From: Psychroflexus curvus
GTDB lineage: Bacteria > Bacteroidota > Bacteroidia > Flavobacteriales > Flavobacteriaceae
NCBI RefSeq assembly: GCF_020164585.1
Contig: NZ_JAIQZF010000003.1
Location: 186,001-250,000, forward strand
Reading direction: 5' to 3'
Length of the DNA: 64,000 nt
Under the pieces are notes generated by a model, which was given only the letters and a program-made list of their open reading frames with translations, had not been told where the DNA came from and made no database searches. The translations under genes were made by a program, and so were the position numbers. The first letter of the stretch is position 1; each line of letters starts with the position of its first letter. Below, in pieces: positions 1 to 64,000 of this stretch.

Positions 1-51
1 CAGTTTCGAAAATTTATTCAGGATCTTGAGATCAAATTCAAACAGTTATGA
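1..51 (+). CDS. 3' end of a gene, probably dnaA (partial)
   Basis: The first 16 codons in frame 1 are open and end in TGA at 49-51, overlapping the next gene's ATG by the ATGA arrangement. The visible tail (QFRKFIQDLEIKFKQL) is basic and helical. In flavobacteria the gene directly upstream of this phosphatase/methyltransferase pair is usually dnaA, whose C-terminus looks similar. The assignment rests mainly on that context, because too little sequence is visible to show a domain. Confidence 0.45.
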   Translation, partial: QFRKFIQDLEIKFKQL

Positions 52-506
52 CCAGAATTTTGATGGTATGTTTAGGAAATATTTGTCGTTCTCCATTGGC
101 AGAAGGCATTTTAAAATCTAAATTAGATCATGCAAAATTTCTGGTTGATTCTGCGGGAACTGCAAGTCATCATGTAGGCTCTTCACCAGACCATCGTTCT
201 GTAGAAATTGCTAAAAGAAATGGATTGGATATTACCTATCAAAGCGGTAGAGTTTTTGTAAAAGAAGATTTCAAAACTTTCGATTATATTTTTGTAATGG
301 ATACTTCCAATTATGAAGATGTTTTAAATTTAGCTGAAACGCAAAAACATAGGGATAAGGTGAGCCTGATTTTAAATAAAATTTTTCCAGACGAAGATAT
401 GAGTGTGCCAGACCCATACCATAACTCTATTGACGGCTTCAAACAAGTTTATGAAATGCTAGAAGAATCCTGTTCTGTCATAGCAAAAGAGTTGGAGAAA
501 TCTTAA
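48..506 (+). CDS. Low-molecular-weight protein-tyrosine phosphatase
   Basis: Cytoplasmic phosphatase of the LMW-PTP family, which hydrolyses phosphotyrosine through a cysteinyl-phosphate intermediate. The N-terminal P-loop CLGNICRS has the C-x5-R-S signature with nucleophile C8 and R14. The general-acid Asp lies in the VPDPYH motif at D122. The length of 152 aa is normal for the family. The ATG overlaps the stop of the preceding gene, and the methyltransferase follows after 27 bp, so the three are probably co-transcribed. The physiological substrate cannot be read from sequence. Confidence 0.93.
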   Translation: MTRILMVCLGNICRSPLAEGILKSKLDHAKFLVDSAGTASHHVGSSPDHRSVEIAKRNGLDITYQSGRVFVKEDFKTFDYIFVMDTSNYEDVLNLAETQKHRDKVSLILNKIFPDEDMSVPDPYHNSIDGFKQVYEMLEESCSVIAKELEKS

Positions 507-533
507 ATTGAGTTACTAACCTAATCAACAGAA

Positions 534-1253
534 ATGGAAAACCTTAAGGAAAAAGGCCTACTTTATCTTATTCCAAATCGACTTGGAGATTCACCACCTT
601 TAGAAGTACTTCCGCTTTCTATCAGAAAAGTCATAAACGAAATCGATCACTATATTGTTGAAAACGAAAAGGTGGCCAGGCATTTTATAAAAAAAATTGT
701 GCCTTCCAAATCTCAGCCTGGTCTTGAATTCAGGCTTCTCAATAAATTCACTTCAGAATTAGAAATTCCTAATTTTTTGGATCCCTGCGAGCAGGGAATC
801 AGCATGGGATTGCTTTCTGATGCAGGCTGTCCTGGTGTTGCAGATCCTGGAGCCCAGATAGTAGCTTTGGCTCATCAAAAAGATATTAAGGTGGTTCCCC
901 TGGTAGGACCATCTTCTATTTTACTAGCTTTAATGTCCAGTGGACTTAATGGCCAAAGTTTTGTGTTTCACGGGTATTTACCTATCGATAATCAGGAGCG
1001 CAGGCAGTTTGTAAAGAAAATAGAAAAGGCTTCCATAACTAATAATCAGGCTCAGATTTTCATCGAAACGCCCTACAGAAATAACAAATTACTGATTAGC
1101 CTAGTTTCGACTTTACAGGCTTCTACCAGAATTTGTGTTGCTGTTGACCTTACACTTTCGACTGAATTTGTAAAAACACAAACTGCTGCGGAATGGAAGA
1201 AAACTTCCATAGATTTGCACAAAAGACCTGCGATATTCTTAATTCAAGGCTAG
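534..1253 (+). CDS. SAM-dependent methyltransferase, RsmI/tetrapyrrole-methylase family
   Basis: Member of the tetrapyrrole-methylase fold family that includes RsmI, which 2'-O-methylates C1402 of 16S rRNA. Visible family motifs are the N-terminal YLIPNRLGD strand-loop, the SDAGCPGVADPG loop at about residues 95-106, VPLVGPSSILLALMSSG at about 121-137, and FIETPYRN near 179. At 239 aa it is shorter than RsmI proper, as is usual for the Bacteroidota version, which lacks the C-terminal extension. Its position after an LMW phosphatase near dnaA is a conserved flavobacterial arrangement. The exact rRNA target is inferred, not shown. Confidence 0.85.
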   Translation: MENLKEKGLLYLIPNRLGDSPPLEVLPLSIRKVINEIDHYIVENEKVARHFIKKIVPSKSQPGLEFRLLNKFTSELEIPNFLDPCEQGISMGLLSDAGCPGVADPGAQIVALAHQKDIKVVPLVGPSSILLALMSSGLNGQSFVFHGYLPIDNQERRQFVKKIEKASITNNQAQIFIETPYRNNKLLISLVSTLQASTRICVAVDLTLSTEFVKTQTAAEWKKTSIDLHKRPAIFLIQG

Positions 1254-1285
1254 GAAGCTAATTCTCTGGTCAAACTCAATATTTA

Positions 1286-1909
1286 TTGGAAAAAGACGCT
1301 TACAAAACGATTGATCGCCCTAGTTCTGAAATCCTTTTTAAGGAAAGAGCAAGTAAGTTCTTTGGCTATGCGTTTCCTGTAGTTTCCGAAGATGATGTAG
1401 AGTCTGCGCTTCTTGAGCTGAAATCTAAACACAATAAAGCAGGTCATTTCTGTTATGCCTGGCAAATAGGAAAAAATTACGAGCACTTCAGAGTCAACGA
1501 TGATGGCGAGCCTTCTAATTCTGCAGGTATGCCAATTCTGGGTCAGTTGCAAAATTTTGAAGTCACCAACATTTTGATAGTTGTGGTTAGGTATTTCGGT
1601 GGAACTAAACTTGGTGTTGGAGGCTTGATTTCAGCTTATAAAACCGCTGCAAAGCTCGCCCTGGAAAACAGTAAACTTGTTTCTAAAACCATAAATCTCG
1701 ATTTTGATGTCACTTGTGAATACGATAAAATGAACCTGGTGATGAGGTTGGTCAAGGAATACGATTTAGAGATTTTAGAGCAGGATCTGAAGTTGAATTG
1801 CCAATTTAAAATTGGGGTGAGAAAAAAAGAGTTCGAAATGATATACGATAAATTTGAAGCTGTCTTTGGCTTCGAAGTTTCAAGTAGTCATAAGACTGAG
1901 GAAGAATGA
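1286..1909 (+). CDS. YigZ/IMPACT family protein
   Basis: UPF0029/Impact N-terminal domain followed by a DUF1949-like ferredoxin-fold C-terminal domain. The core is visible as CYAWQIG, then DDGEPSNSAGMPIL and VVRYFGGTKLGVGGLISAY at about residues 52-119. Eukaryotic IMPACT regulates Gcn2; the bacterial role of YigZ is unsettled. The reading frame begins at a TTG (1286), giving 207 aa, close to the family length; no upstream ATG fits. Its 3' end overlaps prmC by ATGA, so the two are translationally coupled. Confidence 0.9.
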   Translation: MEKDAYKTIDRPSSEILFKERASKFFGYAFPVVSEDDVESALLELKSKHNKAGHFCYAWQIGKNYEHFRVNDDGEPSNSAGMPILGQLQNFEVTNILIVVVRYFGGTKLGVGGLISAYKTAAKLALENSKLVSKTINLDFDVTCEYDKMNLVMRLVKEYDLEILEQDLKLNCQFKIGVRKKEFEMIYDKFEAVFGFEVSSSHKTEEE

Positions 1910-2775
1910 CAAATTTAAAAGTTTTAAAGGAAAATTTTTTAGAAGACCTTTCATCTGTTTATGAAACGAATGAAGCTTCATCACTGTTTTCCTGGCTTGC
2001 AGAAGATATCCTGCATTTAAAAACTCACGATTTACTGCTTAAAACTGAAGTTAAGTTGGAGAAAACCCAACTTTTAAAATTTGAAGAAGCTAAAGCCAGG
2101 CTTATTAAGCAAGAGCCCATCCAGTATATATTAGGTTATTCAGAATTTTTTGGTTTGAAGCTTAAGGTTAATTCGCATGTATTGATTCCACGGCCAGAAA
2201 CCGAAGAGCTTGTCCAATGGATTCTGGATGACTACCTGTCTTCCAACCTTAAGTTGTCCATAATAGATTTAGGCACCGGTAGTGGCTGCATTCCTATCGC
2301 ACTAGCCAAGCATCTTCCTGAAGCTAAGATAAAAGCTTTAGATATTTCTGCAGAGGCATTAAGTCTTGCAGCGTCAAACCTGTCTGCGTGTCTTGGAGAG
2401 GCAGGCTCCGAAGAGAATACTACTCAAATTGAATTTATACAGGATAATTTACTGGAACTGGAAGAATTAGCAGAAGTAGATATCATTGTATCTAACCCGC
2501 CTTATGTTAAGTATAACGAACGACACGGTATAAAAAAGAATGTTTTGGACAATGAGCCTCATGTAGCTTTGTTCGTCGAAAACGAGGATCCCCTGGTGTT
2601 TTATAGAAAGATTGCTGAATTAGCTACCAAACAAACCAAAACACCTGTGGTTTATGTGGAAGTCAGTCAATATCTGGCAGAAGAAACTCGTCAGTTGTTT
2701 AAAGATTTTGGATTTGAGCGGGTTGAGCTAAGGAGAGATTTTCGGGGGAATGATAGAATGCTAAAAGCTTATTAA
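1906..2775 (+). CDS. prmC: Peptide chain release factor N5-glutamine methyltransferase
   Basis: Methylates the glutamine of the GGQ motif in release factors RF1 and RF2, using SAM. The N-terminal helical domain occupies about 1-90. The Rossmann methyltransferase core has the SAM loop DLGTGSGCIPIA near residue 122 and the diagnostic NPPY motif near residue 197, which binds the substrate glutamine amide. The RPETE motif also fits PrmC. The length of 289 aa is typical. It starts inside the stop of the yigZ-like gene (ATGA overlap). Confidence 0.96.
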   Translation: MTNLKVLKENFLEDLSSVYETNEASSLFSWLAEDILHLKTHDLLLKTEVKLEKTQLLKFEEAKARLIKQEPIQYILGYSEFFGLKLKVNSHVLIPRPETEELVQWILDDYLSSNLKLSIIDLGTGSGCIPIALAKHLPEAKIKALDISAEALSLAASNLSACLGEAGSEENTTQIEFIQDNLLELEELAEVDIIVSNPPYVKYNERHGIKKNVLDNEPHVALFVENEDPLVFYRKIAELATKQTKTPVVYVEVSQYLAEETRQLFKDFGFERVELRRDFRGNDRMLKAY

Positions 2776-2853
2776 ACTTATTTGAATGCTGGTTTTTAAG
2801 ACTGATTTTCAAAGATTTTAGTTTAAATTTATACCCCAAGCTAACTTCATTAA

Positions 2854-4866
<2,013 letters not shown>

Positions 4867-5013
4867 CAATCTGAAAAAAGAGCAAAGAAACAAGATTAAA
4901 GACTTGTTTAAGTTTTACAATTCCAAGGTTTTTTTTAAAACATTTAGACTCTGCCTTCATGGTTTCTTTGTAGTGTGTAAATTTTATCTAAAAATTTTAT
5001 CTATCAAATAAAT

Positions 5014-5928
5014 TTAAACCTCAATTACCAGGCTTTTATTCTCACTAGCTCCAGCTTCATCAAAATAAAAATCGATTCGGCCCACGTTTATTCCAGCCCA
5101 TCCCACTTGATTCACGAGTACTTTTTTACCATCGAGATTGTCAACCACGCTCGGCTTTTCTAAAAACGTATGGGTATGTCCGCCAATGATAAGGTCAATA
5201 CCCCTGGTTTGCGCTGCTAGTTTCAAGTCATCAATTTTGTCAGACTTATAGCTGTAGCCAAGGTGCGACAAGCAAATGACCAAATCGCATTCCAGATCTT
5301 TTTTTAAGATTTTCACCTGTTCTTGAGTAATTTCAACGGGATCCAGGTATTCCGTTTCTTTGTAAAGGTCTTTAGAAACTAAGCCATCCAGTTGAATTCC
5401 GAGTGCAAAGACCCCCACTTTAAGGTTATTAACTTCATAAACCTGGTAAGGTTTAACCAAGCTCCCCAGGCTCGTGTTGGAAAGGTCATAGTTAGAATTA
5501 AGCAAATCAAATTCGGCATGTTGCAGTTGCGCAGCAATATTATCAATGCCATTATCAAACTCATGATTTCCAATGGTCGAAGCGTGGTAGCCCATTTTGG
5601 TCATCAACTTATATTCGAGTTCACCGCCGTAAAAATTGAAGTAGGGCGTTCCCTGGAAAGCATCACCAGCATCTAGAATCAGCGTGTTTGGGTTTTCAGA
5701 TTTTACATTCTGGATATAGCTATATCTTCTGGAAACTCCCCCAAGATTAGGGAAATTGCTATCGTTTGCAGGAAAGGGATCGATATGGCTATGCACATCG
5801 TTGGTGTGCAAAATGGTGAGGTGCTTTGAGAAAACCTTAGGTTTAAAAGCACTCCAAACGCCCATACCTCCTGCAGCCAAAAAACCAGTTGCCGCCCCAG
5901 CTGTTTTTACAAATTTCAATCGATTCAT
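5014..5928 (-). CDS. 5'-nucleotidase/2',3'-cyclic phosphodiesterase family, metallophosphatase half
   Basis: Carries only the N-terminal calcineurin-like metallophosphatase domain of an UshA-type 5'-nucleotidase. Motifs are HTNDVHSHIDP for the first metal ligands, DAGDAFQGTPYFNF, GNHEFDNG, and IIGGHTHTF near the C-terminus. A hydrophobic N-terminal segment suggests export. I chose the ATG at 5928 rather than the longer frame from 5976, because the longer version would run 44 bp into the upstream partner gene and adds residues unlike a signal peptide. The gap to the upstream gene is then 4 bp. The substrate-binding half lies in that separate gene. Confidence 0.88.
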   Translation of the reverse strand: MNRLKFVKTAGAATGFLAAGGMGVWSAFKPKVFSKHLTILHTNDVHSHIDPFPANDSNFPNLGGVSRRYSYIQNVKSENPNTLILDAGDAFQGTPYFNFYGGELEYKLMTKMGYHASTIGNHEFDNGIDNIAAQLQHAEFDLLNSNYDLSNTSLGSLVKPYQVYEVNNLKVGVFALGIQLDGLVSKDLYKETEYLDPVEITQEQVKILKKDLECDLVICLSHLGYSYKSDKIDDLKLAAQTRGIDLIIGGHTHTFLEKPSVVDNLDGKKVLVNQVGWAGINVGRIDFYFDEAGASENKSLVIEV

Positions 5929-5932
5929 GCGT

Positions 5933-6712
5933 TTAGTTTTGAAGTTGAATAAAGCGTTGATCCCTTGCTGGAGCAATGGTGTCTTTCTTTTTGAAATAAT
6001 CGATAAGCAAATTTCTCAATTTATAATCCAGCGTTTGTATGTCCTTTGCCTTCAAGAAAAAATCCATGCGATCACCGCCTTTTATTAAATAATCTGAAGT
6101 GGCTACGTAGAAGGATTTCTTTTGAACCTGCCCGTCCAAGAAACGCAGGCGGGTTTGCTCCCTGTTCACTTTAGCTTCATCCAGGTTGCCTTCAGCATCC
6201 AAAATCACCTGAAGCCCTGCGATGGGGTGAGCTACTTTGTTTTGAACAAGATAATCTATCAAAACTTGAAGTTCATCTGAAGCCAATTCAGCAACCACAA
6301 CCTCATTTTCAAACGGCATAATGTTATAAGCAGTTCTTGTGGTCATATCTCCAGCGTTTATTCCAGACCGAATACCACCATAATTCAGAAGTACCAAATC
6401 TATATTCTTACCCGTTCTTTCATGAAAAATGGGATTCGCCATCTCCATAACTGCATCTGCCATCATGTTGCCGATGGGTGTGTTGAATTTGAAATCAGAC
6501 TTGTTCATCGCTTCAGGAGTGAAGGCAAGAACTCCTTCCATTTCATCTTTTATTCTTTTCCGGTAAGGAGCTATATAGCCTTCTAATTCTTTATTCTTGG
6601 TAATAGAATCTGAAATTTGAACGTGTTTCCCTTCGATTTTTACAAGTTTTTGTGGTGTGTCTGAACAGGACCATAAACCTAAAATTAAAAGAAGTATGCT
6701 GACTTTATTCAT
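5933..6712 (-). CDS. 5'-nucleotidase C-terminal (substrate-binding) domain lipoprotein
   Basis: Matches the C-terminal nucleotide-binding domain of UshA-like 5'-nucleotidases: NYGGIRSGINAGDMT near residue 109, the NIMPFEN motif, and ATSDYLIKGGDRMDFF near 205. The N-terminus (ILLLILGLWSC, lipid-acceptor C16) marks it as a lipoprotein. It is the first gene of a two-gene operon with the metallophosphatase half, so the two polypeptides probably assemble into one outer-surface or periplasmic nucleotidase. Part of the coding sequence (6127-6151) is a 25-nt repeat also found intergenically at 8.9 kb. Confidence 0.87.
   Translation of the reverse strand: MNKVSILLLILGLWSCSDTPQKLVKIEGKHVQISDSITKNKELEGYIAPYRKRIKDEMEGVLAFTPEAMNKSDFKFNTPIGNMMADAVMEMANPIFHERTGKNIDLVLLNYGGIRSGINAGDMTTRTAYNIMPFENEVVVAELASDELQVLIDYLVQNKVAHPIAGLQVILDAEGNLDEAKVNREQTRLRFLDGQVQKKSFYVATSDYLIKGGDRMDFFLKAKDIQTLDYKLRNLLIDYFKKKDTIAPARDQRFIQLQN
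6127..6151 (-). repeat. 25-nt repeat copy inside a coding sequence
   Basis: On the minus strand this reads CGCCTGCG-TTTC-TTGGACGGGCAGG. The two intergenic units at 8898-8922 and 8925-8949 have the same first 8 and last 13 bases and differ only in the central 4 (TGAC, AAAC). Here it is in frame and encodes RLRFLDGQ within the 5'-nucleotidase C-terminal domain. Confidence 0.8.
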
Positions 6713-6850
6713 CTAAATCATTTTTGGCGTAAATATAATTAAAACCCACAAAGGGATATGAGCTTATCAAAGCTAGCCTGAAATATAATTTATAGGAATT
6801 GTCCGTTTTTTATTTAGCGTTTGCAGATGACATTAAGAATTTTATTTTAG

Positions 6851-6858
6851 TATTTTTG
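6851..6858 (+). promoter_or_regulatory. Bacteroidota -7 box for the Kef-type antiporter
   Basis: TATTTTTG matches the TAnnTTTG consensus of the Bacteroidota primary sigma factor and ends 20 bp before the ATG at 6879. I see no convincing -33 TTTG at the usual distance. Confidence 0.45.
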
Positions 6859-6878
6859 CAAAACCCTTAAATTTAATT

Positions 6879-8882
6879 ATGGAAATACCACTACTCAAGG
6901 AAATCGTTGTCGTTTTAGGCATTTCAATTGTCATTATTTTAGCTTTCCAGAAATTAAAAGTACCTTCAATTCTTGGATTTTTGTTTGCTGGTATTATTGT
7001 AGGACCTAGTGCTTTCAATCTTTTAAGCTCTTCTCACGAAGTAGAATTACTTTCAGAAATCGGGATTATTTTTCTGCTGTTTATAATTGGTATAGAGTTG
7101 TCCTTCAGTGGTTTGATGAAAATCAAAAAGACCGTTTTTGTTGGTGGTGGTTTACAGGTAGCAGGAACAATACTGATCACAGCTTTAGTTGCAATGGCTC
7201 TTGGTGTAGAGATCAATACGGCTGTTTTTCTGGGGTTTTTAATTTCTCTAAGTAGTACAGCTATCGTCTTAAAAATGCTGCAAGAAAAAGGTGAGATAAA
7301 ATCACCTCACGGTAGGATAGCCTTAGGCATTCTTATTTTTCAAGATATTATCGTCGTACCGATGATGTTGCTGACACCGATTTTAGCGGGAAAAGCAGAA
7401 AATATAGGAGAGACTTTACTTATTCTTCTGGCTAAACTTATAGGTGTTGGAGTGGTGGTATTTGTGCTTCAAAAGTATGTTGTGCCTTTCGTTTTTAAAT
7501 TGGTTGTTAAATCAAAAAACAGAGAGTTATTTATTCTAACCACCATCGTCTTTTGCTTTTCTGTGGCGTGGCTAACCTCTTCTGTTGGCTTGTCTCTAGC
7601 TTTAGGAGCATTTTTCGCAGGGTTAATTATTTCAGAATCGGAATATAGTCATCAGGCAACAGCCAACGTTTTGCCGTTTCGAGAGATATTTATAAGTTTC
7701 TTTTTTATATCCGTTGGCTCCCTCTTGGATATCAACTTTTTTATAAACAATGTTGTTTATATTTTACTTTTTGTCCTGGCTGTTTTGGTCATTAAAATGT
7801 TAATTGTAGGATTAGTAGCGCTGCTCCTCAAAAACCAGCCCAGGTCAGTGTTCATGTCAGCATTTAGTATTTTTCAAGTTGGGGAATTTTCTCTTTTGCT
7901 TTCAACTGTAGGTTTGCAAAATGACTTATTGCCTAACGAATTGTATCAATATTTTCTTGCCGTATCCATCATCACCATGGCTTTGACGCCTTTTGTATTG
8001 CAGAAATCTCACACTATGTCAGATTACCTTTTAAGAGCTGCTATTCCAAAACGTGTGAGAAAACGTATGAACAAACGAAAAATTGATAGTAGTAGTCAAG
8101 AAATTGATCAGGAGCAGGATTGGAAAGACCACGTTGTGATTGTGGGGTATGGAATCAATGGACAGAATATTTCCAGAGTTACGTCTCATATTGATATACC
8201 TTATGTGATTTTGGACATGGATTACGACGCCATTAAACTGGCAAAAGAGAAAAATCAGCCCATTGTTTTTGGAGATGCTTCAGATCCGGAAATCTTAAAG
8301 CATATCAATATCCAAAATGCGAGGGTAGTGGTAATTGCGATATCCGACCCTAATGCTACCAAAAAGATTATTTCATCCGTCCGATTGTTTTCACAAACGG
8401 TTTATATCATCGTGAGAACACGCTATGTGAAAGAAATTGAAGAAAACATGAAAGTAGGAGCAGATGAGGTCATACCCGAAGAATTTGAAACTTCTATTGA
8501 AATATTTACCCGAGTCCTCAGACAGTATATGGTGACTCAAGGTGACATAGAAAATATAGTAACCAACATTAGGTCATCCGACTACGAAATGTTGACAAGT
8601 ATCAAACCTACATCTACCAATGCTGTTTTTCAGCAATTGAACATACCAGACAAGGAAGTGGTCACGCTTCATGTTCAACATGGGAATAATAATATTGCAG
8701 GGGCTACTATTGGTGAATCCGGAATTGGTAAAAATTATAATGTGACGGTTTTAGCTATCAAGCGCGGCAGGAAATATATCTCAGATATTCAACCCAGCAC
8801 AAAAATAGAAATTGATGATTTGGTTTACATTTTTGGAGCTTCGAAGGATATAAATACATTAAATAAAGTCATAAAATTTTAA
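6879..8882 (+). CDS. Cation:proton antiporter, CPA2/Kef family with RCK domain
   Basis: Inner-membrane monovalent cation/H+ antiporter or K+ efflux protein. The first ~390 residues form about 12 hydrophobic segments with the CPA2-type motifs LGFLFAGIIVGPSAF (31-45) and SLSSTAIVLKML. An RCK N-terminal (TrkA_N) domain begins at VIVGYGINGQN (about 420), and a TrkA_C-like domain fills about 585-667. The length of 667 aa matches KefB/KefC-like proteins from Bacteroidota. It stands alone, with its own promoter. Whether it is glutathione-gated like KefB/C is not visible. Confidence 0.9.
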   Translation: MEIPLLKEIVVVLGISIVIILAFQKLKVPSILGFLFAGIIVGPSAFNLLSSSHEVELLSEIGIIFLLFIIGIELSFSGLMKIKKTVFVGGGLQVAGTILITALVAMALGVEINTAVFLGFLISLSSTAIVLKMLQEKGEIKSPHGRIALGILIFQDIIVVPMMLLTPILAGKAENIGETLLILLAKLIGVGVVVFVLQKYVVPFVFKLVVKSKNRELFILTTIVFCFSVAWLTSSVGLSLALGAFFAGLIISESEYSHQATANVLPFREIFISFFFISVGSLLDINFFINNVVYILLFVLAVLVIKMLIVGLVALLLKNQPRSVFMSAFSIFQVGEFSLLLSTVGLQNDLLPNELYQYFLAVSIITMALTPFVLQKSHTMSDYLLRAAIPKRVRKRMNKRKIDSSSQEIDQEQDWKDHVVIVGYGINGQNISRVTSHIDIPYVILDMDYDAIKLAKEKNQPIVFGDASDPEILKHINIQNARVVVIAISDPNATKKIISSVRLFSQTVYIIVRTRYVKEIEENMKVGADEVIPEEFETSIEIFTRVLRQYMVTQGDIENIVTNIRSSDYEMLTSIKPTSTNAVFQQLNIPDKEVVTLHVQHGNNNIAGATIGESGIGKNYNVTVLAIKRGRKYISDIQPSTKIEIDDLVYIFGASKDINTLNKVIKF

Positions 8883-8897
8883 ATGTCGTAACAAATT

Positions 8898-8949
8898 CGC
8901 CTGCGTGACTTGGACGGGCAGGCCCGCCTGCGAAACTTGGACGGGCAGG
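8898..8949 (+). repeat. Two tandem 25-nt repeats (CGCCTGCG-n4-TTGGACGGGCAGG)
   Basis: Units at 8898-8922 and 8925-8949, separated by CC, are identical except in the central four bases. GCCTGC and GCAGGC at the unit ends can pair to form a hairpin. The GC content is far above the surrounding DNA. A third copy lies inside a coding sequence at 6127-6151. Confidence 0.85.
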
Positions 8950-8983
8950 ATCAGAATAGATAGTCTAATTAAAAATCAAGAGG

Positions 8984-10843
8984 ATGAAAAAATTAATTTT
9001 AGTCTTAGGTGTTCTAGCAACTGTAATTAGTTGTAAATCGGTTTCCCAAAAGGAAAATGATCTTATAGTTGTGGATGTTTTTCTTCATGAAGTTGAAAAT
9101 GACAGAGTAAAAGTGACGGTGAATCCAGGACCCATAGCTTCAGATTCGCTTAAATTTTATTTACCCAAAACAGTTCCTGGTACCTACGCCATCAACGATT
9201 ACGGTCAGTTTTCCAGCGACCTTGTGGCTTTAGATTATGATGGAAATCCAATCGATGCCACCCGCCAGGATGATAATACGTGGGTGATTTCCAATTCATC
9301 CAGCTTCGATAAACTTACCTATTATGTAGATGACACTTTTGATAGTCAAGGTGAGGGGGGTGTGTTTTCTCCTGCAGGAACCAATTTTGAAGCTGGTGAC
9401 AATTTCATGCTAAATTTGCATGCGATGGTAGGTTATTTCGAAAATACTAAGGAAACGCCCTACAAAATCAATGTTCACAGACCTTCCAATCTGGCAGCTT
9501 CAGCTTCTTTGCCAGTTATCAATCAAACCGATCAGGGATCTTACGTGACAGATGAATTTTTTACCGACAGGTATTTTGGAGTTATAGATCATCCCATTTT
9601 GTATACTGAACCTGACACTACAAGTTTTGATATCGATGGTATGAAAGTCTTGTTGAGTATCCACTCTCCAAATAGTGTGCATACTACTGAAGATCTGAAA
9701 CCAGCATTAGAGAAAATGGTACAGGCTCAAAAATCTTTTTTAGGTGAAATTGACAATACCAATGTTTATGCGATTTTACTTTACTTATCTGACATGGAAA
9801 ATCCCGATGCTCGTGGATTTGGTGCATTAGAACACCATACTTCTACAAGTGTGGTGTTGCCGGAAACCATGACTCTGGAGCAGCTTGAGGAAACGATGAC
9901 CGACGTGGTTTCTCACGAATTTTTTCACATCATTACTCCTTTAAATATACACTCCAGGGAAGTGCATTATTTCGATTATAACGATCCTAAGATGTCCAAG
10001 CATTTATGGATGTATGAAGGTGTTACTGAATATTTTGCTAACTTATTTCAAATCAACCAGGGTTTGATTACTGAAGAGGAGTTTTACCAACGTATGAATG
10101 AGAAGATTGAAACTTCCATGGCATTTGACGATACTATGTCGTTTACAGAAATGAGTGAACATATTCTTGAAGATGAATACAAAGATTCTTATTACAATGT
10201 CTACCAGAAAGGAGCATTGATAGGTATGGCGTTGGATATTCGACTTAGAGAATTGAGTGATGGTGAGATGGGTATTTTGGATTTGATGAAAACTCTGATT
10301 TCTAAATACGGAAAAGACACACCTTTTAAAGATGATGATTTAATCGCTGAAATCGTTGCGTTAACCTATCCTGAAATTCAAATATTTTTTGATAAGCATG
10401 TGACAGGAAGTACGCCGATTCCTTATGAAGAGTATTTTGCCAAAGTGGGTGTGGAAAAAACCGAAAATTTATCTAAAACCGGTTATTTTTTGAATGGAAG
10501 GACACCGTTTATTGATGTTAACCAGGATGAAGGCACTGTCTTTTTCAGGGAAAGTTACCCTATGAATTCGTTTTTTAAAGATTTGGGAATACAAAAAGGC
10601 GATAGTATAAAGTCAATAAATGGGACTGAATATACATTACAAAACATCAGGAATCTGATCTCGACTTCTATGGCCTGGGAGGAAGGTGAAGATTTTAAAA
10701 TCACTATCTTAAGAGATGGTAAGGAAATGACTTTTGAAGGCAAAACGGCTCAGCCTTACATCAAAAAAACAAGCTTAGAGTCAGCTGAAATAGATAGCGA
10801 TAATCCTAAATTCAGATTAAGACAGGCATGGTTGAAAGGCTAG
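8984..10843 (+). CDS. M61-family glycyl aminopeptidase-like lipoprotein with PDZ domain
   Basis: Zinc metallopeptidase of the M61 family. The N-terminal beta-rich domain (about 30-200) is followed by the thermolysin-like catalytic domain with HEFFH at residues 311-315 and a downstream Glu in MYEGVTEYFANL. A PDZ domain is at about 520-595 (NSFFKDLGIQKGDSIKSING). The N-terminus ends in VISC (lipobox Cys17), so it is a predicted lipoprotein, probably periplasm-facing. The 619 aa length is normal. It is preceded by the GC-rich 25-nt repeat pair, and no promoter is obvious. Confidence 0.9.
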   Translation: MKKLILVLGVLATVISCKSVSQKENDLIVVDVFLHEVENDRVKVTVNPGPIASDSLKFYLPKTVPGTYAINDYGQFSSDLVALDYDGNPIDATRQDDNTWVISNSSSFDKLTYYVDDTFDSQGEGGVFSPAGTNFEAGDNFMLNLHAMVGYFENTKETPYKINVHRPSNLAASASLPVINQTDQGSYVTDEFFTDRYFGVIDHPILYTEPDTTSFDIDGMKVLLSIHSPNSVHTTEDLKPALEKMVQAQKSFLGEIDNTNVYAILLYLSDMENPDARGFGALEHHTSTSVVLPETMTLEQLEETMTDVVSHEFFHIITPLNIHSREVHYFDYNDPKMSKHLWMYEGVTEYFANLFQINQGLITEEEFYQRMNEKIETSMAFDDTMSFTEMSEHILEDEYKDSYYNVYQKGALIGMALDIRLRELSDGEMGILDLMKTLISKYGKDTPFKDDDLIAEIVALTYPEIQIFFDKHVTGSTPIPYEEYFAKVGVEKTENLSKTGYFLNGRTPFIDVNQDEGTVFFRESYPMNSFFKDLGIQKGDSIKSINGTEYTLQNIRNLISTSMAWEEGEDFKITILRDGKEMTFEGKTAQPYIKKTSLESAEIDSDNPKFRLRQAWLKG

Positions 10844-10897
10844 AATGTTTAAGTTCGCAACATTAAAAATGATCTATATCTAATTTAAAATTTAAAG

Positions 10898-11392
10898 GTG
10901 CTCAATTCGGTACAAACTTATTTTATCAAAAAAAACTTGAAGCCATCAAAGTCCCCTATGACGGGAGATAGAATGTCTATGGTGGGTGTACTATTCAACG
11001 CGGATGTTTCAGATAGAAATCAACTTCGGGAGCATATAGAGCATAATTTTGATGAAGACAGTTCAAAACTTATTTTTTTAGGATTCAGCAGGAAAAACTA
11101 TGAAAAAGAAAAAAAGTCAAATTTTATTTTCACAAAAAAAGATTTTTCATTGCTCGGCCAACCTAGGTCTGAAGTGATTACTGAGTTCTTGAAACACAAT
11201 TATAAATTGCTTTTCAATTTTTTCGGGGAAAATGAACATTATCTCGAGAATATAGCACAACTCGCACAGGCCAACTTAAAGGTGGGTTTATGTGAGTCCA
11301 ATGAAAAAATAAATGATCTTTTACTAGATTTGGAGTCTAAAGATTTACGTTTTTTTGAAGAAAGTTCGAAATATATTAAACACATAATTTAA
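10898..11392 (+). CDS. Hypothetical protein, DUF6913-like
   Basis: A 164-aa cytoplasmic protein without membrane segments. The C-terminal segment ([18 protein letters not shown]) and the position immediately upstream of dapA resemble the flavobacterial DUF6913 family, whose function is unknown. The frame opens at GTG 10898; an ATG at 10958 would give a shorter protein, but the basic helix upstream of it (YFIKKNLK) looks genuine. It ends 7 bp before dapA, so the two are likely an operon. Confidence 0.6.
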
Positions 11393-11399
11393 ACAAAAA

Positions 11400-12278
11400 A
11401 TGACACAGTTTTTGGGGACAGGAGTTGCATTGGCGACACCCTTTACTAGAGAGAATGAAATAGATGAAAATGCTTTGAGGCGTTTGGTTCAATTTCAGAT
11501 TAAGAATGGAGTAGATTACATTGTAGTGATGGGGACTACTGCAGAAAGTCCAACCTTGACAAAAGTTGAAAAAGAGCTTGTAAAAACCATCATAAAAAAA
11601 GAAAACAATGGTAAGTTGCCTTTAATTTATGGAATTGGGAGTAATAATACTTCACAATTGGTAAAAGATTTAGCTAAGGAAAACCTTGATGGTTTTGATG
11701 CCATTCTTTCGGTTTCTCCGTTTTATAACAAGCCTACTCAAGAAGGAATTTACCAGCATTTTGCAGCTGTTTCTAAAGCCTCTCCACTTCCTGTCATACT
11801 TTATAATGTTCCCGGAAGAACAAGTTCCAATATGTTGCCGCTTACGGTGAACCGACTAGCCAATGATTTTGATAATATTATTGGCATAAAAGAAGCTTCG
11901 GGAGATATGGTACAAGCCATGCAAATGATACGAGATACTCCAGCAGACTTTCTAGTCATTTCTGGAGATGATATGATTACCTTGCCCATGATTCTTGCTG
12001 GTGGAGCAGGTGTGATTTCGGTAATGGCTCAAGGTTTTCCCTCTGAATTTACCAGGATGGTGAATTTAGGCTTACAGAGAGAAAATGACGAAGCTTACAA
12101 AATTCAATTTCAACTGATGAATGGTATGGATCTCATTTTCAAAGAAGGAAATCCATCTGGAATCAAATCGGTTTTAGAATTGAAAAAAATAATAAATGGG
12201 TCTGTAAGATTACCATTAGTTGAAGCAACTCCAGAATTAAAATCAGCTCTGAGTATTTTTATTAATCAGTTGAAATAG
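11400..12278 (+). CDS. dapA: 4-hydroxy-tetrahydrodipicolinate synthase
   Basis: Condenses pyruvate with aspartate semialdehyde, the first committed step of the lysine/diaminopimelate pathway. The TIM-barrel family signatures are present: GTTAES (45-50), YNVPGRT (135-141, catalytic Tyr135), and the Schiff-base Lys164 in GIKEASGD. The SGDD motif near 193 and the 292-aa length are normal. It follows the DUF6913-like gene by 7 bp and is followed by a separate promoter for bamD. Confidence 0.96.
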
Positions 12279-12318
12279 CCTGGGTTTTATTGCATTTTTA
12301 TTATCGAAGATTTATCCC

Positions 12319-12326
12319 TAATTTTG
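12319..12326 (+). promoter_or_regulatory. Bacteroidota -7 box for the bamD operon
   Basis: TAATTTTG fits TAnnTTTG and ends 16 bp before the bamD ATG. It would drive the bamD-rpoZ-coaBC-DUF4835 run. No clear -33 element is seen at the usual spacing. Confidence 0.45.
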
Positions 12327-12342
12327 CACGATATTTAAGTTT

Positions 12343-13167
12343 ATGAAGCGATTATTAGTTCTCTTGATTATTATAGCCGGATTCTCCTCTTGTAGCGAGT
12401 ATCAGAAAGTCTTAAAAGAGAAAGAGATTTCTCCAAAGTACAAAATGGCTAAGCAGTTTTACGGTCAAGGAGTCGAAACAGGTAAGAATAAGTATTTCCG
12501 TAAGGCAATTCGTTTATTCGATCAAATCTTACCACAATATAAAGGGAAGCCTTCCGGGGAGACGGTAACTTATATGAATGCAAATGCGCATTACCTGGTA
12601 GGAGATTATTTTATGTCGGGGTATATGTTCGAACGTTTTACTAAATCCTATCCCAATAGCGAAAAAGTAGAAGAGGCTTTCTATAAGAGTGCAAAAAGTT
12701 ATTACGAAGTCTCTCCAATTTATAGTAAAGATCAGGAAGACACCTATAAAGCTATAAGTAAACTTCAATTCTATCTCAATACCTATCCCGATGGAGAATT
12801 TTTCTCATCCGCGAATGATATTATTCAGGAGCTAAGCGTAAAGATTGAAAAGAAATTTTACGAAATATCAAAACAATACCATCATACAGAGCGTTACAAA
12901 GCAGCGATACAGTCATTTGACAATTTTATTCTCAAGTTTCCAGGATCTAAATTTAGAGAGCAAGCCTATTTTTACAAGTTTGAATCTGCTTATATTTTAG
13001 CCATTAACAGTGTGACCTATTTAATTCCAGAACGCTTGGCTGAAGCTTTGCTTTACTATGAAGATTTTATCAAATATTATGGTGACTCCGAAAGTGAACT
13101 TTTGGATCAAGCCAAAACATACGCACAAGACATAGAACAACGTACTAATACCCAAATAGAATTATGA
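12343..13167 (+). CDS. bamD: Outer membrane protein assembly factor BamD
   Basis: Lipoprotein of the BAM complex, which inserts beta-barrels into the outer membrane. The signal peptide ends in FSSC with lipidated Cys17. The rest is TPR-like helical pairs, with the family pattern YLVGDYFMSGYMFERFTKSYPNS at about 85-107 and FDNFILKFPGS near 188. The length of 274 aa fits. It overlaps rpoZ by ATGA and begins the conserved Bacteroidota cluster bamD-rpoZ-coaBC-DUF4835-recN. Confidence 0.93.
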   Translation: MKRLLVLLIIIAGFSSCSEYQKVLKEKEISPKYKMAKQFYGQGVETGKNKYFRKAIRLFDQILPQYKGKPSGETVTYMNANAHYLVGDYFMSGYMFERFTKSYPNSEKVEEAFYKSAKSYYEVSPIYSKDQEDTYKAISKLQFYLNTYPDGEFFSSANDIIQELSVKIEKKFYEISKQYHHTERYKAAIQSFDNFILKFPGSKFREQAYFYKFESAYILAINSVTYLIPERLAEALLYYEDFIKYYGDSESELLDQAKTYAQDIEQRTNTQIEL

Positions 13168-13499
13168 ATTCAAATATCAAACACACCAGCGCTCCGTTAA
13201 GCACTACTACAATCAACAAGAATAAAGTTGATGCTGCTACCGGTAACATTTATGAAGCGATTTCAATTGTTTCTAAACGTGCCAATCAGATCAATGTTGA
13301 GATGAAGAAAGAGCTTTTAGAGAAATTAGATGAATTTGCTACTTATAATGAAAATCTTGATGAGGTTTTTGAAAATAAAGAGCAAATAGAGGTGTCTAAA
13401 TACTACGAAAGATTACCAAAGCCACATTCTATTGCTATGGATGAGTGGTTAGACGATAAAATATACTACAGAAATACCAAGGAAAATACAGAAGAGTAA
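13164..13499 (+). CDS. rpoZ: DNA-directed RNA polymerase omega subunit (Rpb6-like)
   Basis: Small RNA polymerase subunit that helps fold the beta' subunit. At 111 aa it is longer than the proteobacterial omega, as in other Bacteroidota. The core NIYEAISIVSKRANQIN (28-44) is the Rpb6/omega helix that contacts beta'. The C-terminal tail is acidic. The gene overlaps the bamD stop and lies 6 bp upstream of coaBC, matching the conserved gene order for this subunit. Confidence 0.88.
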   Translation: MNSNIKHTSAPLSTTTINKNKVDAATGNIYEAISIVSKRANQINVEMKKELLEKLDEFATYNENLDEVFENKEQIEVSKYYERLPKPHSIAMDEWLDDKIYYRNTKENTEE

Positions 13500-13505
13500 C
13501 ACGTA

Positions 13506-14708
13506 TTGCACATGAGTATTTTAAGCGGCAAGCATATCCTATTAGGAATTACGGGTGGCATTGCCGCTTATAAATCTGCATTTTTGGTAAGGCTCCTTAA
13601 AAAAGCTGGAGCCAATGTAAAAGTGGTCATGACTCCAGAGTCTGAACACTTTGTTACTCCACTTACACTCTCAACACTTTCAGAAAATCCGGTAGTTTCC
13701 TCATTTACCGATGAAGAAAAAAACTGGAATAACCACGTCGAACTTGGATTGTGGGCCGATCTCATGTTGATTGCTCCGGCAACAGCCAACACGCTTTCTA
13801 AGATGGCTGCTGGTAATGCCAATAATCTTTTAATTACCACTTATCTATCAGCCAAATGTCCTGTTTACTTTGCTCCTGCAATGGACCTCGACATGTACAA
13901 ACACGCTTCTTCCAAAGCCAGTATTGATGAATTAATCAGTTTTGGGAATAAATTCATTCAACCAGAGTCGGGTCCTCTTGCCAGTGGACTCAGTGGAGAA
14001 GGAAGAATGGCTGAGCCGGAAAATATTGTTAACTTCATAGAACAGGATATACTTTCGGGGCTTCCGCTTTCAGGAAAAACGATTACAATTACAGCCGGCC
14101 CTACTTATGAGGCCATTGATCCCGTTCGGTTTATAGGTAACCATTCTAGCGGGCAAATGGGTTTTGAACTGGCAGCACAAGCCCTAAAACTCGGGGCGGC
14201 GGTAAATTTAATAACAGGGCCAACTCACTTTAAACTCCAGGATAGCCTATTAAAAAGAATTGACGTGATGAGCGCTCAGGACATGTTTGAATCTGCCATA
14301 TCACATTTTGAAAATTCTGATATTGTAATTGCAGCAGCAGCGGTTTCAGATTATAAGCCTTTGAAACAATTCGATCAAAAACTGAAGAAAAGTGAAGATG
14401 CTTTGCGCATAGATTTAGAACCTACACCAGATATCCTTAAGCATCTTGGAACTTTGAAAACACATCAAACTTTAGTTGGGTTTGCACTTGAAACCACTAA
14501 TGAAGAAGAGAATGCAAAATCTAAATTAAAAAAGAAAAATTTAGATTTTATAGTGTTGAATTCTCTTAATGATAAAGATGCGGGATTCAAGAAAGAAACC
14601 AATAAAATCAAAATCATAACAAATTCAGAAGTCATTCGTTTTGATACTAAATCCAAAGCCGACGTTGCTGAGGATATTTTGAATCATATTTTGAAAATCA
14701 TGAAATAA
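13506..14708 (+). CDS. coaBC: Bifunctional phosphopantothenoylcysteine decarboxylase/synthetase
   Basis: Makes 4'-phosphopantetheine for coenzyme A. The N-terminal CoaC flavoprotein domain (about 1-180) shows GGIAAYKSA, the catalytic-His region NHVELGLWADLMLIAPATA and PAMDLDMY. The CoaB synthetase domain (about 186-400) starts with TITAGPTYEAIDPVRFIGNHSSG. The length of 400 aa is typical. Two in-frame starts lie close together (13506 and 13512), and the second (MSILSG) is equally plausible. coaE, a later step of the same pathway, lies 5.5 kb downstream. Confidence 0.95.
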   Translation: MHMSILSGKHILLGITGGIAAYKSAFLVRLLKKAGANVKVVMTPESEHFVTPLTLSTLSENPVVSSFTDEEKNWNNHVELGLWADLMLIAPATANTLSKMAAGNANNLLITTYLSAKCPVYFAPAMDLDMYKHASSKASIDELISFGNKFIQPESGPLASGLSGEGRMAEPENIVNFIEQDILSGLPLSGKTITITAGPTYEAIDPVRFIGNHSSGQMGFELAAQALKLGAAVNLITGPTHFKLQDSLLKRIDVMSAQDMFESAISHFENSDIVIAAAAVSDYKPLKQFDQKLKKSEDALRIDLEPTPDILKHLGTLKTHQTLVGFALETTNEEENAKSKLKKKNLDFIVLNSLNDKDAGFKKETNKIKIITNSEVIRFDTKSKADVAEDILNHILKIMK

Positions 14709-15595
14709 TGAATCTTAAGTATATTTTATTGGTTTTATGGTTTCCTTTAGCAGCTTCGCCTCAGGCTATTGAGGCAGAGGTGGTGTTGGATGCTCAACAG
14801 ACCGGAAGAAGTCAGCTTTCTATTTTTAACACCCTGGAGAAGGATGTCACTGAATTCATCAATAACACACGCTGGACAGATGCCAACTACCAGCCTCATC
14901 AACGTATTAAGTGCAGTTTTAATATTTTGGTGCAGAGTTATGATGCAGACAGTTTTCAGGCGACACTTCAAGTTCAGTCTTCTCGGCCCATTTTTGGTTC
15001 AAGTATGAATTCGATTTTATTGAATATAAAAGACGATAATTTCAATTTTATTTATAAGGAATTTGAGCCTTTGAATTACAATCCTAATGTATTCAGTAGT
15101 AATCTTATTTCTACACTTAGTTTTTATGTGTACACCATTCTTGGATATGATGCAGATACATTTGAGGAAGGCGCAGGTGATGAGTTTTATGAAGAAGCTA
15201 GAAAAATTGTTAATGCAGCCGGGCAAAGAGGCGGCATAGGCTGGAGAGACGCGGGAATTTCCCAAAGCAGGTTTGGAATTAACAGAGATTTGCTTTCCGG
15301 GAATTTTTCAAATTTCAGAAAAGCCATATATATTTATCATAGAGAGGGTCTTGATGTCATGCATAAAGATGTTTTTAAAGGAAAAGAAAATATTCTCACA
15401 GCAATCGATTTGATTTCGCAAAATTCAAAAAGCAGGCCTAATGCTGTCTTATTTAGACTATTTTTTGATGCAAAGTCAGATGAACTTATGCAGATTTTAA
15501 GTGGTGGTCCAGAACTGGATATCAAATCTACCATGAGCACTTTAAATCAGGTTGCTCCTGTACATAACAGGAAATGGAGAATGATTGGCAGGTAA
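14708..15595 (+). CDS. DUF4835 family protein, probably exported
   Basis: A 295-aa protein with an N-terminal hydrophobic signal (about residues 1-20) and no other membrane segment. The central features FINNTRWTDANYQPHQRI and SRPIFGSSMNS, together with the position between coaBC and recN, match DUF4835, a Bacteroidota-specific family of unknown function. The ATG shares bases with the coaBC stop (TAATG), so translation is probably coupled. Its neighbours suggest envelope or assembly work, but that is inference. Confidence 0.85.
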   Translation: MNLKYILLVLWFPLAASPQAIEAEVVLDAQQTGRSQLSIFNTLEKDVTEFINNTRWTDANYQPHQRIKCSFNILVQSYDADSFQATLQVQSSRPIFGSSMNSILLNIKDDNFNFIYKEFEPLNYNPNVFSSNLISTLSFYVYTILGYDADTFEEGAGDEFYEEARKIVNAAGQRGGIGWRDAGISQSRFGINRDLLSGNFSNFRKAIYIYHREGLDVMHKDVFKGKENILTAIDLISQNSKSRPNAVLFRLFFDAKSDELMQILSGGPELDIKSTMSTLNQVAPVHNRKWRMIGR

Positions 15596-15660
15596 TAGTA
15601 GTGCAGATCGGTCAATATTTAGTAGATTAGCTTTCGTATTAATGTCTTAAATTTTAATCT

Positions 15661-17313
15661 GTGCTTAGAGTTCTTGGGATCAAAAATTTTGCTCTTATCG
15701 AAGACATCAGTCTCGAATTCACCGATAATTTCTCAATTATCACTGGTGAAACCGGAGCAGGTAAATCCATTATTCTTGGAGCACTTTCTCTGTTATTAGG
15801 AAAACGAGCCGATCTTAATTCTATAAGAAATTCAGAACAAAAATGCGTTATCGAAGGCCAGTTTTCTGTTGGTGCTTTCGGTTTGAAATCTCTATTTGAA
15901 AATTTAGATTTGGATTATGAGGAAGAGACTATCATCAGACGGGAAATATTACCTTCAGGAAAATCCAGAGCTTTTGTAAACGACACTCCAGTGAGGCTCT
16001 CAAATTTGAGCGAGCTTGGTGTTCATCTCATAGACATTCATAGTCAGCATGAAACCTTATCGATTGGAAATCAAGATTACCAATACGATGTTTTAGATAC
16101 AGTAGCTCAAAATTCAGAATTGAAGTCAGACTATCTGAAGAATTATAAATTACTGAATAAATTCAGAAAAGAATTTGATGAGCTAAAATCTAAACAGGTA
16201 AAAGCTGTTGAAGCTTACGATTATAATGTGTTTTTACTTTCAGAATTAACGGAAGCTAACCTCAAACCCGGACTTCAGGAAGAGTTGGAGTCAACACAAA
16301 GCAAGTTGAGTCATGTCGAAGAACTTCAGGAAAAATTGGGTCAATCTTTTCAGCAGTTGGATGAAGAATCGATTGGTGTGGTTGCTCAGCTGAGGCAAAT
16401 CAATTTGCAATTAAGAAAGGCTTCCCAGCTAGACCCCAGTCTCGGCGAGCTTCATCAACGGATAGAAAGTATTTTGATAGAAGCTGAAGACATCAGTTCT
16501 GAAACTCAAAGCCAGCTGGAATCTTTGGATGCAGATCCTAAAGCCCTGGAAGAGGTAAACGAAAAGCTTCAACTGATTTATACGCTGCAAAAGAAGCATC
16601 ACGTTCCAGATATTGACGGTCTCCTAACAGTTAAGGAAGCCCTCGAGCAACAGGTTTCTGTAAAAGAAAATGCTGAAAAAGAACTTCAAAAAGCTGAGCT
16701 TCAAATCTCAAAACAACAAGAGCAATTATCCAAACTAGCCAAAAAACTTTTTGAAAGCAGATTGAAAACTACGGCAACTATTTCAAAAGTTGTTGAAGAC
16801 ATGTTAGGTGAATTGGGTATTCTAGATGCTAAGCTTAAGATTGAAGGTGCTTTTAATTCAACGTTCAGCTCGAGAGGAGCAGACGATTTTGAATGGTTGT
16901 TTTCTGCTAATAAGGGAAGTAAACCTCAGGACATCAAAAAAGTGGCTTCCGGAGGGGAATTGTCGAGAATAACTTTAGCTATAAAAAGTTTGTTGGCTCA
17001 ATATGAAAACTTGCCGAGCATCATTTTTGATGAAATAGACACTGGAGTTTCCGGAGATGTAGCGACAAAAATGGGAGTGATTATGAAAAAAATGTCAGCT
17101 TCCTTACAGGTGATTTCTATTACTCACTTACCGCAAATAGCGGGGATGGGCCAACAGCATTTTAAAGTATATAAAACCACTAAAAACGAAAAAACACAAT
17201 CCAATATAAAAGTTCTTAAAAACCAGGATCGTGTTGTTGAGCTTGCCGAAATGCTGGGAGGTGATAAAACCTCTGAATCTGCTCTGGCTCATGCTCAATC
17301 TTTGTTAAAATGA
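15661..17313 (+). CDS. recN: DNA repair protein RecN
   Basis: SMC-like ATPase acting in double-strand-break repair. Walker A is GETGAGKS (about 30-37), the long central region (about 155-370) is Glu/Lys/Gln-rich coiled coil, the ABC signature is VASGGELSRI, and Walker B is IIFDEIDTGVSG. The length of 550 aa is typical. The start is a GTG at 15661 (MLRVLGIKNFALIED), the only position that keeps the conserved first strand. It is separated from DUF4835 by 65 bp. Confidence 0.96.
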   Translation: MLRVLGIKNFALIEDISLEFTDNFSIITGETGAGKSIILGALSLLLGKRADLNSIRNSEQKCVIEGQFSVGAFGLKSLFENLDLDYEEETIIRREILPSGKSRAFVNDTPVRLSNLSELGVHLIDIHSQHETLSIGNQDYQYDVLDTVAQNSELKSDYLKNYKLLNKFRKEFDELKSKQVKAVEAYDYNVFLLSELTEANLKPGLQEELESTQSKLSHVEELQEKLGQSFQQLDEESIGVVAQLRQINLQLRKASQLDPSLGELHQRIESILIEAEDISSETQSQLESLDADPKALEEVNEKLQLIYTLQKKHHVPDIDGLLTVKEALEQQVSVKENAEKELQKAELQISKQQEQLSKLAKKLFESRLKTTATISKVVEDMLGELGILDAKLKIEGAFNSTFSSRGADDFEWLFSANKGSKPQDIKKVASGGELSRITLAIKSLLAQYENLPSIIFDEIDTGVSGDVATKMGVIMKKMSASLQVISITHLPQIAGMGQQHFKVYKTTKNEKTQSNIKVLKNQDRVVELAEMLGGDKTSESALAHAQSLLK

Positions 17314-17346
17314 TTAACTTTACAGCATTCAAAAAAAAATTAAACT

Positions 17347-18159
17347 ATGTCATATAACTTACTGAAAGGAAAACGCGGAATTATTTTTGGGGCTTTAGAT
17401 GAAAATTCTATCGCATGGAAAACCGCTGAAAGAGCACATGAGGAAGGCGCTAAATTTGTTCTTACCAACGCTCCTGTAGCTTTGAGAATGGGAACTATCA
17501 AATCTCTTGCTGAAAAAACCAATTCCGAAGTGATTGCTGCAGATGCTACTAAAATTGAAGACCTGGAAAATCTGATCGAAAAATCTGAAGAAATTCTTGG
17601 AGGAAAATTGGATTTTGTCTTGCATTCTATCGGGATGTCCATCAATGTAAGAAAGGGAAAACACTATACCGATCAGAATTACGATTGGACGCATAAAGGG
17701 CTTGATGTTTCAGCTATGTCTTTTCATAAATTGATGCAAACGCTTTACAAAAAGGATGCTATGAATGAATGGGGAAGCATTGTAGCGCTTACTTATATGG
17801 CAGCTCAGCGAGTATTCCCAGATTATAACGATATGGCAGATAACAAAGCCTATTTAGAATCTGTTGCCAGGAGCTTTGGATACTTTTTTGGAAAAGATAA
17901 AAAAGTAAGAGTAAATACTATTTCACAATCTCCAACGCCAACTTCTGCTGGACAGGGTGTAAAAGGATTTACAGGCTTTATGAATTATGCAGAAAAAATG
18001 TCACCGCTTGGTAATGCAACAGCTTTGGAATGTGCAGATTATACCTTGACACTATTTTCAGATTTGACTAAAAAAGTGACCTTACAAAACTTATTTCATG
18101 ATGGTGGATTCTCCAATATGGGAGTGAGCCAGGAGATCATGGAAGCGATGGAAGACTAG
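17347..18159 (+). CDS. fabI: Enoyl-[acyl-carrier-protein] reductase (NADH)
   Basis: Last reductive step of type II fatty-acid elongation. This is an SDR fold with the FabI-specific N-terminal nucleotide loop IIFGALDENSIAW (12-24) and the catalytic Tyr-x6-Lys in DYNDMADNKAYLES (about 157-170). The substrate-binding region TISQSPTPTSAG follows. The length of 270 aa fits FabI. A strong hairpin terminator lies just after the stop (18192-18219). Confidence 0.95.
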   Translation: MSYNLLKGKRGIIFGALDENSIAWKTAERAHEEGAKFVLTNAPVALRMGTIKSLAEKTNSEVIAADATKIEDLENLIEKSEEILGGKLDFVLHSIGMSINVRKGKHYTDQNYDWTHKGLDVSAMSFHKLMQTLYKKDAMNEWGSIVALTYMAAQRVFPDYNDMADNKAYLESVARSFGYFFGKDKKVRVNTISQSPTPTSAGQGVKGFTGFMNYAEKMSPLGNATALECADYTLTLFSDLTKKVTLQNLFHDGGFSNMGVSQEIMEAMED

Positions 18160-18191
18160 TTACTTGCATTTAGAAATTTTACATGAATGAT

Positions 18192-18219
18192 TCCCGAACC
18201 TCTGGTTCGGGATTTTTTA
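18192..18219 (+). terminator. Rho-independent terminator after fabI
   Basis: Perfect 9-bp stem TCCCGAACC/GGTTCGGGA with a TCT loop, followed by a T run. It lies 33 bp after the fabI stop. Confidence 0.9.
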
Positions 18220-18226
18220 TTTGTAA

Positions 18227-18234
18227 TATCTTTA
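18227..18234 (+). promoter_or_regulatory. Possible -7 box of the glycosyltransferase gene
   Basis: TATCTTTA is one base from TAnnTTTG and ends 4 bp before the ATG at 18239, immediately after the fabI terminator. If real, the transcript would start at or next to the start codon. Confidence 0.3.
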
Positions 18235-18238
18235 CAGC

Positions 18239-19246
18239 ATGGTAGAGCTTTACTTTTCCTTTATAATCCCCGTTTATAACCGGCCCCATGAGATCAAAGA
18301 ACTTTTAGAAAGTCTTAGTCTGGTTACGGGTTCTTTTGAAGTAGTGATAGTCGAAGATGGCTCGAAAGACACTTGTGAAGAAGTGATAAATGATTTCAAA
18401 GAAATACTAAACATTTCTTATTACTTCAAAAATAATACGGGTCCTGGCGATTCCAGAAACTACGGAATGCAAAAGGCAACAGGAAACTATTTTATCATTT
18501 TAGATAGCGATGTTATTGTTCCAGCGAATTATGTGAAAATTGTAAGAGCAGCTTTATCTGAAAGATATCTGGATTGTTATGGCGGTGGAGATAAAGCCTT
18601 GGATTCATTTACGCCTATTCAGAAGTCAATTGATCATGCGATGACTTCACTTCTAACTACAGGAGGCATTAGAGGCAGCGTACAATCTAAAGCCTCTCAA
18701 TCCTATGAACCTAGAAGTTTCAATATGGGAATTTCTAAAGCAGCCTTTCTGGAGTCTGAGGGTTTTAGCAGCATACATCCGGGAGAAGACCCCGATTTAT
18801 CTATTCGTCTCAAAAAACAAAAATTTAAAGTGGGCTATATTGATGGAGCGCACGTTTATCACAAGCGAAGAACAGATTTTAAAAAATTTTCTATGCAGGT
18901 GTTTAAATTTGGTTTAGTGAGACCTATTTTACTATCCCGCTATCCCGCTACTTCGAAACTTACCTATTGGTTTCCCTTTTTATATACTTTGATGCTTGTT
19001 TTAGGCATGGTTTCACTTCTATTCAAAATCCATTATATACTTTATTTTTATGTCATTTACAATCTTTTAGTTTATATAGATGCAATTATAGATCATAAAA
19101 ATTTTAAAATAGCTATATTAAGCGTATTTGCTACCAATATTCAATTTGTAAGCTATGGAACTGGTTTTATCTGGAGCTATTATAAAATTCATATATTGAG
19201 ACAAATACCTGAAAAAACATTTCCAAAATTATTCTTTAGTAAATGA
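18239..19246 (+). CDS. Family 2 glycosyltransferase, membrane-associated
   Basis: GT-A fold glycosyltransferase. The N-terminal SFIIPVYNRPHEIKELLESL and VIVEDGSKD bind the nucleotide sugar, LDSDVIVP is the metal-binding DxD region (about 91), and GEDPDLSIRLKK (about 182-193) holds the catalytic ED pair. The C-terminal third has two or three hydrophobic segments (about 240-310), so it sits at the inner membrane. The donor and acceptor are unknown. It overlaps the YbbR-like gene by ATGA, starting a four-base-overlap chain through coaE. Confidence 0.9.
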   Translation: MVELYFSFIIPVYNRPHEIKELLESLSLVTGSFEVVIVEDGSKDTCEEVINDFKEILNISYYFKNNTGPGDSRNYGMQKATGNYFIILDSDVIVPANYVKIVRAALSERYLDCYGGGDKALDSFTPIQKSIDHAMTSLLTTGGIRGSVQSKASQSYEPRSFNMGISKAAFLESEGFSSIHPGEDPDLSIRLKKQKFKVGYIDGAHVYHKRRTDFKKFSMQVFKFGLVRPILLSRYPATSKLTYWFPFLYTLMLVLGMVSLLFKIHYILYFYVIYNLLVYIDAIIDHKNFKIAILSVFATNIQFVSYGTGFIWSYYKIHILRQIPEKTFPKLFFSK

Positions 19247-20193
19247 GTAGATACAAACAGTTTGATAACATCAAGACCAGCATCAAAAAAAGAAATTACA
19301 AGGCTTTTTTCTTTTTCTTAGCCTTTACTCTTCTTATATGGTCATTTGTACAACTTTCAAAAACTTATGAGCATGATGTGGAGTTAACTTTTGAGTTTGG
19401 AGAAATTCCACAGCATATTGTTTTAGACAATAAGACCAAAAAAGTATCTGCTCAAGTAAAGCAAACTGGTTTTAAAATCCTGTACATAAAGCTTTTTAAT
19501 TCAACTATTGAATTGAATTTCAATCAACTCGATTCATTGAGCGATCATTATAGTTATAGTCTGATAAATAACAAATCTCATATTGCTAAGTCCTTAAATT
19601 TGTCGAAAGGGGAAATAGAAATTGGAAAGGATTCTTTTCAATTTAACCATTACAAGTTATCGACTAAGAAATTGAAAATTAAACCAAACATTCATTTAGA
19701 TTTCAGTAAAGGGTATGACTCTATTACAGATTTTGTTTTTGAACCAAGGTTTATAGAAGTTTCTGGTAATGACTCTATTTTGAAAACTTTGGAATATGTA
19801 ACAACGAAAGAAAAGATCTTAAAAGAAGTTTCGGATACAGTTAGCGGGCATATTCAAATCCAAAAAATTGAAGATATTTCAATTAATTACCTGGTAGAGA
19901 CTGTGAGTTACACATTGCCTGTTGTGAAATTTACAGAAGGCACCTTTGAGATTCCGATACGTCTAGAAAACAAGGCTCTAGAGAATAAACTTGTTATTTT
20001 TCCTAAAACAGTAAAAGTAAATTTTACGACAAGTCTTTCAAACTACGAAAGAATAGATGAGTCTGGTTTTAAGGTGGTCGCGAAATATAAGCCAAGTGAA
20101 GACTTTATGTTTCTAGAACTGGTGGAACAGCCAAGACTTGTAAAAAGTGTTTCTTTAGAAAATTATAAGGTTGATTATTTGATTAAAAAATGA
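19243..20193 (+). CDS. YbbR-like domain protein
   Basis: A 316-aa protein with one N-terminal transmembrane helix (about 20-38) and an extracytoplasmic part built from YbbR-like beta domains. In Firmicutes such proteins (CdaR) regulate the diadenylate cyclase CdaA; no cdaA is visible here, so only the domain family is claimed. The order GT2-YbbR-coaE is common in flavobacteria. It overlaps both neighbours by ATGA. Confidence 0.75.
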   Translation: MSRYKQFDNIKTSIKKRNYKAFFFFLAFTLLIWSFVQLSKTYEHDVELTFEFGEIPQHIVLDNKTKKVSAQVKQTGFKILYIKLFNSTIELNFNQLDSLSDHYSYSLINNKSHIAKSLNLSKGEIEIGKDSFQFNHYKLSTKKLKIKPNIHLDFSKGYDSITDFVFEPRFIEVSGNDSILKTLEYVTTKEKILKEVSDTVSGHIQIQKIEDISINYLVETVSYTLPVVKFTEGTFEIPIRLENKALENKLVIFPKTVKVNFTTSLSNYERIDESGFKVVAKYKPSEDFMFLELVEQPRLVKSVSLENYKVDYLIKK

Positions 20194-20777
20194 TAAAAAT
20201 TGGGCTTACAGGAGGAATAGGAAGTGGTAAAACTACCGTTGCCAATATGTTTAGAGAGCAACATGTGCCTGTCTTTATTGCGGATATAGAAGCCAAAAAA
20301 ATACTTGATAATTCTAAAGTTGCTACCGAAGTGGCGCAAACTTTTGACCTAAATCTGACGTCTGAAGGTTTAATTCATAAGCCAGATTTGGCTTCCATCG
20401 TGTTCAAAGACGCGCAAGCTCTTCAAACTTTAAATTCAATAATACATCCAAAAGTTCACCAGAGTTTTAAAAACTGGCTTAGTAAACAAAACTCTCCTTA
20501 CATTATTTATGAAGCGGCGATTATATTCGAAAAAAAAAGAGCTTCAGATTTTGATTATACTGTATTGGTTACAGCACCTGAAGAGGTAAGAATAAACCGC
20601 GTCATGCAAAGAGATAATGTGAGTTATAAAGATGTGAAATCCAGAATGAAGGCTCAGTGGCCTGAATCTAAAAAGGTGAAATTAGCTGACTTCATTATTG
20701 AAAATATTAATTTAAAAGAAACTCAGCAACAGGTTAAGGAACTTCATAAGATATTTTCAAATTTTTCATATAAATAG
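20190..20777 (+). CDS. coaE: Dephospho-CoA kinase
   Basis: Final step of CoA biosynthesis, phosphorylating the 3'-OH of dephospho-CoA. The P-loop GLTGGIGSGKTTVANMF is at residues 5-21, the Asp of VFIADIEA follows, and YEAAIIFEK and the lid region NRVMQRDN are typical. The length of 195 aa is normal. The start overlaps the YbbR-like gene by ATGA. Confidence 0.95.
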   Translation: MIKIGLTGGIGSGKTTVANMFREQHVPVFIADIEAKKILDNSKVATEVAQTFDLNLTSEGLIHKPDLASIVFKDAQALQTLNSIIHPKVHQSFKNWLSKQNSPYIIYEAAIIFEKKRASDFDYTVLVTAPEEVRINRVMQRDNVSYKDVKSRMKAQWPESKKVKLADFIIENINLKETQQQVKELHKIFSNFSYK

Positions 20778-20833
20778 GCGTATTCTCTTGTTAACTTTCG
20801 GTTAAACACTGATAAAGCATTTTGTTAAAATTG

Positions 20834-20841
20834 TAATTTTG
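20834..20841 (+). promoter_or_regulatory. -7 box of the two-component operon, implying a leaderless transcript
   Basis: TAATTTTG matches TAnnTTTG and ends only 5 bp before the ATG at 20847. With the usual spacing of about 6-7 bases from the box to the transcription start, the message would begin at or next to the start codon. No -33 TTTG at normal spacing. Confidence 0.45.
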
Positions 20842-20846
20842 ACAAA

Positions 20847-22412
20847 ATGAATAAACGCATATTTACATTCATAATTGTATTGATGAGTGTTTCCTTAATT
20901 GGAATCATTTTCGTGCAAGGCTATTGGATAAAAAATACTGTGGAAAGCAATGAAGAGCAGTTCTCTATGGGTGCTAAGCAGATTCTCATCAATGTTGTTC
21001 AGCAGCTAGAAAAGGAAGAAATAGATAAGTATTATTTTAAATTTGCTTCCATAGCAGATTCAGAAACTCCAATCAGAACACAACTCAGTGAAATATTTCA
21101 ATTGCCGGATAATGGCATCTCTACGGAATATTTCATGTATTCTAACTCTTTGTTCCAGGAAGATTACAAAGTGGCGTCCCCGTTTCTAGCTGAAAATCAA
21201 GACTCCATAGAATTTAAAAAGTTAATCAACCGAAAGGTTACAGCGGTAATGAGAAGGGATGATTTCGATGGCAGTAACCTCAATGCTATGGAGCGCTTCG
21301 AAAGAATCAGTAATTTAGAAGACGAACAGAAATACCTATGGCTAGATGCTATCAAAGAAATGGCTTCAAAAATTCCTATTCACAAACGCGTAGACACTTT
21401 AGAAATCAAAAAATTGATTGATGAGCAGATGCAGAAAAGGAATTTAGACTCTGATTATGATTTCGGAATTTATAGCAATGCCTTATCAACCAAAGTCAGA
21501 ACGTCTAGTTTTGAATTGAATTCTCCATCAACTTATGGAATTCCCGTTTACAGCTACAATGATGAATTTTCAGATTATCAGTTGTTTGTCAATTTTAAAG
21601 ATAAAAACAAGCAAATTTTATCTTCTATTGCTTTGATGGGCGGACTTTCGGTCATGTTTACCTTAATTATTGTTCTTGCTTTTTCTTCTGCAATAGGTCA
21701 ATTGATTAGGCAAAGACAGATTTCTCAGATAAAAACTGACTTCATCAATAACATGACGCATGAGTTCAAAACTCCTATAGCAACTATCAATCTTGCTTTA
21801 GATTCGGTGAAAAATCCTGTGATTTCTAAAAATCCTGAAGCTGTGGACAGGTATATGAACATGATTCGCGAGGAAAATAAAAGGATGCATGCACAGGTAG
21901 AAAATGTATTAAGAATTTCTAAGCTTGAAAAAAACGAGCTTGATATTGAAAAAGAAAAATTAAATCTTCATGAGATTATTGAAGACTCTATAAGCCACAT
22001 TAGTTTAATTGTGGAAGACAGAAATGGAAGCATTGAAACTGATTTAAAAGCAAAACGAGATACCATTTTAGCTAACGATTCTCATTTTTCTAATGTGATT
22101 GTGAATATTTTGGATAACTCGGTAAAATATTCTACAGACGAACCTAAAATAAAACTAACGACTGAAAATGTGAATAACTTTATCGTTCTGATTATTTCTG
22201 ACAAGGGTAGCGGAATGTCTAAACAGGTTCAGAAAAAAATATTCGATAAGTTTTACAGAGAACATACCGGCGATGTTCACAATGTAAAAGGGCACGGTCT
22301 TGGTTTGGCTTATGTCAAAAGAATTGTTGACGATCATCACGGCGAAATCTCTGTAAAAAGTGAAAAAGGAAAAGGAAGTTCATTTATAATTAAATTACCA
22401 TTAATATCATAA
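20847..22412 (+). CDS. Two-component sensor histidine kinase (RprX-like)
   Basis: Inner-membrane kinase of 521 aa. TM1 is about 6-28 and TM2 about 255-275, enclosing a periplasmic sensor region of about 225 residues with no recognised fold. The HisKA dimerisation helix carries H305 in NNMTHEFKTP, and the ATPase domain shows the N box DNSVKYS, the G1 box DKGSGMS and the G2 box GHGLGLAYV. The architecture and the paired regulator resemble Bacteroides RprXY. The response regulator starts 5 bp after the stop. The signal sensed is unknown. Confidence 0.9.
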   Translation: MNKRIFTFIIVLMSVSLIGIIFVQGYWIKNTVESNEEQFSMGAKQILINVVQQLEKEEIDKYYFKFASIADSETPIRTQLSEIFQLPDNGISTEYFMYSNSLFQEDYKVASPFLAENQDSIEFKKLINRKVTAVMRRDDFDGSNLNAMERFERISNLEDEQKYLWLDAIKEMASKIPIHKRVDTLEIKKLIDEQMQKRNLDSDYDFGIYSNALSTKVRTSSFELNSPSTYGIPVYSYNDEFSDYQLFVNFKDKNKQILSSIALMGGLSVMFTLIIVLAFSSAIGQLIRQRQISQIKTDFINNMTHEFKTPIATINLALDSVKNPVISKNPEAVDRYMNMIREENKRMHAQVENVLRISKLEKNELDIEKEKLNLHEIIEDSISHISLIVEDRNGSIETDLKAKRDTILANDSHFSNVIVNILDNSVKYSTDEPKIKLTTENVNNFIVLIISDKGSGMSKQVQKKIFDKFYREHTGDVHNVKGHGLGLAYVKRIVDDHHGEISVKSEKGKGSSFIIKLPLIS

Positions 22413-22416
22413 ATAT

Positions 22417-23139
22417 ATGGAAACTGAAAACAAGAAGATTTTATTAGTAGAGGACGATCCCAATTTTGGAATCGTATTAAAGGACTATTTGTCCATGAAC
22501 AATTACGATGTTACTCATGCCAAAAATGGGATGGAAGGCTTTGAGAAATTTAAAAAAGGAAATTATGACTTATGTATTTTGGATGTCATGATGCCATACA
22601 AGGATGGTTTTACTTTAGCTAAGGAAATAAGAGCTAAAAATGAAGATGTTCCCATCATATTCCTTACCGCCAAAGCGATGAAGGATGACGTATTGAAAGG
22701 ATACAAGGTTGGGGCAGATGATTACCTGAATAAACCGTTTGACAGTGAAGTCCTTTTGATGAAAATAAAAGCCATCATGCAGCGTAAGAATTCAGATACA
22801 CTTGCAGATAGTAAGCAATTTGAATTTACGATTGGAAATTTTCACCTCAATTCTAAGTTGAGATTTTTAACTTACAAAGAGGAGGAGCCGATTAAACTTT
22901 CACCAAAAGAAAACGAATTGTTGCGTTTACTTGCGTTGTATGAAAACGATTTAATGCCAAGAGAGCTTGCATTAACTAAAATTTGGAGAGATGATAATTA
23001 CTTCACTTCAAGAAGTATGGATGTTTACATCGCCAAATTGAGAAAATATCTGAAAAAAGATGATACTGTGGAAATATTAAACATCCATGGTGAAGGTTTC
23101 CGTCTGGTCGTAAAAGGCTCTGATGGGAAAGGTGCTTAA
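22417..23139 (+). CDS. OmpR-type response regulator (RprY-like)
   Basis: Receiver domain (1-120) with acidic pocket E12-D13-D14, phospho-acceptor D56 in ILDVMMP and K106 in NKPFD, followed by an OmpR/PhoB winged-helix DNA-binding domain (about 135-235; LSPKENELLRLLALYEND). The length of 240 aa is normal. It is cotranscribed with the upstream kinase, its cognate partner. The target genes are not visible. It ends at a bidirectional hairpin terminator shared with miaA. Confidence 0.93.
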   Translation: METENKKILLVEDDPNFGIVLKDYLSMNNYDVTHAKNGMEGFEKFKKGNYDLCILDVMMPYKDGFTLAKEIRAKNEDVPIIFLTAKAMKDDVLKGYKVGADDYLNKPFDSEVLLMKIKAIMQRKNSDTLADSKQFEFTIGNFHLNSKLRFLTYKEEEPIKLSPKENELLRLLALYENDLMPRELALTKIWRDDNYFTSRSMDVYIAKLRKYLKKDDTVEILNIHGEGFRLVVKGSDGKGA

Positions 23140-23170
23140 TAAGCCACTTTTTTCAGTTCCAGAATGATCA

Positions 23171-23206
23171 TAAAAGACTAATCGTTAAAGCACGATTAGT
23201 CTTTTA
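23171..23206. terminator. Bidirectional terminator between the response regulator and miaA
   Basis: Perfect 14-bp inverted repeat TAAAAGACTAATCG/CGATTAGTCTTTTA with an 8-nt loop and A/T-rich flanks on both sides, between convergent genes. Its right end covers the miaA stop codon. Confidence 0.88.
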
Positions 23207-24109
23207 TGTTTTAATGTGAGTTATGATTTCTTCTGATGGGGTTTCAAAATGAAACCATTGGATATCGGGGTCTTTTTTGAACCAAGTCAATTGGCGTTTA
23301 GCGAATCTTCTCGTATTTTTTTTTATTTCTGAAATAGCTTGATCTAAATTCAGTTCTCCATCAAAATAAGCGAATAATTCTTTGTAGCCCACTGTTTGTA
23401 AAGCATTGAAATGTCTAAAAGGATAGAGTCTTTTGGCTTCTTTTACCAGGCCCTGCCCAATCATAAGATCCACACGTTGTTCTATTCTGTTGTAAATCAC
23501 TTCGCGTGGTGCATCCAAACCAATTTTGACGACTTCGAACTGGCGTTTTTTTTTGTTTTGATTTTGAAAATGAGAAAAAGACTTTCCTGAGACTTCAAGT
23601 ACTTCCAGTGCTCTAGTGAGTCGTCTGGGATTTGAAATTTCAATAGTCCTGTAGGTTTCTGGATCTTTTTTCAGAAGTAAGCCCTGTAATCTTTCAATGC
23701 CTTCTGTATCTAATATATCGTTGTATTTTTTCCTTATTCCTGAAGGAATCTCAGGAAAGGAAACCAAACCTTCGGTCACTGCTTTATGATAAAGTCCGCT
23801 TCCGCCAACGAGAATGGCTTTGGAATTCGACTCAAAGATGTCACCTAAAACTGCAATGGCATCGTTTTCAAATTTGCCAACATTATAGTTATCCTGAATT
23901 GAGATGTGTTGGATAAAGTGATGTTTTGCCTGTGAAAGCTCCTCCTCCGCAGGAACTGCAGTTCCAATCTTCATTTCTTTAAAAAATTGCCTGGAGTCTG
24001 CAGAAACTATTTCAGTTGTAAAATGGGAAGCGAGTTTTATGCTTAAGGCTGTTTTTCCAATAGCTGTTGGACCAACAATGCAAACTAAGAATGGCTGATC
24101 TCTTTTCAT
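23204..24109 (-). CDS. miaA: tRNA dimethylallyltransferase
   Basis: Transfers the dimethylallyl group to A37 of tRNAs that read codons starting with U. Motifs are the P-loop GPTAIGKTALSIKLA (about 13-27), DSRQFFKEMKIGTA, which recognises the base, GGSGLYHKAVTEG, and the C-terminal RRFAKRQLTWFKKD. The length of 301 aa is typical. The start overlaps the stop of the ion-channel gene by ATGA, so miaA is the last gene of the Trk operon. The stop codon lies in the terminator stem. Confidence 0.96.
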   Translation of the reverse strand: MKRDQPFLVCIVGPTAIGKTALSIKLASHFTTEIVSADSRQFFKEMKIGTAVPAEEELSQAKHHFIQHISIQDNYNVGKFENDAIAVLGDIFESNSKAILVGGSGLYHKAVTEGLVSFPEIPSGIRKKYNDILDTEGIERLQGLLLKKDPETYRTIEISNPRRLTRALEVLEVSGKSFSHFQNQNKKKRQFEVVKIGLDAPREVIYNRIEQRVDLMIGQGLVKEAKRLYPFRHFNALQTVGYKELFAYFDGELNLDQAISEIKKNTRRFAKRQLTWFKKDPDIQWFHFETPSEEIITHIKT

Positions 24110-24966
24110 TCTTTAATCTCTTTTTTTTCTTTTTTACCCTTGTTGAGATTATAGCCGCAGTTGTGACAGAATTCTGCTTCATCCTTATGTTCGTTTTCTC
24201 CACAATTATAACAGACCTGGGTATTCGATTTTATATGTTCTTTTGTCATTTCAGCGGTAACAATCCCGGTAGGAACCGCTATAATGCCATAACCTAGCAA
24301 CATGATGATAGTGGCAACAAATTGACCTAAAGGCGTGACAGGGTGTATATCTCCAAATCCAACTGTAGTGAGCGTCACAATGGTCCAATAAATGCCTACC
24401 GGAATAGATGTGTAGCCATTTTCAGGTCCTTCAACTAAGTACATGATTGTGCCAGCAATAAAGGATATGACGACAACGCTATATAAAAATATAAGAATTT
24501 TTGGCAAACTCTTTTTTAGTGAAACTGCTACTCTGGAACCTGCACCAGTATATCTTACCAATTTGAATATACGAAAAACTCGAAGTAATCTTAATGCTCT
24601 TAGAGATAATAAAGCCCCAGAGCCTGCAAAAATCAATGAAATATAAAGTGGGATGGTGGAAAGAAAGTCGACTATTCCATAAAAACTAAAGATGTACTTT
24701 TTTGGTTTATTTATGCAAATGATTCTGAGAATATATTCAATGGTAAAAAAAATGGTAATGATCCATTCTAAAGTTAAGAATAAGGTATGATACTCTAAGT
24801 TTAAATGATTTACAGAGTCTAGAACAACAAGGGCAAGACTCACTAAAATCATAATTAGTAAGGCGACATCAAAGACTTTGCCCGCAGTGGTATCTGCTTC
24901 GTAAATGACTTCATGAACTTTTTCTTTCCAGGTCATGTTTATGGATGAATTAGTTTGGTTTCTCAA
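24106..24966 (-). CDS. Voltage-gated-type K+ channel with C-terminal zinc ribbon
   Basis: Six-helix ion channel of 286 aa. S1-S3 lie at about 33-115. The Arg-rich S4 (R123 to R138, LRALRLLRVFRIFKLVR) resembles voltage sensors, and the pore has the K+ selectivity filter TVGFGD (201-206) between S5 and S6. After S6 comes an unusual C-terminal zinc ribbon, with CYNC at C252/C255 and CHNC at C267/C270, and a Lys/Glu-rich tail. It overlaps trkA upstream and miaA downstream, each by ATGA, placing it in a potassium operon. Voltage gating is inferred from S4. Confidence 0.9.
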   Translation of the reverse strand: MRNQTNSSINMTWKEKVHEVIYEADTTAGKVFDVALLIMILVSLALVVLDSVNHLNLEYHTLFLTLEWIITIFFTIEYILRIICINKPKKYIFSFYGIVDFLSTIPLYISLIFAGSGALLSLRALRLLRVFRIFKLVRYTGAGSRVAVSLKKSLPKILIFLYSVVVISFIAGTIMYLVEGPENGYTSIPVGIYWTIVTLTTVGFGDIHPVTPLGQFVATIIMLLGYGIIAVPTGIVTAEMTKEHIKSNTQVCYNCGENEHKDEAEFCHNCGYNLNKGKKEKKEIKE

Positions 24967-25685
24967 GACTCTGAGTCTTGTTTCTGGCTGTCTTCAGAAG
25001 AATTTGTATCTATAAAAGCATCAATATCGCTATTTTTTCCAAATATGACCAAAATGTCTTCTTCTTTCAGTTTTACATTTGGATCTGCTATGCCTTCAAT
25101 TTTATCGACCTCTTCTTTCTCACCTATTTCTGTAGTCTTTTCTTTCCGTTGAACTATCGTTAAGATAAGAAGGTTATGTTCTTCTCTTACTTTTAGCTCT
25201 TTAATGGTTTTTCCCACGTATTCTTTTGGAACTTGAGCTTCGATGATGCTGAAGTCTTGATTGAGCTCAAACGAATCAATCACATTTTTCAAGTGAAGTT
25301 TATTGGACCAGCGCTCGGCTGTTTCTGCTTCAGGGTGAACAATTTCGTCTACACCTATAGCTTCAAGGACTTTTTTGTGTAAGGGATTAATAGCTCTGCT
25401 AATTAATCTTTTGACTCCAAAATTTTTAAAAAGGGCAGTTGCCATAAGATTGGAACCTTGTTCTTCGCCAATTGTGATGAGAACAATGTCGGTTTCATCT
25501 AAAGGTAAATCAGAAACGGCAAGCTCATCGGTGGCATCCATTCGTATGGTATGGGTGATTTTCTCCTTGAAATAATCGACCTTCTCCATATCACTATCAA
25601 TAGCAATAACTTCGTTGCCCAGGGATGTTAATTTCTGAGCTATGGATGAACCAAAATTTCCTAATCCTACAATGATATACTTCAT
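24963..25685 (-). CDS. trkA: Trk K+ uptake regulatory subunit (TrkA/KtrA-like)
   Basis: Cytoplasmic RCK protein that gates the TrkH/KtrB pore in response to nucleotides. The N-terminal Rossmann domain has YIIVGLGNFGSSIA (residues 3-16) and an acidic residue at the end of strand 2 (VIAIDSD). The TrkA_C domain follows at about 145-225. The C-terminal tail is Ser/Asp/Glu-rich. At 240 aa it is the single-RCK type. It sits 2 bp after trkH, its membrane partner, and overlaps the channel gene. Confidence 0.92.
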   Translation of the reverse strand: MKYIIVGLGNFGSSIAQKLTSLGNEVIAIDSDMEKVDYFKEKITHTIRMDATDELAVSDLPLDETDIVLITIGEEQGSNLMATALFKNFGVKRLISRAINPLHKKVLEAIGVDEIVHPEAETAERWSNKLHLKNVIDSFELNQDFSIIEAQVPKEYVGKTIKELKVREEHNLLILTIVQRKEKTTEIGEKEEVDKIEGIADPNVKLKEEDILVIFGKNSDIDAFIDTNSSEDSQKQDSES

Positions 25686-25687
25686 AC

Positions 25688-27424
25688 TTAGTTGATTGTT
25701 ATTTCTTCAGTCGGGTAATTATAATTCTTTTGTTTTATTTTCTTAAAAATAGCAATTACAACCGTAAGCATACTCACTCTTCCAACAAACATGGTGAAAA
25801 TAATTACCGCTTTTCCCAAATCGCTCAATTTTTCTGTAATTCCAAGGCTTAAGCCTACAGTCGAATATGCTGATATGGTTTCGAAAACTAAATCAAAAAG
25901 ACTTAGATTTTTGTCACTTATACTTAACACTAATGTAGATGATCCGATAACTATTAGCGATAAAGCAATGATAGCGTAAGATCTTCTGATGGAAATATTT
26001 GATATTTCTCTTTTGAAAACCTCAATTCTGGATTTCCCCTTAGCTAAACTTAGGATATTCAAAGTAGAAATGGCCAAGGTGCTGGTTTTAATCCCCCCGC
26101 CAGTTGAAGATGGCGAAGCTCCAATCCACATCAGAAGAAAAATCAATAATAAAGTAGGCGTAGTTAATAATGATAGATCTACCGTATTAAATCCAGCTGT
26201 TCGGGGCGTAGCTGCTGTAAACAAGGCTGTAACTACTTTGCCAAAACCACTGTGTTCTGCCAGGGTATTTTGATATTCTAAAATATAAATAACAATTACA
26301 GCTATTCCTGTTACTATAAAGGTAGTGATTAAGGTAATTCTACTATTTATGTTTAAAACCCAGGGTCTTGCATCTCTTCCCCGACCAAAAATCCTTTTAA
26401 TAGAATATTTAACATACTTGTCTATATTTTCAACGATAGGAAATCCAAGACCGCCTATGATGAAAGATATAATAATAACAAGTTGCAATCCATAATTAAA
26501 CCTGAACCCTTCTTCATAAAAACTTGAAGACAAGGTCGAAAATCCAGCATTGCAGAATGCAGAAATTGCATGAAAAACGGAGAAAAATGCCTGATCTAAA
26601 AAGCCCGTAAAATCTTTGTTATCCAATGAAGTATAAATAAGTATAGCCGAAACAAGTTCAATTCCAAAGGTGATCACAATAATATACTTCAAAGTATTGA
26701 AAACAGTATTCAATGATTTAGAACTCGTAATGCTGTTTAAGGTGAGCTGATTCTCATAAGTGGAACCACCTTTAAAAAAATAGCTAAAAAAACTGGTAAA
26801 CGTCAAAATACCCAACCCGCCAATCTGTATCAAACAAAGAATTATGCTTTGTCCTAAACTTGTAAAAAAAAAACCTGTGTCAACGACAATAAGCCCAGTG
26901 ACGCATACGGCACTGGTAGAAGTAAATAAGGCATCGATATAACTAATACCAGAGTGAGTAGCATTCGGTAACATCAGTAGTAAGCTGCCAATGAAAATGA
27001 TAGTTAAAAAACTTAATATAAAAAGTTGAGCAGGGTTAAGTATCGTTCGATCGACAGAAATTTGAATATCAGAAGATTCTCTTATGAATGTAAGTAGAAT
27101 CGCAAATTTCAGCCAATTGTCATTTACTAAAAAACTTTCCAGTAATTGAACATCTAAGAATATAAAATGCCTGCCCAGAACAAATACTGAAAATAAAATC
27201 GACACCACGTCAAAAATAATAACTCCCATGCTAGGCAGACTCTTGTTTTTATAATACCTGATAGACGTGGAAGCAACACCTAGAACTAAAACGACAACAT
27301 AAAAGATGTTGTAAATTGTAATTAAGTTTTGAGACTGATCAAAACCGAGATCAAAAATTAAAAGGACTAAACCAACAAGACTTAGCAAAAATGAAATTCT
27401 ATGAATGAATGAGTTTTTCCCCAT
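25688..27424 (-). CDS. trkH: TrkH/KtrB-family potassium uptake membrane subunit
   Basis: K+-translocating subunit with four pore-loop repeats. The filter segments are visible as TSAVCVTGL, SAFCNAGFS, TPRTAGFNT and SAYSTVGLS. The 578-aa length exceeds typical KtrB (about 450) because the first ~135 residues form an additional hydrophobic domain of about four helices before the canonical start (NPAQLFILSFL). It is cotranscribed with trkA (2 bp apart) and the exonuclease gene upstream (1 bp apart). The function is potassium import coupled to H+ or Na+. Confidence 0.92.
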   Translation of the reverse strand: MGKNSFIHRISFLLSLVGLVLLIFDLGFDQSQNLITIYNIFYVVVLVLGVASTSIRYYKNKSLPSMGVIIFDVVSILFSVFVLGRHFIFLDVQLLESFLVNDNWLKFAILLTFIRESSDIQISVDRTILNPAQLFILSFLTIIFIGSLLLMLPNATHSGISYIDALFTSTSAVCVTGLIVVDTGFFFTSLGQSIILCLIQIGGLGILTFTSFFSYFFKGGSTYENQLTLNSITSSKSLNTVFNTLKYIIVITFGIELVSAILIYTSLDNKDFTGFLDQAFFSVFHAISAFCNAGFSTLSSSFYEEGFRFNYGLQLVIIISFIIGGLGFPIVENIDKYVKYSIKRIFGRGRDARPWVLNINSRITLITTFIVTGIAVIVIYILEYQNTLAEHSGFGKVVTALFTAATPRTAGFNTVDLSLLTTPTLLLIFLLMWIGASPSSTGGGIKTSTLAISTLNILSLAKGKSRIEVFKREISNISIRRSYAIIALSLIVIGSSTLVLSISDKNLSLFDLVFETISAYSTVGLSLGITEKLSDLGKAVIIFTMFVGRVSMLTVVIAIFKKIKQKNYNYPTEEITIN

Positions 27425-27425
27425 T

Positions 27426-28790
27426 TTAGAACTTATGAATCTTCAAATGATGATTTCGTTTTCTCAGGTAACTCTGTATGATATGCTGCGCATCCCTGTC
27501 ATTTTGCATGGGATTAATGATGTTTTTTAAAATTGACATGTTTTCAACTTGAAAATTTAACTCCGTATAACCAGTACCTGCTAGCTCTCCATTTTCAATC
27601 AATACCACACTTTTTTCAGCGGCATGTCTGCCTCTGTCCTGTATGATCATATTTTTATTTTGATAATCATAAAAATCGATAAGCTGTTTTACTCTTTCGT
27701 TATAACTTTCTTTCGATTCTTCATTTACGCAAGCCCCATGACATTGCTTGATGGTATAATTAAAACACGCTCCTTTTGTTTTGTGTAGTCCTGTCAGTTT
27801 TTGGCAAAGTTCATAAGTTTCGACCGCTCGTTCCATGAAGGCTTTGCCCTGTTGATAATTGGTAAAGCTGGTGATGTACTTTTCGCTGGGTTTTAATTTT
27901 GAAACTGAAAGATTAATATAACCATTTTCATCTTCAAAAGCGTAAAGACCATGCGTAAATAAGCTTTTTTTAAGAGCCGAATTGAATTTAGGCTTAAGTT
28001 TTTTAATAGACTGATTTTCCTTCAATAAAGCCAAAAGCTCGTTGCCTGTTTTTTCAAAATCTATAGAAGCCACATGTTTCTGTATTTCTCTGGATTTAGG
28101 CGCATCGCTTGTGAAGTGCTGGTTAGCTCGTTTCTTAATGTCCTTACTTTTACCAATATAAATAATTTCGCCTTCACCATCAGAAAAATAATACACACCT
28201 ACTGCATTTGGCAGCTGATCAATCAGGCGAATCAATTTTTGGTCGACACTGCTTATGGAATTAAGTTTTAAATTTGAACTTATAATTTCTTTGTCTGTAT
28301 CTTTCTCCAGCAATAGCTTAAAAAGTTTTACAGTAGCCAAAGCATCACCGTTGGCTCGGTGTCTATCGGTAATGGGAATCCCTAATTTTTTGACCAGCTT
28401 ACCCAAACTATAAGAGTCAAAGCCAGGCAAAAGTTTTTTGGATAACTTGACGGTACATAAGCTTTCGCGCTCATAAGAATAGCCTAGTCTGTCGAACTCT
28501 AAGCGCAACATTCTGTAATCAAACTTTGCATTATGAGCAACAATAATACAGCCTTCAGTAATTTCAATAATCCGTTTGGCCACTTCATAAAACTTAGGGG
28601 CCTGGTGAAGCATTTCATTGTTGATCCCCGTCAATCCAACCACAAAAGACTGTATTTTTCGTTCAGGATTCACCAAGGAGATGAATTGATCTACGACCTG
28701 ATGTCCGTCGAATTTATAGATGGCAATTTCAGTGATCCCTTCTTCGTTATATTTTCCTCCTGTGGATTCTATGTCTAATATGGCGTACAA
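27426..28790 (-). CDS. DEDDh exonuclease fused to a GIY-YIG (UvrC/Cho-like) nuclease
   Basis: Fusion of a DnaQ-like 3'-5' exonuclease (1-165; D6-x-E8, D91, H144-x4-D149) with a GIY-YIG endonuclease domain (about 193-275; GVYYF, YIG at 211-213, R221, E251). Downstream lie four cysteines C329, C342, C350 and C354, with spacing 12-7-3, nearly the UvrC iron-sulfur spacing. Such fusions occur in Bacteroidota and Actinobacteria and are thought to act in DNA repair; a precise role is not known to me. The start is TTG. First gene of the operon with trkH, trkA, the channel and miaA. Confidence 0.85.
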   Translation of the reverse strand: MYAILDIESTGGKYNEEGITEIAIYKFDGHQVVDQFISLVNPERKIQSFVVGLTGINNEMLHQAPKFYEVAKRIIEITEGCIIVAHNAKFDYRMLRLEFDRLGYSYERESLCTVKLSKKLLPGFDSYSLGKLVKKLGIPITDRHRANGDALATVKLFKLLLEKDTDKEIISSNLKLNSISSVDQKLIRLIDQLPNAVGVYYFSDGEGEIIYIGKSKDIKKRANQHFTSDAPKSREIQKHVASIDFEKTGNELLALLKENQSIKKLKPKFNSALKKSLFTHGLYAFEDENGYINLSVSKLKPSEKYITSFTNYQQGKAFMERAVETYELCQKLTGLHKTKGACFNYTIKQCHGACVNEESKESYNERVKQLIDFYDYQNKNMIIQDRGRHAAEKSVVLIENGELAGTGYTELNFQVENMSILKNIINPMQNDRDAQHIIQSYLRKRNHHLKIHKF

Positions 28791-29119
28791 TCTATTCTCT
28801 CAAATTATTTTGTGTAAGCGACAAAAATAAAGATATAATTCTGTTTCAAAGCTTTATAGCCAAAAGTTTAAGCTTTCTATAATGCACAAATTATCTTTTT
28901 TATTCTGATGTTGACTCAGTCAATTTTATTTAAAACAGACAAAATGACACTTAAAATTAGCTTCACAGTGCCATAATGGCATTTTGATTGCTTTAAATTT
29001 ATGAGAATTCGATTTTTGAAATCAACTAAGCCTAAAATTTTCATTTATTTTGTCATTATTCAATTTGGTATCCATTTTGAAAATAAGTTTATAAAAATAA
29101 CCTTTAAAACTTATAAATT
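28791..29119. other. Divergent intergenic region between the exonuclease operon and hsp20
   Basis: About 330 bp, AT-rich, with no ORF. It holds the promoter for the minus-strand operon (28822-28829) and must hold the hsp20 promoter. I see no perfect CIRCE-type inverted repeat. The near-consensus sequence ending in ATTTTG around 29070-29080 is a candidate -7 region for hsp20, but it does not match TAnnTTTG exactly. Confidence 0.5.
28822..28829 (-). promoter_or_regulatory. -7 box for the exonuclease/trk/miaA operon
   Basis: On the minus strand this is TATTTTTG, a match to TAnnTTTG, 31 bp upstream of the TTG start of the exonuclease fusion gene. It would drive the five-gene operon. Confidence 0.45.
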
Positions 29120-29548
29120 ATGATACCAACACGTTATGCAAATCAGGATGTGGGCCTTTTAGACAGGCTTTTTAACAACGACATGTTTCACAGAGATTTC
29201 TCTGAAACGAACACGACTTCACCTTCGGTAAACATCAAGGAAAACGAAGATCGATTTGGAGTAGAAATGGCAGTACCAGGATTCGAAAAAGATGATTTCA
29301 ACATAGAGTTGAACCATAACAAATTGACGATTTCCTCGGAGAAAAAAGAAGAAAAGTCACACATAGAAGTTGAGCGTTACACAAGAAAGGAGTTCAGCTA
29401 TCAGTCATTCAGAAGAACTTTTACGCTACCTAACACTGTAGATGGTGAAAAGATTTCAGCTGAATATAAAAACGGGGTATTGTGTGTTGAGATTCCAAAA
29501 CTTGAAGAAGCTAAACCTAAACCAGCTAGACAAATTGAGATTAGGTAA
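29120..29548 (+). CDS. Hsp20/alpha-crystallin family small heat-shock protein
   Basis: ATP-independent holdase chaperone of 142 aa. The alpha-crystallin domain spans about 33-125, with VEMAVPGFEKDDFNIELN and the conserved C-terminal motif EYKNGVLCVEIPK (about 113-125). A terminal tail follows. It is monocistronic, between a 330-bp divergent intergenic region and a hairpin terminator, which fits a stress-induced single gene; the regulator cannot be identified from the upstream sequence. Confidence 0.94.
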   Translation: MIPTRYANQDVGLLDRLFNNDMFHRDFSETNTTSPSVNIKENEDRFGVEMAVPGFEKDDFNIELNHNKLTISSEKKEEKSHIEVERYTRKEFSYQSFRRTFTLPNTVDGEKISAEYKNGVLCVEIPKLEEAKPKPARQIEIR

Positions 29549-29590
29549 GTGGTTTAATTTCATTTTTAAATAATCAAGATTTAATTTGTC

Positions 29591-29619
29591 ACCCTGAACT
29601 TGTTTCAGGGTCTTTTTTT
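29591..29619 (+). terminator. Rho-independent terminator after hsp20
   Basis: Stem ACCCTGAA/TTCAGGGT with a short loop, followed by seven T residues. It lies 42 bp after the hsp20 stop. Confidence 0.85.
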
Positions 29620-29644
29620 GATAAAGTCTTTGTCGGGTTGAGCT

Positions 29645-29667
29645 TACCTGACTGGCAAAGGCAGGTA
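29645..29667. repeat. Short inverted repeat in the hsp20-yggS intergenic region
   Basis: TACCTG and CAGGTA separated by 11 bases. It lies in the non-coding gap between the hsp20 terminator and the 3' end of the YggS-like gene. It could be a small dispersed palindrome or a weak hairpin; one copy only is seen. Confidence 0.3.
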
Positions 29668-29758
29668 TCTTTTCTGAAAAGAAACGAAATGAGACAAAAA
29701 GATATACTTCGCTAAGCTTACCGTATTAAACACAGTACATGCAGCAGAACGACCGAAC

Positions 29759-30418
29759 CTAATTCCTCGCCCCAAAAATAGAACTTCCAATTCTTACCAT
29801 GTTGGTTCCGTGTTGCATCGCGATTTTATAATCACCACTCATACCCATGGATAGAATACTGAAATCAGATTGAGTTTTAGAAGTTTCTTCGTAGAGGTCT
29901 TGAAGGACTTGGAATTCTCTATGGACCTGGTCTTCATCATCGGTGAAGGTAGCCATACCCATCAGACCTTTTAGTTTAACGTTTTTCAATTCAGAAAGTT
30001 TTTCATCTTTCAGAAAAGACCTTAATTCGTCTGGAGACATGCCGAATTTAGAATCTTCTTCAGCAATTTTGACCTGCAATAAACAATTGATAACGCGGTC
30101 GTTTTCCTTTGCTCTCTTGTTGATCTCTTTAAGCAATTTCATTTTTTGAACTGCATGGATAAGATCAACATAAGGTGCCATGTACTTCACTTTGTTGGTT
30201 TGTACGTGACCTACCATATGCCATTGGATATCTTTTGGTAGCGCCTCCCACTTGTCGGTCATTTCCTGAACCTTATTTTCGCCAAAAATGCGTTGGCCGG
30301 CTTCGTAGGCTTCCATCAGGTCTTCGTTAGGCTTGGTTTTAGAAACGGCAACCAGATCCACATTTTCTCCAAGCTCTTCTTTATATGATTTTATATGTTC
30401 TTTTATAGATCCTTCCAT
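29759..30418 (-). CDS. YggS/PROSC family pyridoxal-phosphate homeostasis protein
   Basis: Single-domain TIM-barrel protein binding PLP, related to the N-terminal domain of alanine racemase but with no known catalytic activity. Lys27 in VAVSKTKP is the PLP Schiff base, and FGENKVQEM (46-54), HMVGHVQTNK and the C-terminal SMGMSGDYKIA / TNMVRIGSSIFG phosphate-binding loops are all present. The length of 219 aa is normal. It lies 11 bp after the DUF1015 gene. Confidence 0.94.
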   Translation of the reverse strand: MEGSIKEHIKSYKEELGENVDLVAVSKTKPNEDLMEAYEAGQRIFGENKVQEMTDKWEALPKDIQWHMVGHVQTNKVKYMAPYVDLIHAVQKMKLLKEINKRAKENDRVINCLLQVKIAEEDSKFGMSPDELRSFLKDEKLSELKNVKLKGLMGMATFTDDEDQVHREFQVLQDLYEETSKTQSDFSILSMGMSGDYKIAMQHGTNMVRIGSSIFGARN

Positions 30419-30429
30419 GTCTTTTAGTT

Positions 30430-31668
30430 TTAAAATTCATAAATCGTAATACCGCTCCTCAATCTCGGTTCAATAAACGTAGTCTTTGGTGGCATTTTCA
30501 TGCCCTCATCGGCAATGGTTTTCATTTCATCAATTTTAGCAGGATACATGCCGAAACCTACTTCAAACTCTCCATTGTCAATCATTCCTTTTACGTATGC
30601 CATGTCTTTTTGCCCTTGACTATATTCCAATCTGGAATTGTTTCTCAAATCATCAATACCAAGTATGGGCTTCAGAATGGTTTTGTATAAAATCTGAGCA
30701 TCCAATTTTGACAAGGCATCATGAAAATCATAATTCCTGAATCTTAAGTTCAATTCGTAGAAATCCCCGTCCAGATACATGCTAAAATGATGAGGTTTTG
30801 ATGGCTTATAATAATTTTGCTTCAGATTTTCAATTTTGAACTGCTCATCCAGCTTGATCAGAAATTCATCCTTGCTTAAGCCGTTCAGGTCCTTGACGAG
30901 TCTGTTGAATTCATGAATTCTCAAATGACTTTCAGGAATAAAGAAACCCATGAAATAATTGTAAGCTTCATGACCTGTATGCGCATCGTTTTCAGTCTGG
31001 AGTTTTTTCTTTAAGTCGATAGACGACAAACTTCTGTGATGACCATCAGCAATGTAAATATGCTGCATGCCTTTGAATTCAGCTTCAATTTGTTTCTGAA
31101 GTTGTTCATCTTCAATCACCCAAAAGTGATGGGTTTCTCTAGAGGTGGTTGTAAATTCATATTCAGGACGTTCCTGCATCAATTCCTGAGAAATACCCTC
31201 TAATACAGCATTATCTGGGTAGGTGAGGAGCACAGGATCGGCATTAAACCGCACTGTTTTTAAATATTCTGTAAAGATATCGACCTTTTCTTTCAGAGTG
31301 TCTTCATGCTTTCTTATAACGTTGCTTTCATAGCTTTCGGTGCTTGCTGCTCCTACAATACCTACAAATTGAATTTCATTTCTGTAAATAATTTTATGTA
31401 AATAGTAGCAAGGCTTTTCATCTTGCAGAAAACTTCCGTCTTCCTTGAATTCTTCAAATCTATTTTTAACAAGCCCAAATCGTTCCTTACCGGAGATTTC
31501 TTTGTTGTATTTGTATCCGGGATTCACAATATGTAAAAATGAAAACGGGTTGTTGTCCAGCCGTGCTTCTATCTGAGACTTGGTGTACGTATCGTAAGGT
31601 TTTGAAGCTATCAGGCCTACTTTATCTCGAGTAGGTCTGGTAGCTCTAAAGGGTTTGACAACTGGCAT
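30430..31668 (-). CDS. DUF1015 family protein
   Basis: A 412-aa cytoplasmic protein matching DUF1015 (HTH-kinase-like annotation in some databases). The N-terminal motif PFRATRPTRDKVGLIASKPYD, the central IADGHHRSLSSI (about 207-218) and YNYFMGFFIPES are characteristic. The biochemical function is not established. It is placed 2 bp after the 3-hydroxyacyl-CoA dehydrogenase gene and 11 bp before the YggS gene, so these genes are co-transcribed. Confidence 0.85.
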   Translation of the reverse strand: MPVVKPFRATRPTRDKVGLIASKPYDTYTKSQIEARLDNNPFSFLHIVNPGYKYNKEISGKERFGLVKNRFEEFKEDGSFLQDEKPCYYLHKIIYRNEIQFVGIVGAASTESYESNVIRKHEDTLKEKVDIFTEYLKTVRFNADPVLLTYPDNAVLEGISQELMQERPEYEFTTTSRETHHFWVIEDEQLQKQIEAEFKGMQHIYIADGHHRSLSSIDLKKKLQTENDAHTGHEAYNYFMGFFIPESHLRIHEFNRLVKDLNGLSKDEFLIKLDEQFKIENLKQNYYKPSKPHHFSMYLDGDFYELNLRFRNYDFHDALSKLDAQILYKTILKPILGIDDLRNNSRLEYSQGQKDMAYVKGMIDNGEFEVGFGMYPAKIDEMKTIADEGMKMPPKTTFIEPRLRSGITIYEF

Positions 31669-31670
31669 GA

Positions 31671-32561
31671 TTAAGAAGCAAATTGTGAAGACACTTTTTC
31701 TGCCTTTTTGCTTTCGCTGTAATCGTAGAAACCTTCACCAGATTTCACACCTAGTTTACCAGCTCTTACCATATTGACCAATAATGGACAAGGGGCGTAT
31801 TTGGGATTTTTGAAACCATCGTACATCACTTCAAGAATCGACAAACACACATCCAGGCCAATGAAATCTGCCAGTTGGAGTGGTCCCATAGGATGAGCCA
31901 TTCCTAGCTTCATCACAGTGTCAATTTCTTCAACGCCAGCCACATTGTTGTATAAAGTTTCAACCGCTTCGTTGATCATCGGCATCAAAATACGATTGGC
32001 TACAAAGCCAGGATAATCATTCACTTCAGTTGGGACTTTGCCTAGTTTTTTAGACAGTTCCACAATAGCTTTGGTAATCTCGTCATTTGTGTTATAACCT
32101 CTTATAATTTCTACCAACTTCATTATTGGCACCGGATTCATAAAGTGCATTCCAATCACCTGCGTTGGTCTATTAGTAACAGCAGCGATTTTAGTAATAG
32201 GAATTGAACTTGTATTGGAAGCTAAAATAGCTTCAGAAGGACAGACCTTATCAAGTTCTCTGAAGATGTCCAGCTTGATTTTTTCATTTTCTGTTGCTGC
32301 TTCCACGACAAGGTCAGCGTTTTTAGCTCCATCAGCAATACTGGTGTGAGTGGAGATGTTTCCCAGCGTGCGTTTTTTGTCATCTTCGCTTATTTTTTCC
32401 TTGCTTACCATGCGGTCCAGGTTTCTGGTGATGGTAGCAATTCCTTTATCTAAATTGTCCTTGGTAACATCGATCAAACTGACTTTATAATCGAATTGCG
32501 CAAAGGTATGTGCAATACCGTTGCCCATGGTTCCTGCTCCAATAATTGAAATATTTTTCAT
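31671..32561 (-). CDS. 3-hydroxybutyryl-CoA dehydrogenase
   Basis: NAD(P)-dependent oxidoreductase of the 3-hydroxyacyl-CoA dehydrogenase family. The Rossmann motif IGAGTMGNGIAHTFAQ is at residues 6-21, the catalytic-His motif GMHFMNPVPIMKLVEII is at about 139-155, and the C-terminal dimerisation domain starts at NDYPGFVANRILMPMINEA (about 184). The length of 296 aa fits the short form (Hbd/PaaH-like). It starts 21 bp after the Gfo/Idh gene's stop. The pathway (fatty-acid or butanoyl-CoA metabolism) is inferred from the family. Confidence 0.92.
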   Translation of the reverse strand: MKNISIIGAGTMGNGIAHTFAQFDYKVSLIDVTKDNLDKGIATITRNLDRMVSKEKISEDDKKRTLGNISTHTSIADGAKNADLVVEAATENEKIKLDIFRELDKVCPSEAILASNTSSIPITKIAAVTNRPTQVIGMHFMNPVPIMKLVEIIRGYNTNDEITKAIVELSKKLGKVPTEVNDYPGFVANRILMPMINEAVETLYNNVAGVEEIDTVMKLGMAHPMGPLQLADFIGLDVCLSILEVMYDGFKNPKYAPCPLLVNMVRAGKLGVKSGEGFYDYSESKKAEKVSSQFAS

Positions 32562-32582
32562 AAACTGTATATTTTAAAGGTA

Positions 32583-33548
32583 TTAATTATCAAATGCTTT
32601 TATGATTTGCATCGCGACTCTTAAAGCTTCGGTGCCTTGTTCTAAAGTCACTATAGGTGTGGTGTTGTTTTCTATGGCTGTGGCAAAGGTTTCCAATTCG
32701 TCCAATATGGCATTGTTGGTTTCTACATCCGGATTGTCGAAGTAAATCTGTTTTTTGACACCTTCCGCATTTTGAAGTATCATCGCAAAATCATCCGGCT
32801 CTTTTGGGGCGTCTTTCATCTTTACCACTTCAGTGACTTTCTCCAGAAAATCCACCGATACATACGCATCTCTTTGAAAAAAGCGTGATTTACGCATATT
32901 TTTTAAAGAAATTCTGCTGGCAGTGAGGTTGGCTACGCAGCCATTTTCAAATTGAATTCTGGCATTGGCGATGTCGGGAGTTTCAGAAATAATGGAAACA
33001 CCGCTGGCCTTGATGTTTTTAACTTTGGATTTGACCACGCTCAAAATCGCATCGATATCGTGAATCATCAAGTCCAAAACAACAGGAACATCGGTGCCAC
33101 GAGGATTAAATTCAGCCAGACGATGAGATTCGATAAACATCGGGTTGTCGATTTTATCGATCGCTGCTCTAAAGGCAGGGTTAAAACGTTCCACATGACC
33201 CACTTGCCCTTTAACTTTATAGTGTTTGGCTAAATCAATCAGGCTTTCTGCCTCTTTTACGGTTGAAGTAATAGGTTTTTCTATGAATACGTGAACACTT
33301 GCTTTTATAGCTTGTTCCGCCATAATGAAGTGGTTGGTGGTAGGTGTGACGATGTCGATCACATCTACTTCCTTAAGCAGGTCCTCGTAATTTTCAAAAT
33401 ACCGATAGCCAAATTCTTTTTCAATAGCTAAGGCATGTTCTTTATTTGTATCGTAAAATCCAACAAGTGAATATTTCTTGGATTCGTTGAGCAATCTCAG
33501 GTGAATTTTACCCAGATGTCCAGCTCCCAAAACACCGACTTTTAGCAT
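32583..33548 (-). CDS. Gfo/Idh/MocA family oxidoreductase
   Basis: NAD(P)-binding oxidoreductase. The N-terminal KVGVLGAGHLGKIH is the dinucleotide loop, VFIEKPIT contains the catalytic EKP motif, and VGHVERFNPAF lies in the C-terminal domain. I chose the ATG at 33548 (MLKVGVLG), giving 321 aa. The open frame extends upstream to 33674, but a -7 promoter box sits at 33567-33574 inside that extension, and the added residues do not belong to the family. The substrate is unknown; the first gene of a four-gene operon. Confidence 0.88.
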   Translation of the reverse strand: MLKVGVLGAGHLGKIHLRLLNESKKYSLVGFYDTNKEHALAIEKEFGYRYFENYEDLLKEVDVIDIVTPTTNHFIMAEQAIKASVHVFIEKPITSTVKEAESLIDLAKHYKVKGQVGHVERFNPAFRAAIDKIDNPMFIESHRLAEFNPRGTDVPVVLDLMIHDIDAILSVVKSKVKNIKASGVSIISETPDIANARIQFENGCVANLTASRISLKNMRKSRFFQRDAYVSVDFLEKVTEVVKMKDAPKEPDDFAMILQNAEGVKKQIYFDNPDVETNNAILDELETFATAIENNTTPIVTLEQGTEALRVAMQIIKAFDN

Positions 33549-33566
33549 AAATAGTATGATTTTACA

Positions 33567-33574
33567 CAAAAGTA
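33567..33574 (-). promoter_or_regulatory. -7 box for the Gfo/Idh operon
   Basis: On the minus strand this is TACTTTTG, matching TAnnTTTG, 18 bp upstream of the chosen ATG at 33548. It rules out the longer upstream reading of that gene. Confidence 0.5.
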
Positions 33575-33704
33575 ACATTTCTTTTTTAGTAATACCGACC
33601 TTAAGAAAGCTTATAGAAATTCTTTTAGAGTCTGTTACCTGACTAAGCTTTAATATCCTATTCTTAAACACCAAATTTTAAAGATTCATTTTTTAGTTGG
33701 CAAT

Positions 33705-33873
33705 GGATTGTTGAACAAAAGAATCTGAAGGATTCAAATGTTTATAGAAAATGACATTGAATTTAATGCGACCCCTGTCGGGGTCGAACAAACCTGGCGT
33801 ATAATTTCTATATATATTTAATCCCTTCAGGATTAAGAAAAACAAATAGTTAGCAGGAATGGGTTGTCTGCAC
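33705..33873 (+). repeat. Copy 0 of the ~165-bp palindromic unit (upstream of the transposase)
   Basis: A full unit: head GGATTG...GAATCTGAAGGATTC, a central hairpin CGACCCC-TGTC-GGGGTCG, an AT-rich right arm ending CCCTTCAGGATT, and a ~45-bp linker to the next unit. It has a 2-3 base difference in its head (GGATTGTTGAAC). The tail is the variant found again only at the far end of the array. Confidence 0.9.
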
Positions 33874-33907
33874 GGATTGAACAAAAGAATCTGAAGGATT
33901 CAAATGT
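33874..33907 (+). repeat. Unit head fragment directly upstream of the transposase
   Basis: 34 bases identical to the head of the full units, then the sequence departs into the transposase leader. The same 34 bases recur at 34436-34469, where they encode the C-terminus of the transposase, so the transposase body is bracketed by direct repeats. Confidence 0.9.
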
Positions 33908-33972
33908 CATTAGCAAAATTCAAGATAAATCTTTAGCTTTAAGGTATTTAAGTAGGTGATTTTTTTAACAAA

Positions 33973-34482
33973 ATGAAAAAAATGGCAGCTGGAACATTTA
34001 CGCAAATTTATATACAGATTATTTTTGCTGTTCAAGGCAGAGTAAGTTTAATAAACCCTGATTGGGAAGGAGAACTTTATAAATATATGTCTGGTATTGT
34101 CAGAAATAAAGGTCAAAAAATGTTAGCTATCAATGGTATACCCGATCATATTCATTTACTGATTGGGATGAAACCCTCCTGTTGCTTATCAGGTTTGGTA
34201 AGAGAAGTGAAAAAATCATCCAATACATTTATCGCAGAAAAAAAATTTACAAAATATCCCTTTGCCTGGCAGTCAGGTTACGGGGCATTTTCATACAGTC
34301 ATTCCTCACTTGGCAATGTTATTGCCTACATTAATAACCAAAAAGAACACCATAAAATGAAATTGTTCAAAGATGAATATAAATTGTTTTTGACTAAGTT
34401 TAATATCGAATACAAAGACGATTATTTGTTTGAATGGATTGAACAAAAGAATCTGAAGGATTCAAATGTTTATAGAAAATGA
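33973..34482 (+). CDS. Y1 (IS200-like, REP-associated/RAYT-like) transposase
   Basis: Single-strand HUH-type transposase of the Y1_Tnp family, 169 aa. The two metal-binding histidines are in PDHIHLLIGM (HIH, about residues 57-66), and the catalytic Tyr is probably in the helix AYINNQKEHHK (about 118-128). Preceding features (FTQIYIQIIFAVQGR) match the family. It is short like IS200/RAYT enzymes, with no accessory TnpB. The last 15 codons are the head of the repeat unit (WIEQKNLKDSNVYRK). A start at the second Met (34-residue spacing not affected) is also possible; I kept the first ATG. Confidence 0.88.
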   Translation: MKKMAAGTFTQIYIQIIFAVQGRVSLINPDWEGELYKYMSGIVRNKGQKMLAINGIPDHIHLLIGMKPSCCLSGLVREVKKSSNTFIAEKKFTKYPFAWQSGYGAFSYSHSSLGNVIAYINNQKEHHKMKLFKDEYKLFLTKFNIEYKDDYLFEWIEQKNLKDSNVYRK

Positions 34483-35380
34483 CATTGAATTTAATGCGAC
34501 CCCTGTCGGGGTCGAACAAACCTGGCGTATAATTTCTATATATATTTAATCCCTTCAGGATTGAAGAAACAAATAGTCAGCAGGAATAGGATTGTTTGCA
34601 CGGATTGAACAAAAGAATCTGAAGGATTCAAATGTTTATAGGAAATGACATTGAATTTAATGCGACCCTGTCGGGGTCGAACAAACCTGGCGTATAATTT
34701 CTATATATATTTAATTCCTTCAGGATTAAAGAAACAAATAGTCAGCAGGAAGGGGATTGATTGTATGGATTGAACATAAGAATCTGAAGGATTCAAATGT
34801 TTATAGAAAATGACATTGAATTTAATGCAACCCTGTCGGGGTCGAACAAACCTGGCGTATAATTTCTATATATATTTAATCCCTTCAGGATTGAAGAAAC
34901 AAATAGTTAGCAGGAATGGGATTGATTGTATGGATTGACCATAAGAATCTGAAGGGTTCAAATGTTTATAGAAAATGACATTGAATTTAATGCGACCCCT
35001 GTCGGGGTTGAACAAACCTGGCGTATAATTTCTATATATATTTAATTCCTTCAGGATTAAAGAAACAAATAGTCAGCAGGAATGGGATTGATTGTATGGA
35101 TTGAACAAAAGAATCTGAAGGATTCAAATGTTTATAGAAAATGACATTGAATTTAATGCGACCCTGTAGGGGTCGAATAAACATAGCGTATAATTTCTAT
35201 ATATTTAATACCTTCAGGATTAAGAAAAACAAATAGTTAGCAGGAATGGGTTGTCTGCACGGATTGAACAAAAGAATCTGAAGGGTTCAAATGCATATAC
35301 CAAGTGCATGATAAATGTAATACGACCCTGTTAGGGTCTAACCAATATATAATCTCCTGTGGATTGAACCATAGAACAGT
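34436..35380 (+). repeat. Tandem array of ~165-bp palindromic units (five full, one decayed)
   Basis: Unit starts at 34436, 34602, 34767, 34932, 35098 and 35261, giving periods of 166, 165, 165, 166 and 163 bp. Units 1-5 are nearly identical; the sixth decays after about 35290 and ends near 35380. Each unit has a central GACCC/GGGTC hairpin and outer arms that are inverted copies of each other. Unit 1's first 47 bases are also transposase coding sequence. There are no unique spacers. Confidence 0.92.
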
Positions 35381-35436
35381 TGATTAATGAAAGAATCTAA
35401 GAACAGCTGAATTTTTAACATTAAAAACACCAACTT

Positions 35437-35802
35437 ATGACCACCGCAAATTTTAACGAGGACCAAATTTTTAGCAATAAAATAGTGACAAAAGTGATTT
35501 TAGAGTCAGAGTTCTCCAAAGAAATCCGGATTCTATTAGCTTCAGGGCAAGTGATGAAGGAGCATCAAAGTAAATTCCCGATTATGATTCACCTGCTGGA
35601 TGGAGCGATAGATTTGGGTGTTGAACGAGTGTCACATAAACTTAAGAAGGGTGACATAATAGCGTTAAAAGCAAATGTTCCTCATGATTTATCTGCTACA
35701 AAAGATAGTGTCATCCGTCTTAGCTTATCAAAGTCAGATAGTGTTGAGCGTGTAACTACTGTTGCAGAAGATTCTGAGAAGAGAGAACACAAGAACATTT
35801 GA
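35437..35802 (+). CDS. Small cupin-domain protein
   Basis: A 121-aa single-domain cupin. The pattern MIHLLDGAIDLGVE, KLKKGDIIALKANVPHDLSA (about 45-88) gives the conserved G...G...P-H of the second cupin motif. The first-motif metal ligand appears as KEHQSK rather than a double-His HxH, so metal binding may be weak. The function is unknown; cupins of this size are often linked to redox or metabolite sensing. It stands alone downstream of the transposon array. Confidence 0.72.
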   Translation: MTTANFNEDQIFSNKIVTKVILESEFSKEIRILLASGQVMKEHQSKFPIMIHLLDGAIDLGVERVSHKLKKGDIIALKANVPHDLSATKDSVIRLSLSKSDSVERVTTVAEDSEKREHKNI

Positions 35803-35924
35803 AAGCGGGGCATTTACCATCAGGCTATAATCCCGATTAATTTTTAGTAGATTTATATTTGCATGTCAGAATGGGAATAGCCATGATGGGTTAAACGCTG
35901 TACTTTTGACGACAATTCTACTAA

Positions 35925-36321
35925 GACTTAAACCCTAACACTTACGAAAAGGTCGATACCAAAAGGATTGTGACCAATCTACCCGATGACGGCTCATTGG
36001 CGGCGAATGTTATGTATGAAGAAAACTGGCTGAAGGCAGAATATCGCTTGAATCCAAAATTCAAAGGTTTACTAACTCTCATGACCAGTAGTGCTTATGA
36101 TAACATCAAAACCGACAAAAACTACTTAAGAACAAGTTATGGCGTTATACCAACCGTTTATTACATTCCTTTTAAAGACATTGATGTTCAATTTTCTTAG
36201 CTTATATTGGCAGGTATTATGATTACTCTAAGTATTCAACTGATAATTTGAATGTGGCCAATTACTTTAAAAATGAAGTAAGAGTTGGCATTGGCATTAA
36301 GGCTTCTTTAGCATTGCTGTA
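35925..36321 (+). pseudogene. Decayed 3' end of an outer-membrane beta-barrel gene
   Basis: An open segment from 35925 (NPNTYEKVDTKRIV, then ENWLKAEYRLNPKF and RTSYGVIPTVYYIPF) stops at 36200, but the alignment-like pattern continues in another frame (GRYYDYSKYSTDNL, then NEVRVGIGIKASLALL) to a stop near 36321. Alternating hydrophobic/aromatic strands and the terminal strand resemble the last strands of a porin. A frameshift near 36190 plus no start suggest a remnant. The family assignment is tentative. Confidence 0.45.
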
Positions 36322-36372
36322 AGATGAGGTCTGCATTCACTCTCTGCATTTTTTAAGTAATTTAACTAAGAT

Positions 36373-36726
36373 ATGGCTTTAAAAATACAAAAAATGAATA
36401 GCAGATCTAAAATTATACGAACCTGGAAAGGCTGGACCACTCCAGAAAATGCGCCGGTTTACGAAGACCTATTGGTCAATGAGGTTTTTCCAACAGTAAA
36501 AAAGAATGGGGTAGATGGACTGGAAAAAGTTAGTATTTCTAGCAAAAATGAAAGGGATGAAGTAGAATTCTTTTTAAGTCTTCAATTTGATTCTCTCGAT
36601 TCTGTAAAGTCCTTTGCAGGTGAAAATTACGAAATAGCCTATATTCCTGAAAATGCGAAGCGCATTCTAAAGAGATATGATGCCAAGGCGGTACATTATG
36701 AATTAAAAAAGGAATTGATTTTATAA
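36373..36726 (+). CDS. Antibiotic biosynthesis monooxygenase (ABM)-fold protein
   Basis: A 117-aa protein with the small dimeric ferredoxin-like ABM pattern: RTWKGWTTPENAPVYEDLL at about 16-34, a central strand EVEFFLSLQFDSLDSVKSFAG, and YDAKAVHYELK at the end. Proteins of this sub-group are usually annotated as antibiotic biosynthesis monooxygenase but have no proven reaction. Two starts are possible (36373 and 36397); the second (MNSRSKIIRTW) gives a length closer to relatives. It stands alone. Confidence 0.65.
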   Translation: MALKIQKMNSRSKIIRTWKGWTTPENAPVYEDLLVNEVFPTVKKNGVDGLEKVSISSKNERDEVEFFLSLQFDSLDSVKSFAGENYEIAYIPENAKRILKRYDAKAVHYELKKELIL

Positions 36727-37081
36727 AGTTATAGTAGCGAATGTCATCGGTGCTAATCTTGTTAACTATCCAGTCATATTTCTTAAGGTGAAAGGAGATG
36801 GAATTCAATATGACCCTTTCATAATCCTTTTGTTGAAAAGAGTGAAGTATGAGAACTGTTCACAATGCCGGCATCGCAAGACAATTATTTGACCAAAAAT
36901 ATTGACGTTGTTTAAATTTTATGAACGATCAATAAAATCACCAATTTCGGTTTTAGAATCGCAGGTTTTATCGTAAATTAGGCATAATTGAATGTAAAAG
37001 CAGAATGTTAAGTAAATTCAATTCTTGACTTTATTTAAATCAGCTTTATTGAAAAAGAAATAATTTTTAAATTTATATAGC
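36727..37081. other. Non-coding gap of about 355 bp
   Basis: AT-rich with no credible ORF, repeat unit or RNA structure. I see nothing that I can assign. With the decayed barrel gene to the left, it may be remnant DNA of the accessory pocket. Confidence 0.4.
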
Positions 37082-37471
37082 ATGTCATATTACCATTCCA
37101 CCGTATTAAAGGACAAATCTTTTGAAGAAGCAATTGATTTGGTCACTGAATCCCTTAAAGAAGAAGGGTTTGGGATACTCACAGAAATAGACATCAAAGA
37201 GACCATGAAGAAAAAGTTGGATGTAGATTTTCGTCCCTACAAAATTTTGGGAGCCTGTAATCCGCCTTTTGCTCACGAAGCACTTATGGCTGAGGATAAA
37301 ATCGGTACCATGTTGCCCTGTAATGTCATCGTTCAGGAACTGGATGAAGGCATTGAAATAGCTGCCGTAGACCCCGTGGCTTCTATGCAGTCTGTAGGTA
37401 ACGATAGTTTGACTAAAATCGCCACTGAAGTCAGAGACAGATTGAAAAAAGCTGTCGATAACTTAAACTAA
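37082..37471 (+). CDS. DUF302 domain protein
   Basis: A 129-aa protein consisting of one DUF302 domain (GFGILTEIDIKETMKKKL, then PYKILGACNPPFAHEAL and IGTMLPCNVIVQE). The fold is small alpha/beta; the function is unknown. It lies 9 bp upstream of a HMA-like/CDF transporter gene and is likely co-transcribed with it, which hints at metal handling but does not prove it. Confidence 0.88.
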   Translation: MSYYHSTVLKDKSFEEAIDLVTESLKEEGFGILTEIDIKETMKKKLDVDFRPYKILGACNPPFAHEALMAEDKIGTMLPCNVIVQELDEGIEIAAVDPVASMQSVGNDSLTKIATEVRDRLKKAVDNLN

Positions 37472-37480
37472 TCTACAGGT

Positions 37481-38275
37481 TTGAATAAAACGACCTTCCG
37501 CATTAGTCAGATGGATTGCTCTTCAGAAGAACAGATGATACGCATGAAGCTGGAGGGTTTTGATGAGGTTAAACAACTTATTTTTGATATTTCTAACCGA
37601 AAACTTGAAGTCTACCACACCACTGATGTGGAAGACATTCATCAAGCCATACATGAGCTTGGGCTTAAGGATGAATTGAAAGGAACAGAGGAAGCTGAGT
37701 TGCCTATTGCCAGCGATGACGAAGCTCAACAGCGAAAAATCCTTTGGTGGGTACTAGGTATTAATTTCACCTTCTTCGTTGTTGAAATGACGACGGGCTG
37801 GATTTCCAATTCCATGGGTCTGATAGCTGATTCTCTAGATATGCTGGCGGATTCTATTGTTTACGGTCTAAGTTTACTGGTAGTTGGGTCAACTGCAATT
37901 CGAAAGAAAAAAGTGGCAAAAGCCAGTGGTTATTTCCAAATGGCTTTAGCTTTAATCGGTTTTTCAGAAGTCCTGAGACGCTTTTTTAGTGACAGCGAAA
38001 CGCCTTTGTTTCGGTTTATGATTATCGTTTCTGTTTTTGCCTTACTCGGTAATCTGGTCTCACTTTGGCTCATCAACAAAAATCAAAGCAAAGAAGCCCA
38101 CATGCAGGCTAGTGCTATCTTCACTTCCAATGATATCATCGTTAATGGAGGAGTGATACTGGCGGGTAGCCTTGTTTATTTTTTAAATAGCAAATGGCCG
38201 GATTTAGTCATTGGCGGACTAGTTTTTGCCTTTGTAATACAAGGCGCCTTTAGGATTTTAAAATTGTCTAAATAA
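37481..38275 (+). CDS. CDF-type cation transporter with an N-terminal HMA-like domain
   Basis: Residues 1-70 form a ferredoxin-like HMA domain whose usual CxxC is replaced by MDCSSEEQ (one Cys plus two Glu). The remainder (about 85-262) is a six-helix cation-diffusion-facilitator core with ISNSMGLIADSLDMLADS in TM2 giving a DxxxD pair. No C-terminal cytoplasmic domain. The start is TTG; the HMA motif would be lost with any later start. The exported metal is not identifiable. Its stop and the next CDF gene's start are 1 bp apart. Confidence 0.82.
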   Translation: MNKTTFRISQMDCSSEEQMIRMKLEGFDEVKQLIFDISNRKLEVYHTTDVEDIHQAIHELGLKDELKGTEEAELPIASDDEAQQRKILWWVLGINFTFFVVEMTTGWISNSMGLIADSLDMLADSIVYGLSLLVVGSTAIRKKKVAKASGYFQMALALIGFSEVLRRFFSDSETPLFRFMIIVSVFALLGNLVSLWLINKNQSKEAHMQASAIFTSNDIIVNGGVILAGSLVYFLNSKWPDLVIGGLVFAFVIQGAFRILKLSK

Positions 38276-38276
38276 A

Positions 38277-39164
38277 ATGGCACACAACCACGATCATTCT
38301 CAGGGAACTGGTAACTTGAAAGTTGCTTTTTTTCTGAATCTCGGATTTACCATTATTGAGATAATTGGAGGACTTTATACCAATAGTTTAGCCATTTTAT
38401 CTGATGCCTTGCACGACTTGGGAGATAGTTTGAGTTTAGGGCTTTCGTGGTATTTTCAAAACCTCTCCAATAAAGGACGTACCCGAAATTATTCCTACGG
38501 TTATAAGCGATTTTCTCTATTGGGAGCGATTATCAATGCGGTAGTGCTTGCAGTTGGTTCTACATTTATTCTGACTCATGCGGTCCCGCAACTTTTCAAT
38601 CCAGAAAAAACAAATGCTGAAGGCATGTTTTACTTAGCTATTCTTGGGGTAATTGTGAATGGCGCAGCAGTTTTAAAATTGAGAAAGGGTGAATCCATGA
38701 ACGAAAAAGTGGTGTCTTTACATCTGCTAGAAGATGTACTTGGCTGGGCTGCGGTTTTAGTTGGAAGTATACTCATGATGTACTTTGATGCGCCCTTTGT
38801 CGATCCGCTTTTGTCTGTATTGATATCACTTTATGTGATTTACAACGTCTATAAAAACCTGAAGAAAAGCATGTTGGTGATTTTGCAGGCAACACCTTCC
38901 GAGATTTCATTGGAAGAGATTAAAAACCAGCTTTTAGACATTACTGAAATTATAGAAATTCATGATCTCCACGTCTGGTCTTTAGACGGAAACTATAATG
39001 TGATGTCGGTTCATGTGCGGTTAGAACAGGATTATAAACTTTCAGAATTGTCAGATTTAAAAGGAAAAATGCGATCCAGGCTCCACGATAAATCTATTGA
39101 ACATGTCACGATTGAAATAGAAGGGAAAGAGGAAGACTGCAGTTATGGGAAGTCAAAAATTTAA
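38277..39164 (+). CDS. Cation diffusion facilitator (CzcD/ZitB-like)
   Basis: A six-TM zinc-type CDF exporter of 295 aa. It starts with a His-rich MAHNHDHSQG segment. The metal site is present as HDLGD in TM2 (about 42-46) and H-x3-D in TM5 (HLLED, about 149-153). A C-terminal cytoplasmic domain (about 200-280; IIEIHDLHVWSLDG) is typical of CzcD/ZitB. It is directly downstream of the HMA-like CDF gene, so two CDF polypeptides are made together and could form a heteromer (inference). Confidence 0.92.
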   Translation: MAHNHDHSQGTGNLKVAFFLNLGFTIIEIIGGLYTNSLAILSDALHDLGDSLSLGLSWYFQNLSNKGRTRNYSYGYKRFSLLGAIINAVVLAVGSTFILTHAVPQLFNPEKTNAEGMFYLAILGVIVNGAAVLKLRKGESMNEKVVSLHLLEDVLGWAAVLVGSILMMYFDAPFVDPLLSVLISLYVIYNVYKNLKKSMLVILQATPSEISLEEIKNQLLDITEIIEIHDLHVWSLDGNYNVMSVHVRLEQDYKLSELSDLKGKMRSRLHDKSIEHVTIEIEGKEEDCSYGKSKI

Positions 39165-39254
39165 TTAGGGTCTAATTTTTTAAACTTCTTAATTCACTTC
39201 ATTTGCCTGGATTTTTTTCTAATTTTACTTCAACAAAAGTCAAAACATAAAAGC

Positions 39255-39896
39255 TTGGAAGACAGTTACAGACAGCAGGGGAAACGTAAATTATTAGTCG
39301 AATTGATTCGGGAAAAAGGCATTAAAGATGAAAAAGTTCTCAAGGCCATGAATGCTATTCCCAGGCATTTATTTATGGACAGTAGTTTTGAAGACCATGC
39401 TTATCAAGACAAAGCATTTCCTATTGCTGCAGGACAAACGATATCTCAGCCTTTTACCGTTGCTTATCAAACGGAACTTCTTCAGGTTAAACCTGGAGAT
39501 TTGGTTTTGGAAGTAGGAACGGGTAGTGGTTACCAGGCGGCTGTTTTATGCGAACTAGGAGCCAAAGTCTATACCATAGAACGTCAGCAAAAACTCTACA
39601 AAAAAACTAAAAACTTTCTTCAGCAATTGGGTTATAGACCCAAATTTATGAGTTTTGGAGACGGTTACAAAGGTCTGCCAGATTATGCTCCTTTCGATAA
39701 AATCATCGTGACCGCTGGAGCCCCCTTTATTCCAAAACCGCTGTTGTCCCAACTGAAAGTCGGAGGCAGACTAGTTATTCCTGTAGGCGAGGATCCACAG
39801 ATCATGACTTTACTCAAGCGAACTTCGCTTACAAAATTTCAGAAAGAAACCTTTGGAGAATTTAGGTTTGTGCCACTTTTGGAAGATAAAAACTAA
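39255..39896 (+). CDS. pcm: Protein-L-isoaspartate O-methyltransferase
   Basis: Repairs isoaspartyl residues in aged proteins. Motifs are MNAIPRHLFMD (about 31-41), the PIMT-specific AGQTISQPFTVAYQTELL (about 57-74), VLEVGTGSGYQAAVL (about 82-96, SAM loop) and the C-terminal GGRLVIPVG. The length of 213 aa is typical. It begins with TTG at 39255 (MEDSYRQQGKRKLLVELI). It is convergent with the large DUF5686 gene. Confidence 0.93.
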   Translation: MEDSYRQQGKRKLLVELIREKGIKDEKVLKAMNAIPRHLFMDSSFEDHAYQDKAFPIAAGQTISQPFTVAYQTELLQVKPGDLVLEVGTGSGYQAAVLCELGAKVYTIERQQKLYKKTKNFLQQLGYRPKFMSFGDGYKGLPDYAPFDKIIVTAGAPFIPKPLLSQLKVGGRLVIPVGEDPQIMTLLKRTSLTKFQKETFGEFRFVPLLEDKN

Positions 39897-39902
39897 TAAA
39901 TT

Positions 39903-42377
39903 TTAGAACTGATCCAGTAATTTAATTCCGAAGATGACGGCGCCACTTTGCCAGCCATTCTGGTAAGGCTTCACGTAATCGAGTCTAAAGAATCTGAACT
40001 CTCCAAAACCTACATTATCTAAACCAACTGAGAATTCAGAATAAGGCTTATTGGCGTCCGTAAACAAACTTTTGCCACCTATCACCATACTGAAATTCAG
40101 TTGATTTATTAACGGAACCTTATTCAGAAGATAGCCTTTAAAGTTGTGTTCAGCATGAACATCTGCATAATTTGAATTGGTGGAGAGTTTGTAATACGGC
40201 AGAAGATTAAACTGGTTTAGGTAGTTGTCTTTAGTGCCTATTCTGGTTTGATTTCCATTAAAATGTTTGTAATCCAAAAATGAAATATGTTTAGCATTGA
40301 AAAACAAGCCGGCATTTAAGCTATAAGCTAATTCGCCAAACCTGGATAGTGTTTTAGTTTGTGTAAGTCTGGCTTTTATCAAATCGTAATTGAAGTTATT
40401 AACGTTTGAGGCAAAACCCTTTTCGTATAAAAAAGTCAAGACTGGAAATCTGTCACTATAGGTGTTATATTTTCCATTGGGAGTAAGGACATATTCCTGA
40501 TCAAAATTGAGTTGTCCACCAAGTCTTAATTTTCCGATATTATGCGAAGGAAATAGCAGGGAACCAAAAGCCTGTGGGGCTAATGGATTGTTGGATGTAA
40601 ATCCTCCATTTTTATTGCTGATGATGGGTGAATTTGTGGAATTCGTCAAGGCTTGCCTTCTTTCAAAACCTAAAGCTGCACTCATTCTCAATCCGTTGAA
40701 AACTTCTTGACTATAAGTGACTTCCCCAAATGTTTTCTCATAGAGTTTTAAGTAATTTCTTTCAAAAAATATCGAAGCTATCGAGGATAAGCGTTCATTG
40801 ATAGGGTTTGTAGAATTGATTTCTTCTAATTTGGTTCCTCCAGAAAAGCTGACTATGGGTTTGGAAAAATTATTAAATTTTTTAGTTAACTTTCCGTAAA
40901 CTCTGAGTTTTTCTTCAGAAAATCCATAATCAAAGAAAGATCGGAGTTCCCAGAATTTCCGGTAAGTTCCTGCGGTATCTTTTTGTCTGAAATACACCTC
41001 AGACTTAATGTTGAAGCCTTGAACTGTGTTGTAATTGACATCGGTAAGCCCTGTAAATCCAGCTTCTCTATGAGTGGTTGAATTTTGCCAGGAATAGCCG
41101 AATATAGGATCCGTAAGACTGAATTTATTTTTAGCCGTGTCTATAGAATCTTTGTAAGGCTGAGAATTTTTGAGCGTTTGAAGGCTATCTTTGAACGTGT
41201 AATCTTTTAGCTCCAAACTTGTTAAAGGTACAGGTCTGTTTTTCTCCCAAAACAAGCTGTCTTTTGTGTTGGCTTCTTTATCGAAAACAATAATGGCATT
41301 GTTGAAATCTTTGTTGGTCAGTTTAGGGTTGAAGTCATAGTTTTGATAAGAAGCTACAAAATCTCCATTTCCAGAAATCCCAAATATTCCCCAGCTGAAG
41401 GAAATATTCTGAGAGATCAAAGCCCAAAATTCATTCTCTTTGCTGTATTTAAAGGTTTGATTGATGTGGATTTCGTCCAGCACTTCAAGTTGTAAGGATT
41501 TCCCTGTCGTTTTTAATTCGATACCGTAAATTTCCCAGGTGTCTTCCAGAATATAGATGTGTCCACTAAACACAATATCATTGGGGCGTTTAGGGATTAC
41601 TTTTATTTTATTGACAAGAAAGTTATCGCTGTCATAAAACGTTCCAATTAACTCATAATCGTAATAGGTCATGGCAAAATTGGCGATAGGGGATACCAGA
41701 TTATTTCCTAGATCAATGGTGTTTTCATAAAATGAAAAATTGAAATCTTCAGCAGAATTAAAACTAAATCCTCTGTCGTTTCCACTTACTTTGGAAGCGA
41801 TGATGCGCTCTTTAAATTGATTGGGAGCTTTGTAAGCAATTTTAGAAACGGTTTCACTTAGATAAACCACACCACTTCTGGTAGAATCCAGGCCACCACC
41901 AAGATCGCCCACTTCCTGGCCTAGTATTTTCTCTGGTGCATTTTTGATTTCCCAAATTCCTTTGGAATAAAATTCAGCTTTAAATTCTTTGATTTTTGCT
42001 AAATTCTCTTTCCGTTGAGCAATGGCATTCCTGATGATGGCATAAGCAGGATCTTTGCTATGAGTGATGACCACATCGTCCAGGCTAGTCACTTTTTCTG
42101 CCAGTTGAATTTCCAGATAAGATTCATTTTCTCTAATGGTTCTGTTTACCGTTTCAAAGCCGAGAAATTTAAAAATTAAAACTTGTGCTTTGGAGGAATC
42201 CCTATCTATCTTGAATTCACCGTTAGCATTGGTTGTTGTTCCTGTGAAAGTGCCTTCCACATAAACATTTACATTTTGAAGAGGTCGGTTCTCAGTATCC
42301 GTCACTTTTCCAGTAATCTGAGACTGAACGATACTCGAAAATAATATAAATGAAAGGAGGACAAGTTGATGTTTCAT
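39903..42377 (-). CDS. DUF5686 outer-membrane protein with N-terminal carboxypeptidase-regulatory-like domain
   Basis: An 824-aa exported protein. Signal peptide 1-19, then a carboxypeptidase-regulatory-like domain (about 20-95; ITGKVTDTENRPLQNVNVYVEGT), then a long beta-rich DUF5686 region ending in a barrel-type C-terminal strand (AVIFGIKLLDQF). Architecturally similar to TonB-dependent receptors but without a plug domain. It lies 18 bp after smpB, so it is likely in its operon. The substrate is unknown. Confidence 0.88.
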   Translation of the reverse strand: MKHQLVLLSFILFSSIVQSQITGKVTDTENRPLQNVNVYVEGTFTGTTTNANGEFKIDRDSSKAQVLIFKFLGFETVNRTIRENESYLEIQLAEKVTSLDDVVITHSKDPAYAIIRNAIAQRKENLAKIKEFKAEFYSKGIWEIKNAPEKILGQEVGDLGGGLDSTRSGVVYLSETVSKIAYKAPNQFKERIIASKVSGNDRGFSFNSAEDFNFSFYENTIDLGNNLVSPIANFAMTYYDYELIGTFYDSDNFLVNKIKVIPKRPNDIVFSGHIYILEDTWEIYGIELKTTGKSLQLEVLDEIHINQTFKYSKENEFWALISQNISFSWGIFGISGNGDFVASYQNYDFNPKLTNKDFNNAIIVFDKEANTKDSLFWEKNRPVPLTSLELKDYTFKDSLQTLKNSQPYKDSIDTAKNKFSLTDPIFGYSWQNSTTHREAGFTGLTDVNYNTVQGFNIKSEVYFRQKDTAGTYRKFWELRSFFDYGFSEEKLRVYGKLTKKFNNFSKPIVSFSGGTKLEEINSTNPINERLSSIASIFFERNYLKLYEKTFGEVTYSQEVFNGLRMSAALGFERRQALTNSTNSPIISNKNGGFTSNNPLAPQAFGSLLFPSHNIGKLRLGGQLNFDQEYVLTPNGKYNTYSDRFPVLTFLYEKGFASNVNNFNYDLIKARLTQTKTLSRFGELAYSLNAGLFFNAKHISFLDYKHFNGNQTRIGTKDNYLNQFNLLPYYKLSTNSNYADVHAEHNFKGYLLNKVPLINQLNFSMVIGGKSLFTDANKPYSEFSVGLDNVGFGEFRFFRLDYVKPYQNGWQSGAVIFGIKLLDQF

Positions 42378-42395
42378 CTAGATGTGTAGCGAATA

Positions 42396-42860
42396 CTAGG
42401 TGTTATAAGTTTTATTGATTCGGTTCAGCTTTCTTTTCGTGTCTCTATCTTTTATGGTTTCACGTTTATCATGAAGTTTTTTACCCTTACACAAAGCAAT
42501 TTGTAATTTGGCAAAACCTCTGTCATTGAGAAATAATCTTAGCGGAATGATAGTTAAACCAGTGTTCTTGACTTCTTTATAAAGTTTTTTAAGCTCTTGT
42601 TTATTCAGTAAAAGCTTTCTGGCATTTTTGGGTTTATGGTTGAAGTGAGTGGCGTGAGAATATTCCTGAACGTCCATATTTATCACAAACAACTCGCCTT
42701 TATCATTAAACTCACAAAAACTTTCAGCTATGTTAGCTTTGCCTTCACGAATGGATTTGATTTCGGTGCCGGCTAATACAATTCCTGCTGTATATTTGTC
42801 CAGAATTTCATATTGAAATCTAGCTTTCTTATTCTTTATGTTGACTTTATTTTTTACCAT
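42396..42860 (-). CDS. smpB: SsrA (tmRNA)-binding protein SmpB
   Basis: Delivers tmRNA to stalled ribosomes for trans-translation. A 154-aa OB-fold protein with the family motifs NKKARFQYEI, GIVLAGTEIKSIREGKANI (about 29-47) and the basic C-terminal tail KGKKLHDKRETIKDRDTKRK. The tmRNA gene itself is not in the window. A good -7 box lies upstream, and DUF5686 follows by 18 bp. Confidence 0.96.
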   Translation of the reverse strand: MVKNKVNIKNKKARFQYEILDKYTAGIVLAGTEIKSIREGKANIAESFCEFNDKGELFVINMDVQEYSHATHFNHKPKNARKLLLNKQELKKLYKEVKNTGLTIIPLRLFLNDRGFAKLQIALCKGKKLHDKRETIKDRDTKRKLNRINKTYNT

Positions 42861-42880
42861 AGAATTTTGAGTAATTCGTT

Positions 42881-42888
42881 CAAAAATA
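42881..42888 (-). promoter_or_regulatory. -7 box for smpB
   Basis: On the minus strand TATTTTTG matches TAnnTTTG and lies 20 bp upstream of the smpB ATG. Confidence 0.45.
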
Positions 42889-42945
42889 AGACTTTTGAAA
42901 GGATAGAGATGAGCAACGACTAATGTTTATATTTAAATTAATAGT

Positions 42946-43695
42946 ATGATAAAATATTTTTTAGGCCTTTTAATGATTGCTTTAGTAAGCTGTCAAAATT
43001 CTGAAAAGAAATTATCTTCAGAAGAAATTGTAGATAAGGCTATTGCATATTCAGGGAAATCTAAGTTAAATAACACTATTCTTAAGTTTGATTTTAGAAA
43101 ATATCATTACAAAGCAACACCCACTTGTGATGGTTTTAAGTTTGAAAGAATATCAAAAAGCAAACCCATCAGAGATGTTTTAGTGAACGACGAACTGACC
43201 CGTTATTCAAACGACTCTATCGTGAAGTTAGCAGACTCTACCGCTTTTTCTTATTACGAATCTGTCAATTCAGTGCATTATTTCACTCAGCTCCCCGTCA
43301 GACTTAAAGACGAGGCCGTAAACTTATCCGACCTTGGTAAAGAAAAGATTCAGGACAAAACCTATCATAAAATTGAAGTTAAATTTTCTGAAAATGGTGG
43401 AGGCGTGGATTTTGAAGATATTTATATCTATTGGTTTGATGTGGAAGATTTTTCTATGGACTACCTGGCGTATAGTTTTATAGTTAATGAAGGTGGTTTG
43501 CGTTTTAGAAAAGCCATCAACAGAAGAACGATAGAAGGAGTTGTCTTTCAGGATTATGAAAATTATAAACCAAGGATAAAATCTAAAGACCTTGAAGGTT
43601 TAGCTGAAATGTTTGAAAACAATGAACTCGAACTTTTATCTGTTATAGAAAATAAGAACATTGAATTAACTCCAGTTGAGCTTAATTGTAGGTGA
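42946..43695 (+). CDS. Hypothetical lipoprotein, DUF6503-like
   Basis: A 249-aa predicted lipoprotein (MIALVSC, lipid-acceptor C16). The rest is a soluble beta-rich domain with KFDFRKYHYKATPT, SENGGGVDFEDIYIYW and FRKAINRRTIEGVVFQDYE, the pattern of the Bacteroidota DUF6503 family, whose function is unknown. It converges with the histidine-phosphatase gene and their coding sequences overlap by 14 bp, which would constrain both 3' ends. Confidence 0.62.
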   Translation: MIKYFLGLLMIALVSCQNSEKKLSSEEIVDKAIAYSGKSKLNNTILKFDFRKYHYKATPTCDGFKFERISKSKPIRDVLVNDELTRYSNDSIVKLADSTAFSYYESVNSVHYFTQLPVRLKDEAVNLSDLGKEKIQDKTYHKIEVKFSENGGGVDFEDIYIYWFDVEDFSMDYLAYSFIVNEGGLRFRKAINRRTIEGVVFQDYENYKPRIKSKDLEGLAEMFENNELELLSVIENKNIELTPVELNCR

Positions 43696-44260
43696 AATCT
43701 TCAGGCACTTTTTTAGTGATCATCGAGTCTTTAACAGTTAGGTCTTTTTCAACTTCAACTTTGAAAAAGACATCGTAGTTACTTTCGTCTATATCCTGAT
43801 ATTTCTTTTCTGAAAGAATTTCATTGACAAATCCAGGATTGGTGTTGCTATGCCCCACCACCAAAACATTTTTGCCATAAGTCTCCTGCCAGAATTCTTT
43901 AGTGAATAAGCTGTCTTTTTTGGCTTCGTAAGTTTGGATAGTTCCTTTGAATTCGTGAACGATAGGAATGAGTGTTTGTATAGTTCTGCTATAATCTGTA
44001 GAATAAAATAAGTCTAAACCTTTATCGGCAAAATATGCCGCCATATAATTAGCTCTTCGAATTCCCTCCTCAGTGAGTTGTGGGTCTTCATCCTTAGGAT
44101 TGGTGGTATCCTTTTCAGCATGCCTTATAAAATAATAGATTGTGTTTTGAGGTTCTTTTCCCTCAGGACTATCGTAAGGAAAAGAAGATGTATTGGATTT
44201 GTTGCAGGAAAGCATTAAAAGTGAAATTAAAATAAGGGTTAGTAAATAATTGCTCTTCAT
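43682..44260 (-). CDS. Histidine-phosphatase superfamily lipoprotein
   Basis: A 192-aa lipoprotein (LLMLSC, C19) of the phosphoglycerate-mutase/SixA-like branch. The phosphohistidine loop YFIRHAEKD holds the RHxE motif (about 48), and a second catalytic His lies in VLVVGHSNTNP. It lies on the outer side of a membrane, so it is an extracytoplasmic phosphatase. It starts directly at the stop of the phytase-like gene (0-bp gap), so the two form an operon. The substrate is not known. Confidence 0.8.
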   Translation of the reverse strand: MKSNYLLTLILISLLMLSCNKSNTSSFPYDSPEGKEPQNTIYYFIRHAEKDTTNPKDEDPQLTEEGIRRANYMAAYFADKGLDLFYSTDYSRTIQTLIPIVHEFKGTIQTYEAKKDSLFTKEFWQETYGKNVLVVGHSNTNPGFVNEILSEKKYQDIDESNYDVFFKVEVEKDLTVKDSMITKKVPEDFTYN

Positions 44261-45373
44261 TTAATTGGATTTTAATTCTAAGATAATAAACTGATTCAGT
44301 TGAGGTCCGAAACTATTGAAATTATCATCCGAAGCAATAATTAAAGACCTATTTCCATTGGGCAGCATAGGGCCAAAACATAAGCCTTCAAGATTGTCTA
44401 CTATCCTATCTGTTGTTTTCTTTTTAACTTTTTTAAAATCAAAAAGAAGACTTTTTTCAGCGTAACTTATGTTTTCTGAAGTGTCTTCAAGTTGCACAAT
44501 GTCTTTGATGTCTGTAGCTTTACTTACATCTACCAAAAATAGTTTTACTCTGTTACCCCGACTTTTATGTCCTGCTGAATAGGCTCTTTCCAAAACTAGA
44601 AATTTGTCTTTTTCCAGTTGTAAAATTTCAGTTAAGCCGTTGATGGCAAAAGGCAGGAGAGGAATTTTTATTATTCTATCCAGATCCATCGCATATTGCC
44701 GGGTAATCTGATTTTGCCTTCTATCATAATGACTTATTCGAATGGGAGAATTGGTGTTGAAAAGTTTTGGAGTTTTGCCATCATTTTCCAGAGGAAGCTC
44801 GTTGGCAAACCAAAATCCATTTGAATTTAAATCCATGGAGAGTCCTTCAAAAACACCATTATGTCTGGGTTGGTTGTTTCCTTTTGGCAGGAAATAATCG
44901 GGTAGTGGATAACTAGCGAGGAACTCAGCCTTTCTATTGATTTTAAAAATTCTTGGCGCTAGGTCTTTATTGATGTTGCCTTCAGTAGAAATCAGATAGT
45001 CTTTACCGTCAAATCGAATTGACTCCATATCCAAAGCATTTTCTTGATAAAAAGCATCGGTTTTTAATTTTGTTACAGAGGTGAAAACAAGGGTATCCAG
45101 CTTGAAGTCATCGAGAATAAATTCAGCAGAAAAAAGCAAAGGATTAGAAGGAGAGTCATTGATCATGATGAGTTCTCCATTTTTGAAATCTATACCTGAA
45201 ATTCCACCAAAGGTTTCATTTTGAAAATTAAAACCAGCGGGGAGTGTGCGCTCGTCAAGAAACTGAATCTCATAAGATGGATTCTTTGGCATTTTTGTGG
45301 TGCTGCATCCAAGCAGCAAGATGATAACAAAACTCAACTTTAAAAATTGAGTTAAATAGCAGCGTGTTAACAT
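44261..45373 (-). CDS. Phytase-like esterase-family lipoprotein
   Basis: A 370-aa protein with a signal peptide ending in LLLGC (lipid-acceptor C23). The body is the esterase-like/phytase-like beta-propeller type, with repeating blocks FGGISGIDFKNGELIMINDSP, ALDMESIRFDGKDYLISTEGN and LEGLCFGP. This family (PF13449-like) is broadly annotated without firm substrates. It is the first gene of an operon with the histidine-phosphatase lipoprotein. Confidence 0.78.
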   Translation of the reverse strand: MLTRCYLTQFLKLSFVIILLLGCSTTKMPKNPSYEIQFLDERTLPAGFNFQNETFGGISGIDFKNGELIMINDSPSNPLLFSAEFILDDFKLDTLVFTSVTKLKTDAFYQENALDMESIRFDGKDYLISTEGNINKDLAPRIFKINRKAEFLASYPLPDYFLPKGNNQPRHNGVFEGLSMDLNSNGFWFANELPLENDGKTPKLFNTNSPIRISHYDRRQNQITRQYAMDLDRIIKIPLLPFAINGLTEILQLEKDKFLVLERAYSAGHKSRGNRVKLFLVDVSKATDIKDIVQLEDTSENISYAEKSLLFDFKKVKKKTTDRIVDNLEGLCFGPMLPNGNRSLIIASDDNFNSFGPQLNQFIILELKSN

Positions 45374-45426
45374 AAAAAAAGGAATTGTATAGTATCTTAG
45401 AATAATTAATTTTAAAACTAAATATT

Positions 45427-45612
45427 ATGAACTTAGATCAATTAGAAGGAAAATTTAAAGAAGGTAAAGGAAAATTGAAGCAAAAATATGCTGAAATCAC
45501 TGATGACGATTTACAATATTCTGAAGGTAAATTCGAAGAGATGATAGGTAAGCTTCAAGCCAAAACGGGTAAGACCAAAGAAGAGCTAACAGATGAAATC
45601 AGTAAATTATAA
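45427..45612 (+). CDS. CsbD family small stress-related protein
   Basis: A 61-aa CsbD-like protein with the core MNLDQLEGKFKEGKGKLKQKYAEI and the typical EGKFEEMIGKLQAKTGK repeat half. CsbD proteins are small, highly charged and often induced by stress in other bacteria; their biochemical role is unknown. It is monocistronic, between a divergent gene and a strong hairpin terminator. Confidence 0.88.
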   Translation: MNLDQLEGKFKEGKGKLKQKYAEITDDDLQYSEGKFEEMIGKLQAKTGKTKEELTDEISKL

Positions 45613-45630
45613 CTGACTCTCATTTATATT

Positions 45631-45668
45631 AAAAAAGCCCCGCTGCATTTTAGCAACGGGGCTTTTTT
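45631..45668. terminator. Bidirectional terminator between csbD and the PPIase gene
   Basis: AAAAAAGCCCCG and CGGGGCTTTTTT form a strong 12-bp stem with A and T runs on both sides. It lies 19 bp after the csbD stop and just before the 3' end of the convergent peptidyl-prolyl isomerase gene. Confidence 0.92.
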
Positions 45669-45672
45669 GTGT

Positions 45673-46731
45673 TTACTTCTTCTCTATACTTATTAACTCT
45701 ACGTCAAATTTCAGAATTGAATTAGCTGGAATAGGTCCAACTTGTCTGGGGCCATAAGCCAATTCTGAAGGAATGACAAGCTCAGCTTTTTCTCCGGTTT
45801 TCAACAGCATAATCCCTTCATCCCAACCTGGGATAACTCTGCCAGTTCCTACTGCAAATTCGATAGGTTGATTCCTTTCTATGGAAGAGTCGAATTTGGT
45901 TCCGTCTAGAAGGTACCCTGAATAATGTACCTTTACTTTATCACCAGCGGCAGGAGATGTCCCTGTAGGGTTTTCTGTTGTGATGTTGTAACGCAGACCG
46001 CTATTTGTCGATTCAAATCCTTCACTGGCTTCTTTTAGTCTTTTCTCTCTTAGAGCCTGAGCTTCTGCTTCTGCTTCTTCAGCTTTTTTTACACCTTCTT
46101 TAAAAGCCATAACAGCATCAAAATCTTTTGCATCACTGCCTTTTCTTAGAATATTGACTGTTTCAATGACCACATCTTCAACTGGTCTGTCTCCAGGTTT
46201 TTTGGTTTGTACTTTTCCAATGCTGTCAACAACAGCTTCTCCAACTACCAGTTTTCCAAAGACGGTATGCTTTCCATCCAAATGTGGTGTGGGTGCAAGG
46301 GTGATGAAAAATTGACTACCATTTGTATTTGGTCCTGCATTGGCCATGGAGAGAACTCCTTTTTCATGTCCCAATTTAGGTGTAACTTCATCTGCAAATT
46401 TATATCCAGGACCTCCTTGACCTGTTCCATCAGGATCTCCACCCTGTATCATGAAACCATCTATAACTCTATGAAAAATGATACTATCGTAAAATTTTTC
46501 ATTTTGATATTTTTCGTCAACCTCAGGATGATTGCCTTCGGCTAGAGCTACAAAGTTGCCAACAGTCATAGGTACTTCCTTGTAATAGAGTTCAGTTACA
46601 AAATCTCCTTCCGAAGTTTCAAATTCAGCATAAAGACCGTCTTCTAAGTCTGGATATTGAGAGGAACAACTGAAGATAAGTAGTCCAGTTAAAGCAATAA
46701 AAGATAATTTAAGTGTTTTCATTTTGTTCAT
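45673..46731 (-). CDS. Bifunctional peptidyl-prolyl isomerase lipoprotein (cyclophilin-FKBP fusion)
   Basis: A 352-aa predicted lipoprotein (FSCSS). The first half (about 30-195) is a cyclophilin domain ([38 protein letters not shown]). A Glu/Ala-rich linker (about 205-235) follows, then an FKBP domain at about 245-352 ([40 protein letters not shown]). It accelerates prolyl isomerisation in the envelope. It lies 2 bp after gldI and probably serves the same folding pathway. Confidence 0.9.
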
Positions 46732-46733
46732 GT

Positions 46734-47276
46734 TTAATCGGTGTTAGATTTAATTTTATTTAATGTTACTGTTGATTTTAGGGCGACATGGGTTCCGATC
46801 TTATCGTTATCGCCATAATAACCATAAGCCTGATGAGAGGGAAAAAGAAAAGTAAGGGTTTCACCTTCCTTCATTAATTTTAGCCCCTGGCGCAAACCTG
46901 TAAAAATTTCTTCCTGATCAATGACGTAAGCTCTTTCGCCAATTTCCTTTCTGGAATAAATAGTGTCTCCCTGTAAGGTGAGCAGGTTATAATTAAACTC
47001 TACTTCATCACCAAAATGAGGTGTAAGCGTGTCCTTTTTGTTCTGATCATTATAATAGTACCAAAACCCATCAGCAGAAGTGATATAGGTGTTTGCTGAG
47101 TCTTTTTGAATAAGTTCCTGGATATAAGACTCTTCTTTTTTAACAATAGCCTTATTCATTTTTAAAGACTTATTTGTAAAACTCTTAGAAGCCCTACTTA
47201 CCGGCTTCCGAGGTTCAGGAGACTTGCATCCCTGGAATAAAAAAAGGCAAAAAACTAAGTAAACTACTATTTTCAT
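46734..47276 (-). CDS. gldI: Gliding-motility-associated FKBP-type PPIase lipoprotein GldI
   Basis: A 180-aa lipoprotein (LFLFQGC) with a C-terminal FKBP domain (about 85-178; [41 protein letters not shown]). In gliding flavobacteria GldI is required for motility and is linked to folding of the gliding/type IX secretion apparatus. The name follows from that family match and the conserved order with nrnA and ndk. It overlaps nrnA by ATGA upstream and a second PPIase lies 2 bp downstream. Confidence 0.82.
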
Positions 47277-48289
47277 GAAAGCTTTTCTTTGTAAGTGGTC
47301 AACATATTTTCAAATTCTGCTAAAGTCGATTTGAGATCTAAATCACTTTTTCCACCAGCTGCATTTTTATGACCACCACCATTAAAATGAGATCTGGCAA
47401 AAGTATTGACGTCAAAATCACCAATAGACCTTAAGGATATTTTTATAATCTCTTCAGCTTTATTTTCAATAAAAATGACTGCAAATTTAATTCCCTTTAG
47501 AGATAAGGCATAATTTACAAAACCTTCTGTATCTCCTTTCTTGAACCCATGTGTATTGAGGTCTTCCTGAGATAAGTAAGTGTAAGCTGTGCTGAAGCCT
47601 TTCAATACTTTTAAGTTTTGAAGCGCCTTACCTAATAAATGAAGACGGCTTTCTGCATTATTATCATAAATATCCTGATGAATCTGACTGTTCTTTGCTC
47701 CTGCGTCAATTAAGTCTGCAATGATTCTATGCGTTTTACTTGTTGTGGAAGGGAATCTAAACGACCCCGTGTCTGTCATTATACCTGTGTATAAACAACT
47801 GGCAACTTCTGCGGTTAATTTTTGTTCTGAGTATTCTGTCGTTATAAATTCATATACAAGCTCACAGGTTGAAGCTATATGGGTGTCGACTAGCATGAAT
47901 TCAGCATAATCTGAAGGTTCTTGATGATGATCTATCATCACAAAGCTCTTATCAAGTTTTGTGAGAAATTCACCAAGACCGCTACCTATCCTGTCTAAAT
48001 GATTGAAGTCTAAAGTGAATACAAAATCAGAATCTAACAATTTCTTTTCACACTCGCTTTTATCTGTATCGTAGCAAAGAACAGTATTTATACCTGGAAG
48101 CCACTTGAGAAAATCAGGAAACCCGTTAGGCATAACGACTTGAGTAGCAATTCCAAACTGTTCCAGAAACAAAGAAAGCCCTAATGTTGATCCTAAAGCA
48201 TCGCCATCGGGATTTTTATGACCTATAATAACTACTTTTGAATTCGTATTCAGTTCGCTTTTGAGCCTAGAAATTGTATTTTTTCTCAT
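47273..48289 (-). CDS. DHH/DHHA1 phosphoesterase, NrnA-like
   Basis: Degrades nanoRNAs and/or pAp. The N-terminal DHH domain has IGHKNPDGDALGSTLG and the namesake MIDHHQEP, and the C-terminal DHHA1 domain ends GGGHKNAAGG. Length 338 aa from the chosen start. I chose the ATG at 48289: the longer frame begins at a TTG (48298), but a -7 promoter box covers exactly that TTG (48296-48303), so transcription would begin after it. First gene of the operon with gldI and the cyclophilin-FKBP fusion. Confidence 0.9.
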   Translation of the reverse strand: MRKNTISRLKSELNTNSKVVIIGHKNPDGDALGSTLGLSLFLEQFGIATQVVMPNGFPDFLKWLPGINTVLCYDTDKSECEKKLLDSDFVFTLDFNHLDRIGSGLGEFLTKLDKSFVMIDHHQEPSDYAEFMLVDTHIASTCELVYEFITTEYSEQKLTAEVASCLYTGIMTDTGSFRFPSTTSKTHRIIADLIDAGAKNSQIHQDIYDNNAESRLHLLGKALQNLKVLKGFSTAYTYLSQEDLNTHGFKKGDTEGFVNYALSLKGIKFAVIFIENKAEEIIKISLRSIGDFDVNTFARSHFNGGGHKNAAGGKSDLDLKSTLAEFENMLTTYKEKLS

Positions 48290-48295
48290 ATGACC

Positions 48296-48303
48296 CAAAT
48301 GTA
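48296..48303 (-). promoter_or_regulatory. -7 box of the nrnA-gldI operon, implying a leaderless transcript
   Basis: On the minus strand TACATTTG matches TAnnTTTG and ends 6 bp before the ATG at 48289. It decides the start of the DHH gene against the upstream TTG. Confidence 0.5.
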
Positions 48304-48337
48304 CGAATTCTTAATAATGCAATAACACTGGAAGTTC

Positions 48338-48345
48338 TAGTTTTG
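48338..48345 (+). promoter_or_regulatory. -7 box for the PhoD-like gene
   Basis: TAGTTTTG fits TAnnTTTG and ends 16 bp before the ATG at 48362, divergent from the nrnA promoter about 35 bp away. Confidence 0.5.
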
Positions 48346-48361
48346 TCTAAAATAATTACTC

Positions 48362-49417
48362 ATGAAAAATATACACCTGACTTTAGTTTTAGCATCCATT
48401 TTGTTTTTGTCGTGTAAGACAAATTCTGAAGAAGGAAATTCAGATAAAACTTCCAAAATTGAGCAACCAACAAATTTTAGAATTGCTCTGGGGAGTTGTA
48501 ACCGCCAGGACATGCCCCAGGATTACTGGTCTGTGATTCAAAAAGATTCTGCAGATATTTTTATTTGGGGTGGAGATAATATTTATGCCGATACGCCAGA
48601 TATGAATCTGATGGAGGCGAAGTACGTTAGTCTTAAGAATAACGCTTATTACCGGTCATTTGTCAATAAGCTTCCTTATGGCCCGATAGGCGTTTGGGAT
48701 GATCACGATTATGGTAAAAATGATGCGGGTGCAGGCTGGGAATACAAAGATGAAGCAAAGTCACTCTTTATGGATTTTATGGACATAGATTCAACGCATG
48801 CCATGGCAAACCGAGGCGGAATTTATCATGCTGAGCTTATTAATGCCGGGGATAAACGCATTAAATTCTACATGCTGGATACACGTTACTTTAGAGAGGA
48901 TTTGCTGGAAGCGGAAGCTTCTGGCAAGAGGTATCAACCACATACCTCTCAGGATTCTACCCTGCTTGGTAAGGCACAGTGGGAGTGGCTGGAGCAGGAG
49001 TTTAAAAATTCGGAAGCGGACTTCAATATCATTGTGAGCAGTATCCAGTTTCTATCCAGCGAGCACGGATTCGAAACCTGGGGTAATTTCCCTCATGAGG
49101 TAGAGAACATGCAGACGTTACTTCAAAAATATTCACTTGATAATATTTTATTTTTAAGCGGTGACAGGCATATTTCAGAATTTTCCCAAAAGAAAATCAA
49201 AGGCTTAGATTATCCTTTAACGGATTTCACTTCTAGTGGTTTAACCCATTCGTATTCATCTTATGACGGTGAGCCAAATCGATATAGAGTTGGTGAAGTT
49301 GTAGCAGAAACCAGCTATGGTATTATCGATTTGGATTTAGAAACTGAAAAAGCTTCGTTGAAAATTAAATCGACGAGAGATGGTCATGTGATCCAAAATT
49401 TAAAGCTAAGTTTCTAA
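48362..49417 (+). CDS. PhoD-like alkaline-phosphatase-family lipoprotein
   Basis: A 351-aa lipoprotein (SILFLSC, lipid-acceptor C18). The metallophosphatase motifs are those of PhoD-like enzymes: RIALGSCNRQD, FIWGGDNIYADTPD, GVWDDHDYGKNDAG and FLSGDRHISE. It acts outside the inner membrane on phosphodiesters or monoesters; the substrate is not known. It is followed by ndk in the same direction but separated by an inverted repeat and ndk's own -7 box. Confidence 0.87.
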   Translation: MKNIHLTLVLASILFLSCKTNSEEGNSDKTSKIEQPTNFRIALGSCNRQDMPQDYWSVIQKDSADIFIWGGDNIYADTPDMNLMEAKYVSLKNNAYYRSFVNKLPYGPIGVWDDHDYGKNDAGAGWEYKDEAKSLFMDFMDIDSTHAMANRGGIYHAELINAGDKRIKFYMLDTRYFREDLLEAEASGKRYQPHTSQDSTLLGKAQWEWLEQEFKNSEADFNIIVSSIQFLSSEHGFETWGNFPHEVENMQTLLQKYSLDNILFLSGDRHISEFSQKKIKGLDYPLTDFTSSGLTHSYSSYDGEPNRYRVGEVVAETSYGIIDLDLETEKASLKIKSTRDGHVIQNLKLSF

Positions 49418-49424
49418 AACTAAG

Positions 49425-49456
49425 AAGTAAGCAAAAGTCTTTAGAATTGCTTACTT
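49425..49456 (+). terminator. Inverted repeat after the PhoD-like gene, overlapping the ndk promoter
   Basis: Perfect 10-bp arms AAGTAAGCAA and TTGCTTACTT separated by 12 bases, 8 bp after the stop at 49417. The right arm overlaps the -7 box of ndk. It could be a weak terminator or an operator. Confidence 0.45.
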
Positions 49457-49459
49457 TTG
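49452..49459 (+). promoter_or_regulatory. -7 box for ndk
   Basis: TACTTTTG matches TAnnTTTG, 23 bp upstream of the ndk ATG. It shares bases with the right arm of the upstream inverted repeat. Confidence 0.45.
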
Positions 49460-49482
49460 CCACTTAAATTAAAAATAAGATA

Positions 49483-49902
49483 ATGGCAGGAAATAAAACA
49501 TTTACCATGCTTAAGCCAGATGCAGTATCTAAAGGCTATACAGGAGAAATCCTTAAACAAATTACTGGCTCTGGTTTTAGAATTGTTGCGCTCAAGATGA
49601 CGCAAATGACAGAAAATGACGCTAAAACGTTTTACGAAGTTCATAAAGAAAGACCATTTTATGGAGAGCTTGTGGAATATATGACAAGCGGACCTATCGT
49701 TGCAGCTGTTCTTGAAAAAGAAAATGCAGTAGATGATTTCAGAACTTTAATTGGTGCTACCAATCCTGAAGAGGCTGCTGAAGGTACCATTCGTAAAAAA
49801 TACGCGGCTTCTATTAGTGAAAACGCTATTCATGGAAGTGACAGCGATGAAAATGCAACCATTGAAAGCAATTTTCATTTTTCAGGAAGAGAGCAGTTTT
49901 AA
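49483..49902 (+). CDS. ndk: Nucleoside-diphosphate kinase
   Basis: Transfers the gamma phosphate among nucleoside di- and triphosphates through a phosphohistidine. The catalytic His117 is in the signature NAIHGSDS, and the N-terminal [10 protein letters not shown] and the [18 protein letters not shown] motif are intact. At 139 aa it is a standard length. A strong hairpin terminator lies between it and the convergent rny. Confidence 0.97.
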
Positions 49903-49925
49903 ATTTAAAACTACTTATTAAAACT

Positions 49926-49959
49926 AAAAAGGGCTGTTTCGAAAGAAACAGCCCTTTTT
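49926..49959. terminator. Bidirectional terminator between ndk and rny
   Basis: AAAAAGGGCTGTTTC and GAAACAGCCCTTTTT form a perfect 15-bp stem with a GAAA tetraloop between convergent genes. Confidence 0.95.
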
Positions 49960-49981
49960 GATTATTTAAATTTATATCAAA

Positions 49982-51544
49982 CTACTTTGCAATATTAATC
50001 GCTCTGGTTTCTCGTATCACTGTGACTTTCACCTGACCTGGGTAAGTCATGTCTGTTTGAATTTTTTGAGAAATTTCAAAAGACAAGGCAGACGCTTTTT
50101 CATCGGTTACTTTTTCACTTTCCACGATCACCCTCAATTCTCTACCGGCCTGGATAGCATAAGCTTTTTTGACGCCTCCAAAACCAAAGGCGATTTCTTC
50201 AAGATCTTTTAGTCGTTTCACATAAGAATCAAGAACCTGTCTTCTAGCTCCTGGTCTGGCACCGCTTATGGCATCGCAAACCTGAACGAGTGGAGACAGG
50301 AGGGAAGTCATTTCTACTTCATCGTGGTGAGCCCCTATAGCATTGCAGATTTCGGGTTTTTCACCATATTTCTCTGCCCACTGCATACCTAAAATAGCAT
50401 GTGGAAGTTCGGTTTCATTTTCTGGTACTTTACCGATGTCATGGAGAAGTCCAGCACGTTTGGCGAGTTTTGGATTTAAGCCAAGCTCCGAGGCCATAAT
50501 ACCACAAAGATTGGCGACTTCTCTGGAGTGTTGTAGAAGGTTTTGACCGTAAGAGGATCTGTATTTCATTCTGCCAACCATCTTCACCAATTCCGGGTTT
50601 AAACCATGAATTCCAAGATCAATAATGGTTCGTTTTCCAATATCTGCGATTTCTTCATCAATCGCTTTTCTGGTTTTCTTCACGACTTCTTCAATTCTTG
50701 CCGGGTGAATTCTACCGTCGGTTACCAGTTTGTGTAAGGATAATCTGGCCACTTCACGGCGTATAGAATCAAAACAAGATAAAATTATCGCTTCAGGTGT
50801 GTCATCTACAATAATTTCTACACCAGTTGCTGCTTCAATAGCCCTTATGTTTCTCCCTTCACGACCAATAATTCTGCCTTTTACATCATCGCTTTCCAGG
50901 TTGAATACAGATACACAGTTATCTATAGCTTCTTCAGTTCCAACTCTCTGGATGGTATTGATGACTATTTTTTTAGCTTCTTGCTGCGCTGTCAGCTTTG
51001 CGTCTTCTACAGTGTCCTGTATCATCTGCATAGCTTCAGCCTTAGCAGTTTCTTTTAGCGATTCCATCAGCTGAGCCTTGGCATCTTCTGCACTTAATCC
51101 GCTAAGCACTTCCAGCTGATTGATTTTACGCTGAAGAATTTTATCAATTTCTTCTTGCCTTTTCTCTAGATATTCGTTTCTATGAGAGTAATCTTTAAGT
51201 TTTTCTTCAAGTTCATTATTGAGTTTCTTGTTTTTAGAAAGCTCATTAGATACTTGAGACTCTTTGTCTTTTGTTCTTTTTTCTGCTTCGCTTATTTTTT
51301 GATCCCTGTTGAGAATGACCTTTTCATGCTCAGATTTAAGTTCAATAAACTTTTCTTTTGCCTGAAGGATTTTGTCTTTTTTGACGCTTTCTCCTTCTTT
51401 TTCAGCTTCCTTAATAATTTTCTGAGCTTCCTTCTCAGCACTTTTCAAAGTGCTTGTTGCGCTTTTGCTATCAATCGTTTTCGATATTAAAAAACCAATG
51501 ACAAGTCCCGCAATTGCTGCTATTATAATGTATGTAATTTCCAT
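49982..51544 (-). CDS. rny: Ribonuclease Y
   Basis: Membrane-anchored endoribonuclease that starts mRNA decay. N-terminal transmembrane helix (about 2-20), then a long Lys/Glu-rich coiled coil (about 30-200), a KH domain ([21 protein letters not shown]) and an HD hydrolase domain ([19 protein letters not shown]). The length of 520 aa is typical of Rny. It lies just downstream of the 6S RNA candidate and its terminator-like T run, in the same direction. Confidence 0.95.
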
Positions 51545-51563
51545 AATTGTATATATAAAAAAA

Positions 51564-51730
51564 GCCTGTATTAGCCTAGTTTTGTATAAAACTCCGTGTA
51601 AACAGGTTTAGGGATACTCAATTGATCAAGGATCCGCTGCACCGAAGTGGCGGCTTGCTTTAGCAACTGAAACTCACCCTTTTTAAATAGTAAATGTTGA
51701 GTTTATCAAAAAGGTACGACTAATACAGGC
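51564..51730 (-). ncRNA. ssrS: Probable 6S RNA (SsrS)
   Basis: The non-coding stretch between rny and zapA can form an RNA on the minus strand: an 11-bp perfect closing stem (GCCTGTATTAG at its 5' end, CTAATACAGGC at its 3' end) encloses about 145 nt, followed by a T-rich run. Inside are AACTCA/TGAGTT and CCGC/GCGG pairs, so the RNA is highly structured. 6S RNA next to zapA is a common location in bacteria, and this is the basis of the name. I have not verified its fold by covariance model. Another structured RNA is possible. Confidence 0.55.
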
Positions 51731-51753
51731 AGTGTCGATTTATGTAATGAACG

Positions 51754-52047
51754 TTAGTTTAATTGGTTTTTGAGCATCTCATCCAACTCTTCAAGCTTCA
51801 CTTCTACTTGCTTCAGTTCTGAAGACGAAGATAACTGATTTTGTTCGATTTCTGCAGCAAATTGTAAGGCACTCATGGCCAGTACATCTTGTTTATCTCT
51901 TACTGCATAATCCTGCTCAAATTTCTTAATCACTTCATTTATTCTTTTGGCGGCTTTTCTAAGGCCTTCTTCTTGTTCTGGTCTAATGGTTAGGGGATAA
52001 ACCCTGTCTGCAATCGATAACTTTATTTTGAATTTATCTGTAGCCAT
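51754..52047 (-). CDS. zapA: Cell division protein ZapA
   Basis: A 97-aa protein with the ZapA pattern: N-terminal beta segment FKIKLSIADRVYPLTIRPEQEE, then a helix (KRINEVIKKFEQDYAVRDKQDVLAMSALQFA) and a coiled-coil tail. ZapA bundles FtsZ filaments at the division septum. The coiled-coil gene directly upstream (1 bp gap) is the usual Bacteroidota neighbour. The 6S RNA candidate follows downstream. Confidence 0.88.
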   Translation of the reverse strand: MATDKFKIKLSIADRVYPLTIRPEQEEGLRKAAKRINEVIKKFEQDYAVRDKQDVLAMSALQFAAEIEQNQLSSSSELKQVEVKLEELDEMLKNQLN

Positions 52048-52048
52048 T

Positions 52049-52339
52049 TTATTCTGCCAATTGAATAATACAAGTATCTATTTCTTTAATTAAACTATTT
52101 ATTTTGAGTTTTGTTTCTCTTTTGTACTCGGTACTGCCAAGTAATGCGTTAGCTGTTTTGAGCGTTTTATTTTCATGTTGTAATCGTTCTATTTCCGAAT
52201 TTAATTCTGAAACAGTTTTAGATGAAGAATCAAATTGGGACTTTAGATTTTTATGTTCAATCTTTAAAGTTTCATAATTTGAAATCAATTTTTTCAAATT
52301 GCCTTCTAAAGATTCAACGCTAATTACCAATTTACTCAT
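52049..52339 (-). CDS. Small coiled-coil protein upstream of zapA
   Basis: A 96-aa protein, most of it one coiled coil (about 5-75; heptads in LKKLISNYETLKIEHKNLKS and LNSEIERLQHENKTLKTA), with a short C-terminal part (LKINSLIKEIDTCIIQLAE). I do not recognise a named family. Its position with zapA suggests a ZapB-like cell-division partner, but that is inference. It is the first gene of the operon; the promoter is at 52365-52372. Confidence 0.65.
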   Translation of the reverse strand: MSKLVISVESLEGNLKKLISNYETLKIEHKNLKSQFDSSSKTVSELNSEIERLQHENKTLKTANALLGSTEYKRETKLKINSLIKEIDTCIIQLAE

Positions 52340-52353
52340 TTACACCTTTCGCA

Positions 52354-52367
52354 TTGCTTTAAAGCAA
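52354..52367. promoter_or_regulatory. Perfect palindrome between two divergent genes
   Basis: TTGCTTTAAAGCAA, a 14-bp perfect palindrome, overlaps the 3' side of the minus-strand -7 box at 52365-52372, upstream of the coiled-coil/zapA operon. Its position just downstream of the promoter fits an operator. No regulator is known for it. Confidence 0.3.
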
Positions 52368-52372
52368 ATTTA
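52365..52372 (-). promoter_or_regulatory. -7 box of the coiled-coil/zapA operon
   Basis: On the minus strand TAAATTTG matches TAnnTTTG, 25 bp upstream of the ATG at 52339. Confidence 0.45.
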
Positions 52373-52460
52373 GCATCTATTAATGAATATGACAACCTAC
52401 TTTTCATAAAATTCAAAATGAATAGGTATGAATATTGGTAAACAATTGAAAAACATGCTT

Positions 52461-52468
52461 TAGATTTG
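52461..52468 (+). promoter_or_regulatory. -7 box of the M48 peptidase gene
   Basis: TAGATTTG fits TAnnTTTG and ends 16 bp before the ATG at 52485. Confidence 0.45.
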
Positions 52469-52484
52469 TCGAAAAAATTAAGGA

Positions 52485-53723
52485 ATGACTTCAGAACTAG
52501 TTTTTTACCTTATCATTGGTCTTATTGCCTTCAACTTTCTTTTGGAAAGTTATTTGGATTATTTGAACTACACCAAATTCGATGCACAACCCCCTGCTCA
52601 GTTAGAAGATCTTTACGATGAATCTGAATATCAAAAGTCACAAGCTTATAAAAAGGACAAATTCAAATTTGGATTAGTCCAATCCCTCTTTTCAGTAACT
52701 TTAATTCTAGTTTTTCTCAGTTTTGATGGGTTTGAAATTGTAAACTCTATCGCCAGAGAATACGCAGAGCATTCCATTATGGTCTCTTTGCTTTTTTTCG
52801 GAATTTTGTTTTCAGGAAGTTTTTTACTCAGTTTACCATTCGATTATTACTTCACGTTTGTTATTGAAGAACGTTACGATTTTAACACGTCTTCAAAATC
52901 CTTGTTTTGGTTGGATAAATTTAAATCAATTTTATTGACGCTTGTTTTGGGGGGTGTTATTCTGGGTTTAATTTTGGTGTTTTACAGTTATGTTGGCACA
53001 GATTTTTGGTGGTATACCTGGATTTTGGTAGCTTTTATTTCTGTGTTGCTGAACATGTTTTATGCTAAACTTTTTGTCCCGTTATTCAATAAACAAACGC
53101 CGTTAAAAGAAGGTGAACTAAGGACCGAAATCGAAACGTATGCTTCCAAAATGAATTTCAATTTGAAAAATATTTTTGTAATTGATGGTTCTAAGAGAAG
53201 TAAAAAAGCCAATGCTTATTTTTCCGGGTTTGGAAGTGAGAAAAGGATTACTCTTTTTGATACATTGATCAAAGATTTAACCAACGAAGAAGTCGTTGCT
53301 GTCTTAGCCCATGAAGTAGGTCATTATAAAAAGAACCATATCCTTATCAATCTGGTGGTGTCCATCATTACGGTTGGTTTTACGTTATGGTTGCTGTCTT
53401 TATTTGTAAGTGAGCCTATGCTTGCTCAGGCTTTGGGAGTGGAGGAACCTAGCTTCCATATTGGTTTGGTTGCTTTCAGTTTTTTGTATGCTCCAATTTC
53501 TTTATTAACTGGCATTCTCACGAATATTCTTTCAAGAAAATTTGAATTTCAGGCAGATGATTTTGCGAAATCCACTTATACTGCTGAGCATTTGATTTCA
53601 GGATTAAAAAAATTAGCAAAGAATAGTTTAAGCAACTTAACCCCACATTCAGCTTATGTGTTTTTTCACTATTCTCATCCACCTTTATCAGAAAGGCTGA
53701 AAAATTTAGAAAATAATTCGTAA
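52485..53723 (+). CDS. M48 family membrane metallopeptidase (Ste24/CAAX-protease-like)
   Basis: Inner-membrane zinc peptidase of 412 aa. Several hydrophobic helices (about 5-20, 65-85, 95-120, 145-200) precede the catalytic HEVGH at residues 276-280, followed by two more helices (about 290-345). The third zinc ligand is in EFQADDFA (about 358). Size and topology match the Ste24/FACE1 branch rather than HtpX. In bacteria such proteases handle membrane-protein quality control. The stringent-response gene follows after 26 bp. Confidence 0.92.
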   Translation: MTSELVFYLIIGLIAFNFLLESYLDYLNYTKFDAQPPAQLEDLYDESEYQKSQAYKKDKFKFGLVQSLFSVTLILVFLSFDGFEIVNSIAREYAEHSIMVSLLFFGILFSGSFLLSLPFDYYFTFVIEERYDFNTSSKSLFWLDKFKSILLTLVLGGVILGLILVFYSYVGTDFWWYTWILVAFISVLLNMFYAKLFVPLFNKQTPLKEGELRTEIETYASKMNFNLKNIFVIDGSKRSKKANAYFSGFGSEKRITLFDTLIKDLTNEEVVAVLAHEVGHYKKNHILINLVVSIITVGFTLWLLSLFVSEPMLAQALGVEEPSFHIGLVAFSFLYAPISLLTGILTNILSRKFEFQADDFAKSTYTAEHLISGLKKLAKNSLSNLTPHSAYVFFHYSHPPLSERLKNLENNS

Positions 53724-53749
53724 TTTCAAATTAATAAGAGACAAGATTT

Positions 53750-55969
53750 ATGGAGATTACAGATGCTTATTTAGAGCAAGAGAGCAAGGAGATTACCAAA
53801 GAATATAAGGAGCTTTTACGTATAAGTTACAGGACTTTAAGTGTTAAGGATAAAAAACTCATTCGCAAAGCTTTTGAAACTGCTGTAGAAGCTCATAAAG
53901 ACCAACGACGCAAATCTGGAGAGGCCTACGTCTTTCATCCCATTGCAGTAGCCAAAATCGTGGCACATGAAATTGGGCTGGACGCCACATCTATAGCTTC
54001 TGCGCTTTTACACGATGTGGTAGAAGATACGCGTTACACGCTTACCGATATTGAGCAGATGTTTGGTGAAGTTGTTGCAAGAATTGTGGATGGACTTACT
54101 AAAATTTCTAGTTTAAAAAAAGACGGTGACATTTCTATGCAGGCAGAGAACTTCAGGAAAATGTTGCTCACCCTCAACGATGATATACGCGTGATTATCA
54201 TCAAGATTGCAGACAGACTCCACAATATGCAAACTATGGACGCCATGCGTCCAGACAAACAAGTCAAAATCGCAAGTGAAACGCTTTATATTTATGCTCC
54301 TTTAGCTCATAGAATAGGGCTTTACAATATCAAAACAGAACTGGAAGATCTGAGTTTAAAATATACTGAGCCCGAAGTTTACAATGACATCTTAGGCAAG
54401 TTAAAGGAAAGTAAAGAAGAGCAGGATCAATATATTAAAGATTTCTCAAAAACAATTTCTGATGCGCTGGAGAAAGAAGACATCGACTTTGAAGTCAAAG
54501 GCCGGCCTAAATCTATTTACTCCATCAGAAAAAAAATTGTTAAGCAAAATATATCTTTCGATGAAATCTATGACAAGTTTGCTTTAAGGATCATTTATAA
54601 GTCCAATTCAGAAAATGAAAAATTCCTGGCCTGGAAAATCTATTCTATAGTCACCGATTATTACAGACCCAATCCTACGCGCCTTCGCGATTGGATTTCA
54701 TCCCCTAAAACTACCGGGTACGAAGCTTTGCACATCACAGTGATGGGGCCGAAGGGGAAATGGGTAGAAGTGCAGATTCGCAGTGAACGCATGAATGAAA
54801 TAGCAGAAAAGGGTTATGCGGCTCATTATAAATACAAGCATAAAGATGAAGCCCAGGACGAACAAGGCCTGGACTTGTGGCTGAACAGACTTCAGGAAGC
54901 TTTGGAAAATAATGAGATGAATGCTGTTGACTTTGTGGAGCAATTTAAACTGAACCTGTATTCCAAAGAGATTTTCGTGTTTACCCCACAAGGGGACTTA
55001 AAGTCTTTGCCCAAAGGCTCTACCGTCTTAGATTTTGCTTTCGCTATACATACCGATATTGGTTATCAAACCAGAGGGGCCAAAGTAAACGGAAAGATTG
55101 TGGCTTTGAGCCGGGTCCTGAAAAGTGGTGATCAGGTGGAAATTATCACCTCATCGACCGCGAAACCAACCAAAAACTGGCTGGATTATGCAACGACAGC
55201 AAGAGCTCGAACTAAAATAAAATCAGCCTTAAAAGAAAAAAGAAAACTCATAGCGGCCGAAGGAAAAGAGATTTTAAGACGTAAACTGAAATCTCAGCGC
55301 ATAAGTTTGAATGAAAGAACAGTGAATGAAATGGTTGTGTTCTTCAAACTGAAAACAAGTTTGGATTTATTCTATAGAGTTGGAATTGGAAGTATAGATA
55401 ACAAACAAATTAAAGATTATGCTTCTTCCAGGAGTAATGCGTTAGTTTCGTTTTTCAAAAATAAAATCAGACGTTCACCAGAAAAAGACAAAACACAGGA
55501 AGAAGAGGATGTTTCCAGTAACTACGACCAGCTTGTGTTTGGTGATGATGAACAAAAATTAGATTATAAATTAGCTCCCTGTTGTAATCCTATTCCTGGT
55601 GATGAGGTTTTTGGATTTACAACTATAAAGGATGGTATTAAGGTGCATAAAAAAAACTGTCCTAATGCGATCCAGCTTCAAAGTAACTATGCCTATAGAA
55701 TTCTAAAAGCAAAGTGGATAGATTCTTCTCAGGAAGAATTTAGTGCAAGCATAGGTCTTACTGGTATTGATGATCTTGGCTTAGTAAGTGTTATCACCAA
55801 TGAAATTTCCAAGAATCTTAATGTGAATATTTTAAGCATAGCCTTTTCCAGTAATGACGGTGTTTTTGAAGGGAAACTAGTTGTGAAGGTGAAAAATATA
55901 TCGATATTGTCTAAACTTATGGAAAGATTGGGAAAAATCGATGGAATCGATAAGGTTAAGCGTGAATAA
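53750..55969 (+). CDS. Bifunctional (p)ppGpp synthetase/hydrolase (RelA/SpoT/Rel)
   Basis: Stringent-response enzyme of 739 aa. The HD hydrolase domain (about 50-190) retains HD in ASALLHDVVEDT and RLHNMQTM, so hydrolysis is likely. The synthetase domain is at about 235-360 (KGRPKSIYSIRKKI, GYEALHITVMGPKG), TGS at about 395-455 (FTPQGDLKSLPKGSTVLDFAFAIH) and a C-terminal ACT domain at about 665-739. A single long bifunctional enzyme is usual in Bacteroidota. Followed 18 bp later by the Fur-family gene. Confidence 0.95.
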   Translation: MEITDAYLEQESKEITKEYKELLRISYRTLSVKDKKLIRKAFETAVEAHKDQRRKSGEAYVFHPIAVAKIVAHEIGLDATSIASALLHDVVEDTRYTLTDIEQMFGEVVARIVDGLTKISSLKKDGDISMQAENFRKMLLTLNDDIRVIIIKIADRLHNMQTMDAMRPDKQVKIASETLYIYAPLAHRIGLYNIKTELEDLSLKYTEPEVYNDILGKLKESKEEQDQYIKDFSKTISDALEKEDIDFEVKGRPKSIYSIRKKIVKQNISFDEIYDKFALRIIYKSNSENEKFLAWKIYSIVTDYYRPNPTRLRDWISSPKTTGYEALHITVMGPKGKWVEVQIRSERMNEIAEKGYAAHYKYKHKDEAQDEQGLDLWLNRLQEALENNEMNAVDFVEQFKLNLYSKEIFVFTPQGDLKSLPKGSTVLDFAFAIHTDIGYQTRGAKVNGKIVALSRVLKSGDQVEIITSSTAKPTKNWLDYATTARARTKIKSALKEKRKLIAAEGKEILRRKLKSQRISLNERTVNEMVVFFKLKTSLDLFYRVGIGSIDNKQIKDYASSRSNALVSFFKNKIRRSPEKDKTQEEEDVSSNYDQLVFGDDEQKLDYKLAPCCNPIPGDEVFGFTTIKDGIKVHKKNCPNAIQLQSNYAYRILKAKWIDSSQEEFSASIGLTGIDDLGLVSVITNEISKNLNVNILSIAFSSNDGVFEGKLVVKVKNISILSKLMERLGKIDGIDKVKRE

Positions 55970-55974
55970 AAGTA

Positions 55975-55982
55975 TATTTTTG
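55975..55982 (+). promoter_or_regulatory. -7 box of the Fur-family gene, implying a leaderless transcript
   Basis: TATTTTTG matches TAnnTTTG and ends 5 bp before the ATG at 55988. With 18 bp after the upstream stop, both read-through and an internal promoter are possible. Confidence 0.45.
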
Positions 55983-55987
55983 TAACT

Positions 55988-56449
55988 ATGGTAAATAAAG
56001 ATAACGTAAAAAACGATTTAGCTGTTGTAAAAAATGTGTTTACTAAATTTTTGGAAAACAACGGGCACCGTAAAACTCCGGAAAGATTCGCTATACTTCA
56101 AGAAATTTACGAAAGTGATAATCACTTTGATATTGAGTCTTTGTACATCAAAATGAAGACCAAGAACTATAGAGTAAGTAGAGCTACTTTATACAATACT
56201 ATTGACTTGCTGTTGGATTGTGGTTTAGTGAGAAAACATCAGTTTGGTAAAAACCAGGCTCAGTATGAAAAGTCTTACTTCGATAAACAACATGACCACG
56301 TCATCCTAACCGATACAGGTGAAGTTATAGAGTTTTGCGACCCTCGTATAGAATCCATCAAAAAAACAATAGAAGAGGTGTTCGATATTTCTATCGATCG
56401 CCACTCATTATATTTCTATGGAACAAAAAACCAACCAAAGACAGACTAA
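55988..56449 (+). CDS. Fur-family transcriptional regulator
   Basis: A 153-aa metalloregulator. The winged helix is at about 20-85 ([41 protein letters not shown]), then a dimerisation domain with the metal-binding [18 protein letters not shown] (about 100-117). The two CxxC pairs of the structural zinc site in typical Fur are absent; only C115 is in that region. Which metal or ligand it senses (Fe, Zn or peroxide) is not clear. It sits between the (p)ppGpp enzyme and purA (3 bp apart), probably co-transcribed with purA. Confidence 0.9.
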
Positions 56450-56452
56450 AAC

Positions 56453-57724
56453 ATGGCAGTAGACTTACTACTTGGACTCCAATGGGGAGATGAAGGCAAA
56501 GGGAAAATAGTTGATTACCTTACCAAAGATTATAATATTATAGCAAGATTTCAAGGTGGTCCTAATGCCGGACACACGCTTGAATTTGATGGCATAAAAC
56601 ACGTTTTACACACTATTCCTTCGGGGATATTTCATAAGAATGCAGTAAACGTCGTTGGAAATGGAGTGGTGATTGATCCGGTTATCTTTCAAAAAGAAAT
56701 AAAAGCTTTAGCCAAGTTTAACCTTGACTTTACAGAAAGCTTATTGATTTCTAGAAAGGCGCACATCATTCTTCCAACTCATCGGCTGTTGGATGCTGCT
56801 TCAGAAACATCTAAAGGTAAAGCCAAAATCGGTTCGACCTTAAAAGGTATTGGGCCAACCTACATGGACAAAACTGGTCGTAATGGTTTGAGAATTGGAG
56901 ATCTTGAATTTGACAACTGGAAAGAGAAATACAGACAGCTGGCTAATAAACATCAGGCATTGATTGAATTTTATAATGTGGATGTTCAGTACAATCTGAA
57001 AGAGCTTGAGAACGAATTTTTTGAGGCTATTGAATCCATAAAATTATTAAAATTTATCGATTCTGAAGAATATCTTCACCAGGCGCAGGTTGATAACCAA
57101 ACTATTTTAGCTGAAGGTGCTCAAGGGTCTCTCCTGGATATTGATTTTGGTACCTATCCTTTTGTCACCTCTTCCAACACGACGGCTGCTGGTGCTTGTA
57201 CAGGTTTAGGCATAGCTCCTAATAAAATCAAAAAGGTATTTGGAATATTTAAAGCCTATACCACAAGAGTTGGTAGCGGACCATTTCCAACTGAATTGTT
57301 TGATGAAGATGGAGCGAGAATGGCAAAAGTCGGTAATGAGTTTGGAGCCACTACTGGACGACCAAGACGTTGTGGATGGCTAGATTTAGTAGCTTTAAAA
57401 TACGCTGTCCAAATCAATGGAGTAACCGAATTGATGATGATGAAATCTGATGTGTTGAGCGGGTTCAAAACTTTGAAAGTGTGTACTGCTTACAACTATA
57501 AGGGGGTAGAAATTCAGCATTTGCCTTACAATATAGAAGCAGAAAACTTGCAACCAGTTTACAAAGAATTCAAAGGCTGGAAAGAAGATATTTCAAATCA
57601 TTCTAATTTTGACAACCTTCCACAGGCTTTGAAGGATTATATCAAGTTTATAGAAGACGAACTCAATGTTCCCATCAAAATTGTATCGGTCGGTCCAGAT
57701 AGAAAAGAGACCATATTGAGATAG
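56453..57724 (+). CDS. purA: Adenylosuccinate synthetase
   Basis: Converts IMP and aspartate to adenylosuccinate with GTP, the first step to AMP. The P-loop LLGLQWGDEGKGKIVD is at residues 5-20, with GPNAGHTLEF (about 37-46), the IMP-binding KGIGPTYMDK and GRPRRCGW (about 302-309). The length of 423 aa is normal. It starts 3 bp after the Fur-family gene. A hairpin terminator follows 20 bp after the stop. Confidence 0.97.
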   Translation: MAVDLLLGLQWGDEGKGKIVDYLTKDYNIIARFQGGPNAGHTLEFDGIKHVLHTIPSGIFHKNAVNVVGNGVVIDPVIFQKEIKALAKFNLDFTESLLISRKAHIILPTHRLLDAASETSKGKAKIGSTLKGIGPTYMDKTGRNGLRIGDLEFDNWKEKYRQLANKHQALIEFYNVDVQYNLKELENEFFEAIESIKLLKFIDSEEYLHQAQVDNQTILAEGAQGSLLDIDFGTYPFVTSSNTTAAGACTGLGIAPNKIKKVFGIFKAYTTRVGSGPFPTELFDEDGARMAKVGNEFGATTGRPRRCGWLDLVALKYAVQINGVTELMMMKSDVLSGFKTLKVCTAYNYKGVEIQHLPYNIEAENLQPVYKEFKGWKEDISNHSNFDNLPQALKDYIKFIEDELNVPIKIVSVGPDRKETILR

Positions 57725-57743
57725 TTAAACGTTATTTCGGACC

Positions 57744-57778
57744 AACAAAGCCTTCAAATATTTTTTGAAGGCTTTGTT
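57744..57778 (+). terminator. Rho-independent terminator after purA
   Basis: AACAAAGCCTTCAA and TTGAAGGCTTTGTT form a perfect 14-bp stem with a T-rich loop. Short A/T tracts flank it. It may serve both purA and the convergent cytochrome gene. Confidence 0.85.
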
Positions 57779-57830
57779 ATTATTGTTCGGAATTTAAACA
57801 GTTTAATTCAAAGATTAGACCTATCGTTTT

Positions 57831-58409
57831 TTATTCTTTCATATTCTTTTTTCCACTCACAATTCTAGACACGATACCCTTTTGCTTGGTAAATTCGGCT
57901 AGTAAAACCCCCGATAGATGAATAACTATGAAAGCGACAAGATAATAGATGGACAGTACGTGTATTTCTTCACTTATCGCTTCCCATCCTTCTGGACCAA
58001 ATTCTATAAGCAAGCCAGTGACCAGTGAAATGACAACGCATGCGTAAAAAATGACATAGATCCACTTTTGAAATCTTTCTTTAGTAGTCAGCTCATTACT
58101 CAAGGGGTTTTGAATTGGCATTTCTCCAAAAAACGGAAGTAAGAACCTCAACCCAAATAGACCAACTAATACGTAACCAGTATAAATGTGCCAATTCCAC
58201 ATGGGTTGTCTTATTTGTTTGGCTAAGACTATTAACTGATCCTGAGATAAAACCTGCCCGTTCTGACTGAGGTATTTTTCTATTATATCAGCCATGTGTT
58301 CCTTATTCATCCATGTTAACCTTAGGAAAATGGTACTTAATAAAAAGAAGAATGATAACGCAATGGCCCAGTGAAGGATGCGGTAAATTTTTGAATATGA
58401 TTTTTCCAT
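57831..58409 (-). CDS. Cytochrome b/b6-domain membrane protein (cytochrome b561-like)
   Basis: A 192-aa inner-membrane protein with four hydrophobic helices (about 12-30, 75-93, 115-135, 150-170). Histidines H13, H74, H149 and H163 lie in or near the helices and are candidate haem-b ligands (RILHWAIAL, WNWHIYTGY, HVLSIYYL, IHLSGVLLA). This is the pattern of prokaryotic cytochrome b561 / Ni,Fe-hydrogenase b-type cytochromes, which pass electrons between quinones and periplasmic partners. No partner gene is adjacent. Confidence 0.85.
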   Translation of the reverse strand: MEKSYSKIYRILHWAIALSFFFLLSTIFLRLTWMNKEHMADIIEKYLSQNGQVLSQDQLIVLAKQIRQPMWNWHIYTGYVLVGLFGLRFLLPFFGEMPIQNPLSNELTTKERFQKWIYVIFYACVVISLVTGLLIEFGPEGWEAISEEIHVLSIYYLVAFIVIHLSGVLLAEFTKQKGIVSRIVSGKKNMKE

Positions 58410-58812
58410 GGTTTTTATTTTTTAAAAGTTCTTTTTGATTAAGATTCAGTTCCTTTCTTATGATATACGTCAAGCATTGATGTATCGTAGTCAAAATGAA
58501 TATCTAAACTTGTTCTTTAATTGAAAGGGGATTGTAAACTTGCCTTTATTCTTTAAAAGATGAGCCAGAAATTTAAATTCCTTTTTCGGTTAGCTTAATA
58601 AGCTCATCTCCTTTTTTGACTTCATGTCTGCTCATGTTGAGATGAATTTCTTCAGCTTCCTAAATATCATCCATTTTAAAATACATGCGAAGATGTGTTT
58701 AGAAATTAAAGAGCCTTTTGATGAAGTTATTAATACCGCTTTTTAACCTTCTTTGGTATCTTCAATGATGTCCTTGGCAATTTAAATTTTATTCCATTTT
58801 GCGACAGACTCC
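58410..58812. other. Intergenic stretch of about 400 bp with a possible gene remnant
   Basis: No intact gene. On the minus strand, around 58573-58680, short in-frame pieces (MSRHEVKKGDELIKLTEKGI, then EAEEIHLN in the same frame after an internal stop) look like the end of a decayed coding sequence of unknown family. Nothing else is recognisable. Confidence 0.35.
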
Positions 58813-59943
58813 TTAATTTGTGATGGTCACCATATCGAAAACCCCTTTGGTCAGGTATTTTGAATCTAAATTAATGGTTTCCGTATTTAAAATCGGTTTA
58901 AAACCATTCTGTGGTGCGGTAGATTTTACTCCAACTTTTTTAAATTTATAGGTAGTGTCGCTTTGCTCTACGAGTTCTAAAATATAAGTGGTTTCATCAA
59001 CTTCTGTAAATGCAGATTCTGGTAAAGCAAAACGTTTCTTCCTGTCAGTATCGAAATAAGCATTAACAAACATACCGACTGTAAATTTGTTTTCTCTGTC
59101 TGAAGGATGGGCGTGAATTCTAACTTTTCTATCCTCATTTATCTCTGCACCAATTAGACGTAAGTAGGCAAGGTAACTTTCTTCAGATATTTCTGGTATC
59201 TCAAATCGTAAACTGTCTCCTTTTTGAATTTTCATAAGGTCTTTTTCAAACACATCCAGTTCTAAATGAATATGGTCCACATCCAGGATCTCCATGATCA
59301 TCTCAGATTTTCCTATGAATTTTCCCTGAGCCACGTTCAGTTTTGAAATCTTACCACTTATAGGCGCCAAAATATTTAGTTCTGAAGTGAAATTGCCTTT
59401 TTCGATTTCCTGAGGATTTAGATTCATCAACCTGATTTGTTCTTCTGCAGCTGCAAGCTGAGCCTTGGCATTGAGGTATTGATTCTTGGTAGACTGAAAC
59501 ACTTTTTGTGCAATAATCTGGTCTTCATACAAGGTTTTTTTACGATCAAACTCAGAGGTTAAGTAATTTAGATTACTTAGGGCTTCCACATAATTTTGCT
59601 GCATTTTTATAAAATCTGGATTTTTTAATTTTACCAGCAAATCTCCTTTTTCAACCTTATCTCCAACCAATAAATCAGTGTGACTTACATAGCCATCAAA
59701 GTAGGAAGTGACCGATGATCTGTTTTTTGGCGGAACATCTACCATCCCCGTAACTTCAAATTCTTCAGAAAAGGTGATTTTTTCTGGTTTTCCTAAGGTC
59801 AACTCATTTTTCTGAAATTGTTCCTGTGTTAATTCAATAAAATTAGTATCAGATTTTTCTTCTGTTGATTCTGTTTGTTTTTCTCCACATGAGAAGAATA
59901 TCAGTGTAAAGACGAGCAGGGTAATATATGTATAGCGTTTCAT
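58813..59943 (-). CDS. RND efflux periplasmic adaptor (membrane fusion) lipoprotein
   Basis: A 376-aa lipoprotein (LIFFSC, C19) of the HlyD/CusB-like adaptor family. The barrel-sandwich hybrid halves are at about 75-115 and 190-210 (VSHTDLLVGDKVEKGDLLVKLKNP; ILAPISGKISKLNVAQGKFI), with an alpha-hairpin between them, then beta-barrel and membrane-proximal domains. It connects the RND pump to the outer-membrane channel. It starts 4 bp after the CzcA-type gene, in one operon. Confidence 0.9.
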   Translation of the reverse strand: MKRYTYITLLVFTLIFFSCGEKQTESTEEKSDTNFIELTQEQFQKNELTLGKPEKITFSEEFEVTGMVDVPPKNRSSVTSYFDGYVSHTDLLVGDKVEKGDLLVKLKNPDFIKMQQNYVEALSNLNYLTSEFDRKKTLYEDQIIAQKVFQSTKNQYLNAKAQLAAAEEQIRLMNLNPQEIEKGNFTSELNILAPISGKISKLNVAQGKFIGKSEMIMEILDVDHIHLELDVFEKDLMKIQKGDSLRFEIPEISEESYLAYLRLIGAEINEDRKVRIHAHPSDRENKFTVGMFVNAYFDTDRKKRFALPESAFTEVDETTYILELVEQSDTTYKFKKVGVKSTAPQNGFKPILNTETINLDSKYLTKGVFDMVTITN

Positions 59944-59947
59944 GAGT

Positions 59948-62900
59948 TTAGTTTAATAAGAAATAATTTAAAGCAATGATGGTTTGGTTGTATTCTCTTA
60001 ATTTTGAAAGGTAATCCAGTTGAATTCGCTGTGCATTTTCAATGCTTTGAGTATATCTGAAAAAGTCAATCTCTCCGGCTTTGTAACTCAATTTTGCAGA
60101 CTTCAAAATCTCTTTGGCCACCTTCAGTTGATAATTTTCAAAATTATCTAAAGCCTTTTGTTGAACAGAAAGCTGATTGATTAACTGATTCTGACGTTGT
60201 TCCAAAACAATTTTTGCATCTTCAACTTCGGCTTGCTTGGCGCGTTCTATGATTTCTGCTGATTTTATTTTTGAGCGATCTCCAAAAAATAATAAAGGAA
60301 TATTGATTCCGATTTGGTAAACTTCAAAATTCTTATCGATGGCAGAATTACCTCTCACAGAGTAGCTGGCGGAAATCCCTGGCAACAACTGATTTTTGGC
60401 TAAAGCAGAATTTCTTTCAGATACTTTTTGATCTAGCTCCAAAGCAGATAAACTAAGATTATCTGAATTATCAAGAGGCTTATTCAATTGTAACTTATAG
60501 AGTTGGTTACCATTCAAAACCAAGGTGTCTTCTGTTTGGAGTAAACTTTTGATAGCAACTTTACTCGCAGTCATATTCTGCTTTACCTGTAAGATTTCAA
60601 GCTGAATTTGATTCGATTTTGACTCCGCCGTAATCTTTTCTAAATAATTGGATTCACCTTCTTCAAACTTCCGCTTGGCCATATAGGCAAACTCAGAATA
60701 CACCTGATAGATGCTATCGTATATCGAAAGTTGATTTACAGCCGCCAAATAATCTTGATAGTTCTGCTGCAAGGTTTTGATTTGCCGAAGTTCTGTTATG
60801 CTATACTGGGTTTCGGCTAAATCTGTTTTGACTTTATTTAGTTTCAGTTTGCTTCCGTAAACCGAAGGAAAATCGATGGCTTGTGAGATTCCCCAGGCTG
60901 TAAATAAACTCACATTATCTGGTGGAGCAAACACAGTTTCATCATAGTTTTTAAACAGTTGAGTTCTTTCAAAAGTAAAAGCCTCGCCTTCGCTTGCTTT
61001 AGCCCCTTCTGCTTGTAGCTGAGCTGATTTTAATTTATTGTTATTCTGAAGCATTTTAGTTTTCAGAGTTTCAAACTCGTTGTCTTGAGCAAAACTTGAA
61101 AAACTTGTACCCAGAAATAATAGGACTAATAATCCTAATTTACCTTTAAGTTTCACTTTAGATTTTTTTATGGTGACAGCATATAATACAGGTAGAACAA
61201 TCAAAGTTAATAAAGTTGAAGTAACCAAACCACCAATAATAACGGTAGCCACAGGACGTTGAACTTCTGCGCCTGCGCCAGTCGAAATCGCCATCGGCAA
61301 AAAGCCTAAGGCAGTGGAACTTGCCGTAAGTAAAACGGCACGTAAGCGGTCCTGGGTGGCATCAATAATGTTTTTTATACTTAATTGATTGTGTTCTTTC
61401 AAAATATCTTTAAAATACTCCACCAAAATAATCCCGTTCAGGACAGCAATACCAAATAAAGCAATAAATCCAACACCAGCCGAAATACTAAATGGCATAT
61501 CTCTAAGCCATAACAGGAAAACGCCTCCCACAGCAGAGAAGGGGATAGCTGAATAAATAAGCAGTGCATCTCTATGCTTTTTGAGAGCAAAATAGAGTAG
61601 AATATAAATAAGAAGTAAAGCGATAGGTACTGCTAGTTTTAAACGTGCTTTAGCGCTTCTAAGATTCTCAAATTGACCACCATAGGTGATAGTGTATCCA
61701 ACAGGTAATGAAATATTTTCATCTACCAAATCTTGAATTTTTTTCACCACCGTTTCTAAATCACTATTCCTTACGTTTACACCAACGACTATGCGGCGCT
61801 TGGTGTCGTCACGGGAGATTTTTGCAGGACCTTTCTCATAACTGATATCAGCTACTTCGGATAATGGGATTTTACCTGAATTTGGCGTATCAATCATTAA
61901 ATTTCTTATGTCGTTAATGTCTTTACGTTGTTCCTCCTGAAGCCTTACGACCAGGTCAAAACGTTTTTGGCCTTCAAAGACCACACCGGTTGCTTTTCCA
62001 GCAAAACCAGCTGAAACAACCGCGTTTACATCTTTGATGTTCAGGCCATATCTTGCAATTTTTTCTCTTTTGAAATTTATAGCCAGCTGAGGTAGTCCAA
62101 TAATTTTTTCAACAAAAATATCTGCTGCGCCTTCTACATCAGAGATTAAATCTTTAATCTCATTTCCTTTTCTAGAAAGGATGTCGAGGTTTTCACCAAA
62201 TATTTTTATAGCAATATCAGAGCGAACTCCGGTGATTAACTCATTAAAACGCATCTCGATAGGTTGGGTAAATTGTAATTCCATACCCGGAAAAACAGCT
62301 AAAGCTTTTGTGATTTCACCAGCTAGTTTTGTCTTAGTCATGTCTTCTCTCCATTCTGATTTTGATTTCAGGATGACAATAACATCCGAATCCTGCATAG
62401 ACATAGGATCGGTTGGAACTTCAGCAGCTCCAATTCTAGACACGACCTGGTCTACTTCTGGAAATTCTTCAATCAGAATCTTTTCAATTTCAGTAGTGCG
62501 TTCTACAGTACTGCTTAAAGATTTACCGGTTTTTAAAATCGGTTGGATTACAAAATCTCCTTCATCTAAAGTTGGGACAAATTCCCCGCCCATTTTTGTG
62601 AAGGTAAATATGCCAAGAGCAATTAATACTACAGCTGAGACTAAGACGACTTTAGTATGATCTAAAGCCCATTTTATAGAAGGTAAGTATAAACGCTTAA
62701 TGCCATCCATAAGTTTTATAGAAAATTTGAATGGTTTAGAATTTGGTTTTAAAATCAGGCTGCAAGCTACAGGAACCCAGGTGAAGCCTAAAATCATAGC
62801 ACCAATGAGTGCAAAACTAAAGGTAAGTGCCATTGGTCTAAACATTTTTCCTTCCACACCACTCAAAGACAAAATAGGGATAAAGACAATTAAGATAATT

Positions 62901-64000
62901 ATTTGTCCAAAGATGGCAGAGGTAAGCATTTTGGAAGCACCTTTAAAGGTGATTTTATCTTTCAGTTTCCTGATTTCTGAAGAGCTTTTACCACTGAAAT
63001 TGTTGGCGCGTTGCCACATCCTGAAGGCTACAAACTCTACAATAATGACAGCCCCATCTACAATAATTCCAAAGTCTAAAGCTCCCATACTCATCAAGTT
63101 GACATCCACTCCGAAAACATACATTAAACTGATGGCACACAAGAAACTTAAAGGGATTATAGAAGAAATGACTAAGCCAGCTCTCCAGTCGCCTATAATG
63201 AGGATAACGATAAAGGCTACAACCAGAAAACCTAAAAAAAGGTTTTCTATAATTGTAGAAGTTGTGCGATCAATTAATTCTGATCTATCTAAGAAACCAT
63301 TGATATATACGCCCTCTGGTAAAGTGTTTTCAACTTGAGCTATTCTCTCTTTTACAGCATTTATAACTTTTTGAGAATTGGCACCCTTTAACATCATAAC
63401 CTGTCCAAGAACTTTTTCGCCTTCACCGTTACCAGTTATAGCTCCAAAGCGTCTGGCATGACCAAAACCCACTTCTGCGATGTCTTTGATATAAACAGGT
63501 TGATTGCTACGCGTGGTGACTACAATGTTTTTAATATCCTTGAGGTCAGAAATTAGGCCTTCTCCTCGAATAAAATAAGCCTCTCCATTTTTCTCAATAT
63601 AGCTTCCACCTTCAACCGAATTATTATTTTCTAAAGCTTGAAAGACTTCAGAAAAACTAACTTCATTGGCCTGCAGGCGTTTGGTGTTGATACTTACCTC
63701 ATATTGTTTTAAATAGCCGCCCCAGGAGTTAATTTCAACTACTCCGGGAATGCCAGAAAGTTGCCGTTTTACAATCCAGTCCTGAATAGTTCTTAATTCT
63801 CTGGCATCATATTCATCCTCATAACCTGGCTTAGTTTCGAGAGTGTATTGATAAATTTCTCCTAAGCCAGTGGTGATAGGCCCCATAAACGGAGAACCAA
63901 AGTTGGATGGGATTTTTTCAGCAGCGGATTTTAATTTCTCTGAAATTAATTGCCGTGGGAGATAAGTCCCATAATCGTCTTGAAATATAATGGTCACTAC
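59948..64000 (-). CDS. CzcA/CusA-family heavy-metal RND pump fused to a TolC-like channel (5' end outside window)
   Basis: The frame is open to the right edge; about 100 N-terminal residues (TM1 and the start of the porter domain) are missing. What remains is an HME-type RND pump with DFGIIVDGAVIIVEF in TM4, the signature of heavy-metal exporters, and a second half ending GGLVTSTLLTLIVLPVLY. After about residue 945 of the visible part a second signal-like segment (GLLVLLFLGTSFSSFAQ) is followed by about 380 residues of outer-membrane-factor type (long helices, AEIIERAKQAEVEDAKIVLEQR). The fused gene is known in Bacteroidota. Metal specificity is not identifiable. Confidence 0.92.
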   Translation of the reverse strand, partial: VVTIIFQDDYGTYLPRQLISEKLKSAAEKIPSNFGSPFMGPITTGLGEIYQYTLETKPGYEDEYDARELRTIQDWIVKRQLSGIPGVVEINSWGGYLKQYEVSINTKRLQANEVSFSEVFQALENNNSVEGGSYIEKNGEAYFIRGEGLISDLKDIKNIVVTTRSNQPVYIKDIAEVGFGHARRFGAITGNGEGEKVLGQVMMLKGANSQKVINAVKERIAQVENTLPEGVYINGFLDRSELIDRTTSTIIENLFLGFLVVAFIVILIIGDWRAGLVISSIIPLSFLCAISLMYVFGVDVNLMSMGALDFGIIVDGAVIIVEFVAFRMWQRANNFSGKSSSEIRKLKDKITFKGASKMLTSAIFGQIIILIVFIPILSLSGVEGKMFRPMALTFSFALIGAMILGFTWVPVACSLILKPNSKPFKFSIKLMDGIKRLYLPSIKWALDHTKVVLVSAVVLIALGIFTFTKMGGEFVPTLDEGDFVIQPILKTGKSLSSTVERTTEIEKILIEEFPEVDQVVSRIGAAEVPTDPMSMQDSDVIVILKSKSEWREDMTKTKLAGEITKALAVFPGMELQFTQPIEMRFNELITGVRSDIAIKIFGENLDILSRKGNEIKDLISDVEGAADIFVEKIIGLPQLAINFKREKIARYGLNIKDVNAVVSAGFAGKATGVVFEGQKRFDLVVRLQEEQRKDINDIRNLMIDTPNSGKIPLSEVADISYEKGPAKISRDDTKRRIVVGVNVRNSDLETVVKKIQDLVDENISLPVGYTITYGGQFENLRSAKARLKLAVPIALLLIYILLYFALKKHRDALLIYSAIPFSAVGGVFLLWLRDMPFSISAGVGFIALFGIAVLNGIILVEYFKDILKEHNQLSIKNIIDATQDRLRAVLLTASSTALGFLPMAISTGAGAEVQRPVATVIIGGLVTSTLLTLIVLPVLYAVTIKKSKVKLKGKLGLLVLLFLGTSFSSFAQDNEFETLKTKMLQNNNKLKSAQLQAEGAKASEGEAFTFERTQLFKNYDETVFAPPDNVSLFTAWGISQAIDFPSVYGSKLKLNKVKTDLAETQYSITELRQIKTLQQNYQDYLAAVNQLSIYDSIYQVYSEFAYMAKRKFEEGESNYLEKITAESKSNQIQLEILQVKQNMTASKVAIKSLLQTEDTLVLNGNQLYKLQLNKPLDNSDNLSLSALELDQKVSERNSALAKNQLLPGISASYSVRGNSAIDKNFEVYQIGINIPLLFFGDRSKIKSAEIIERAKQAEVEDAKIVLEQRQNQLINQLSVQQKALDNFENYQLKVAKEILKSAKLSYKAGEIDFFRYTQSIENAQRIQLDYLSKLREYNQTIIALNYFLLN

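Follow-up and report, generated by a model that had tools for sequence, protein, structure and literature searches.

A tandem array of three-hairpin, REPIN-like units around a Y1 transposase gene of Psychroflexus curvus, and its counterparts across Bacteroidota

The transposase and its array

The window, a 64,000-nt stretch of the Psychroflexus curvus genome, carries an intact open reading frame (ORF) for a 169-aa Y1/HUH transposase (33973-34482, plus strand) that is set within a tandem array of three-hairpin units. One unit lies upstream of the gene, and five near-identical units plus one decayed unit follow downstream. Sequence, ORF, TRF and repeat calls were concordant (TRF period 165, score 1471) and confirmed the transposase and the array as a first-pass annotation had described them. 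The same annotation had proposed a palindromic unit of about 165 bp. The 165-nt period stands, made up of a unit body of about 114 nt and a spacer of about 52 nt; the unit itself holds three hairpins, not one palindrome.

On the plus strand, the repeated DNA begins with an end that resembles the spacers in sequence (33703-33720, ..GAACAAAA). The upstream unit body u0 (33721-33834) follows, composed of a hairpin with its tail, a central palindrome and an inverted tail with its hairpin; behind it lie spacer s0 (33835-33886) and, as recognized by eye, an extra forward hairpin with an altered tail (33887-33913), then unique DNA 5' of the gene. Downstream come unit bodies u1 (34449-34562), whose first hairpin overlaps the end of the ORF, u2 (34615-34727), u3 (34780-34892), u4 (34945-35058) and u5 (35111-35221). 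Pairwise identities among u0-u5 range from 91 to 100% (91-93% for u5), and the decayed unit u6 (35274-35381) shares 68-70% identity with the other bodies. Body u0 equals u1 over all 114 nt, and its spacer s0 is identical to s5. Since the usual stop after ..LFEWIE is absent, the window ORF runs into the first downstream hairpin, and this lost stop could reflect decay of the gene. The array is unlikely to be an assembly artefact, an objection anticipated in the first-pass annotation, because it lies inside a 434-kb contig, its spacers differ between units and the loci of relatives are arrayed as well. Beside the array (35970-36200) we noted a short ORF without Pfam match, perhaps a gene remnant.

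The enzyme matched Pfam Y1_Tnp with 80.3 bits (cut-off 23), showing the motif order P-D-H-I-H, and passed the NCBIfam IS200/IS605 model (58.3 bits, cut-off 55). Its signature reads H59-I-H61, W99-Q100 and Y119-x3-Q123-x2-H126-H127. In the protein alignment that gave profile A2 (the window enzyme and 27 of 80 relatives' loci), H59, H61, W99, Q100, Y119, Q123, H126 and H127 are invariant in all 28 rows and D58 occurs in at least 90%. The AlphaFold model (mean pLDDT 80.7) had its best solved-fold matches in the TnpA proteins of IS608 and ISDra2, and the E. coli TnpAREP structure 4er8 was a weaker match at rank 30. The enzyme had initially been taken for a RAYT; this was rejected, as the NCBIfam model REP_Tyr_transpos, whose cut-off is 80 bits, gave 21.4 and GTAG is missing. 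Passages of Quentin et al. 2018 (PMC6006769) describe TnpAY1 subclass 1.2 by the motifs DH[IV]H, WQ and Y---Q--HH, a length of about 150 aa, occurrence in Bacteroidetes and low copy number, and judged by these sequence motifs the window enzyme is a subclass 1.2 protein. The same passages mark the subclass as REP 'no' and as generally free of the typical terminal secondary structures of IS200. The REP entry is a description and not a protein criterion, and we therefore still place the window protein in subclass 1.2.

The P. curvus genome encodes three Y1 genes in all, and the other two are divergent from the window gene. One, on contig C30 (L162 4433-4885), carries the Y-x3-Q-x2-HH signature and is flanked by GCCCC/GGGGC hairpins. 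The other, on C4 (L163 4351-4917), is RAYT-like (NHLH, YIHQNP) and is flanked by CACGATT..AATCGTG hairpins. Thus, the genome has three Y1 genes and three hairpin types. With tblastn (E 1e-5) we found no match to the enzyme in 50,697 phage records. Among plasmid records 9 of 72,556 matched, two of them from Bacteroidota; the matches on Acaryochloris plasmids were weak (27% identity).

Anatomy of the unit

Each unit consists of three stem-loops in the pseudo-symmetric order '>', M, '<'. The '>' element has a 5-6 bp stem and a short loop (a GNA triloop), followed 3' of the hairpin by AA and the tail ATGTTTATAG; in u1 it occupies 34449-34475 on the plus strand, with the hairpin GAATC-TGAAG-GATTC. 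M is the palindrome CGACCCC..GGGGTCG (34497-34514 in u1, non-polar) midway between the two inverted hairpins, and '<' (34536-34562, minus strand) repeats the design of '>' on the opposite strand. By virtue of its two inverted REP-like elements ('>M<'), the unit has the architecture of a REPIN. The units nearest to the gene in 48 loci measured less than 170 nt in 43 cases and 111-126 nt in 41, and in these 41 units the gap from '>' to M was 20-26 nt and that from M to '<' 20-27 nt.

The stems covary. When units were anchored on the tail and CGACC alone and no stem was demanded, 90.6% of six stem positions were paired among 55 loci, compared with a mean of 63.0% and a maximum of 70.3% after shuffling arms among loci. 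We set aside a first covariation count on alignment A1 (which omits two of 43 units, L040 and L067, longer than 160 nt, and five loci whose nearest unit measures at least 170 nt), because the scanner had required perfect stems and the count was partly circular. The tails are conserved as sequence. Covariation between them was weak at most (11-213 of 500 shuffles attained the five measures), and the claim that they pair as a conserved helix was dropped.

Three-base loops were polar: GNA outnumbered TNC by 126 to 2 among 166 '>' loops and, read on their own strand, by 89 to 5 among 132 '<' loops, while the loops of M showed no polarity (57 to 51 of 193). Loops mirrored in this way are easier to reconcile with an enzyme that can read either strand in single-stranded form than with a single RNA. 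The sequence d(C-GAA-G) forms a very stable hairpin in single-stranded DNA. The motif GT[AG]G is absent from the 5' foot of the hairpin, where A was the commonest base at all four positions (0.33-0.56; 54 first downstream hairpins aligned). Guide-sequence pairing in the manner of IS608 was set aside, as this 5' foot is without conservation. Each of four units, when folded as single-stranded DNA, scored better than its shuffled versions (z -3.9 to -7.1), and the structure model recognized both strands of u1, with 96.7 bits for the given strand and 84.7 bits for the other. A search of Rfam returned two sub-threshold matches in the window (33500-35500) and only a tRNA in eight loci; on this result, a known RNA family was rejected for the units of these regions.

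Linkage to one enzyme clade and occupancy of sites

The surroundings of 80 relatives' genes were analysed; these are the best 80 of 93 confirmed relatives, so that the sample was chosen for closeness to the window enzyme. For some MAG contigs, the organism name (Bacillota, Omnitrophota, Falkowbacteria) may be due to misbinning. Within 1 kb of the genes we found 169 '>', 147 '<' and 203 M elements, compared with 3.6, 2.7 and 0.7 in dinucleotide shuffles and with 14, 8 and 8 in 258 kb scanned more than 2 kb away. A unit feature occurred within 1 kb in 78 of the 80 loci, within 300 nt downstream in 67 and within 300 nt upstream in 29. Whole '>M<' units were present in 47 loci (48 if interruption by the gene is allowed), and in 35 loci a TRF array that contained two or more unit features lay no further than 1.5 kb from the gene. 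In 30 of the 74 intact loci the first '>' begins no more than 30 nt from the stop. Model-free k-mers placed ATGTTTATA just downstream of 40 of the 80 genes and in none of 70 far controls. The suspected tie between such units and such transposases holds phylum-wide, and the units are organized like a REP-type substrate.

Enzymes with M nearby are almost wholly confined to one clade. This clade comprises 81 rows (SH-aLRT 97) of a quick 105-row tree in which 48 of 101 inner branches fell under 80 and from which seven of the 80 loci were omitted (six with broken ORFs, one with N). M lay within 1 kb in 74 rows of the clade and in one of the 24 rows outside it (L136). Simpler hairpins extend further: they stood beside the gene in 24 of 27 other loci, the remaining three, from the same genus, having none or one. 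In 22 loci of a phylum sample outside the clade, flanking hairpins (stem of at least 5 bp) were found in all 22, at 46 in 5.5 kb upstream (8.4 per kb) and 41 in 5.7 kb downstream (7.2 per kb), versus 22 in 25.9 kb far away and 0.49 per kb after shuffling. Plus-strand loops prevailed upstream (27 to 5, 7 unclear) and minus-strand loops downstream (23 to 4, 6 unclear), so these hairpins tend to face across the gene. Among five further genes scanned, the C30 gene of P. curvus and L186 (genome G585) had flanking hairpins and L196 had a single one, downstream; within 200 nt of the genes of L194 and L195, which belong to the same genus, no perfect hairpin was detected. By eye, imperfect GGGC/GCCC palindromes can be seen at L194-L196.

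At the genome level, covariance model R1 (up to 12 candidates scored per genome) detected units in 33 of 296 Bacteroidota genomes. Protein profile A2 matched 134 genomes at E <= 1e-10, the weakest of which may represent other Y1 subclasses. Thirty of the 33 unit-positive genomes were also enzyme-positive at this threshold; G319, G470 and G487 were not. All seven genomes whose best enzyme match reached at least 250 bits, P. curvus included, held units, a line that was drawn after seeing the table. A profile match lay within 1 kb of a unit in at least 14 of the 33 genomes (G000, G416, G309, G314, G428, G406, G409, G327, G329, G417, G449, G524, G351 and G370); in the other 19, none of the matches listed did. 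The reciprocal rule considered in the first-pass annotation, units in every genome with the enzyme and vice versa, does not hold, since 104 of the 296 genomes were enzyme-only and three unit-only. When 40 of these 104 genomes, those with strong enzyme matches, were searched again with more candidates, one marginal unit emerged (E 6.6e-4), and the three-hairpin unit thus belongs to one clade and not to the subclass. Outside the close clade, the presence of the enzyme and the presence of units imply each other in neither direction. Units in genomes lacking the transposase had been named in advance as evidence against the link, and this was borne out in part: three unit-positive genomes had no profile match at E <= 1e-10, and a match is listed near a unit in at least 14 of the 33. 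Because the close-clade link stays strong, we read the other units as orphan copies and not as a refutation.

A search of the P. curvus genome with one 165-nt DNA unit (E <= 0.001), a check suggested at the outset, gave no copy outside the array, with eight of eight matches inside it. Related units did appear with the structure-plus-sequence model, which revealed a second array of three on contig C1 (C1:19602-20293; L161 5603-6294). This array has a 292-nt period and different stems, and it lies between PemK/MazF-like and sigma-factor-like ORFs (named by eye); no transposase was found in the 12 kb read. Further repeats were observed in passing. In G583, of the same genus (L187-L193), units are scattered over many contigs, most of them short; M is there and '<' is often eroded, as judged by eye, and this 90% complete genome gave no enzyme profile match. 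G409 (L197-L203) contains near-identical units of 102 nt that are dispersed and have a different type of stem (AACCAC..GTGGTT), and at its locus L202 an enzyme gene broken by a stop stands beside one different unit. A different repeat family around GCCTGCCTTTGTCAGCAGACAGGC is present in several copies on P. curvus contig C32 (C32:83937-84541; L217 about 890-1510); the site is intergenic and measures 13-107 bp in three relatives, and L161 contains a stretch that looks similar.

The gene left of the window array is present in 11 of 12 relatives. A comparison of presence and absence at the site, as proposed earlier, was informative: the element is absent from seven of seven same-genus genomes that have the left gene (of eight same-genus genomes). 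Their homology to the window ends at 33548-33635, and the seven stretches contained no R1 unit (best chance match E 0.55) and no enzyme profile match; in G174 homology resumes at 35415, with unrelated DNA between. The sister species G585, whose sole enzyme is L186 of another clade, carries two window-like solo units. The first is 80% identical over 204 alignment columns to a window unit plus spacer and terminates inside the next hairpin, and the second is 75% identical over 131 columns. At both loci, R1 had no match in four of four relatives (G000, G174, G586 and G589), and at the second one G000 has a different repeat with weak 37-49-nt matches to the G585 stretch. Clean empty sites were sought in relatives and none was obtained, the flanking intergenic DNA being too diverged. 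These comparisons show that the occupancy of sites varies within the genus, which insertion and loss fit alike. With the element missing at the site in seven of seven genomes and solo units elsewhere in a sister species, the pattern is suggestive of mobility.

Interpretation and known systems

We consider it quite probable that the array consists of REPIN-like, non-autonomous units that serve, or once served, the neighbouring Y1 transposase as single-stranded DNA substrate. Each unit would present two inverted copies of one recognition element, a GNA-triloop hairpin with the 3' tail ATGTTTATAG. On the model of IS608/ISDra2 and TnpAREP, the enzyme may bind this hairpin on an exposed single strand, for example at a replication fork, and the tyrosine may then cut in or beside the conserved tail. 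The segment bounded by two recognition elements could thereby be moved or copied. Reinsertion beside existing copies, followed by slippage or unequal recombination of near-identical units, would yield the tandem array. What the sequences show directly is how the units are built, that their stems covary, that their loops are strand-polar, that they are linked to the enzyme phylum-wide and nearly restricted to one clade, and that site occupancy varies in the genus. Binding, catalysis by cleavage, movement and the origin of the tandem, with the respective shares of transposase and recombination in it, are steps that we infer; the label 'self-amplifying', applied in the first-pass annotation, is not supported.

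The reading that competes best is that the host alone made the tandem by slippage or unequal recombination, and that the transposase merely seeded one copy or was domesticated, with the hairpins serving another task. We lean against it and regard it as a genuine possibility. It is in line with the gene-less array on C1, with its three units at a 292-nt period, and with the shared body and spacer sequences of u0/u1 and s0/s5, as expected from recombination among repeats. Copies of the gene's 3' end point the same way. The last codons of the gene recur, at 13 of 14 nt, where the window spacers end, and the array units of L030, L031 and L040 hold such copies too, so some amplification took a longer piece that starts in the 3' end of the gene. 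A 24-nt test recovered such copies in three of 75 loci (L030, L031 and, probably by chance, L074, where the copy lies 2.3 kb away) versus 0.2 for control segments, and a 14-nt test in five of 57 (the window, L030 and L040, with L025 and L055 at 12 of 14 nt only) versus 0.28. This points to a longer segment having been duplicated, as happens in recombination. Longer-segment copies fit local reinsertion beside the gene and slippage plus recombination alike. However, a tandem made by the host alone leaves unexplained why a near-identical architecture stands beside one enzyme clade phylum-wide, and why the positions of solo units differ between sister species.

An ordinary IS200-type insertion sequence with duplicated end sequences would account for the NCBIfam IS200/IS605 match and the TnpA fold, yet we hold it to be improbable. 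The ends of IS608 are two same-strand hairpins, which an inverted '>'/'<' pair with a central palindrome does not resemble; since the other two Y1 genes are divergent, the genome has no second near-identical copy, and the phage and plasmid records gave no match and nine matches, respectively. Very doubtful, finally, is a role of the units as structured RNA, be it as transcript-end stabilizers or as transposase regulators, instead of as DNA substrates: the folds that beat shuffles (computed for single-stranded DNA) and the 30 loci in which the first hairpin abuts the stop codon would suit it, but a single transcript has no need of mirror copies whose GNA loops sit on opposite strands, solo and orphan units occur at a distance from the gene, and Rfam yielded nothing beyond two sub-threshold matches in the window stretch and a tRNA in eight loci. 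The strand scores are not decisive on this point, since the structure model recognizes both strands, with more bits for the given one.

A wider reading comes close to an even call, its odds slightly lowered by the three same-genus relatives that lack clear hairpins. Subclass 1.2 may be a separate, Bacteroidota-wide lineage of REPIN type with its own REP class (a GNA-triloop hairpin with a 3' ATGTTTATAG-like tail and no GTAG), which would have adopted hairpin proliferation separately from class 2 RAYTs and in which one clade added the central palindrome and, often, tandem arrays beside the gene. The novelty lies in the lineage of the enzyme, in a hairpin design that has a 3' tail and no GTAG, and in the central palindrome, at phylum-wide scale. 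In the open-access literature we found no earlier description of these units; a motif-string match in a Bacteroidota paper (PMC3646045) proved, in the matching passage, to be a PCR primer. A Y1 group described in 2018 as without IS properties and REPs appears to gain a defined partner DNA, and short oligonucleotides therefore allow a direct test of the biochemistry of these proteins. Cleavage by the enzyme would mean that REPIN-like systems exist in a second Y1 lineage under other rules, namely a 3' tail and triloop polarity versus a 5' GTAG. This would help to split the essentials of repeat spread from historical features.

Among known systems, IS608 and ISDra2 share with the window enzyme the fold and the catalytic motifs, and their recognition of a hairpin next to the cleavage site is the analogy used above. 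They differ in that no multi-copy autonomous element was seen here and the hairpins are inverted, not on the same strand. REPs beside Y1 genes of Bacteroidetes are already known for subclasses 2.4 and 2.6, according to passages of PMC6006769. TnpAREP of subclass 2.6 is from the same phylum and has atypical hairpins flanking the gene, but it has its own motifs (YIH[QN]NP), and it is the C4 gene of P. curvus that has that look.

The REPIN/RAYT systems, such as those of Pseudomonas fluorescens SBW25 and the REPtron of E. coli, are alike in the inverted hairpin pair, the clusters beside a Y1 gene and tandems that include flanks, as far as the passages concerned describe them. In SBW25 there are tandem repeats of near-identical REPINs including their flanks, and REPIN clusters beside RAYTs, according to a section of PMC3116915; the contrast with short, dispersed REPs drawn in the first-pass annotation was therefore overstated. 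For Marinomonas, part of PMC8266576 describes a concentration close to the gene, and the length of our units is similar to the REP doublet spacings of 71 and 110 bp given in these two sources. In contrast, the window enzyme is of another Y1 lineage, and its units lack the 5' GTAG, carry their motif 3' of the hairpin and possess an extra central palindrome. Dispersed copies of the window unit were not found in its own genome, which has one related array, on C1.

The closest relation is to subclass 1.2 itself, whose published motifs, as given in the relevant passages, the window enzyme carries. Departing from that description, hairpins flank nearly all loci examined here. The REP search reported in PMC6006769 required, in the passage that describes it, GTAG or GTGG and a basal stem no shorter than 7 nt, and such a search would miss the hairpins described here.
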